DNA of 35,526 nt from the NCBI GenBank assembly GCA_018645275.1, contig JABGOW010000254.1, positions 1-35,526 on the forward strand, written 5' to 3'. A program made the position numbers and the translations under genes. This DNA comes from Verrucomicrobiota bacterium (GTDB lineage Bacteria > Verrucomicrobiota > Kiritimatiellia > UBA8416). The notes beneath the pieces were generated by a model that made no database searches, was not told the DNA's origin, and saw only the letters and a list, made by a program, of their open reading frames with translations. This document shows, piece after piece, positions 1 through 35,526 of the stretch (its first letter is position 1; every line of letters begins with the position of its first letter).

Positions 1-230
1 AGACCTATGGGGGCCGGACGGGCCTCGTGGAGCGCGGCCAGTGCCGAGATATGGTCCATATGCCCGTGGGTCAGCATGTAGGCGGCGACATCGAGATGAC
101 GCTGCGCCAGTAAATTGAGAATAGCGTCCGGCTCGCTGCCCGGGTCAATGATGATCGCCTGGTTTAGTTCGCCCCAAACCACGATGCAGTTTTCCTGAAA
201 TGCTCCGACGACAATAGCCTCAATGTTCAT
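1..230 (-). CDS. MBL-fold (glyoxalase II-like) hydrolase, N-terminal part, truncated by window edge
   Basis: Reverse complement reads MNIEAIVVGAFQENCIVVWGELNQAIIIDPGSEPDAILNLLAQRHLDVAAYMLTHGHMDHISALAALHEARP; contains the THGHMDH metal-binding motif. Confidence 0.9.
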   Translation of the reverse strand, partial: MNIEAIVVGAFQENCIVVWGELNQAIIIDPGSEPDAILNLLAQRHLDVAAYMLTHGHMDHISALAALHEARPAPIG

Positions 231-395
231 GGTGGCGACAAACCTACGGTGTGGGCTTCGTGAGTGCAAGCAGGTTTCTCGCTACCGGACGAAGCAACTC
301 AAGGATTCCGCTGAGGATCAGGGCGACCAAAGCCGACTTCGGCTTGACAGCGGCGTGTTTGCGGCGCAGATTGATTTCAGTTGGAAGGGGTCTCC

Positions 396-1214
396 ATGTC
401 GATCTTGTTTGTGCCATATTTGCTGGTGTTTGGCCTGCTCTGTCTTGGGTGGATCGTACCTCTCGTTATTGGCATCGTGAGGAAGCGGCGGGAGTTGAGC
501 GGCGGACTGGTGCTCATCATTCTTGGCGGCATTTGGGCCGTTCCCGGCATTAGCATTGCCGGACTTGTCATCTTCGCTATCTGTCAGTTTGCATCGCATG
601 AACCGATTCAGACGCAGACTTTTGATGCGGCAGAGCTTGAGGGCGACAGTGGTATCATTCGTTTGGCGTTCGCTGGAGATGCAACCCTTGAGGTCAGCAC
701 CACCAACGAGAATGGGCGGCTTGCGCTCAACGGCAGCAATGGCGTCATTGCCGCGCCGCTGGGGGAACTGACTCCATATCGCTTTGTCGGCAGGCAGGCA
801 GGTGATGATGGAAGCTGGATGGTGTCAGCCTATCTCGGTGACCGTCACGGCAAAGCGCTTCTCGTGACGCCGGATGAACCGGTGGTGTTTGAGGTTGGCC
901 CTCCGTTAACCGCTCAGATTTCCATCAAACAGAAGGCGGATCGACAGATCAGCCTCGACTTTTATCTGAAAGGGAGTGGAGCGGAGCGCTACACGATTAG
1001 AGGGCCAAAACGGCGGGAAACACCCCGTTTTGAGGTCCGCGATGAAGCGGGTGAAATCGTTCTATCAGGCGCTTTTGCCTATGGCTGAGGCGGCACCTGC
1101 AGGTATTCCGGGAGAATACCAGAATCGGTAGGCGGCACGCTGGCGGTGATTCCCATCTTTGATAGCGGGCCCTTTGAGGTGACAACGATCGAATCGACTT
1201 TTGAAGTGAAGTAG
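396..1214 (+). CDS. Membrane protein; candidate selenoprotein with TGA(1086-1088) decoded as Sec (230 aa before the TGA, 41 aa after)
   Basis: ATG 396 with AGGGG 5 nt upstream; N-terminal TM helices; in-frame TGA then GGTCRYSGRIPESVGGTLAVIPIFDSGPFEVTTIESTFEVK to TAG 1212-1214; hairpin just after the TGA. If TGA is a true stop the CDS is 396..1088. Confidence 0.6.
1102..1120 (+). promoter_or_regulatory. Putative bacterial SECIS-like hairpin
   Basis: GGTATTC-CGGGA-GAATACC: perfect 7-bp stem, 5-nt loop with G at loop position 2; loop starts 20 nt after the TGA. Confidence 0.5.
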
Positions 1215-1218
1215 TAGT

Positions 1219-1911
1219 GTGAGTCAGCAGTCAAAAAGAACATTCAGAGTTGTCGCAGGGGTGCATATGGGGTTGCTCGTGTTTGCCCTTTTTCACGGCA
1301 GTGTTACGCATTTATTCGAACCCAGGCCTGAGCTTGTCACCCCCATTGATTTCGTTGTCGATGTAACCCCGCTTATGCCGGACGTTGCTGAGGTGTTTCC
1401 CGAGATCTCCGAGCCAGAGCCCGAGCCGGTTCCCATTCCGGAGCCCAAGACAATCCCTGAACCCTCGCCCATTCCGCCGAAAAAGCCGCCTCGTAAGAAG
1501 ATTGAGATCAGCCGAAAGAAGGTTCGACGTTCAGATAGGGTGAAGGCGCCCAAGCGGAAGCAGATGAGCGCGGAGGAGATTCAGAAACTCCTGGATGCCG
1601 GCGCGAAGGCGGGCAACTACACCTCGATTCCCGACGAGGACTCCCGGTGTCTTGCTCTGATTCAGCAGACACTCCATGCAGCGTGGGAGCAGCCCTCATC
1701 CGCGGCGGCCGGCGATGCGGTGGCCTTGCTCTGTGTCTCTTTCGAGCCAGATGGGCGGGTGCGCAGTGGCACGCTCAAGAAGAAGTCTGGAAGTGCGGCT
1801 CTTGATGCTTCTGTGCTCCAGGTTGCCAATGGCATCCACCGGATTCACGGGCTGACTCCCGATTTCATCCGGCGCCACGCCACGGTAACCATATCGTTTA
1901 AGGTCGATTGA
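1219..1911 (+). CDS. tolA: TolA/TonB-like energy transducer (N-terminal TM, Pro-rich linker, TonB-type C-terminal domain)
   Basis: GTG start; EPEPEPVPIPEPK Pro-rich linker; C-terminal VSFEPDGRVRSGTLKKKSGSAALDASVLQV; directly upstream of tolB and pal. Confidence 0.75.
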   Translation: MSQQSKRTFRVVAGVHMGLLVFALFHGSVTHLFEPRPELVTPIDFVVDVTPLMPDVAEVFPEISEPEPEPVPIPEPKTIPEPSPIPPKKPPRKKIEISRKKVRRSDRVKAPKRKQMSAEEIQKLLDAGAKAGNYTSIPDEDSRCLALIQQTLHAAWEQPSSAAAGDAVALLCVSFEPDGRVRSGTLKKKSGSAALDASVLQVANGIHRIHGLTPDFIRRHATVTISFKVD

Positions 1912-1945
1912 CTAGCCCTTTTGTGTCGGGGGTGGCAGAGATGCC

Positions 1946-2008
1946 TCGACAAGCTCGGCATGACAGAAAACCTTAGAAGACGGTCATCCTGAGCTTGTCG
2001 AAGGATCT
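1946..2008. repeat. Dispersed intergenic repeat, copy 1
   Basis: CAAGCTCGGCATGACAGAAAACCTTAGAAGACGGTCATCCTGAGC; inverted relative of 27463-27517. Confidence 0.7.
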
Positions 2009-2094
2009 TCGCCCCCGCTCTCCAGCAAGAGTTGGGGAATGTCAAAACCACTTTCCTGTTGTCTGGAGAGAGTCCATCCGTATATGGTGCCCCG

Positions 2095-3315
2095 ATGAAG
2101 TGTACATCCATTTACTACCCATTGGTTCTGGCGGCTATGCTCCTTGCGGGGCGAGTGGCTCTTGCTGAAGATATTCGGATCGTGAAGTCCGGTAGCGGAG
2201 GAAAGATCTCGCTCTCGCTCCAGGGCATGCGCGTTGGCGGGGGACATGCCGAGAAGCAGTTCTACTCGGTTCTGGAGCAGGATCTCGTCCGCTCTGGCTG
2301 GTTTGCCATCGTCAACAAGCCGACTTCAACGGTCCAGGCTGGCGGCTCTTGCACGCAGGAGGGCGGACGGCTTGCGGCGGCGTGTGATGTTAGAAATGCA
2401 CAGACCGGCAAACGCTATGTCTCCCGAGTCTACACGGAAACGCCAACGCGAAGCCGGGAACTGGCCCATACGGTTGCTGACGCCATCGTTGAGGCTGTTA
2501 AGAAGGTTTCTGGAATCGCCTCGACGCGGATTGTTCTGATTGGGTCAAAGGCTGGGAAGAAGGATCTCTTCGTCTGCGGTGCTGATGGTGCCGACATGGT
2601 TCAGTTAACGCGAGATGGCGCGCCCTGCCTCTCCCCCACGTGGAGTCCAAGAGGTGACAGTCTGTTCTACACCTCATTTCATCGCGGCTTTCCGGATATC
2701 TACCAGGTTCGTCTCGCGACGGGTAAGCGCGCGCGCGTGGTGTCGTATCCGGGGATCAATGCTGGCGCAGATGTATCTCCCGATGGTAAATCGCTGGCAT
2801 TAGCGCTCTCAAAAGATGGCAATCCTGAGCTCTACGTGCGAGATCTTCGCTCGGGGAGACTCACGCGCCTGACCAAAACGAGGTTCGCGGCTGAGGCGAG
2901 TCCTTCCTGGTCTCCCGACGGGCGACAGATTGCATTTGTTTCGGATTCGACAGGGTCTCCGCACATCTATGTTGTCAGTAGCAGCGGCGGAAAGGCAAAA
3001 CGCATCACGTTCCGGGGAAATGAGAACGTCTCTCCGGATTGGGGGGCTGACGGGCGAATCGCGTATAGTAGCCGCCGCTCCGGGCGCTATCATATCTGTG
3101 TTCTTGATCCCAAAACGCGCATCGAGACGCAGATGACAGCTGAGCACGTCGATCATGAGAATCCCTCGTGGGCTCCGGACGGTCGGCATATTGCCTACAC
3201 GCGTACACAGGGCCACAGCTCCGATGTCTATGTCCTTGACACGCTGGGAGACGCTCAAGTACGTTTAACGCAGTTTCAGGGGGACTGGTATGCCCCATCG
3301 TGGAGCCCGCTGTAG
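2095..3315 (+). CDS. tolB: Tol-Pal system beta-propeller protein TolB
   Basis: Signal peptide MKCTSIYYPLVLAAMLLAGRVALA; repeated SPTWSPRGDSL / ASPSWSPDGRQIAFVS / NPSWAPDGRHIAYT propeller motifs. Confidence 0.93.
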   Translation: MKCTSIYYPLVLAAMLLAGRVALAEDIRIVKSGSGGKISLSLQGMRVGGGHAEKQFYSVLEQDLVRSGWFAIVNKPTSTVQAGGSCTQEGGRLAAACDVRNAQTGKRYVSRVYTETPTRSRELAHTVADAIVEAVKKVSGIASTRIVLIGSKAGKKDLFVCGADGADMVQLTRDGAPCLSPTWSPRGDSLFYTSFHRGFPDIYQVRLATGKRARVVSYPGINAGADVSPDGKSLALALSKDGNPELYVRDLRSGRLTRLTKTRFAAEASPSWSPDGRQIAFVSDSTGSPHIYVVSSSGGKAKRITFRGNENVSPDWGADGRIAYSSRRSGRYHICVLDPKTRIETQMTAEHVDHENPSWAPDGRHIAYTRTQGHSSDVYVLDTLGDAQVRLTQFQGDWYAPSWSPL

Positions 3316-3396
3316 GGGGTTGACCCAAGTCTCATAGTCGCGGGCTGAGGAATGGCCCATTCGTGGATTTTTATAAGTAGTTCCGAAGGAGATGTG

Positions 3397-3939
3397 ATGA
3401 ACAAGTTGATTGTAAGTGGTGTATGGAGTGTTGTTGTGTGTGGCCTGTTCGTCATGGGTGGCACGGGGTGTAAATCAGATGATGACGAACTGGGGCTGCT
3501 CGGTGATGATGATGTCCTGATTCCGATGGGCGTAGATGGCAGCGGTGGAGAGTACGAACTGGCGTCCCGTAGCGATACGCTGGGCGATGCAAATCGCGTC
3601 ACCGACGTCTCGTTTGAAAACGTCTCGTTCGCTTTTGACAGTTACCAGATTGCCGGTTCCGAACGCGGCAAGATCGAGAGGGTTGCGGACTACCTGGTTG
3701 GCAATCCACAGGTCACGGTTGTCGTTGACGGGCATGGTGATGAACGGGGTAGCCGTGAGTATAACCTCTCTTTGGGTGAGCATCGTGCGCTGGCCATTCG
3801 TGCCTATCTGATCTCACTGGGGGTAGCCGGAAATCGCGTGCAGACCCGCAGTTTTGGCGAAGAACAGCCGCTTGATCCAGGCCATGGCGAGTCTGCATGG
3901 CGTATGAATCGCCGCGGCGAATTCGCACTCTACCAGTAG
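3397..3939 (+). CDS. pal: Peptidoglycan-associated lipoprotein Pal (OmpA-like domain)
   Basis: Lipobox VMGGTGC; VSFAFDSYQI...VVVDGHGDERGSREYNLSLGEHRA OmpA-family motif. Confidence 0.93.
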   Translation: MNKLIVSGVWSVVVCGLFVMGGTGCKSDDDELGLLGDDDVLIPMGVDGSGGEYELASRSDTLGDANRVTDVSFENVSFAFDSYQIAGSERGKIERVADYLVGNPQVTVVVDGHGDERGSREYNLSLGEHRALAIRAYLISLGVAGNRVQTRSFGEEQPLDPGHGESAWRMNRRGEFALYQ

Positions 3940-3979
3940 ATGCTGCGCGCCGACATTGTCGTGAGGCGGTCATACGGTT

Positions 3980-4354
3980 ATGTGTTTTAGCTTCCCGCTT
4001 GCTTTTCTTTCCGGGTCGCCAGGCCCGATGGAACTGATCGTCATCTTTGTGGCGGTCCTCGTTCTGTTTGGTCCCCGCCGACTTCCTGAAATTGCCAAAA
4101 TGATTGGCAAGACACTTCAGGAGCTACGGCGAGCTTCCGAGGATTTTAAGGACCAGGTCCTTTCGATCGAGCCCGTCGAGCGTGAAGACGTCAGTGGCGA
4201 TTCGACTGACGCCGGTATCGACGAACAGGGCATGGATCCCGATCTAGACCTCCATAGCGGGGATTGGGACGGGGAAGGCGATGAGGCGGAGGCTGTCCCG
4301 CAGGATGAAGAGGATGTTGAGAGGGGTGAGGCGTCCGATGACCTTGCAGGATGA
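3980..4354 (+). CDS. tatA: Sec-independent translocase TatA/TatB-type subunit
   Basis: MELIVIFVAVLVLFGPRRLPEIAKMIGKTLQELRRASEDFK; acidic C-terminal tail; overlaps tatC. Confidence 0.88.
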   Translation: MCFSFPLAFLSGSPGPMELIVIFVAVLVLFGPRRLPEIAKMIGKTLQELRRASEDFKDQVLSIEPVEREDVSGDSTDAGIDEQGMDPDLDLHSGDWDGEGDEAEAVPQDEEDVERGEASDDLAG

Positions 4355-5099
4355 GCATGTGGATGCGGCCACCAAGCCGTTTGTGGAGCATCTGGATGAT
4401 CTGCGCAAGACGGTGCTTTGGATCGCCGGACTCTTGTCCTCAGGCATTCTAATTGCCATTCCGCTGGCTCCCTACATTCTCAAGTGGCTCAAGATTCCAT
4501 ACTACCAGGCGAGACTCGATGAGGTCGTGCCGCTTGCGGTGAATCAGGTGGGTGGTGGCCTCGCCATTGCCATGCGTGTCGTCATTTGGTCCGGACTTCT
4601 GATGAGTCTTCCGTTCGTGGTTTTGGCGGTCAGTCACTTCATTTTTCCAGGACTGAAGAAGCGCGAGAAACAGGCAATCGTTCGAGGCGCGGGTTTCTCG
4701 ATTGGGCTTTTCGTCGCCGGCGTCTGGATGGGCTATCGCTGGACGGTACCGATTGCGCTCCAAATGATGTCGCGCATTGAGGGGTGGATGGGAACCCCGG
4801 CGCAGTATTGGGAGACGCAGAGCTACGTTGGTTTCGTGCTCAAGCTTTTGATTGCTTTTGGGATCACCTTTCAGCTCCCCGTTGTGCTTCTGGTGTTGGG
4901 GAATATGGGGCTTATCTCATCTGCGCAGCTTCGCGACAAGCGTCGGCATGTTGTCGTGGGCCTGATGGTCCTTGCGATGTTCCTCACGCCCTCTGATCCC
5001 TTTACGATGCTCCTGATGGCCGCTCCGTTGGTTGTACTCTACGAGTCTTGCATTTGGCTGATCTGGGCCAAGGAACGCAAGAACCGGGACGACGCCTAG
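4338..5099 (+). CDS. tatC: Sec-independent translocase TatC
   Basis: FVEHLDDLRK N-terminal motif, six-TM hydrophobic pattern, FLTPSDPFTMLLMAAPLVVLYE. Confidence 0.95.
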   Translation: MTLQDEHVDAATKPFVEHLDDLRKTVLWIAGLLSSGILIAIPLAPYILKWLKIPYYQARLDEVVPLAVNQVGGGLAIAMRVVIWSGLLMSLPFVVLAVSHFIFPGLKKREKQAIVRGAGFSIGLFVAGVWMGYRWTVPIALQMMSRIEGWMGTPAQYWETQSYVGFVLKLLIAFGITFQLPVVLLVLGNMGLISSAQLRDKRRHVVVGLMVLAMFLTPSDPFTMLLMAAPLVVLYESCIWLIWAKERKNRDDA

Positions 5100-5266
5100 T
5101 TAGCGGACAACGCGCCAGAGGTGCCTCGACGCGGCTTCGCCAGAAGGCTACGCTGGGAAGTCCACGCTCCGCATGATAACTCCTTATGGAGGGCAAGGCG
5201 AAAAGCGGGGCAAGTTCAAGAACGGTAGCGGGTTGTCCATTGGCAGGCGGTGTGGTACTGTGCTTT

Positions 5267-6082
5267 ATGATGTTACGCCATAGATTTCGTGTTGTCCTCT
5301 GGGGGTGCATGGCTCTTGTTGTCGCGGCAATCGCTGCCGAGGAGTCCTGGGATGAGCTTCGCGATTGCCAACTTATTTCGCATGCGGGCAATGACGCCGA
5401 CAGCTTCCACGTGCAGCATAGAGATGACCACTATATCTTCCGGATCTGCTTTGTAGATTCCCCGGAAACGAGCCGAGCGATTCCGCACCGTATTACGGAG
5501 CAGGCATTGTGGTGGAGCGTTACCGAGGACGACGTGCTCATGCACGGAAAAGACGCTACGGAGTTCACTCAGGACTTCTTGAAGGATGGCTTCACGGTCC
5601 AAACGCAGTATAAGGATGCCCGCGGTCAAAGCGCGATGAAGCGCAACTTTGCCATGATTCGTGTGGATGGAAGGTATCTTTCTGAAGCACTGGTTGAGAA
5701 TGGTTGGGGTAGGGCATATGGTTATCTGCCGGATCTCCCGGATGGGTCCTCACGCTGGACCTATCGAGAGCACCTTCAGGCTCTGGAATCGCGCGCAAAG
5801 TCGGACCGAAAGGGAGTGTGGAGTACGTCCGTTCTTACCGCGACACCCAACGCAATGCCAGGCGGTGAGGAGTCGGAGGTGCCACCGGGAAAGACCATCA
5901 CGCTGGCACGTCCTGCAGCGCTCTATTCGGGTGGGCCATCCGCGCATTTCCTGGGAACGCTAAAGGTTGGAACCGACGTGTTGGTGTTGGATCAGCCTCC
6001 TGCCAGGATGCAGAGGGTGCGCGCGCCCTTTCACGACCGCATCGTCGAGGGGCAGTGTCGGGTGCGGGATCTAGGGTTGTGA
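5267..6082 (+). CDS. Staphylococcal nuclease (thermonuclease)-like exported protein
   Basis: Signal-like N-terminus; FRICFVDSPET and YLSEALVENGWGRAYGY match SNase core motifs; C-terminal extension SH3-like. Confidence 0.7.
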   Translation: MMLRHRFRVVLWGCMALVVAAIAAEESWDELRDCQLISHAGNDADSFHVQHRDDHYIFRICFVDSPETSRAIPHRITEQALWWSVTEDDVLMHGKDATEFTQDFLKDGFTVQTQYKDARGQSAMKRNFAMIRVDGRYLSEALVENGWGRAYGYLPDLPDGSSRWTYREHLQALESRAKSDRKGVWSTSVLTATPNAMPGGEESEVPPGKTITLARPAALYSGGPSAHFLGTLKVGTDVLVLDQPPARMQRVRAPFHDRIVEGQCRVRDLGL

Positions 6083-6094
6083 GAGAGGAGAGCC

Positions 6095-6679
6095 ATGTTT
6101 CCTGAGATTCATCTGCGGTTACCGGATTGGGTAGGGTCATTTTGCGAGGAGTGGAGTGCCCCATTCGTGGAGATAGATGATCGGGCTCAGTTTGTGATTG
6201 AGCTGGCACGGGCAAATGTTGCCCGCGGGACCGGCGGCCCCTTTGCCGCGGCTATCTTTGACTATGAGCGGAAGACGCTTGTTGCTCCGGGTGTCAACCT
6301 TGTGCTCTCGGCGAGCTGTTCTGCGGCTCATGCCGAGGTAGTCGCCATCATGATTGCCCAGCAGATTATGGGGACGCACGACCTTGGAGCGGAGGGGATC
6401 CCGATGCTGGAGCTCGTGAGCAGCACAGAACCGTGCGCGATGTGCATGGGAGCCTTGCCGTGGTCCGGGGTTCCTCGATTGGTCTGCTCTGCTCGAGGCG
6501 AGGATGCCATCGCGATCGGTTTTGACGAGGGCGCCAAACCGCAGCAGTGGCAGCACGAGTTGGAACAGCGGGGAATTGCGGTTGCGCGCGACGTGTGTCG
6601 TGAGGAAGCAACAGCGGTGTTGCGCGACTACGCGCAGGGCGGCGGACTGATCTACAACGGCCGCAGCCGCAATTCCTGA
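6095..6679 (+). CDS. Nucleoside/guanine deaminase (CDA superfamily)
   Basis: HAEVVAI and TEPCAMCMGALPWSGV zinc motifs; preceded by GAGAGGAGAG. Confidence 0.88.
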   Translation: MFPEIHLRLPDWVGSFCEEWSAPFVEIDDRAQFVIELARANVARGTGGPFAAAIFDYERKTLVAPGVNLVLSASCSAAHAEVVAIMIAQQIMGTHDLGAEGIPMLELVSSTEPCAMCMGALPWSGVPRLVCSARGEDAIAIGFDEGAKPQQWQHELEQRGIAVARDVCREEATAVLRDYAQGGGLIYNGRSRNS

Positions 6680-9456
6680 GCCGTCAGATGCGTTCGGAAT
6701 GTCGTGGTGTCGTCGTTGCCAAAGCTTGCGGAAACAGCGCCATCGCGACTCGTCTCCAGGATGCTCAGCTCCGGCGAGATGTCTGTTAGTGTGGCAGGAT
6801 CGAACGCACGGTCCTCGTCTTCCCCCGCGATAATGAGCAGGCGCGGTTTTGCGTGTTCCACCGCAGAGCGGATCCAACTGCGGAAGCTTGAGCGCGAGCT
6901 CATGTCAGAAACCACAATCACGTCGTGGGGCGTTTGATCTGCCAGCGCTTGCTGGATTGCTGCGGTTGAGGTGTCTGTGATGATTAGCCACCGAAGGCCG
7001 TGCATCTCTGCACTGAGAAGTGTCGTACGCGCGCTGGCGGCAAAGCGCTTGGGCTTTCCTGTGAAACGGGGGAGCGCACGGAGATGTCCGTTTCTCCAGC
7101 TTGCGATTTCTCCAGTCGGGATTGCATCGGCAGGAATGCGCTCCTCTTCGAGTCGTTGCAGTAGCTCTGCGAAGGCGCTCTCGTGCTGCAGTGCCCAGCG
7201 CTCTCCGGCATCTGCCTGGCTGAGCAAATAGTCGTCGCCGACGGCTTCGAGAAAGCGCTGGCCGGGCTGTGGCAGAGCGGGTAGCAGACATGCTTCGACG
7301 CGCATCTTCCCCGTTAGAGAGGCTCCCCCCTCAAGCCCAGCCTTTGGATCTGCGCTACAGAGCACAAGCGTTCTGACACGAGATGCGCCCTGCGTGCGCA
7401 GCGCATCAAACAGCAGGCGCTCTCCCGTGAGCTTGGAGCCAGCATTGATTACGGTCGCACTACCGTCGGATGCGGTCAGTGCGACGATGGCATGCCGGCC
7501 GGATGCGAGGCACTGGACCCCCGTGCAGTCGGCTCTGCCGGGGAGGCAATTCCAGAGCGGGACGGCGGTCAAGATAAGCGGCAGAATCCAGAGCAAGTGA
7601 CGCCTTCCCTGGCTGGATGCACTCGCGGAAGAGCGACGATACACCATGGACAGCAGAGGAACACGATAGAAATCAGCCAGAAGCAGGAGAGCGACGGCGC
7701 CGTAGTACGCTGCAATCCATGTGCCGCTGGGGCGTGGGGTTGCCGGGAACGGAAACCAGGTTGCACCCGCATGTGCCAGTCGGAAGAATCCTTCCCCGAC
7801 AAGCGTGGAGGCAGCTCCGAAGGGAATCGCTACGAGGTGTCCCACCACGGGCAGCAGGCCAAGGAGTCCCGTCAGCATACCCAGCTGCACGAGAATGCCA
7901 ATCGCTGGGATGGCAAGCAGGTTGATGAGTATGCCTGCGACAGGAAACTGACCGAAAAACCATGCCGACATGGGAACCATCATGCCGATCTGAATGGCGA
8001 GCTGTGCGCCAAAGAACATCCGTAGCGTGGCGGGAATGCGCTCAAGCCCAAACCGCCACATTTTCGGCCAGCGGTGATTCAAGGCACTGCCGATTCGGGT
8101 GAATAGCCATAGTAGCCCGACAAGCCCCAGCAGATTTCTTGGGTCGACAAGCAGGTGGAACCGGCTTGTTGCCAAGGTCATGAGAAGGGAGAACCACACC
8201 AGGAAGAATAATAGGGAGAAGCCGCGGAATGTTCGTAGCCACCGGTCCATCGGTGTCGCCAGCAGCACGAGAGAGAGCACCGCTCCGTAGGAGAGCAGAA
8301 AGCTGGGGGCGTAGAGCACTGCGGGCGTGCGCAGTAGAATCAGGAATGAGGAGAGGGAGAGCCCTATGGCTGTTGCCCGCCTCAGTCCGCACCGAAAATA
8401 GGCAAGCGAGATGAGCACAACGGAGTTCATGATGACGGCACGCATGCTTGAGGGGCGGGCCCCCGTGAGAAGCGCGAAGAGGATTAGAAACAGAATGAGC
8501 GCGGGAACGAACACGCGCACACGAACCCCGGCCATGCGGAAGAGAGAGTACAACAGAACGGTGACCACGCTGACGTGAAGTCCGGACACAGCCAGAACAT
8601 GGCCGACTCCGGCGTGGCGGAACGTCTTGGCAATATCGAGCCCGCCGTAGGTGACATTCTCGACTGCGCGCCGCGTTCCGAGTGTTGCAGCAGACACGAG
8701 CCGACTGGCCGGGCCTCGAATTGTCTGCTTGTAGGTCCTCAGGAAGTCGGCCTTGGCGAGGAGTGCGACCTCGGTGAATAGGTTACCGCGGCTGCGCTCG
8801 AGAATCTCCACCCGGCCAATGTGGCACGACAGCCGCGCAACAAGCCCGTCGCGGCGAAGAAAGGCCCCGTAGTCGAACTCCCCCGGGTTCTTCGCGGCCG
8901 ATACGGACTGATATCGCGAGCTGAGCTCGACGCGATACCCGTAGCTCTCGGGGGCTGCAATTTCGTGGAGTCTTGCCATCGTTGCGGCAGATCCCGAACG
9001 CTGCGCATAGACACGGACTAGCAGGTTCTCTGGGGACACCGTCTGCCATTCTGCGTCTGCATCCGCGAGGATTTCGTCGACGCGGATCCGTACGTCAACT
9101 TGCCCGGCTTTGCGTAGTTCCGCCTCGTGACAGATGTTCCCGCGGATGGAAAGTGCCGTGCCGTCCTCAAGCTGCTCAAGCGCGTGACGGAGGGTTCCAC
9201 TCTGCGGTGAGCTCAGGAGCGCAGCTGTTCGCCAGTATCCAAGCGGAAAGGCGCAGATGAATGCGGTGACTAGGACTGCCGCGACAGGCCATTCGTGCCA
9301 GCGCCTTTCCGCGAGAACTTCGTACACGAGGACGGCGGCGGCAGCGAGGCCGACGGTCACGAGCAGAGCGGGGGGTAGCGTCCATTGTGTGATCGTCGCG
9401 AGGACAATGCCGCCGATTAGCCCCAGAGAGAGCCCAATTGTTCGTATTGCCATCAC
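6652..9456 (-). CDS. comEC: ComEC/Rec2-family DNA uptake channel with C-terminal degenerate MBL-like domain
   Basis: HAGVGHVLAVSGLHVSVVTVLLYSL, GARPSSMRAVIM competence motifs, multiple TMs; C-terminal VQCLASGRHAIVAL..VLCSADPKAGLEGG. Confidence 0.9.
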   Translation of the reverse strand: MMAIRTIGLSLGLIGGIVLATITQWTLPPALLVTVGLAAAAVLVYEVLAERRWHEWPVAAVLVTAFICAFPLGYWRTAALLSSPQSGTLRHALEQLEDGTALSIRGNICHEAELRKAGQVDVRIRVDEILADADAEWQTVSPENLLVRVYAQRSGSAATMARLHEIAAPESYGYRVELSSRYQSVSAAKNPGEFDYGAFLRRDGLVARLSCHIGRVEILERSRGNLFTEVALLAKADFLRTYKQTIRGPASRLVSAATLGTRRAVENVTYGGLDIAKTFRHAGVGHVLAVSGLHVSVVTVLLYSLFRMAGVRVRVFVPALILFLILFALLTGARPSSMRAVIMNSVVLISLAYFRCGLRRATAIGLSLSSFLILLRTPAVLYAPSFLLSYGAVLSLVLLATPMDRWLRTFRGFSLLFFLVWFSLLMTLATSRFHLLVDPRNLLGLVGLLWLFTRIGSALNHRWPKMWRFGLERIPATLRMFFGAQLAIQIGMMVPMSAWFFGQFPVAGILINLLAIPAIGILVQLGMLTGLLGLLPVVGHLVAIPFGAASTLVGEGFFRLAHAGATWFPFPATPRPSGTWIAAYYGAVALLLLADFYRVPLLSMVYRRSSASASSQGRRHLLWILPLILTAVPLWNCLPGRADCTGVQCLASGRHAIVALTASDGSATVINAGSKLTGERLLFDALRTQGASRVRTLVLCSADPKAGLEGGASLTGKMRVEACLLPALPQPGQRFLEAVGDDYLLSQADAGERWALQHESAFAELLQRLEEERIPADAIPTGEIASWRNGHLRALPRFTGKPKRFAASARTTLLSAEMHGLRWLIITDTSTAAIQQALADQTPHDVIVVSDMSSRSSFRSWIRSAVEHAKPRLLIIAGEDEDRAFDPATLTDISPELSILETSRDGAVSASFGNDDTTTFRTHLTAQELRLRPL

Positions 9457-11312
9457 GGTGCCGTCTCCTCCATGAGGCTGGGGGCTTTCTCGACCTTAAT
9501 CTGCGGGAAGAAATCTCGGTTGGACTCCAGCACGGTGGTACGGCGGAATGAGGGGAAGGCAAGGGCGAGTAGTGTGCCAAGCCCGAGCGCGAGGAGTAGG
9601 ACGATAACGGCATCCTTTCGCCCCCGCTTCCAGCCCTGGTTGCCTGCGACGGAGATGTCTTCTACTGCCGCCACCGTGTGACCGCTGTCCGCCAGTCGCG
9701 TTGCGAGGTAGCGGGAGAATTTCTGAAAGTTCGTAGCCCTCACGCGACCGATGAGTCTTGTGGGATAGTGGGGGTTTGCATCCGGACGACATACGGCTGC
9801 TCCAGCGTGACCGCCGTCGGCTTCGGTTCCCAGCGTCGGCATCATCGCCCCCAGGTTGAGTGTCGTGTCGGCATGATCCAGTCGCCTCGCGACCATGAGC
9901 GATGAACCGAAACAGTAAAAGACATAGTGCGCGTCTGGAAATCGACGACCGAAGAACTCAATCGCTTTTCCGGTTGGCATGCGCGGTTTCCCGGGCGCCG
10001 AATGGGTCGCAAGCGCGGTTATGATCTGTGTTCCGTGCTCGGCCAACGTGATACGGCCCATGTTCTCTGCAAGCGTTTCCGCCGTTTCTGCCAGGTCGTC
10101 GTGCCACTGTTGCGGCAGATCAGCCCAGCCGCGCGTCGCGAGTTTTTCTGCGGCGTCATCGGAGGCCATGGCGTCTACCAGAATCTGGGCAAGCTCAGTC
10201 TTACAGATGCCGCCCTTGATTAGGTCTGTGAGCAGGATGCCAAGTTTGGTGCGATTCGTGACGAAATCCTCACCATGCGCCGCCTCACGCAGTCGTTTGG
10301 CTCCACTGCAGTCCCACGGCTTGCCGGCAACGGTGTTGAGGTAGACCATGTCTGCGGCACATTTTGCCTCTTCCTCCTCCGTCAACTCGGAGCCCTGCAG
10401 GGGGCCGGAAAGCTCAAGAAACCCAATGGTGCCGGACTTGACCATAGCCCCAAGGGATTCTTCTCGCTCCGCAAGGTAGGGATGATGGTCCTCGTAGCGC
10501 GCCGTGCAAACGTCCTGTCCGTGGAGGTACTGTAGGTCCGCCTCAAGATCCGGAAATGCCCCTACTGGCAGGTCGGCTGCGTAGAGTTCGGCGGGTGCGA
10601 AACGGCGCATCTGCTTCAGGGATTCGTGATAGTTAACGAACACGAAGGAGTAGTCTTGCCCATACTGCAGAGATCGTCCCTCTTCACGGGCCTGGCAAGT
10701 CATCCAGTAGGCATAGAGGGATGCGCTCGCGACGGTATCGAGATCACCGCCTGTCTCGTGCATTTCACGGATGAGCTCCAGTAGCGGCAGCAGACTCTCA
10801 TTCAAGCCCGCTTCGGCGGAATATAGGTCAATCTGTGAGCGGGCGTCGGTCTCTGTTTGCTGCTGACCGTTCTTGCCACCCCATGCTTCCTGAAGCCTGC
10901 GTACAACCCCCATGATGGGTGCCAGTAGAATCTCGGCATTCTGCTTGAGCTGGTTGGCGCGCTTGCGGCGGGTCGATGGCGAAATGGGGAGTCCGAGCCG
11001 GGAGAAATCCTGGCGCAGGCGAGCTTCCGAAAAGCTCGCGTAGGCTGTCCCTGTCACCGTTGACGGCGGTGTCGTGCTGCAGGCGAGAAAGTGACTCAGT
11101 GTGAGCTGCTGCAATGCCCGGATGTTCTGATCTGGCTCTTGGACATTGAGGAGATGACGAATCATCGTTGCCACACGTCGGGGAACCATGAATGCGCCGT
11201 CTTCCCAGTAACACTCGAAACTCAGAAGATCACCAATCTGATTAACGGCATCTGCATAGGTACCACCCCAGCCGTGTATGATGATCAGTCGCTGTCGTCG
11301 GTTCGCCCCCAT
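9453..11312 (-). CDS. Hypothetical protein, C-terminal TM anchor, DHHA1-like GGHAGAA motif; translationally coupled to comEC
   Basis: 619-aa ORF, AAGGAG before ATG; 4-bp stop/start overlap with comEC; TM segment DAVIVLLLALGLGTLLALAF. Confidence 0.8.
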   Translation of the reverse strand: MGANRRQRLIIIHGWGGTYADAVNQIGDLLSFECYWEDGAFMVPRRVATMIRHLLNVQEPDQNIRALQQLTLSHFLACSTTPPSTVTGTAYASFSEARLRQDFSRLGLPISPSTRRKRANQLKQNAEILLAPIMGVVRRLQEAWGGKNGQQQTETDARSQIDLYSAEAGLNESLLPLLELIREMHETGGDLDTVASASLYAYWMTCQAREEGRSLQYGQDYSFVFVNYHESLKQMRRFAPAELYAADLPVGAFPDLEADLQYLHGQDVCTARYEDHHPYLAEREESLGAMVKSGTIGFLELSGPLQGSELTEEEEAKCAADMVYLNTVAGKPWDCSGAKRLREAAHGEDFVTNRTKLGILLTDLIKGGICKTELAQILVDAMASDDAAEKLATRGWADLPQQWHDDLAETAETLAENMGRITLAEHGTQIITALATHSAPGKPRMPTGKAIEFFGRRFPDAHYVFYCFGSSLMVARRLDHADTTLNLGAMMPTLGTEADGGHAGAAVCRPDANPHYPTRLIGRVRATNFQKFSRYLATRLADSGHTVAAVEDISVAGNQGWKRGRKDAVIVLLLALGLGTLLALAFPSFRRTTVLESNRDFFPQIKVEKAPSLMEETAP

Positions 11313-11532
11313 TGAAACTCCTTGTAGAGGTTAAGCGTCACACACCGTTGCAGGAGTGTCAAGGGGGGGGCGGTTTCGAGAGTATCCCCCCCCGTTCTCT
11401 AGGCTTCTAATACGTAAAGCCTTGATACATGTGAAGATAGACCAAACAGAAAGGCTCCTCGCTACTTTGCGTGGGTAGTCTGATGATAGCTGTTCTCTCT
11501 GAGCGTCCACACTTCACCGTACACTTCGTCGC

Positions 11533-11640
11533 ACACTTAACCGCCACCCTTCGTCGGATACCCTTAGTCGACTTCCTTACTCGTTGCAGGGCAGCAGCTT
11601 ATCGAACGAAGTAGGTCGTTTAAGTGTATCCGAGTAAGGG
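11533..11640. repeat. Inverted-repeat bounded element (copy A), related to 14338-14530
   Basis: CTTAACCGCCACCCTT shared with 14494-14509; GTCGTTTAAGTGTATCCGAGTAAGGG matches the reverse complement of the 14505-14530 arm at about 24/26. Confidence 0.6.
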
Positions 11641-12011
11641 GAGCGACTCAGAACACGAGTGAGTGTTTTCCTGCATCGCAGCCCTATATTCTTCCCCATC
11701 TCAATGCCATTCTCCCCGTTCGCGCACCCCGAAGCAAGTACGGGGTTCAAGCACTTGGGAGTTGGGAGTTCGTTGGCTTCGCCTGTCTCCGCTGCGCTCC
11801 GGCTGTTGGCTGTTGGATGTTGAAAACCACTCTGGCGTCTTGAATCATTGTCAACACATGTTCCATCAGAGGGTTGCGGAGAACTGAATGACCCTGGCAG
11901 CCCCCGTTGCTATGCTTCTTGCCCTTGTGTTGGCTGCTACGGCAATGTATCCTCACCCCAGTGCGAAGATGTGAATGATGAGTTGGTTGGTGTTGTTATC
12001 GGGGTTTTTGA

Positions 12012-14030
12012 GTGAGCAAGCCGTACCGAATACTTCTGGTTGAAGACAGTGAGGCGGATGCCGTTCTGCTGCAGAGGACGCTTGAGCGCTCTGGTTTCAA
12101 TGGTTCGTTTGAGCGTGTTGAGACCCGCGAGTCGTATATCGACGCGTTGCAGCGAGAGGTGTGGGATGCCATTCTGGCCGATTGTTCGCTTCCCGTCTTC
12201 TCTGCAGATGAAGCCCTGCAGATTCTGAATGAACGGCGTTTGGACATTCCGGTGATTATTGTGTCGGGGAAGGTCGATGAGACTGATGCCATTCCTCTGT
12301 TGCGGGCGGGTGCGGAGCACTTTATATCAAAAGACGATCTGGGTCGGGTACCCGTCTCCCTGGAGCGTGCCGTGGTTGCGGTGCACCGCCGCCGGGAGGC
12401 CGCCCTTGAGTTGGGGAAGCACCGCGATCATCTGGAGGAGCTTGTCGCCGAGCGTACCGAGGAACTTGAGACGGCCAATGCGCGGCTTCAGGTGGAAATT
12501 GATGAACGCGGTCGTATCGAAGGCGCTCTACAAAAGAGTGAGCTCCAGTACCGGGATCTTGTTGAGTCGGCCTTCGATGGGATCTGCATTATTCAGGATC
12601 AGAAAATTCAGTTTTCCAATCAACGGCTAGCCGAGATGCTCGGCTATGACGTCGATGACATCGTAGATACGAGCTTCACGGAGTACCTTGCTCCCGAACG
12701 CATCGAGCGGGTGGTTGGACTGTATCGAAGCATTCTTAAAGGTGAAGAGGATAAGCTCCTTTTCCAAACCGTCCTACTGACGAAACGGGGTCGCCGTTTG
12801 GAAACGGGGGTAAGTGTCAGTGCAATCGACTACCATGGAAGTCGAGTGGTGATGGTAACCCTTCGGGATATTTCGGAGCAAGAGCAGGCTCGCCGCATTG
12901 CATTGGAGAACGAACGCCTCGAGGCCGTGGGCATTGTGGCACGTGGCGTAGGTAATAACTTCACGAATATCATGAGCGTTATTAGCAGCTACGCGGCTTC
13001 CATTGCTGATGGCTTTCTTCCGGACACGCGTCCGCACAACGCTGCGCGGAAGATACTGGACGCATCGCGCCACGCGAGTGACCTGACGAAGCGTCTACTG
13101 AGCGTCGTTCGCGTGGATGAGCCCAAGGCAGAGAGCACGGTTGAGCCCGTTGCACTGGCACAGGTCATCGACAAAGCGCGCAGTCTGGTTGGGCACAGCC
13201 TCAGCGCACGCGGTGTGAAGGTTGTAATCAAGAAACCCGACCAACTTCCGAATGTGATGGCAGATGAGAGCCAGCTTCTGGATACGCTGATGAATCTCTT
13301 CCTCAACGCCGGTGATGCGATGCCTGATGGTGGTACGTTGAGACTGGCCTGTATCGAACGGCATATTGCCAAGCCTCGGACGAACCCGAGTGCGGGGGGT
13401 GGCCAGTTCGTCGGGTTGTCAATTCAGGATACGGGTGTCGGCATGGCGAAAGAGCAGGTGTCGCGAGTTTTTGAACCGTTCTTCACAACCAAGGATTCTG
13501 AGGAGGCCTTTGGTCTGGGGTTGCCCGTTGCTCAGAGTATGGCTCAGAGTTGGGGGGGATGGATTGACATCCGAAGTCGGTTGGGAAAGGGAACCCGCGT
13601 GCGCATCTTTATGGCGAAGGCAGAGTCTCCTGTCAGTAGCGATGAGCCGGTCGCTGCCGGGCCGCTGACCGTGCTTGTCACAGATGACAATCCAGGGCGC
13701 CGAGAACTGATGGTTACGGCGCTAGAGCAGCGAGGGCATCGCGTGTTGGCGGCGACAACTGCTGACGAGGCTCTCCAACTGCATCAACAGCATGCGGCAG
13801 AGATCGACATTTCCGTCATCGACTGGATCATGCCCGAGAAGAGCGGCAAAATCGTATTGCAGGCAATTTTTGCCCATGATCCCCAAGCCAAGGTGATCAT
13901 GACCTCCGGGTTTTCTAGGGACTACGTCCGAAGTGCGATCCGGACAGGCGCTTGGGGCTTCCTTCAAAAGCCCTTCTCAGGCGAGGAGCTTGTGGAGGCG
14001 GTCGAGGCCGGTGCTCTCAAGAATGCCTAA
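12012..14030 (+). CDS. Hybrid sensor: REC-PAS-HisKA(degenerate)-HATPase_c-REC
   Basis: LLVEDSEADA..ADCSLP REC; PAS SAFDGICIIQDQKIQFSN; NLFLNAGDAMPDGG, DTGVGM, FEPFFTTK, GLGLPVAQSM ATPase boxes; C-terminal REC VTDDNPGRR..VIDWIMPEKSG. Confidence 0.92.
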   Translation: MSKPYRILLVEDSEADAVLLQRTLERSGFNGSFERVETRESYIDALQREVWDAILADCSLPVFSADEALQILNERRLDIPVIIVSGKVDETDAIPLLRAGAEHFISKDDLGRVPVSLERAVVAVHRRREAALELGKHRDHLEELVAERTEELETANARLQVEIDERGRIEGALQKSELQYRDLVESAFDGICIIQDQKIQFSNQRLAEMLGYDVDDIVDTSFTEYLAPERIERVVGLYRSILKGEEDKLLFQTVLLTKRGRRLETGVSVSAIDYHGSRVVMVTLRDISEQEQARRIALENERLEAVGIVARGVGNNFTNIMSVISSYAASIADGFLPDTRPHNAARKILDASRHASDLTKRLLSVVRVDEPKAESTVEPVALAQVIDKARSLVGHSLSARGVKVVIKKPDQLPNVMADESQLLDTLMNLFLNAGDAMPDGGTLRLACIERHIAKPRTNPSAGGGQFVGLSIQDTGVGMAKEQVSRVFEPFFTTKDSEEAFGLGLPVAQSMAQSWGGWIDIRSRLGKGTRVRIFMAKAESPVSSDEPVAAGPLTVLVTDDNPGRRELMVTALEQRGHRVLAATTADEALQLHQQHAAEIDISVIDWIMPEKSGKIVLQAIFAHDPQAKVIMTSGFSRDYVRSAIRTGAWGFLQKPFSGEELVEAVEAGALKNA

Positions 14031-14160
14031 CCAAAGGGATTCGAAATCCATTTCCGTGTGAAGCGGCGTTTGTGAATATCTTGCCGTTCAGTGTGATACG
14101 AGTGTTCAGGAGCTTGATCCCCGAACTTGCTTCGGGGGTTCAAAGTCCAGGGTTCATTCT

Positions 14161-14232
14161 CAGTAGGGGTAGGCCAGACTCTGGCCTGCCCCAGGCTTCG
14201 GGGGCACCCCAGGGTCTGGGGTGCCCCTACTG
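14161..14232. repeat. Nested inverted-repeat (cloverleaf-like) intergenic element
   Basis: CAGTAGGGG...CCCCTACTG outer stem enclosing AGGCCAGACTCTGGCCT and GGGCACCCCAGGGTCTGGGGTGCCC hairpins. Confidence 0.75.
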
Positions 14233-14337
14233 AACGCTGCATCCATAAAACTGGCTCAATCCGGATCTCCCAACGGCATCTTCGAGGTTTTGAGCCGACA
14301 GCGCCACCCCATGAGCTCGACCGAACCGACTAAGCAG

Positions 14338-14530
14338 TTCGTTTAGGTGTAACCAAGTAAGCGTGAGCTCAAGTGTGCGATGAAGTGTAGGCTCAAGAGT
14401 GGGGAGAGCGCGACTAGTCCTTCGTAGTCACAAGCGAAACGAGGGCGGAGCAGGAAGCGCAGCGGTACACTTGATCGCACTCTTAGTCGCGTTCTTAACC
14501 GCCACCCTTACTCGGTTACACCTAAACGAC
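14338..14530. repeat. Inverted-repeat bounded element (copy B)
   Basis: TCGTTTAGGTGTAACCAAGTAAG (14339) versus reverse complement of CTTACTCGGTTACACCTAAACGA (14507-14529): 22/23. Confidence 0.7.
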
Positions 14531-14863
14531 CCGCTTCGTCCCTCCCTGGCAGTAAATTTGTGCCGATGCCTGTACAATCCGCTATGATCCGGCGTGCACG
14601 CCAATTGCTCCATACCGGCCTGTATTCAAAGGTGTCAGGCCCAGACTACGCTCTTGGGAAATCCGGATATAGCCTCAAAAGACCGTCACATTGCAGAACC
14701 GCAGATGGAATTGTTTGAGTCATTTAGTCGAATAATCGAAAAGTTCAGGGTCTAGTGCCGTGGCGATCTCGCTTGCTCGCCAACGTGTCCACCATAGCCC
14801 AACGGGCGAAGGCGGAAGCCGCCCTTTCTCTTTGGGCAACGCGCCGTCGCTATATGACTCCAA

Positions 14864-14900
14864 ACAAGAAAGCCCCCGATCCCGGATGGGATCGGAGGCC
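14864..14900 (-). terminator. Intrinsic terminator downstream of hcp
   Basis: CCGATCCC-GGAT-GGGATCGG stem-loop followed on the minus strand by CTTTCTTGTTT. Confidence 0.7.
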
Positions 14901-14920
14901 TCTTGATGCGTGATGGGGGA

Positions 14921-16570
14921 CTACTTTCCAGCCATCATAGCTTCAACGTCTGCCTTGACCTCGCCGGTGGGCTTGATGTCGAAGTTCTCGACCAGCACTT
15001 TGGCTACGTTTGGCGACAGGAATGCCGGCAGCGTGGGTCCGAGCCGAATCCCTTTGACGCCAAGGTGGAGCAATGCCAGCAAGACGCAGACAGCCTTCTG
15101 TTCGTACCAGGCGATATCAAACGAGATCGGAAGATCATTGATGTCGTCCAGGCCAAAGACCTCCTGCAGTTTCAAGGCAATCACAGCCAATGAGTAGCTG
15201 TCGTTGCACTGACCGGCGTCCAGGACGCGGGGAATTCCGCCAATGTCACCGAGATTGAGTTTGTTGTAGCGGTACTTAGCACAACCTGCGGTGAGGATGA
15301 TGGCATCCTGCGGGAGTTCCTCAGCAACCTCTGTGAAGTATGAACGTCCCTGCTGGCGTCCGTCACAGCCTGCCATGACGATGAATCGTTTGACGGCACC
15401 GCTCTTGACGGCATCGACAACCTTGTCGGCCAGCGCCATGACCTGGTTGTGGGCAAATCCACCCACAATCGTTCCGGTTTCCAGCTCTGTGGGTGGCTCG
15501 CAGTTCTTTGCCTGCTCAATGATTGCAGAGAAGTCCTTCGCTCCGCCCTCGGGACGATCCGGGACGTGCGTTACGCCTGGATAGCCTGCCTGGCCTGTGG
15601 TGTAGATGCGCGCTCTGTAGGCATCCTGCACTGGCGTAATGCAGTTCGTGGTCATTAGGATAGGGCCATTGAAGGATGCAAACTCCTTGTTCTGCGCCCA
15701 CCACGAACTCCCGTAGTTCCCCACGAAGTGTTCGTACTTCTTGAATGCAGGATAGTAGTTTGCCGGAAGCATTTCGCTGTGCGTGTAGACGTCGACCCCT
15801 GTCCCCTCGGTCTGTGCCAACAGCTCTTCCATGTCCTTCATGTCGTGGCCGGAGATCAGAATTGCAGGGTTGCCACGTGTGCCGATGTTGACTTCGGTGA
15901 GCTCCGGGTTTCCATAGGCGGTTGTATTGGCGGTATCAAGAAGCGCCATCGTTGTGACTGCGACCTCTCCGCACTTGAGGACTTCGCCAACCATTTCGTC
16001 GACACTCAGATCGCGCGTTGTGGTCGCAAGTGCATGAATGACGCTCTCGTAGATGGTCGGGTCTTCGGACCCCAGGGCCGCGGCGTGTTCACCATAGGCG
16101 GCGACGCCTTTCAGTCCGTAGATCAGCAACTCTCGCAGGGAGCGCACGTCTTCGTTCTCTGTAGCCAGGACGCCGACGGTCTCCGCTTTGGCGGCGTACT
16201 CGCTCGTGCTGGCCGGCGTCCACGTTGCGGCATCGGGAAGCACGGCATCGCCCATTCCGCCAGCGCTCTCAACGGCCGCCTTGAGTGCATCCCGCACCTG
16301 GAGAGACTCGGTGATCAACGCCGTGATACGGGCATCGTCGAAGTTTGCGTTCGTAATAGTCACAAACAGGTTCTTACATACGAACAGGCCCGTGTTTTTG
16401 TCCAGGATACCGAGCTCGGCAGCCTTTTCGCCGTAGACGGAGATCCCTCTCAGCACGTGGATCAACAGGTCCTGCAGGTTTGCCGTTTCGGGGCCCTTTC
16501 CGCAGACCCCGCTATTTGCGCATCCAGCGTTGCCCGCCGTTTCCTGACATTGGTAACAGAACATACTCAT
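14921..16570 (-). CDS. hcp: Hydroxylamine reductase / hybrid cluster protein
   Basis: [26 protein letters not shown]-terminal cluster motif; 549 aa with typical Hcp motifs ([27 protein letters not shown]). Confidence 0.97.
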
Positions 16571-16622
16571 TTCTCTCTTCTCCCTGGTTTGAAAGGGTCA
16601 GGCACCGCGCCGGACCCAAGTG

Positions 16623-16964
16623 TTATACAGACTTCTTCTCGCGAATCATGATTAGAAGCATTTTGAAAGGCTTCACAGCTCTTAGTTCGTGTCGGATGTT
16701 GGCCGGCATGATGATTAGCTCGCCGCTTTTCACTGTTGTGGACTTCCCGTCAATGATGATCTCAGCCTCTCCATCCGTGATGTGGACAGTGGCATCGTAC
16801 GGGGCTGTGTGCTCGCTCAGGCCCTCACCTTCGGCAAATGCAAAGAATGTGAGTGTTCCTGCGGGCTCGTCCAGGACCGTCTTGCTTACGACTGCTCCGT
16901 CTGCGTACGCGACGGCCTCTGTCACCGGAATGGGAATGCCCTTGAATGCATCGTAGTTTTTCAT
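16623..16964 (-). CDS. Small cupin-domain protein
   Basis: AYDATVHITDGEAEIIIDGKSTTVKSGELIIMPANIRHELRA cupin-type pattern. Confidence 0.85.
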   Translation of the reverse strand: MKNYDAFKGIPIPVTEAVAYADGAVVSKTVLDEPAGTLTFFAFAEGEGLSEHTAPYDATVHITDGEAEIIIDGKSTTVKSGELIIMPANIRHELRAVKPFKMLLIMIREKKSV

Positions 16965-16983
16965 TGTAGATTCTCCTGTCTGT

Positions 16984-17796
16984 CTAGGCGCCAATCGTTT
17001 GCGAACTCAGAATGTCTCCTGTCAGGCCGACGGTGACTTCTTCCACGACCAGGTCGTTGCGGCCGCTGCGTTGCAACGCCTCCTTGGCCATCATAGAGAG
17101 TCCGCCGCAACAGGGGACCTCCATACGAACCACGATTGCTTTCGGGATGGTTGTATTCTGGAGTATTCCGGTGAGCTTGTCGACGTAGGGATCGGTGTTG
17201 TCCAGTTTCGGGCATGCCACAACGACGCTACGGCCGCGAAGGAAGCGCCAGTGAACGTCGGCTGACGCAACGGGCGCACAGGTGCTCAGTATAACCAGCT
17301 CTTTGTTGTCGAAGAATGGGGCGCCCGGCTGAACAAGGTGCAGTTGCACAGGCCACTGCTCCAGATCGGAACGAACCATCTGCCCGCCCTGCGTCGCCGC
17401 GGTTGTGGGTACTGCAGCCGCGACTTTGGCGCTTGGCATGCGCATGCGTGTTCCGGGGCAGCCGCCCTGGGGAGCTGTCGGCGTCGTCGGGTGTTCTCCG
17501 CGATCATGTGCCTCATTTGCTGAGTCCATGCGGCGGACGGCCTCTTCGCCTTGCGTGATGTAGAGATTCTGTCGTGTTGCTTCGACGTCAAACTCCTCAG
17601 ATTCTCGCTCGATAATAGTCAGGGCTCCTGTTGGGCAGGTTCCGATGCAGTCTCCGAATCCATCGCAGAACTGTTCCTTCACCAAACGGGCTTTCCCGTC
17701 TACCAGTTGCAGCGCTCCTTCGGCACATCCCGTGATGCAATTGCCACAACCATTGCACTTCGCCTCGTCTATTTCGATGATCTTGCGCTTCGCCAT
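16984..17796 (-). CDS. 4Fe-4S ferredoxin-domain protein, likely part of the hcp operon
   Basis: CNGCGNCITGCAEGA and CDGFGDCIGTCPTGA clusters; additional C-terminal Cys (VPCCGG). Confidence 0.9.
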   Translation of the reverse strand: MAKRKIIEIDEAKCNGCGNCITGCAEGALQLVDGKARLVKEQFCDGFGDCIGTCPTGALTIIERESEEFDVEATRQNLYITQGEEAVRRMDSANEAHDRGEHPTTPTAPQGGCPGTRMRMPSAKVAAAVPTTAATQGGQMVRSDLEQWPVQLHLVQPGAPFFDNKELVILSTCAPVASADVHWRFLRGRSVVVACPKLDNTDPYVDKLTGILQNTTIPKAIVVRMEVPCCGGLSMMAKEALQRSGRNDLVVEEVTVGLTGDILSSQTIGA

Positions 17797-17869
17797 TGTA
17801 TATGCTCCTGTGATAGGGTCTTCTCGTTTCAACTGGGGACGACTATACGCGGTGCCACATGATCGTACC

Positions 17870-17883
17870 TTGACCTAAGTCAA
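17870..17883. promoter_or_regulatory. FNR/HcpR-type operator TTGACctaaGTCAA
   Basis: Perfect 5-bp half-sites with 4-bp spacer; centre at -41.5 from the TSS inferred from minus-strand -10 TATAGT (17847-17842). Confidence 0.7.
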
Positions 17884-17916
17884 TATGGGTGACTTTTTTT
17901 ATTTTTCTGTGTTTCT

Positions 17917-18621
17917 ATGAAGATTCAGACCACATCAGTTGGAGAGCGGGTTAGGATTCTCCGCCTTGCCCCCATTTTTGCAGGGCTTGCGGATGCGGGG
18001 GTGCAGGCGTTGTCCGAGGTTAGTACGGTGCGGGAGTATGAGGAAGGGGAGTATCTCTTCCAGCAGGATGAGCAGGCCGAGGGATTCCACGTGGTTGTGG
18101 AGGGCGCTGTCAACGTGCACCGCTTCGGACCAGACGGTCGGCAGCAGATTCTGCATGTATTCGAAGGCGGTGGCGAATTGTGCGGAGAGGTCCCCGTTTT
18201 CGAGGGGTCGACCTATCCGGCCGCTGCTGTCGCCACCGCGCGCTCCCGGACGCTATACCTGCCGCGCCTGGCGCTGCTTGAGGTCGCGCGCCAACATCCC
18301 GAGATTCTGCTGAAGATCCTGGCCACGCTCTCGTTGCGACTGCGTCGTTTCGTGGGGCTGATTGATGATCTCTCGCTCAAGGATGTCTCGGCTCGTCTTG
18401 CAAAGTACCTGCTGGATCTTTCAGAGAAGGCGGCCTCCGAGACGATTGTCCTCGATACAACCAAAGTGGTTCTCGCGGCTCGCCTTGGTACCATTGCCGA
18501 GACGATCAGTCGGACCTTTCGAAAACTCCAGGGGAGTGAAGTTATTGACGTTCGGGGACGAGAGATTACCATTCTTGATGAAGACCGGTTGCAGGACATC
18601 GCAGCCGGCATGAAATCGTAG
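17917..18621 (+). CDS. Crp/Fnr-family transcriptional regulator (HcpR-like by context)
   Basis: Cyclic-nucleotide-binding fold and HTH with ETISR recognition-helix signature; divergent from hcp operon. Confidence 0.92.
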   Translation: MKIQTTSVGERVRILRLAPIFAGLADAGVQALSEVSTVREYEEGEYLFQQDEQAEGFHVVVEGAVNVHRFGPDGRQQILHVFEGGGELCGEVPVFEGSTYPAAAVATARSRTLYLPRLALLEVARQHPEILLKILATLSLRLRRFVGLIDDLSLKDVSARLAKYLLDLSEKAASETIVLDTTKVVLAARLGTIAETISRTFRKLQGSEVIDVRGREITILDEDRLQDIAAGMKS

Positions 18622-18629
18622 GGGGCACC

Positions 18630-19241
18630 ATCAGCACACCACGCATTGGCATTCTGGGGGGATCATTTAACCCCGTGCACATGGGGCACCTGCTGCTGGC
18701 GCAGAGCGCTCTTGAAGCCTTTGACCTTTCGAAGGTGCTCTTTATGCCGTGCTACATTCAGCCTCACAAGGATCCCACGATGTTGGCCTCTCCAGAGCAC
18801 CGAATGGCGATGCTTGAGCAAGCCCTGATGGACAACATGCAGTTTGAGGTGTTGGACATCGAGATCGTCCGGGGGGGGACTTCCTATGCTGTGGACTCGG
18901 TGCGGGAGATCAGCAAGCTGTATCCGGAAGCCGAGCTCTTCTTCATTATTGGGGCGGACACCCTGACGGAGCTACACCTCTGGCATGATATCTACGCATT
19001 GCTGGAAATGTGCAGTTTCGCAACATTCTCTCGGCCCGGCCTGGATGTCATGAGCCTGGCCGAGGAGGATCTGCACTTAGATCCACCGTGGCCACCGCGC
19101 CTCCTTGATATGGTGGCGAGGGGACGTATGCTTGAGATTTCATCATCGGACATTAGACACAGAGTTGCCGAAGGCATGAGTATTCGGTATCTTGTACCCC
19201 CACTGGTGGAAATGTATGTTGCCGAACACCATCTTTATTGA
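18630..19241 (+). CDS. nadD: Nicotinate-nucleotide adenylyltransferase, apparent ATC start
   Basis: ISTPRIGILGGSFNPVHMGHLLLAQ nucleotidyltransferase motif lies upstream of the first ATG (18675); ISSSDIRHRVAEGMSIRYLVP C-terminal motif; GGGGG 4 nt before ATC. Confidence 0.88.
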   Translation: MSTPRIGILGGSFNPVHMGHLLLAQSALEAFDLSKVLFMPCYIQPHKDPTMLASPEHRMAMLEQALMDNMQFEVLDIEIVRGGTSYAVDSVREISKLYPEAELFFIIGADTLTELHLWHDIYALLEMCSFATFSRPGLDVMSLAEEDLHLDPPWPPRLLDMVARGRMLEISSSDIRHRVAEGMSIRYLVPPLVEMYVAEHHLY

Positions 19242-19298
19242 TCTGAGACGGCATCGCGTGCGATGCGTCTTGGGCGTTAGACGTTACTGGAGGTTCCC

Positions 19299-19634
19299 AT
19301 CGAAGCGCTGTCATTAGCAACTCGCGTACGCGAGATTCTGGAAGACAAGAAGGCTCAGGATGTTGCCGTTCTTGATGTGCGTAAGCTGTCTACAGTCACA
19401 GACTACTATGTTGTCGTCTCAGGCATGAGTCCACCTCACCTGAAGGCCCTGTACGGAGATGTGCAGCATCAGCTCAAACAGGTTGGCATTCAGTGCTACC
19501 GTCGATCGGGCGTGCCTGATGCCGGTTGGATGGTGCTCGACTACGTTGACGTCATCATACACATATTCCTGCCGGAAGCACGTGAGTTCTACGCCATTGA
19601 GTCGTTGTGGGATCAGGCAGATCGTATTGCGTGA
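19299..19634 (+). CDS. rsfS: Ribosomal silencing factor RsfS, apparent ATC start
   Basis: (ATC)EALSLATRVREILEDKKAQDVAVLDVRKLSTVTDYYVVVSG...GWMVLDYVDVIIHIF; GGAGG 5 nt before ATC. Confidence 0.88.
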   Translation: MEALSLATRVREILEDKKAQDVAVLDVRKLSTVTDYYVVVSGMSPPHLKALYGDVQHQLKQVGIQCYRRSGVPDAGWMVLDYVDVIIHIFLPEAREFYAIESLWDQADRIA

Positions 19635-20145
19635 GCTCCTCGTCGTCTCCGAATAGATCATCGACGGCAAACCCCTCCATTTCCAGAAGTTGCCGTGCTA
19701 CCGCCTTCAGATCGCGATCGTCTGGGATCGTCGCATCTTCCGCACCGTCTTCAGCCAGCGTATCCGAGACCATGGCGACCATGGAGCTCAGCTCTGAGAT
19801 TCGCTCGGAACGTTGCCGGGCGGGAATTCCTGCTATCCACGTGGTGCCTCCCGCGATGGCCAGTAGCATTGCCGCATAGGCGGCAATGCGCGTTAACGGA
19901 ACGGGGAACCAGATGACATTGCGGCTGTGGCGATCCGCTGCGGCCTTGCGAATTTCCGCCAAGGAATCGGGGTGTGGTTCCGCGTCGGGCAAAAGGTCGC
20001 GGGCAATCTGCGCGATCTGTTCCTCTTCATGCGCGAAAGCCCTGCACGTGTCGCATGTGCTCAGGTGTTCAGCGAGAGCGTCGCGCGAGTGAGGTTCCCG
20101 GGATGCCGCCAGGAGAATTTGTTTCTGGTAATCTGTGCAGTTCAT
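19555..20145 (-). CDS. Zinc-finger-type anti-sigma factor
   Basis: LAEHLSTCDTCRAF (HxxxCxxC), single TM; immediately downstream of an ECF sigma factor. Confidence 0.8.
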   Translation of the reverse strand: MNCTDYQKQILLAASREPHSRDALAEHLSTCDTCRAFAHEEEQIAQIARDLLPDAEPHPDSLAEIRKAAADRHSRNVIWFPVPLTRIAAYAAMLLAIAGGTTWIAGIPARQRSERISELSSMVAMVSDTLAEDGAEDATIPDDRDLKAVARQLLEMEGFAVDDLFGDDEELTQYDLPDPTTTQWRRTHVLPAGICV

Positions 20146-20163
20146 GAACTCACCTCCGTTTTC

Positions 20164-20736
20164 CTATCCAAGATCGTCATAGCATTCTCTGAGGGGCACG
20201 CGTAGCTTCGCCAGTGCATACTGCATCCGCGCCAAGGCTGTATTGATGGATGTCCCCTGTATTTTCGCAATCTCCTTGAAAGGAAGCTCTGCTTTCGTGC
20301 GCAGCAGAAAGACCTCCTTCTGTTCATCCGGTAGCGTGGCAACCGCCTTCTTTACCATCTCGCCTAAGTCCCGGTTCTGGCTGTTGTCGTGTGGCGAAGG
20401 GCCATCATCGGGTAACACATCCCCCAGAGAGCCTCCTTCTTCGGACTCTGCATCGAGGCTCACCGTTGGTTTTCGCTTCCGTATGCTGTCTATGACCACA
20501 TTGTGGGTGATGCGGACCAGCCATCCAAAGAAGTTACCATGCCGGTAGAGTCCAATCTTCCGAATCACCTTCATCCACGCATTCTGAAAGATCTCATCAG
20601 CATCGCCGGTATTTCCGATCATATTCAGAATGTAGCCGAAAAGCGGGCGGCGATAGCGTTGAACAAGCACATCCAAAGCCCCAACATCGCCCTCCCGGTA
20701 ACGGGCTACAAGCTCTTTGTCATCCAGTTGATCCAT
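20164..20736 (-). CDS. ECF-type RNA polymerase sigma factor
   Basis: DADEIFQNAWMKVIRKIGLY (region 2) and LPDEQKEVFLLRTKAELPFKEIAKIQGTSINTALARMQYALAKLR (region 4). Confidence 0.93.
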   Translation of the reverse strand: MDQLDDKELVARYREGDVGALDVLVQRYRRPLFGYILNMIGNTGDADEIFQNAWMKVIRKIGLYRHGNFFGWLVRITHNVVIDSIRKRKPTVSLDAESEEGGSLGDVLPDDGPSPHDNSQNRDLGEMVKKAVATLPDEQKEVFLLRTKAELPFKEIAKIQGTSINTALARMQYALAKLRVPLRECYDDLG

Positions 20737-20906
20737 AGCGGCCACATTCAAATAACGTCCAGCGTCACAAGATATTGCAGAGAATCGCAGCAATGGCCCC
20801 GATATTGCAAGCCTGCTGCATCCCGAAAGGGGGTTGCACGCTGAAGGGAGAGGCGTACAATGGTCGAACTGAATTCAAATGCAAGATAGCGTTAGCGAGA
20901 AATGAT

Positions 20907-21071
20907 ATGAGCGACAAAGTGAAACCCATGTGCAAGTGGGACAAGGATAAGATCAAGAAGGACTTCCAGGGATTTCGGAGTATGGTTGTTGGAGCCAAGC
21001 ACGCCTGCACGAAGTGTGGACGCGTTGCGAAGAGCAAGAAGGCACTATGCAAGCCGGAGTCTCTGGGCTGA
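20907..21071 (+). CDS. Small Cys-rich protein (54 aa), possible metal-binding
   Basis: MSDKVKPMCKWDKDKIKKDFQGFRSMVVGAKHACTKCGRVAKSKKALCKPESLG. Confidence 0.6.
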   Translation: MSDKVKPMCKWDKDKIKKDFQGFRSMVVGAKHACTKCGRVAKSKKALCKPESLG

Positions 21072-21196
21072 ATCTGTAGGGAGCTGCGCTCGCGCTAGTA
21101 CGGAACCAACAGGCGTGAGCCAAACGTGCAGCTCGGTTTCTGAAACAAGGACACGGCAGCTCGGGTATGTCGTGTGATCTTGGGAAAGCAGGAAAG

Positions 21197-22783
21197 ATGA
21201 GAGCGAAGAGGCTGAAGCAGAGCAAATCCCTGATGGGGGGAGGGGATCCGGTTGCCGTCATTGAATTGGGGACGACCTCAATTCGTATGGTGATTGCTGA
21301 GATCACGCGGGGAGGGAAGTTCAGAGTTCTCGATACGCTTCAGCAGGTTGTTTCGCTTGGCCGGGACACGTTCACGGATGGTCAGATCGCGCGCTCGACC
21401 GTAGAGGCCTGCGTGGCTGCCTTGCGCAGCTTCCAGAAGGTGATGCGAGAGTACGGAATTGTCGAAGACCGCCACGTGCGTGCCATTGCAACGAGCGCGG
21501 TTCGAGAGGCGGAGAATCGCGATGCCCTTGTGGATCGTATTCAGATTGCAACCGGCATCCAGGTGGCGATCATTGACGAAGCCGAGATAAGCCGCCTTAC
21601 CTATCTTGCTGTCCGTCCCGTACTGATGCGACAGCCATTCTTCAAGAAATCGGACACGCTGGTCTTGGAGGTGGGTGGCGGTAGCACCGAGGCCCTGATG
21701 TTCAAGAAGGGCAAGGTCGGCAACTCGCATATGTATCGACTCGGTTCGCTGCGCTTGATGCAGATGCTTGGTGAATACAATGCGCCTCGTGCTCGAGCGG
21801 TGGGTATTCTGTCGAGCGCGACAGATTCGACGATAGACCAGATTTCTTCCAGTCTTCAGCCCGCCGGTAAATTGCACATGCTGGCGCTGGGCTCCGATAC
21901 ACGCTTTGCCGGTGCCATCCTGCATCCGGAGTGGGACAAGCAATCGCCCATTCGCCTCAAGGTCTCGGCCTTGGAGGTGTTGACCCACAAGCTCCTGCAG
22001 ATGACTACCGACGCGTTGGTGAAGCGATACAAGATGAGTTTCCAGGAAGCGGGTACCGTTGGCCCGGCGCTCCTGATCTACGTTCGGCTGGCACGAGCCC
22101 TCAAGCTTCGCCACATCCTGGTGGCAGAGGTTAATCTCCGCAGCGGATTGTTGGCGGAGATGGCGACCGGTGGTGCGTGGACCGCTGAATTCAAACGGCA
22201 AATTATGAATTCGGCCATTGCTGTCGGGCGTCACTATCATGTCGATTTGCGCCACGCCCGGCATGTTGCCTCCTATGCCCAGAAAATCTTCGACTATCTT
22301 CGGGAGGAGCATCGGTTGAACGCACGCGACGAGATGATTCTGGCGGTGGCATCTCTGCTGCATGAAAGTGGCCTCTATGTCAGCAATTCGTCGCACCACA
22401 AACACTCCTTCTACCTGATTCTCAATAGCGACATCTTTGGACTAGGATCCCGTGACCTCTTATTGGCTGCGCTTGTGGCCCGCTACCATCGTGGTGCAAC
22501 ACCACGACCGGGGCATGACCACTATGCTTCACTGCCGCGTGAGAGCCGACTGACGGTCAACAAGCTCTCGGCGATTCTACGCGTGGCGAATGCTCTGGAT
22601 CGAAATCATAGCGTGAGCGCGCTCGATATTGAGCTTCAATACACGGATGAGGGCGTTCGCATTGCTGTTCGTACGCGGACGGATATCACAATGGTCCAGC
22701 ACCGCGTGAATCAGCGGTCGGAGTTGTTTGAACAGGTGTACGGCACGCGTGTGGCTGTGTGCCAGCATAGAAAAGAGACGTAG
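21197..22783 (+). CDS. ppx: Ppx/GppA exopolyphosphatase family protein with C-terminal HD-like domain
   Basis: VAVIELGTTSIRMVIAEI, LVLEVGGGSTEALMF; C-terminal HDYASL-type region. Confidence 0.9.
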   Translation: MRAKRLKQSKSLMGGGDPVAVIELGTTSIRMVIAEITRGGKFRVLDTLQQVVSLGRDTFTDGQIARSTVEACVAALRSFQKVMREYGIVEDRHVRAIATSAVREAENRDALVDRIQIATGIQVAIIDEAEISRLTYLAVRPVLMRQPFFKKSDTLVLEVGGGSTEALMFKKGKVGNSHMYRLGSLRLMQMLGEYNAPRARAVGILSSATDSTIDQISSSLQPAGKLHMLALGSDTRFAGAILHPEWDKQSPIRLKVSALEVLTHKLLQMTTDALVKRYKMSFQEAGTVGPALLIYVRLARALKLRHILVAEVNLRSGLLAEMATGGAWTAEFKRQIMNSAIAVGRHYHVDLRHARHVASYAQKIFDYLREEHRLNARDEMILAVASLLHESGLYVSNSSHHKHSFYLILNSDIFGLGSRDLLLAALVARYHRGATPRPGHDHYASLPRESRLTVNKLSAILRVANALDRNHSVSALDIELQYTDEGVRIAVRTRTDITMVQHRVNQRSELFEQVYGTRVAVCQHRKET

Positions 22784-22786
22784 ACC

Positions 22787-24898
22787 ATGGCAAAGAAAGT
22801 AATACGTTACGTCAATCGAGAACTCAGTTGGCTGGAGTTCAACCAGCGCGTGTTGGATGAAGCCCAGGCACCCGACGTCCCTCTGCTCGAGCAGCTCCTT
22901 TTTCTCACCATTGTGGCTTCCAATCTGGACGAGTTCTACATGGTTCGTGTCGGCGGTCTCACGCTGATGGAGCAGGCAGGCATTACGACTCCTGATGTTG
23001 CGGAACTTAGCCCTGTAGAGCAGCTGAAGCGGATTCACAAGCGTGCGCGTCGTATGATCTGTGACATCTATGGCACCTACCGCCAGATGATTCCTGCCCT
23101 TGCGGAGCACGGTATTCGCCGCCTCCTGATTGCGGACCTCACGCCGCCCCAGATTGATGATATTGAATCGCGATTCCTGCAGACCCTCTTTCCGGTTGTG
23201 ACTCCCATGGCATTGCGCGTGGGGGAGTCCTTTCCAATGCTGTCGAACCTGGGGCTCTATATGATCGTGAAGCTGGCTCCTGAGCCGCGCAAACGGACTC
23301 CCCGCTATGCACTGGTTCCGCTTAGCAAGGGGCTTGATCGGCTGATGCCGATTGCGGTTGGCGATGGCGCACATCCTTACATCCTGGTGGAGGATGTGAT
23401 TCAGCACTTCGTGGGGCATCTGTTTCCCGGTCAGGAGGTCCTCGAAGCTGTGCCGTTTCGGGCAACGCGGAATGCGGATATGCAGGTGAAGGATGAATTT
23501 GCTGTCGATCTTGTCTCAGAGATGGAGAAGGTGCTTCGTCGCCGCAAGACCGGTGGCTGCGTTCGACTCGAGATCGATAAAGGCGCATCTAAGACCACGA
23601 CCGAGTTCCTCAGCAAGTTACTGCACGTCAAGGACGAGGCCGTGCTCAAAGTGGATGGCCCGTTGCATCTGACTGATTTCCGTGCCCTACTCGGCACGGA
23701 AGGGACAGAGCATCTACGCTACGAGACGTGGTTACCGCAGGGAAATGCGGATATTGATCCCTCCAAGAGCATCTTTTCTCAGATTGCGGCTCGCGACATC
23801 GCGCTGTCGCTTCCGTTTGAACGTTTCGACCCCATTGTGAAACTGGTTCAGGAAGCGGCGGATGATCCGGATGTGCTGGCGATCAAACAGGTGCTCTATC
23901 GCACCAGTTCCAATAGCCCCATCATCAAAGCTCTCCGCCGAGCAGCCGAGAACGGCAAGTCGGTCACGGTGCTGGTGGAGCTAAAGGCGCGTTTTGATGA
24001 GGCAAACAACATTGAGTGGGCGAGGCGGCTGGAGCGCAATGGTGTGCAGGTGATCTATGGAATCAAGGGCCTGAAGACGCACGCGAAGATCTGTCTTGTT
24101 GTACGGCGCGAGCCGGAGGGCGTTGTGCGCTACATGCACTTCGGGACGGGGAATTACAACGATAGTACTGCCAAGCTCTATACGGATGTGGGGTTGCTCA
24201 CGCGGAATCCCGACTTGGGAATGGATGCCTCCGCATTCTTCAATGCGGTCGGCGGCTATTCTGAACCCCAGCAGTATCTCAAGTTAGTTCAATCTCCCAT
24301 CAGCATGCTTGATACGCTTGTTGATCTTATCGACGGTGAGACAGAGCGGAAGCGCCAGGGCCACAAAGCACAGATCCTGGCCAAGATGAACTCACTTGTT
24401 GATCCTACTGTTATTGAGGCGCTCTATCGTGCGTCAGCCGCGGGAGTGGATGTCAGACTGAACGTGCGAGGGATTTGCTGTCTGCGACCCGGGGTGAAGG
24501 GGCTTAGCGAGAACATCAAGGTGATCAGTATCGTTGATCGCTTCCTTGAACACAGCCGGATCTTCTATTTCCTGCACGGTGGGGCCAAGAAGATGTATAT
24601 TTCGAGCGCGGACTGGATGCCGCGAAACTTGAAGCGTCGTATTGAGCTAATGGTTCCCGTTGAAGACACCCGCTGTCGCAAGAAGCTCATGCATGTTCTG
24701 AAAACCTGCATGAACGACTCGGTGAAGGGCCGGAGAATACAGCCGGATGGCGGACATCTGCTGCCCGCGGCCGAGGGCTCTCGCAAGGGCGGGAGGTCGC
24801 AGGAGAGTCTCTACCGCGGGGCCTGTGATGCCGCCGCTGAGGTGCGGCAGGCGAAACGCACGAAGTTTGAACCCCATCTTCCACCTGGTGCAGACTGA
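22787..24898 (+). CDS. ppk1: Polyphosphate kinase 1
   Basis: YVNRELSWLEFNQRVLDEA, GLKTHAKICLVVRRE, HFGTGNYND, RFLEHSRIFYF. Confidence 0.97.
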   Translation: MAKKVIRYVNRELSWLEFNQRVLDEAQAPDVPLLEQLLFLTIVASNLDEFYMVRVGGLTLMEQAGITTPDVAELSPVEQLKRIHKRARRMICDIYGTYRQMIPALAEHGIRRLLIADLTPPQIDDIESRFLQTLFPVVTPMALRVGESFPMLSNLGLYMIVKLAPEPRKRTPRYALVPLSKGLDRLMPIAVGDGAHPYILVEDVIQHFVGHLFPGQEVLEAVPFRATRNADMQVKDEFAVDLVSEMEKVLRRRKTGGCVRLEIDKGASKTTTEFLSKLLHVKDEAVLKVDGPLHLTDFRALLGTEGTEHLRYETWLPQGNADIDPSKSIFSQIAARDIALSLPFERFDPIVKLVQEAADDPDVLAIKQVLYRTSSNSPIIKALRRAAENGKSVTVLVELKARFDEANNIEWARRLERNGVQVIYGIKGLKTHAKICLVVRREPEGVVRYMHFGTGNYNDSTAKLYTDVGLLTRNPDLGMDASAFFNAVGGYSEPQQYLKLVQSPISMLDTLVDLIDGETERKRQGHKAQILAKMNSLVDPTVIEALYRASAAGVDVRLNVRGICCLRPGVKGLSENIKVISIVDRFLEHSRIFYFLHGGAKKMYISSADWMPRNLKRRIELMVPVEDTRCRKKLMHVLKTCMNDSVKGRRIQPDGGHLLPAAEGSRKGGRSQESLYRGACDAAAEVRQAKRTKFEPHLPPGAD

Positions 24899-24909
24899 TC
24901 AGACGGCCT

Positions 24910-25830
24910 ATGAGCGCTTCCCGAAAAGTACGGTTTGCAGGGGTTGTGTCGCCATCGGATAGCGCACTGATGGCGGCAAGTCAGATTCTCCAGCATGAAT
25001 ACGCGATCATGGCTTCATGCATCAAAGCCCTGACCAAGACACCCCGAAAGCGCAGCGTGGCTGTTCATGATTTGCGCGTTTCTGCGCGCCGCTTTCGCTC
25101 TGCTGCACGGCTTTTCAAGTCTCTGCTGCAGCCGAGCGACATCAAGGTTTTTACCGATACGCTCAAGTTGATGTCCGACCAGCTCAGTTCCGTTCGAGAC
25201 TGCGAGGTGTGGCTTGCGTTTCTGGACTCGGTTGTGCTCCCCGGCTCCGTGCGCGACGGCCGGGAATTCGGTGCACTCCACGATGCGGCCAAGGTCAGCT
25301 ACCGACAGAGCCGTGAGGATCTGAAAGCGTGCCTCTCCGGAGATGCTGTACAGAACCTCTTGAAGCTGGCTCCCAAGGTGATTGACAAGCAGATCCCCCG
25401 CCTCAAAGGCTCCGCACCGAAGTGTCAGGTGTCCCCGTTCGTAGCCAACCGACTCGTGAAGCCGCTGGGACTGCTTGAAGCGCCTATGCCGGGAATTTCC
25501 CAGATGAGCAGCACCGCGCTCCACACGCTACGCAAGTCAGTCCGGCAGCTCCGGTACTGGGCGGAGTTCTCGGAGCCCATTCTGGAGGGCCCCGTGGTGG
25601 CGCTCACGGTCCGCCTGAAAGAGGCCTCCGATGGGCTTGGGGCCGTACACGATATGGATGTTCACATGGAGTACGTCGACTCAGAGAATCCAGGGCTTTC
25701 CGACTTGTATGATGTCATGCTCCATCAACGAGAGCAGGGGCTTGAGCGGTTTCGAAAACGCTGGAAAGCGCTCTGCCGCAAATCATCACGCTGCCCGCTC
25801 AACGCATTTCTCAAGGATTGCGTCGGGTAG
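24910..25830 (+). CDS. CHAD domain protein
   Basis: VHDLRVSARRFRSAARLF and LHTLRKSVRQLRYWAEF conserved CHAD helices. Confidence 0.9.
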   Translation: MSASRKVRFAGVVSPSDSALMAASQILQHEYAIMASCIKALTKTPRKRSVAVHDLRVSARRFRSAARLFKSLLQPSDIKVFTDTLKLMSDQLSSVRDCEVWLAFLDSVVLPGSVRDGREFGALHDAAKVSYRQSREDLKACLSGDAVQNLLKLAPKVIDKQIPRLKGSAPKCQVSPFVANRLVKPLGLLEAPMPGISQMSSTALHTLRKSVRQLRYWAEFSEPILEGPVVALTVRLKEASDGLGAVHDMDVHMEYVDSENPGLSDLYDVMLHQREQGLERFRKRWKALCRKSSRCPLNAFLKDCVG

Positions 25831-25840
25831 ACGCATGTCT

Positions 25841-27361
25841 CTATAATGCGGCTTCGATGGCGTTGATGACGCTGTCGAGGACTTTGATGCGTGCAAACCA
25901 CTTGCAGTTTGATTCGACAACGGTCCACGGGGCGTAGGGGGTAGAGGTCCGCGCCAGCATTTCTTCAACGGCAGCGTAATAGGCGTCCCACTGCTTCCGG
26001 TTGCGCCAGTCCTCGTCGGTGATCTTCCATTGCTTGTGAGGTAGCTGCTCTCGTTCCTTGAAGCGGCGCAGCTGCTCATCCTGGTCAATCTGGAGCCAGA
26101 ACTTGCAGATCACTGCTCCGAAAGCGGCGATGTGTTGTTCCATTTCGTTTATCTCACGGTAGGCTCGCCTCCAATCACCCGGAGAACAGAATCCCTCCAC
26201 GCGCTCGACCAGCACACGGCCATACCAGGAGCGATCGAAGATGCTGATGTGCCCTGCCTTGGGGATTTCGTTCCAGAACCGCCAGAGATAGTGGTGTGCC
26301 TTTTCAATGTCGTTGGGGGCTGCAATCGGAACCACCTCATACCCCCGAGGGTCAAGCCGCTCGGTGAGGCGGCGGATGTTACCGCCCTTGCCGGCTGCGT
26401 CGCAGCCTTCGTAGACAATAACCACCGGCTTGCGCTGAACATAGATCTCGTGTTCCAGCTCGCGCAAACGCCGCTGCTGCTTCTTCAGGCGACTGCGGTA
26501 GTCCTCCCGCTCCAACTCCTGCATCAGGTCCACGTTGGCGAGAATGGAAACGTTGAGATCGGCTGCATTGCTGCCATCGGCTTTCCTATTGCGTGGCTTC
26601 TTCTCAGTAACCGCTTCGAGTTTCCGCTCGAGGGCCCCAATCACGGCCTTGAAGATCTTGAGTGATGCAAATCGACGATCTTCGGCTTCCACAATCGTCC
26701 ATGGCGCGAAGTCGGAGTCGGTTGCGGCCAGCATGGCTTCGGCGGCGTCGCGGTAGTCTCCATATTGTCGCTGTCGCTTCAGGTCTTCGTCAGTCACCCT
26801 CCATGCGGTTGAGGGATTGTTGCGTAGCTTCTCGAATCGCTTTTTCTGTTCCTTCTTGGAAATGTGCAGGAAGAACTTGAGTATGATATTGCCGTCGTCA
26901 GTGAGTTGTCGTTCGAACGAGACAATGTCACGCTCTGCGGCCGGCATGGCCTCGTCCTTGAGTTCCCCGTCGACGCGATCGTTCAGGAGACGGCGATACC
27001 AGCTGCGGTCGAAAATCGCGATGCGTCCACGAGCGGGTGTCTTGGTCCAGAATCGCCACAGGAATGGGCGCAGGCGCTCCTCGTCGTTTGGCGCGAGCGT
27101 GCTGTGGACGGAGAACCCACGTGGATCCAGAGGCATGATCAGACGGTTGATCAGCGTGCCTTTTCCGGCAGCGTCCCAGCCCTCGAATACCACGATGACG
27201 GGCACACCATGCTCAAGCAGGCTACGCTGCAGTGCCCCCAGCTTCATCCCAAGAGCGTCTTTCTCCTGCTTGTACTCTGACTTCTCAACCGTTCGCGACA
27301 GATCAATAGCTTCAAGCATTGCCCTCTCCTGTGTTGCACGCAGCATAGCTGCAAAGCGCAA
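25841..27361 (-). CDS. pap: Two-domain PPK2-family polyphosphate:AMP phosphotransferase
   Basis: Two PPK2 units: FEGWDAAGKGTLINRL...FDRSWYRR and YEGCDAAGKGGNIRRL...FDRSWYGR. Confidence 0.93.
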   Translation of the reverse strand: MRFAAMLRATQERAMLEAIDLSRTVEKSEYKQEKDALGMKLGALQRSLLEHGVPVIVVFEGWDAAGKGTLINRLIMPLDPRGFSVHSTLAPNDEERLRPFLWRFWTKTPARGRIAIFDRSWYRRLLNDRVDGELKDEAMPAAERDIVSFERQLTDDGNIILKFFLHISKKEQKKRFEKLRNNPSTAWRVTDEDLKRQRQYGDYRDAAEAMLAATDSDFAPWTIVEAEDRRFASLKIFKAVIGALERKLEAVTEKKPRNRKADGSNAADLNVSILANVDLMQELEREDYRSRLKKQQRRLRELEHEIYVQRKPVVIVYEGCDAAGKGGNIRRLTERLDPRGYEVVPIAAPNDIEKAHHYLWRFWNEIPKAGHISIFDRSWYGRVLVERVEGFCSPGDWRRAYREINEMEQHIAAFGAVICKFWLQIDQDEQLRRFKEREQLPHKQWKITDEDWRNRKQWDAYYAAVEEMLARTSTPYAPWTVVESNCKWFARIKVLDSVINAIEAAL

Positions 27362-27462
27362 ATGTCGTCAATAGATCAAGCTTGGTGGACATTCCCCAGC
27401 CCAGTTCTTCGCCCTGTCTGTCGCATGAGATCTTTCAATCCGCGACGTTCGTCGGGGTGCGA

Positions 27463-27517
27463 GCACTTCGCTCAAGATGACAGTTTTCTAAGGTTCTCTG
27501 TCATGTCGAGCTTGCCC
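27463..27517. repeat. Dispersed intergenic repeat, copy 2 (inverted)
   Basis: Reverse complement CAAGCTCGACATGACAGAGAACCTTAGAAAACTGTCATCTTGAGC. Confidence 0.7.
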
Positions 27518-27604
27518 GCGCTCAGGTTTTCAACAAATTGCTGTAATGGGAAGGGCACTTCTGCGATCAATTGTTAAATGCAATCGTGAAGGAGGGGCGA
27601 GAGA

Positions 27605-28282
27605 ATGCGCTTTGGAGTATTACGTTTGGTGGGCGTGGCTGGGATGCTGTCGGGTGTGGGTCTGTCGTGTGCGCAGGAGCGGTCTGAAGTGCCTGCAGCG
27701 GTGGTGATGGAAAGGGAAGGTGTCGCTGTGAGTGAAGATGGAAGTTCAAGAGGTGGTACGCCTCCAGAGGTAGAAGTCATTACGTTGGGGGCGGGGTGTT
27801 TCTGGTGCACGGAGGCGGCCTATCAATTGATCGACGGGGTTACAGACGTGCAGGTCGGCTATATGGGAGGGGCTACTGTCGATCCCACCTACAAGCAAGT
27901 CTGCTCAGGTCGTACGGGGCACGCGGAAGTGGCGCAGATTACGTTCGATCCCTCCCGAACACGACTTGATGCTGTGCTGGATGTGTTCTGGGTGGTGCAC
28001 AATCCCACGACACCCAACCGGCAGGGCGCAGATGTGGGGTCCCAGTATCGCTCGGCCATTTTCTACCACGCAGAGTCCCAGAAACCCGTGATCCAGACCT
28101 CTCTCAAGAAGGCGCAGAAGGCGCTTTCCGGTAAAATTGTAACAGAGATTGCGCCGGCTGTGAGATTCTACGCTGCGGAGAATTACCACCAGGACTACTA
28201 CAGCAACAACCCTGATGCAGGCTACTGCCGCGCCGTTATTGCCCCAAAACTCAAGAAGGTGAAGAAACGCATTGGGAAGTGA
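27605..28282 (+). CDS. msrA: Peptide methionine sulfoxide reductase MsrA, exported/lipoprotein form
   Basis: GAGCFWCTEAAYQ active site, YHQDYY; N-terminal signal with LSC lipobox. Confidence 0.95.
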   Translation: MRFGVLRLVGVAGMLSGVGLSCAQERSEVPAAVVMEREGVAVSEDGSSRGGTPPEVEVITLGAGCFWCTEAAYQLIDGVTDVQVGYMGGATVDPTYKQVCSGRTGHAEVAQITFDPSRTRLDAVLDVFWVVHNPTTPNRQGADVGSQYRSAIFYHAESQKPVIQTSLKKAQKALSGKIVTEIAPAVRFYAAENYHQDYYSNNPDAGYCRAVIAPKLKKVKKRIGK

Positions 28283-28294
28283 TCTGCGCGGGTG

Positions 28295-29395
28295 CTAGAG
28301 CTCCCTTAGCAGCCCTACGCGGATGGCGTTCTCTCCGCCCCCCTCTGCTTCCACATAGCACTTCGTGCCGGCGACATTGAAGCCGATCCCACCGTAGCCC
28401 GAGACGGGGTCGGTGCGTTCGAACTCAATGGCATATCGTCCGTAGGTTGAGCTGATTGTGGCATCAAGATCCGTGTCAATCCAAGGCAGGGCTCTGATTC
28501 CTACATAGAAGAACCACCTGTCAGACTCGTACGAAACCGAGCCGCCCAAGGCGGCGTACATCTCGGTCAGAGTCGCGTCCACATTGTAAGCTGTCGCCCT
28601 CTGGAAACTTGCCGTGTTGGTGGAGACCACGGTCCCATTTGTCGTGGTCGTGCTGATGGTCGAGAGTATATTCTCGCTGTACTGAAGCGAGAGCTTTTCC
28701 TGCCTGTAGGAGACCTCGCCGAACACGGAGGCCTTCCAGCGTCCTTCGTCGATAACGGGAATTTCAACGCCGAGGCCGACAACCCACCCCGTCCCCTTGC
28801 TCATTGAGGCATTGCTGAATGTGTTGGTGTTTCCCGAAAGCGTGTGATCCCACTCTGAATCTGTGACAAGCCCGAGCCTGCCAGTCAGGTAGTTGTGTCT
28901 GAACTTCAGGGAAATGGTGTTTCGCTCAAGGTCTCTCTGGCTGGCCCCGGAGACGCCTGCGAGTTTCCAGTCGTACCCGACGATGTCGAGCAGTTCGTAC
29001 TCAAGTGCGATGGCACCATTGGCAAAGACGGATGAGGAGGTGGCGGCTCGCTGTTTTGCGGCTTGGCCATGACTTTCCGCTGCAGGGGGCGGCGGGCTCT
29101 TAATGTCTGTGATGGCGAACAGCCTGTCACCGATGTCAATGATTCGGCCGGGCACGAGCTCGTAGACGCCGTAGTTCCTGCCGGTGTCCGTTGAGGTCAG
29201 TCTGAACGTGCGGCCCGATACGATGTTCACCTTGAAAATGCCCGACTCAACCTTAATGAATGTGTCAGACTTGTACGCAAATGGACCGTAGATTTCCCGC
29301 GACTGGACGGCCTGCAATTTGTAGGTAGCCGCGTGAGTCCCCGCTGCTGCGGTGAGCATGAACGCGATGGTCAACAAGTGAAATCTCGAAAGCAT
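28295..29395 (-). CDS. Exported hypothetical protein, predicted outer-membrane beta-barrel
   Basis: Signal peptide MLSRFHLLTIAFMLTAAAGTHA; alternating beta-strand composition in C-terminal two thirds. Confidence 0.65.
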   Translation of the reverse strand: MLSRFHLLTIAFMLTAAAGTHAATYKLQAVQSREIYGPFAYKSDTFIKVESGIFKVNIVSGRTFRLTSTDTGRNYGVYELVPGRIIDIGDRLFAITDIKSPPPPAAESHGQAAKQRAATSSSVFANGAIALEYELLDIVGYDWKLAGVSGASQRDLERNTISLKFRHNYLTGRLGLVTDSEWDHTLSGNTNTFSNASMSKGTGWVVGLGVEIPVIDEGRWKASVFGEVSYRQEKLSLQYSENILSTISTTTTNGTVVSTNTASFQRATAYNVDATLTEMYAALGGSVSYESDRWFFYVGIRALPWIDTDLDATISSTYGRYAIEFERTDPVSGYGGIGFNVAGTKCYVEAEGGGENAIRVGLLREL

Positions 29396-29635
29396 GGTGT
29401 CTCTCCGTTTGACGGTTAAAGAACGAAGCGCAACGGGAGCGTATGCCCCACGATAACCTGTTCTCGCCTTTGTACACCATAATGCCGGTAGAAAGAAGCG
29501 CGAAAAACACACCAGAATTGACCCGCTGCCGCTTTTTTCTGTCTTTGAACGGGTGTTCCGGCTAAGCTGCAGGAGTGGCACAGTCGCACCGTATGGGAGT
29601 AATTGCTGATCGCTTTGGAAGGAAGGGAATACACG

Positions 29636-29986
29636 ATGACACTTTCTCAGTTGTCTCATGAACAGAAGCTTGCGCTGGTGGCGCTGCTGGAGTTGTTCAC
29701 TATGGCCGATGGTACGGTTTCCGATGGAGAAGCCGAGCAGATCAACCAGATTGCGGAGGAACTCGGTGATGCCGAGTATCGCACGCTGCTTGACGAAACT
29801 GAGACTCGCTTCGAGGATATCGAGATGCTGAAGGAGTCCCTGCTAACCATCCGCGAGCGTGCTGCGCGTGAGCTCATCTACGGCCTTCTCATGGAGGAAG
29901 TGATGAATGCCCCCACGACAGGCCATCGCCCCGAATTGCTTGAGTGGCTCAAGGCGGAATGGGCAATTGAAGTCAAGGAGGGGTGA
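29636..29986 (+). CDS. TerB-like domain protein
   Basis: LALVALLELFTMADGTVSDGEAEQINQIAEELG TerB-like helical pattern. Confidence 0.6.
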   Translation: MTLSQLSHEQKLALVALLELFTMADGTVSDGEAEQINQIAEELGDAEYRTLLDETETRFEDIEMLKESLLTIRERAARELIYGLLMEEVMNAPTTGHRPELLEWLKAEWAIEVKEG

Positions 29987-30093
29987 GGCTCTCCCACCGT
30001 TCTTTTCTTTTCTGTAAGGTCTATCCCGTATCTTCGATCTCTCTACAGATCGTGGCAGCAATGGTGCGGGCCGCGAAAACGAGAGGGATGTGA

Positions 30094-30225
30094 CATGAAG
30101 AAGGTTGTATTGGCTGGAATGTTGGCTGTGACTGTGTTGGCGGCGGGTTGCTGTTGTGGGAAGTGTTCGGCACCTGAAAAGGCCTGTGCGAAATGTCCCG
30201 CTGGTGCCTGTCAGTGCGCCAAATA
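30094..30225 (+). CDS. Small Cys-rich lipoprotein (43 aa)
   Basis: ATGAAGAAGG..: MKKVVLAGMLAVTVLAAGCCCGKCSAPEKACAKCPAGACQCAK; lipobox LAAGC; followed by a strong terminator. Not in the supplied ORF track. Confidence 0.75.
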
Positions 30226-30249
30226 GGCTCCTGAAACTGACGAGACCTG

Positions 30250-30290
30250 AATGGCATGAGAACGTTTCCGTTCTCATGCCATTTCTTTTG
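30250..30290 (+). terminator. Intrinsic terminator after small lipoprotein gene
   Basis: AATGGCATGAGAACG-TTTC-CGTTCTCATGCCATT, 15-bp perfect stem followed by TCTTTTG. Confidence 0.8.
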
Positions 30291-30325
30291 CCCCGACCTT
30301 CGCGTGTAATCACCCGGAGCCTCTC

Positions 30326-30353
30326 TTGACATGCCGCCCTTGTCTGGTACATT
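30326..30353 (+). promoter_or_regulatory. Sigma70-like promoter for ppdK
   Basis: TTGACA-16 nt-TACATT, upstream of a GC-rich hairpin and the ppdK start. Confidence 0.5.
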
Positions 30354-30471
30354 CGGGCACGCGCGCCCTTTCTTGGCGCGCGATGACATGGAAACAAGGG
30401 GTTTGCCGCGTTGGGCTCTCAATAGGAGGGCTTGTGCCGGATGATATTTGATTGAGAGGGAGTTCGTCTAT

Positions 30472-33309
30472 ATGACAGCGAAAAAGGCAAGAAGAGCGAA
30501 GAAGACAAAGCAGTATGTTTATGTTTTTGGCGGCAGCAAGAGTGAGGGTGATGCCTCCATGAAAATGCTGCTCGGTGGCAAAGGCGCCAACTTGGCTGAA
30601 ATGGCTGATCTTGGGCTTCCTGTGCCCCCGGGCTTCACGCTCACTACGGAAGCCTGCGATGCCTACTACAAGCTTGGCAGAGAGAAGCTCTTCACGGCAA
30701 TCAAGGGGCAGGTAGATGCTGCGCTCAAGCAGGTCGAGAAGGACACCGGCAAGACATTCGGAAAGGGCTCCAATCCACTCCTGCTTTCTGTCCGTTCCGG
30801 TGCGGCCGTTTCCATGCCCGGCATGATGGATACCGTGCTGAACCTCGGCCTCAATCCGACCACGGTTCAAGCGATGATTGACCTGACCGGCAATGAGCGC
30901 TTCGTGATGGACTCCTATCGCCGCTTTATTCAGATGTTCGGTGATGTGGTTCTAGGCGTTCCCCATCATGATTTCGAAGCGGAGCTGGATGCTGTAAAAA
31001 AGGCCAAGAAGGTCCAGCTTGATACAGATCTTACGGTAGACGATCTCAAGGTCGTGATCGACCGATACATGAAAGTCGTAGAGCGGGACACTGGTGCGGC
31101 CTTCCCAACGGATCCGATGGCGCAGCTCTATGCAGGAGTCGATGCTGTTTTCGGTTCGTGGAACAACCCTCGGGCCATTAAGTATCGCCAACTCAATGAC
31201 ATTCGCGGCTTGCTTGGAACGGCGGTGAACGTTCAGACCATGGTATTTGGAAATTCGGGGCTCAATTCCGCCACGGGTGTGGCATTCACCCGCGATCCTT
31301 CCACCGGAGCCAACAAGTACTTCTACGGTGAGTATCTCATCAACGCGCAAGGTGAAGACGTTGTGGCCGGCATTCGGACCCCTCAGCAGATTACGCTGAG
31401 AGGATCACGTGAGTGGGCGAAGTCTCAGGGCACTCCGGAAGCAGATCGCAAAGCCAACTTTCCCTCTCTGCAGGAAGCCATGCCGAAGGTCTTCAAGCAA
31501 CTGGATGGCATTCGTATTCAGTTGGAGAAGCACTACACCGACATGCAGGATATTGAGTTCACGATTGAAGATGGAACGCTCTATATGCTCCAGACGCGCA
31601 GCGGCAAGCGCACTGCGGCTGCAGCCGTAAAGATTGCCACTGACCTCGTGAAAGAAGGGCTGATTTCGGAAAAAGAGGCCGTGATGCGCGTGGACCCGGC
31701 CTGCCTGGACCAGCTGTTGCATCCTGTTTTTGTGAAAGCGTCTGAGGACGAGGCTAAGAAGCTGACCGTTGGCCTTCCGGCCTCACCGGGGGCAGCTGCG
31801 GGGCAGGTGGTATTCAGTGCGGAAGAGGCTGAACACCTGACGACGTTGTCGGATACACCGGTGATTCTCTGCCGCACTGAGACCAGTCCGGAAGATATCG
31901 GTGGTATGGCTGTAGCAAAGGGCATTCTGACGGCACGTGGCGGCATGACCTCTCACGCGGCGGTGGTTGCCCGTGGTATGGGTACATGTTGCGTGGCGGG
32001 TGCCGGCGATGTGACCATGGACTATAAGGGAAAGAAACTCTCCGTGAATGGAGTCACCGTCAAGGCGGGCGATTGGATTTCCCTGAATGGCTCCACGGGT
32101 GCGGTCTACAAGGGCTCCGTGGAAACGGTTGATCCCAAGCTCACCGGCCCCTTTGGCATCATCATGAAGTTGGCGGACAAGTACCGTACGATGAACGTTC
32201 GCACCAATGCTGATACACCGCACGACACGGCAGTTGCCGTGAAGTTTGGTGCTGAGGGTATTGGCCTGTGTCGTACCGAGCATATGTTCTTCGAAGGAGA
32301 CCGTATTGTCTCCTTCCGCAAGTTGATCCTCGTGGCTGAGACGGTCAAGCGTCTCAAGGACACGTATGGGGTGTCCTCTCTTGATGCCGTGGAAGCAAGC
32401 TGCAAGGCCGCCCAAAAATCAAAAGCCGTTGAGGCTGGATTGGATGCGATCAAGCAGTATAAGCAGGCGCTCAAGGAGCTGTTGCCGCTTCAGCGTAAGG
32501 ATTTCGCCGGCATCTTCAGGGCGCTCAAGGGCCGGCCCTGTACGGTTCGCTTGCTCGATCCGCCTCTGCACGAGTTCCTCCCGCACGACGCTGCGGGCCA
32601 GAAGGAAATGGCCCAGGTTATGGGCGTGAAAGTCAGTGAGATCAAGAAGCTGGTGGAAGCCTTGCACGAGTTTAACCCGATGCTGGGGCATCGTGGGTGT
32701 CGTTTGGGAATGACGTACCCGGAAGTGACGGCCATGCAGACACGTGCGCTCTGCGAAGCGGCATGCCAGGTCAAGGGTTCCAAGCCAGAAATCATGGTTC
32801 CGTTGGTCGGTAACGTGAAAGAGCTTGCGGCACAGAAGCAGATCATCGTTGACACCATCGCTGAGGTCGAAGCCGCCAAGAAGAAGCCGCTCGACGTCAT
32901 GATTGGAACGATGATTGAGGTGCCCCGCGCCGCCGTGACTGCGGATGAGATCGCCAAAGAGGCGGAGTTCTTCAGTTTTGGCACGAACGATCTGACCCAG
33001 ATGGGGTGTGGTTTCTCCCGTGATGATGCGGGCAAGTTCCTTGGGGACTACGTTAACGCCGGTGTGTACGACTACGATCCGTTCCAGGTTCTGGACCAGG
33101 AGGGCGTCGGCCGCCTGGTCGAAACGGCGGTCAAGCTGGGCCGCAAGAGCCGCAAGAACATCAAACTTGGCATCTGTGGCGAGCATGGCGGTGATCCGAA
33201 ATCCGTCGAGTTCTGCCACAACGTGGGCCTCGGTTACGTGTCTTGCAGTCCTTACCGTGTGCCGATTGCTCGGTTGGCCGCAGCTCAAGCTGCATTGGCA
33301 GCCCAGTAG
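30472..33309 (+). CDS. ppdK: Pyruvate, phosphate dikinase
   Basis: GGKGANLAEMADLGLPVPPGFT, TARGGMTSHAAVVARGMGTCCVAG, FSFGTNDLTQM. Confidence 0.98.
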   Translation: MTAKKARRAKKTKQYVYVFGGSKSEGDASMKMLLGGKGANLAEMADLGLPVPPGFTLTTEACDAYYKLGREKLFTAIKGQVDAALKQVEKDTGKTFGKGSNPLLLSVRSGAAVSMPGMMDTVLNLGLNPTTVQAMIDLTGNERFVMDSYRRFIQMFGDVVLGVPHHDFEAELDAVKKAKKVQLDTDLTVDDLKVVIDRYMKVVERDTGAAFPTDPMAQLYAGVDAVFGSWNNPRAIKYRQLNDIRGLLGTAVNVQTMVFGNSGLNSATGVAFTRDPSTGANKYFYGEYLINAQGEDVVAGIRTPQQITLRGSREWAKSQGTPEADRKANFPSLQEAMPKVFKQLDGIRIQLEKHYTDMQDIEFTIEDGTLYMLQTRSGKRTAAAAVKIATDLVKEGLISEKEAVMRVDPACLDQLLHPVFVKASEDEAKKLTVGLPASPGAAAGQVVFSAEEAEHLTTLSDTPVILCRTETSPEDIGGMAVAKGILTARGGMTSHAAVVARGMGTCCVAGAGDVTMDYKGKKLSVNGVTVKAGDWISLNGSTGAVYKGSVETVDPKLTGPFGIIMKLADKYRTMNVRTNADTPHDTAVAVKFGAEGIGLCRTEHMFFEGDRIVSFRKLILVAETVKRLKDTYGVSSLDAVEASCKAAQKSKAVEAGLDAIKQYKQALKELLPLQRKDFAGIFRALKGRPCTVRLLDPPLHEFLPHDAAGQKEMAQVMGVKVSEIKKLVEALHEFNPMLGHRGCRLGMTYPEVTAMQTRALCEAACQVKGSKPEIMVPLVGNVKELAAQKQIIVDTIAEVEAAKKKPLDVMIGTMIEVPRAAVTADEIAKEAEFFSFGTNDLTQMGCGFSRDDAGKFLGDYVNAGVYDYDPFQVLDQEGVGRLVETAVKLGRKSRKNIKLGICGEHGGDPKSVEFCHNVGLGYVSCSPYRVPIARLAAAQAALAAQ

Positions 33310-33333
33310 AGAGCTTCCTCACTCAGATAGCAC

Positions 33334-33370
33334 GAGGGCCCCATTCTCAGGAGCGGGGCCCTCTTTTTTC
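33334..33370 (+). terminator. Intrinsic terminator after ppdK
   Basis: GAGGGCCCC-loop-GGGGCCCTC followed by a T-run. Confidence 0.85.
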
Positions 33371-33496
33371 GGTTCTTCGCTGTCTTGTGTGGGCTATTAT
33401 CCACAGTAACCGCTCTTCTGTTGTCATCCCGAGAAAACCACCGGCAGGCCGGTTGGCTCGTGGGCATGGACGCATACGGGAGAAGAGCAGCTAACG

Positions 33497-33577
33497 GTCA
33501 TCCCGAGCTTGCCGAGGGATCTCCAATCACCGCGTGAGGTCCTGCGCTGGAGATCCTTCGACTTCGCTCAGGATGAC
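33497..33577. repeat. REP-like long imperfect hairpin sharing the GTCATCC..GAGC..GGATCT core
   Basis: GTCATCCCGAGCTTGCCGAGGGATCTCCA versus TGGAGATCCTTCGACTTCGCTCAGGATGAC. Confidence 0.7.
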
Positions 33578-33675
33578 AGGTGCAGTATTGTTGTCTTCCC
33601 CGCTTCTGGCCTTTTCGCTAAGGTGCTGGCGAAAAGGCGATTCTTGTAGCGAACGAATACCGGGGAGAATAGGTT

Positions 33676-34203
33676 ATGCGTAGACTGTTGGTTTTATGCT
33701 TATTGTTGGCCGTTTCTGGTGGCGTTCTGGTGCAGGAGTCCGTAGCCGAGACCAAGCACCGCATTGGGGTGGGGGCACACTACTGGACGGTCCTCGGTGA
33801 TATTGACGTCACTGATGAGACCGTCGATGAGAGTGGACTTGGCTACCTCGTTTCCTATCAGCTCCGGCCCGTATCTTTGGTTGGTATCGAGATTGACATC
33901 GAGATGCTTCCTGAGAACTACGGAGGAGCGACTGAGGAAGTGTTCGCCCCGCAGGCGTATGTGATCGTGGGTAGTGGCCTGTATGCCGGGCTTGGGATTG
34001 GCAGGTACTTCACCGACGGAGCGTTTACCGATAGTACATTCTACGCGGTGCGCGCGGGGGTCAATTTCTCCCTTTTCCCCTATATCACTCTGGACGTTAA
34101 TGCGAACTATCGTTTCGATGACTGGGATGACATCAATACGATAGAGGATGATATCACAAAAGATACGGTCACCATCGGGGCTGCCGTTAGGATTGAGCTC
34201 TAA
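33676..34203 (+). CDS. Outer-membrane beta-barrel protein (OmpW/opacity-like)
   Basis: Signal peptide MRRLLVLCLLLAVSGGVLVQESVAE; strands ending VTIGAAVRIEL. Confidence 0.7.
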   Translation: MRRLLVLCLLLAVSGGVLVQESVAETKHRIGVGAHYWTVLGDIDVTDETVDESGLGYLVSYQLRPVSLVGIEIDIEMLPENYGGATEEVFAPQAYVIVGSGLYAGLGIGRYFTDGAFTDSTFYAVRAGVNFSLFPYITLDVNANYRFDDWDDINTIEDDITKDTVTIGAAVRIEL

Positions 34204-34470
34204 CGTGTCTTTTCCGGGGCGAGGTCGCTCCGGCTCCATTGCTGCAACACAGCCTTATTCGCAAGAATGGAGGTGGGGCGCCCTCGCCCCGCAGATCGCA
34301 CGAGATATACGCGTTGCAGCCCTGTCCAAAATGAACGAGATTCCCGCCCCGCACGCGGCGAATCCGTTAAAAAATTCACGCGTAGCTTGCATCCGCATTG
34401 CCCTACATGCTATAAAGAGCACCTTTTATGCCGCAGTACCCATAAAATTGGCACGTAGGACGTGGTTTTG

Positions 34471-34698
34471 ATGCTTGAACAAGGGCTAATATTGATGATT
34501 TCCGGAATGGGGACGGTCATACTCTTCTTGAGTCTGATGGTTCTTGTGATGCAGCTCGTTGGCGCATTCTTTAAGACGCATGCAGCTCGGTTCCAGGAGC
34601 AATCCAAGGACGTGAGCCGCATTCGGCGCATCTCAAGTGATGATTCTGACGAAATTGCTGTTGCGGTGGCGGCATTGACGGCTTACCTGAAGAAATGA
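34471..34698 (+). CDS. oadG: OadG-family sodium-pump decarboxylase gamma subunit
   Basis: MLEQGLILMISGMGTVILFLSLMVLVMQL; followed by alpha subunit gene. Confidence 0.8.
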   Translation: MLEQGLILMISGMGTVILFLSLMVLVMQLVGAFFKTHAARFQEQSKDVSRIRRISSDDSDEIAVAVAALTAYLKK

Positions 34699-34705
34699 GG
34701 CTTTG

Positions 34706-35526
34706 ATGGCTAAGAAGCTGGTTAAATTCATGTGCACGGCTTTCCGTGACGGCTTTCAGTCGGTCTACGGTGCCCGTGTTCTGACAAAAGACTTTATGCC
34801 TGCAGTGGCGGCAGCGCGAGATGCGGGCATTACGTGGATGGAAGCAGGAGGGGGCGCTCGCTTCCAGTCGCTCTACTTCTATTGCAATGAAGATGCCTTC
34901 GCAATGATGGATCAGTTCCGCGAAACAGCGGGACCTGATGCAGACCTCCAGACTCTGGCTCGAGGAACCAATGTAGTCGGACTTGATTCGCAGTCCAGCG
35001 ACGTTGTTGATCTCCATGCAAAGCTCTTCAAGAAGCATGGAATCAGCACCATTCGCAATTTTGATGCCCTCAACGACGTCAACAATCTCATTCACAGTGG
35101 CAAGTGCATTCACGAAGCCGGTTTGAAGCATCAGGTCTGCGTCACGATGATGGAACTGCCGCCGGGTTGCGAGGGCGCCCATGATCCGGAATTCTACGAG
35201 GGTGTGCTGCGCCGCATCCTGGATGCCGGAATCCCCTATGATTCAGTCTGTTTCAAAGACGCCTCCGGAACCGCAGTTCCCTCAAAGGTCTACGAGACGA
35301 TCAAGCGGGCTCGCAAGATGTTGCCAGAGGGTACGCACATTCACTTCCACACGCATGAGACGGCCGGGATTGGTGTGATTGGCTACAAAGCGGCTTTGGA
35401 TGCAGGTGCCGATGGCATTGACCTCTCCATGTCGCCCTGCTCGGGGGGAACGTGTCAGCCGGATATTGCAGTGATGTGGCATGCGCTCCGCGGTTCCGAC
35501 TACGATCTTGGTGTCGATATCGACAA
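34706..35526 (+). CDS. Oxaloacetate decarboxylase alpha / pyruvate carboxylase subunit B-like carboxyltransferase, truncated by window edge
   Basis: MAKKLVKFMCTAFRDGFQSVYGARV...CFKDASGTAVPSKVYETIK..HIHFHTHETAGIG; open to window end and so absent from the ORF track. Confidence 0.9.
   Translation, partial: MAKKLVKFMCTAFRDGFQSVYGARVLTKDFMPAVAAARDAGITWMEAGGGARFQSLYFYCNEDAFAMMDQFRETAGPDADLQTLARGTNVVGLDSQSSDVVDLHAKLFKKHGISTIRNFDALNDVNNLIHSGKCIHEAGLKHQVCVTMMELPPGCEGAHDPEFYEGVLRRILDAGIPYDSVCFKDASGTAVPSKVYETIKRARKMLPEGTHIHFHTHETAGIGVIGYKAALDAGADGIDLSMSPCSGGTCQPDIAVMWHALRGSDYDLGVDID

Follow-up and report, generated by a model that had tools for sequence, protein, structure and literature searches.

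A probable selenocysteine codon within a Verrucomicrobiota gene that belongs to an apparently undescribed, multi-phylum protein family

The window analysed here is a 35,526-nucleotide stretch of DNA from a bacterium of the Verrucomicrobiota. Near its beginning, the forward strand carries a gene (396-1214) whose reading frame starts with an ATG at 396, encounters a TGA at 1086-1088 and then remains open until a TAG at 1212-1214. The intervening extension of 41 codons (1089-1211; GGTCRYSGRIPE...) includes a Cys codon four residues beyond the TGA (1098-1100), and a GTG located 4 nt after the TAG, at 1219, is the start of the next gene. This downstream gene encodes a TonB-C-terminal/TolA-like protein (PF13103) and is followed by genes for TolB-like, Pal/OmpA-like, TatA/B and TatC proteins. 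The in-frame TGA, the open extension and the short distance to the next gene had been pointed out in an earlier note on this DNA, and all are confirmed. The read-through product proposed there also stands, with the correction that it is 272 rather than 271 amino acids long; its residue 231 corresponds to the TGA. Elsewhere in the window, the intergenic segment 1930-2005, with CGACAAGCTCGGCATGACA and TCATCCTGAGCTTGTCGAAGGA, resembles a dispersed intergenic repeat, and inspection of translations by eye reveals an apparent polyphosphate cluster (Ppx-like, Ppk1-like, CHAD-like and PPK2-like) at 21167-27361.

Within the coding sequence, just 3′ of the TGA, lies a hairpin (1102-1120) wherein GGTATTC (1102-1108) and GAATACC (1114-1120) form a stem of 7 bp that is closed by a CGGGA loop (1109-1113). 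The loop follows the TGA by 20 nt and carries G at its second position, exactly as previously described. Taken as a single sequence, this region would also be compatible with normal termination at the TGA, the extension then being a chance open frame or the remnant of a decayed longer gene. Other genes in the window terminate at TGA in the usual way, an open extension of 41 codons has a chance probability of about 14%, and the fold of a 56-nt segment is not unusually stable relative to shuffled sequences (z = 0.13). Because neither the extension nor the fold is exceptional, the argument presented below rests on the comparison of homologues, and covariation was used in place of stability as evidence for the hairpin.

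When the product, with X in place of the TGA, was compared with 144 relatives, matches were recovered in other genera, nearly all of which carry a single internal TGA at the same codon (e.g. NFEYG-U-GGTCRYSGRVP, KFVFG-U-GGSLSYSGRIP and AFEFG-U-GGSCAYSWRVP). A profile search that is neutral between TGA and Cys was then applied to 346 genomes of the class and yielded 23 matches. One of these (G186, locus L042) was left out of the site count since its alignment stops short of the site, and 21 of the 22 matches that reach it have TGA there. The sole Cys match, in genome G124, uses TGT (FEFG-C-GGSCSAAW). The in-frame TGA is conserved, a Cys-containing homologue of the kind that the earlier note proposed to search for is present, and homologues do not simply end at its GAFAYG sequence. 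The 21 class members carry TGA, but never TAA or TAG, at this position, which argues against an ordinary stop codon.

To survey a broader range of organisms, the DNA pattern [FML]E[YF]G-U-GG[ST]C was scanned over 85,462 species, with about eight chance matches expected in the whole scan. The pattern occurs in at least 116 stretches, corresponding to at least 80 loci, and about 84 of the 88 sites among the matches listed are true members. Among the matches listed, nearly all of these belong to the PVC group or to phyla neighbouring it, with representatives in Planctomycetota, Verrucomicrobia, Lentisphaerae, Sumerlaeota, Hydrogenedentota, Omnitrophota, Riflebacteria, Armatimonadetes and Zipacnadia, whereas the chance matches fall in other groups. 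Five matches (L056, L057, L093, L105 and L109) were discarded as chance occurrences that have no family context or hairpin. Because the design of the pattern biases it towards TGA and UxxxC forms, ratios of Sec to Cys were taken from the profile search. An alignment of 90 members has G-U/C-G as its only invariant columns. Near-invariance is also seen for E (Sec-3), Cys (Sec+4) and Pro (Sec+11), which in the case of Cys is partly a product of the pattern design.

Planctomycetota carry further variants, such as NYG-U-GGGGWASV, that mostly retain the TGA. At loci L183-L194, L203 and L204 the forms UGGGGWASV, UGSQATGTW and UGGGAGASC keep the TGA in a divergent local sequence, and these probably represent additional subfamilies. 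In L186 and L190, GGC-U or CGT-U precedes the TGA and GGG follows it, such that the site is displaced from YG-U-GG. Many TGA-free Planctomycetota matches were rejected as Cys forms because their alignments end ahead of the Sec column, and three others (L196, L197 and L199) because other residues occupy that column. One Phycisphaerales genome (contig C22) has four tandem genes for the domain (L083:2179, 3695 and 6613; L170:417), one of which reads U-SGSSS and has neither the usual GG nor the second Cys. Two members (L078 and L102) reside on contigs titled as an Akkermansia muciniphila MAG, a name or bin that is doubtful since the protein sequences are close to those from G220, a distant member of the class.

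The extension itself behaves as protein-coding sequence, as had been proposed from its composition. Its 41 residues are conserved across distant genera and phyla, and dN/dS values of about 0.04-0.4 in five close pairs indicate purifying selection. An AlphaFold2 model built with 90 sequences has a mean pLDDT of 93.2, with the blocks of the extension mostly at 93-98, and the final strands of its beta sandwich, formed by residues 235-270, would be lost if translation stopped at 231. This conservation, the selection on the extension and its role in completing the fold weigh so heavily against an ordinary stop, whether with a chance frame or a decayed gene downstream, that we consider it very improbable.

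The protein is also predicted to have transmembrane helices at residues 5-31 and 37-66 ahead of the beta-sandwich domains, which suggests that it is anchored in the membrane and exposes these domains on the outside. In many relatives a signal-like segment takes the place of the two helices, and some are extended by a part of about 280-300 residues that, by eye, is apparently transmembrane; the model of one long relative (L100; pLDDT 89) is likewise beta-rich. Foldseek returned DUF3823, macroglobulin and Ig proteins with low TM-scores (up to 0.33), matches that carry no information on activity, and the PDB holds no sequence relative. From the model, the C-terminal domain appears to be Ig/macroglobulin-like rather than thioredoxin-like. 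A thioredoxin-fold selenoprotein with a UxxC or CxxU motif was considered and rejected on account of the beta-sandwich model and the UxxxC motif.

Evidence for the hairpin as an RNA structure comes from 94 sequences that align gap-free from the TGA to +45. RNAalifold, with no structure imposed, places a stem at columns 19-23/29-33 in which all five pairs are compensated. For a 6-pair version of this stem, 95.2% of cells are paired, compared with 77.7 ± 0.9% in shuffled alignments and at most 66.5% when the stem is slid; both sides have changed in 91 cells versus 21.5 ± 4.1 on shuffling, with compensation at 6/6 pairs. The encoded amino acids change together with the stem: YSWRV is specified by TACTC..GAGTA, LSWRE by CTCTC..GAGAG, HTWRV by CACAC..GTGTG, LRWPE by CTCCG..CGGAG and YLGQI by TATCT..AGATA. 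In the Cys homologue (G124), the stem is disrupted. Bacterial SECIS (bSECIS) elements are modelled with a 3-9 nt loop, a 4-16 bp stem and G in the first two loop positions, at 16-37 nt from the UGA (PMC13188914), and the hairpin in the window, with its 7 bp, 5-nt CGGGA loop and 20-nt spacing, has this geometry. In a subgroup with ATGGC loops, the G comes third in the loop, except when an A-C mismatch is counted as the closing pair. Further copies of the element in the same genome were sought with a pattern of overly rigid spacing, which matched none.

A structured 3′ element beside a TGA could also promote read-through of an ordinary stop by a near-cognate tRNA, with no selenocysteine being inserted. 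The distribution of the selenocysteine machinery argues strongly against this. The genome from which the window derives carries selA, selB, selC (tRNA-Sec) and selD together on one contig (C527), thereby answering the question raised in the earlier note of whether all four are present. Within the class, SelB occurs in 13/14 genomes with the TGA form compared with 15/332 others (p = 4e-15), and the genome with the Cys form lacks it. For Planctomycetota the corresponding values are 52/60 and 182/330 (p = 1e-6), with 14/14 for strong matches; both p-values are optimistic because genomes are treated as independent despite their shared ancestry. SelB was not detected in one TGA-form class genome (G048) or in 8/60 from Planctomycetota, which probably reflects incomplete MAGs or weaker matches. 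Among genomes with pattern matches, tRNA-Sec is found in 41/45 that have true members and in 1/5 (with a marginal score) that have chance matches.

Physical linkage points in the same direction: SelB adjoins family members in at least seven loci (L051, L053, L054, L081, L094, L099 and L123), and SelA or SelD does so in some. Together with the Cys aligned at the site in the clearest non-TGA homologue and the fit of the hairpin to published SECIS geometry, this co-occurrence and linkage make near-cognate read-through highly implausible. At L081, adjacent to selA and selB, the SelD frame (2225-3829, minus strand) seems to run on into a C-terminal domain that resembles AhpD (residues 456-521), and the gene is possibly a SelD-AhpD fusion.

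The recoding site, the coding extension, the covarying SECIS and the association with sel genes, both by co-occurrence and by linkage, lead us to conclude from sequence comparison that the TGA at 1086-1088 is almost certainly decoded as selenocysteine. That this decoding occurs in a member of a new selenoprotein family is very nearly as secure. The earlier proposal of an undescribed selenoprotein candidate is thus upheld, with the gene now seen as one member of a multi-phylum family. In the proposed mechanism, the stem-loop 20 nt downstream of the UGA would direct SelB and tRNA-Sec to insert selenocysteine, and translation would terminate at the TAG to give the 272-aa selenoprotein. Two N-terminal helices would anchor the product with its beta-sandwich domains outside the cytoplasm, where Sec231 is predicted to occupy an interstrand loop (G-U-G-G-T-C) of the C-terminal domain, usually with Cys four residues on. 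Current annotation presumably truncates the gene at the Sec codon and loses part of the Ig-like domain.

The chemistry performed by this residue can be addressed with less assurance. Among 59 loci of relatives, recurrent neighbours encode carboxypeptidase-regulatory-like large beta proteins (12 loci), NapH/MauN-like 4Fe-4S proteins (11), 2-hydroxyacyl-CoA-dehydratase-type proteins (7) and a methyltransferase (6); one of the dehydratase-type proteins (L084) scores above the threshold set for the double-cubane reductase model. Because UxxxC is present in most members and ferredoxin-type neighbours would suit electron transfer, we favour a selenol/thiol redox centre outside the cytoplasm, for which NapH-like ferredoxins may act as partners, although our confidence in this role falls somewhat short of even. 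The redox-type Sec/Cys pair suggested earlier applies to most members, but the second Cys is missing in 5/21 class members, so a UxxxC selenenylsulfide is not universal and metal binding or a lone selenol must be considered. A selenoprotein in which Sec has a structural role or coordinates a soft metal or organometal, without redox cycling, is nearly as credible as the redox centre. The missing partner Cys, the Ig-like rather than thioredoxin fold, and the NapH-like ferredoxin, double-cubane reductase and methyltransferase neighbours, as also encountered in other Sec-rich systems whose chemistry is poorly understood, are all consistent with such a role.

A broader reading, of similar likelihood, is that the family represents a hitherto unseen class of extracytoplasmic Ig-like selenoprotein domain whose protein sequence evolves so as to preserve the hairpin. 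Domains of this class would be widespread among PVC bacteria and adjacent phyla and would work in a Sec-dependent envelope system together with NapH-like ferredoxins, a double-cubane reductase and a methyltransferase. The genetically linked neighbours offer a handle on Sec use in planctomycete envelopes. The family adds a large, probably extracytoplasmic group with a predicted non-thioredoxin fold to phyla whose selenoproteins are apparently little described. The SECIS illustrates clearly how an RNA structure can constrain the protein encoded across it (S/R changes jointly to L/Q or R/P) and can be used to calibrate SECIS predictors.

No family matching the selenoprotein was found in Pfam or NCBIfam (June 2026), and there is no matching entry among the 119 prokaryotic selenoprotein families catalogued in 2026 (PMC13188914) or in deep-Sep (PMC12013277). 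The family is thus apparently undescribed in the open-access PMC literature. The short string G-U-x-G is shared with hypothetical protein DG (ribbon_DG_selen; NF049953, motif GUxG), a family found in desulfobacteria whose model matches neither the window gene nor its relatives. The macroglobulin domain PF01835 (MG2), likewise a predicted beta sandwich, overlaps the Sec domain in 3/5 long members below threshold (best E = 4e-4; 21.2 bits versus a gathering cut-off of 32.8), and the window protein is unmatched. The best Foldseek matches to the two-domain beta-sandwich part, the DUF3823 structures 4fxt and 4yok, are not selenoproteins and reach a TM-score of about 0.3 at 10-12% identity. SAO/Tso selenoprotein operons (PMC13188914) resemble these loci in that selenoproteins occur in conserved clusters, which for the present family include electron-transfer and methyltransferase genes; by NCBIfam, none of the listed SAO/Tso selenoproteins matches the family proteins. 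With known bSECIS selenoprotein genes such as fdhF (PMC13188914), the gene shares an in-frame UGA, a stem-loop in the coding region and SelA/B/C/D, but the protein is unrelated, the Sec here lying in GUGG[ST]C within an Ig-like domain.

Follow-up and report, generated by a model that had tools for sequence, protein, structure and literature searches.

AUC and AUU codons as conserved, probably attenuating starts of the ribosome silencing factor gene rsfS in a class of Kiritimatiellia-like bacteria

Introduction

Two neighbouring genes, nadD and rsfS, lack an ATG, GTG or TTG codon ahead of their conserved domains in the stretch of DNA analysed here (35,526 nucleotides, hereafter the window), and each has an ATC codon shortly after a Shine-Dalgarno (SD)-like sequence. 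This raises the question of whether these ATC codons are true starts, and what such a start would mean for either gene. Non-AUG starts are known from infC, the gene of initiation factor IF3, which begins with AUU, AUC or AUA, and to our knowledge very few bacterial genes have selected AUC, AUU or AUA starts.

Results

Two genes without a canonical start codon in the window

The nadD gene (nicotinate-nucleotide adenylyltransferase, 18630..19241; this and the following features of the two genes are on the + strand) is preceded by an in-frame TGA stop (18579..18581). No ATG, GTG or TTG occurs in the window sequence between this stop and the motif GILGGSFNPVHMGH (GILGGSFNP), which begins at 18648, and the first canonical codon is the GTG at 18675, within the active-site motif. 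The candidate start is an ATC (18630..18632), seen in this genome only, which lies 4 nt after an SD-like AGGGGG (18620..18625) that has one G-U pair with the anti-SD. Read from this ATC, NadD is a full-length family member based on its profile match (TIGR00482, 177.6 bits, cut-off 112.45).

The rsfS gene (ribosome silencing factor, 19299..19634; 111 codons from the ATC plus the stop) has its putative start at an ATC (19299..19301) located 5 nt after the SD sequence GGAGG (19289..19293; a 6-nt match, GGAGGT, by SD scoring). An in-frame TAG (19278..19280) seven codons upstream of this ATC excludes an N-terminal extension, and no ATG, GTG or TTG is found from the TAG until the GTG at 19377, 26 codons into the gene. 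The RsfS protein read from the ATC matches TIGR00090 with 105.8 bits (cut-off 56.9; positions 2-99 of the 99 in the profile) and, over its full length, PF02410 (RsfS / iojap family, 101.9 bits). The absence of canonical starts before both domains, the gaps of 4 and 5 nt between SD and ATC, and the 26 residues that a start at GTG 19377 would cost had been described in an earlier note on this DNA, and our codon scan reproduced all of them.

The source genome (4.69 Mb, 581 contigs) has a single rsfS, and a protein search gave one gene that matches the nadD of the window. The predicted RNA structure around the two window starts is no more stable than that of shuffled sequences (z 0.42 and 1.18).

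The rsfS start codon across the class

We read the rsfS start in 150 loci of the same class (taken to be Kiritimatiellia-like), most of the genomes being draft assemblies. The loci were placed by profile, and the codon nine codons before position 1 of the RsfS profile was taken as the start column. This homologous column holds ATC or ATT in 42 of the 150 loci (29 ATC and 13 ATT) and ATG in 21 other genomes of the class, as a start column would show. ATA accounts for 14% of the internal isoleucine codons, yet it is found at the start column in none of the 150 loci (p 0.002, indicative only). In 37 of the 42 ATC/ATT loci the codon is preceded by an SD match of at least 4 nt, always at a spacing of 5-8 nt; these 37 loci cover 18 of the 43 families (19 with one locus of weaker SD). 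Matches of at least 5 nt are present in 36 of the 42 ATC/ATT loci versus 12 of the 84 loci with another non-start codon at this column (Fisher p 4e-15), and the mean match is 5.26 nt for ATC/ATT rsfS versus 3.27 nt for ATG-started rsfS (p 2e-10); the loci are related by descent, and these p-values are indicative only, not true independent-sample probabilities. Few ATC/ATT codons with an SD are found in the columns adjoining the start column.

All three rsfS-carrying genomes of the window's own family have an SD-linked ATC, including G001 (GGGAGG TTGACC ATC) and G002 (AGGAGG TTGGTC ATC), whose SD-linked ATC is displaced upstream by five codons. An ATT follows GGAGGT at the rsfS of a Kiritimatiellae MAG (L055). 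In family f23 the ATC is kept in 11 of 11 genomes despite a median protein identity of 59%, and the identity among relatives is 29% (near-random) upstream of the codon versus 55% downstream. Taken together, the distance to the SD, the ATG in the same column, the contrast between upstream and downstream identity, the missing ATA and the retention of ATC in f23 indicate a start codon rather than an isoleucine codon.

Among the 37 SD-bearing loci, 21 (that of the window and 20 others of the class) lack any canonical codon back to the stop. The sole canonical codon abuts or sits inside the SD in 6 loci, and a distal canonical codon lies upstream in the other 10, mostly without an SD. The comparison with relatives thus upheld the rsfS start put forward in the earlier note, given the conserved ATC/ATT, the strong SD and the many loci without a canonical alternative. 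More than half of the class has an rsfS with ATG or another canonical start, and a tree based on RsfS only implies that the start has switched between canonical and non-canonical at least 16 times, the protein being too short to settle gain versus loss.

Codons 2 and 3 after the ATC/ATT of rsfS are strongly biased towards RAM NCN (Glu/Lys/Asp/Asn, followed by Ala/Ser/Thr/Pro), which may be a constraint of the protein or of the initiation context. Loci of family f39 (L183, L217, L218, L244, L250 and L256) encode long RsfS N-terminal extensions, and the 30 codons next to the domain contain no canonical start. Having such extensions and lacking the ATC with SD, these loci were kept apart from the ATC/ATT set.

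Controls and other lineages

Relaxed initiation throughout the genome was ruled out by rpmA, rbfA and ybeY, which lack a canonical start in 0 of 30 cases each in the relatives. The infC gene, found with a profile, starts mostly with ATT, ATC or ATA in the same genomes (GGGAGG TCGATT ATT in the source genome), so the method recovers the expected positive. Among the genes checked across these genomes, the non-canonical starts are restricted to rsfS and infC. An upstream frameshift or N-terminal fusion was also rejected, since most loci have an in-frame stop upstream of the ATC/ATT, at a distance of two to about thirty codons. Since the ATC/ATT and its SD are shared across families and the controls are canonical, the AUC/AUU start of rsfS is, as far as sequences can tell, a conserved lineage trait and not an error.

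In about 80 rsfS loci drawn almost entirely from other phyla, the start is canonical. The exception is L094 from Gemmatimonadota, with a long open N-terminus, no canonical codon nearby and no ATC/ATT with an SD. In other classes of the phylum, rsfS is canonical save for a few open N-termini and one possible ATA start: for rsfS in G222 (L261/L419), the 55 codons back as far as the stop contain no ATG, GTG or TTG, and a candidate ATA start is present at the same column after CCGGGAGAACCAAG.

Two genomes of family f23 (G037 and G053) have an apparent ATG start at infC (L151 and L157), while their rsfS keeps ATC. The two non-canonical starts thus vary independently and are not strictly tied, which argues against the rsfS codon being a side effect of IF3 autoregulation.

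A weak start codon as a proposed attenuator of rsfS

We propose, with a probability of roughly 75%, that rsfS is initiated at AUC/AUU with a strong SD as an old, selected attenuator, the likeliest further consequence being feedback by RsfS. The codon would be read by the ordinary initiator tRNA and held in place by the strong SD, and its weakness would keep the synthesis of RsfS, a 50S anti-association factor, low. We infer that translation starts at the rsfS ATC and that output is low; the AUC/AUU start is probably what keeps it so. RsfS output would further be tied to the permissiveness of initiation, through the level of IF3 and the supply of free 50S subunits. When RsfS is abundant, 50S subunits would be withheld, 30S complexes on AUC/AUU would then join them more slowly and dissociate more often than those on AUG, and the translation of rsfS would fall first. 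The result would be a negative feedback, parallel to the one by which IF3 limits infC through its AUU/AUC/AUA start. From initiation kinetics, 30S complexes on weak codons are those that depend most on fast 50S joining, and for this reason RsfS should limit its own translation before that of other genes.

Several published observations bear on these steps. RsfS is a uL14-binding protein that keeps the subunits from joining (PMC7125091), AUU and AUA starts reduce output (PMC13009471), and a GTC start is repressed by IF3 elsewhere (PMC5472188). An IF3-sensitive set of genes in the source genome is plausible, as its infC starts with ATT. Considered alone, the claim that RsfS limits its own synthesis through feedback is a tentative one, with the odds somewhat against it. 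We hold no more firmly the wider proposal that RsfS is a second anti-association factor, after IF3, behind a self-sensing non-AUG start, in which withdrawal of 50S subunits would selectively shut AUC/AUU initiation and the loop would recur through the class.

The serious rival to feedback is that the AUC/AUU start is a plain constitutive brake, low expression being sufficient and neither RsfS nor IF3 closing a loop. All of the sequence evidence for the start fits this equally well, and many members of the class have an ATG with a weaker SD, as if only net output mattered; the canonical starts in more than half of the class imply that attenuation is not indispensable in any case. However, a weak SD with AUG would do the same, and infC likewise pairs a strong SD with a weak codon, the codon itself acting there as the sensor (PMC5472188), a parallel that is only suggestive. 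We give the plain brake slightly less than an even chance.

Other readings of the two ATC codons

Alternatively, rsfS could start at a TTG or GTG next to the SD, at a codon far upstream or at a GTG within the gene, which would make the ATC an ordinary isoleucine codon. Some loci do have a distal ATG, or a TTG or GTG that precedes the ATC by two or three codons. However, an abutting TTG or GTG would have almost no spacing to the SD, which keeps its 5-8 nt from the ATC/ATT across families, the 21 loci free of canonical codons back to the stop offer no canonical start upstream, and the internal GTG of the window would remove 26 residues. We regard a start elsewhere as very unlikely.

The attenuator reading concerns rsfS, and the ATC of nadD is a separate event private to this genome: ATG may truly have changed to ATC in recent times, or the sequence may be in error here. 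The source genome is the only one to lack a canonical start among about 75 readable nadD genes, three other flagged loci being truncated or masked. The gene starts with ATG in both same-family genomes that carry nadD (G001 and G002), and with ATG, GTG or TTG in every other genome with an ATC/ATT rsfS where nadD is readable. The non-canonical codon of nadD is thus found in 1 of about 75 genes and is not conserved across species. We lean towards the ATC being the true start of nadD, and allow a sizeable, lesser chance that it is an error (G-to-C at 18632) or that the gene is arranged in another way.

The earlier note had proposed that starts be compared in relatives, and the outcome was divided, the ATC/ATT being shared for rsfS and the ATC private for nadD, where relatives have ATG. 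It had also argued that two adjacent ATC starts lessen the likelihood of error. With the nadD codon confined to one genome, where it may stem from a substitution error, neither ATC lends support to its neighbour. The earlier note further suggested a joint device in which NAD synthesis and ribosome silencing would be coupled to initiation fidelity: the genes are adjacent and both have ATC in the source genome, but nadD is canonical in all other readable genomes, those with an ATC/ATT rsfS included, and we consider such a device highly improbable. Least probable of all is that the two ATCs are ATG codons misread in sequencing or assembly. This could be so for nadD (one genome of about 75, with ATG in both same-family genomes), but for rsfS the recurrence of the codon in 18 families, in separate assemblies, excludes it.

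Comparison with known non-canonical starts

As in infC, the sequence of rsfS combines the lack of a usable ATG, GTG or TTG with an SD at a functional distance and conservation across species. Both genes encode subunit anti-association factors, and infC has a conserved AUH start with a strong SD in these same genomes. They differ in that IF3 itself discriminates the codon, a direct feedback, whereas any feedback by RsfS, whose target is the 50S subunit, would be indirect. The GTC start of sigR in Streptomyces is likewise non-canonical, lineage-conserved and preceded by an extended SD, and sigR is repressed by IF3 (PMC5472188), but gene and codon are different, and sigR has been demonstrated experimentally whereas the evidence for rsfS comes from sequence only. 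The conserved non-canonical starts of ccpN (AUA) and cvfC1 (AUU) in Staphylococcus also have extended SDs and cut output to roughly 10-30% of that of AUG (PMC13009471). In contrast to rsfS, these are Firmicutes genes found by Ribo-Ret, and they encode a metabolic regulator and a small, little-known protein, not ribosome factors. The longer SD at ATC/ATT rsfS is as in the verified non-canonical starts of S. aureus (PMC13009471). In E. coli, rsfS itself has a UUG start, weaker than AUG (PMC10917681), although UUG is a canonical alternative start and AUC and AUU are not.

We found no report of a non-canonical rsfS start in the literature (open-licence full texts). As read here, rsfS joins a small set of genes whose non-canonical starts are under selection. 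Gene callers limited to ATG, GTG and TTG are blind to AUC, AUU and AUA starts, and in these genomes the annotated RsfS N-termini are probably wrong. This case of ribosome silencing, extending through a class, is a natural set for testing start-codon strength against subunit joining, and suggests that, as a general principle, genes for factors impeding 70S formation may carry weak start codons.

Other features of the window

A 619-codon reading frame (9453-11312, - strand) without an NCBIfam match adjoins a ComEC-like gene. A weak anti-sigma-factor-like gene (19555-20145, - strand) is convergent with rsfS, and the 3' ends of the two overlap by about 80 bases. Finally, a perfect palindrome, TTGACCTAAGTCAA, is located at 17870-17883 between a CRP/FNR-family regulator gene (17917-18621, + strand) and a divergent ferredoxin-like gene (16984-17832, - strand), the latter followed by a hydroxylamine reductase/hybrid-cluster protein gene (14921-16570, - strand). 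The palindrome looks like an HcpR/FNR-type operator.
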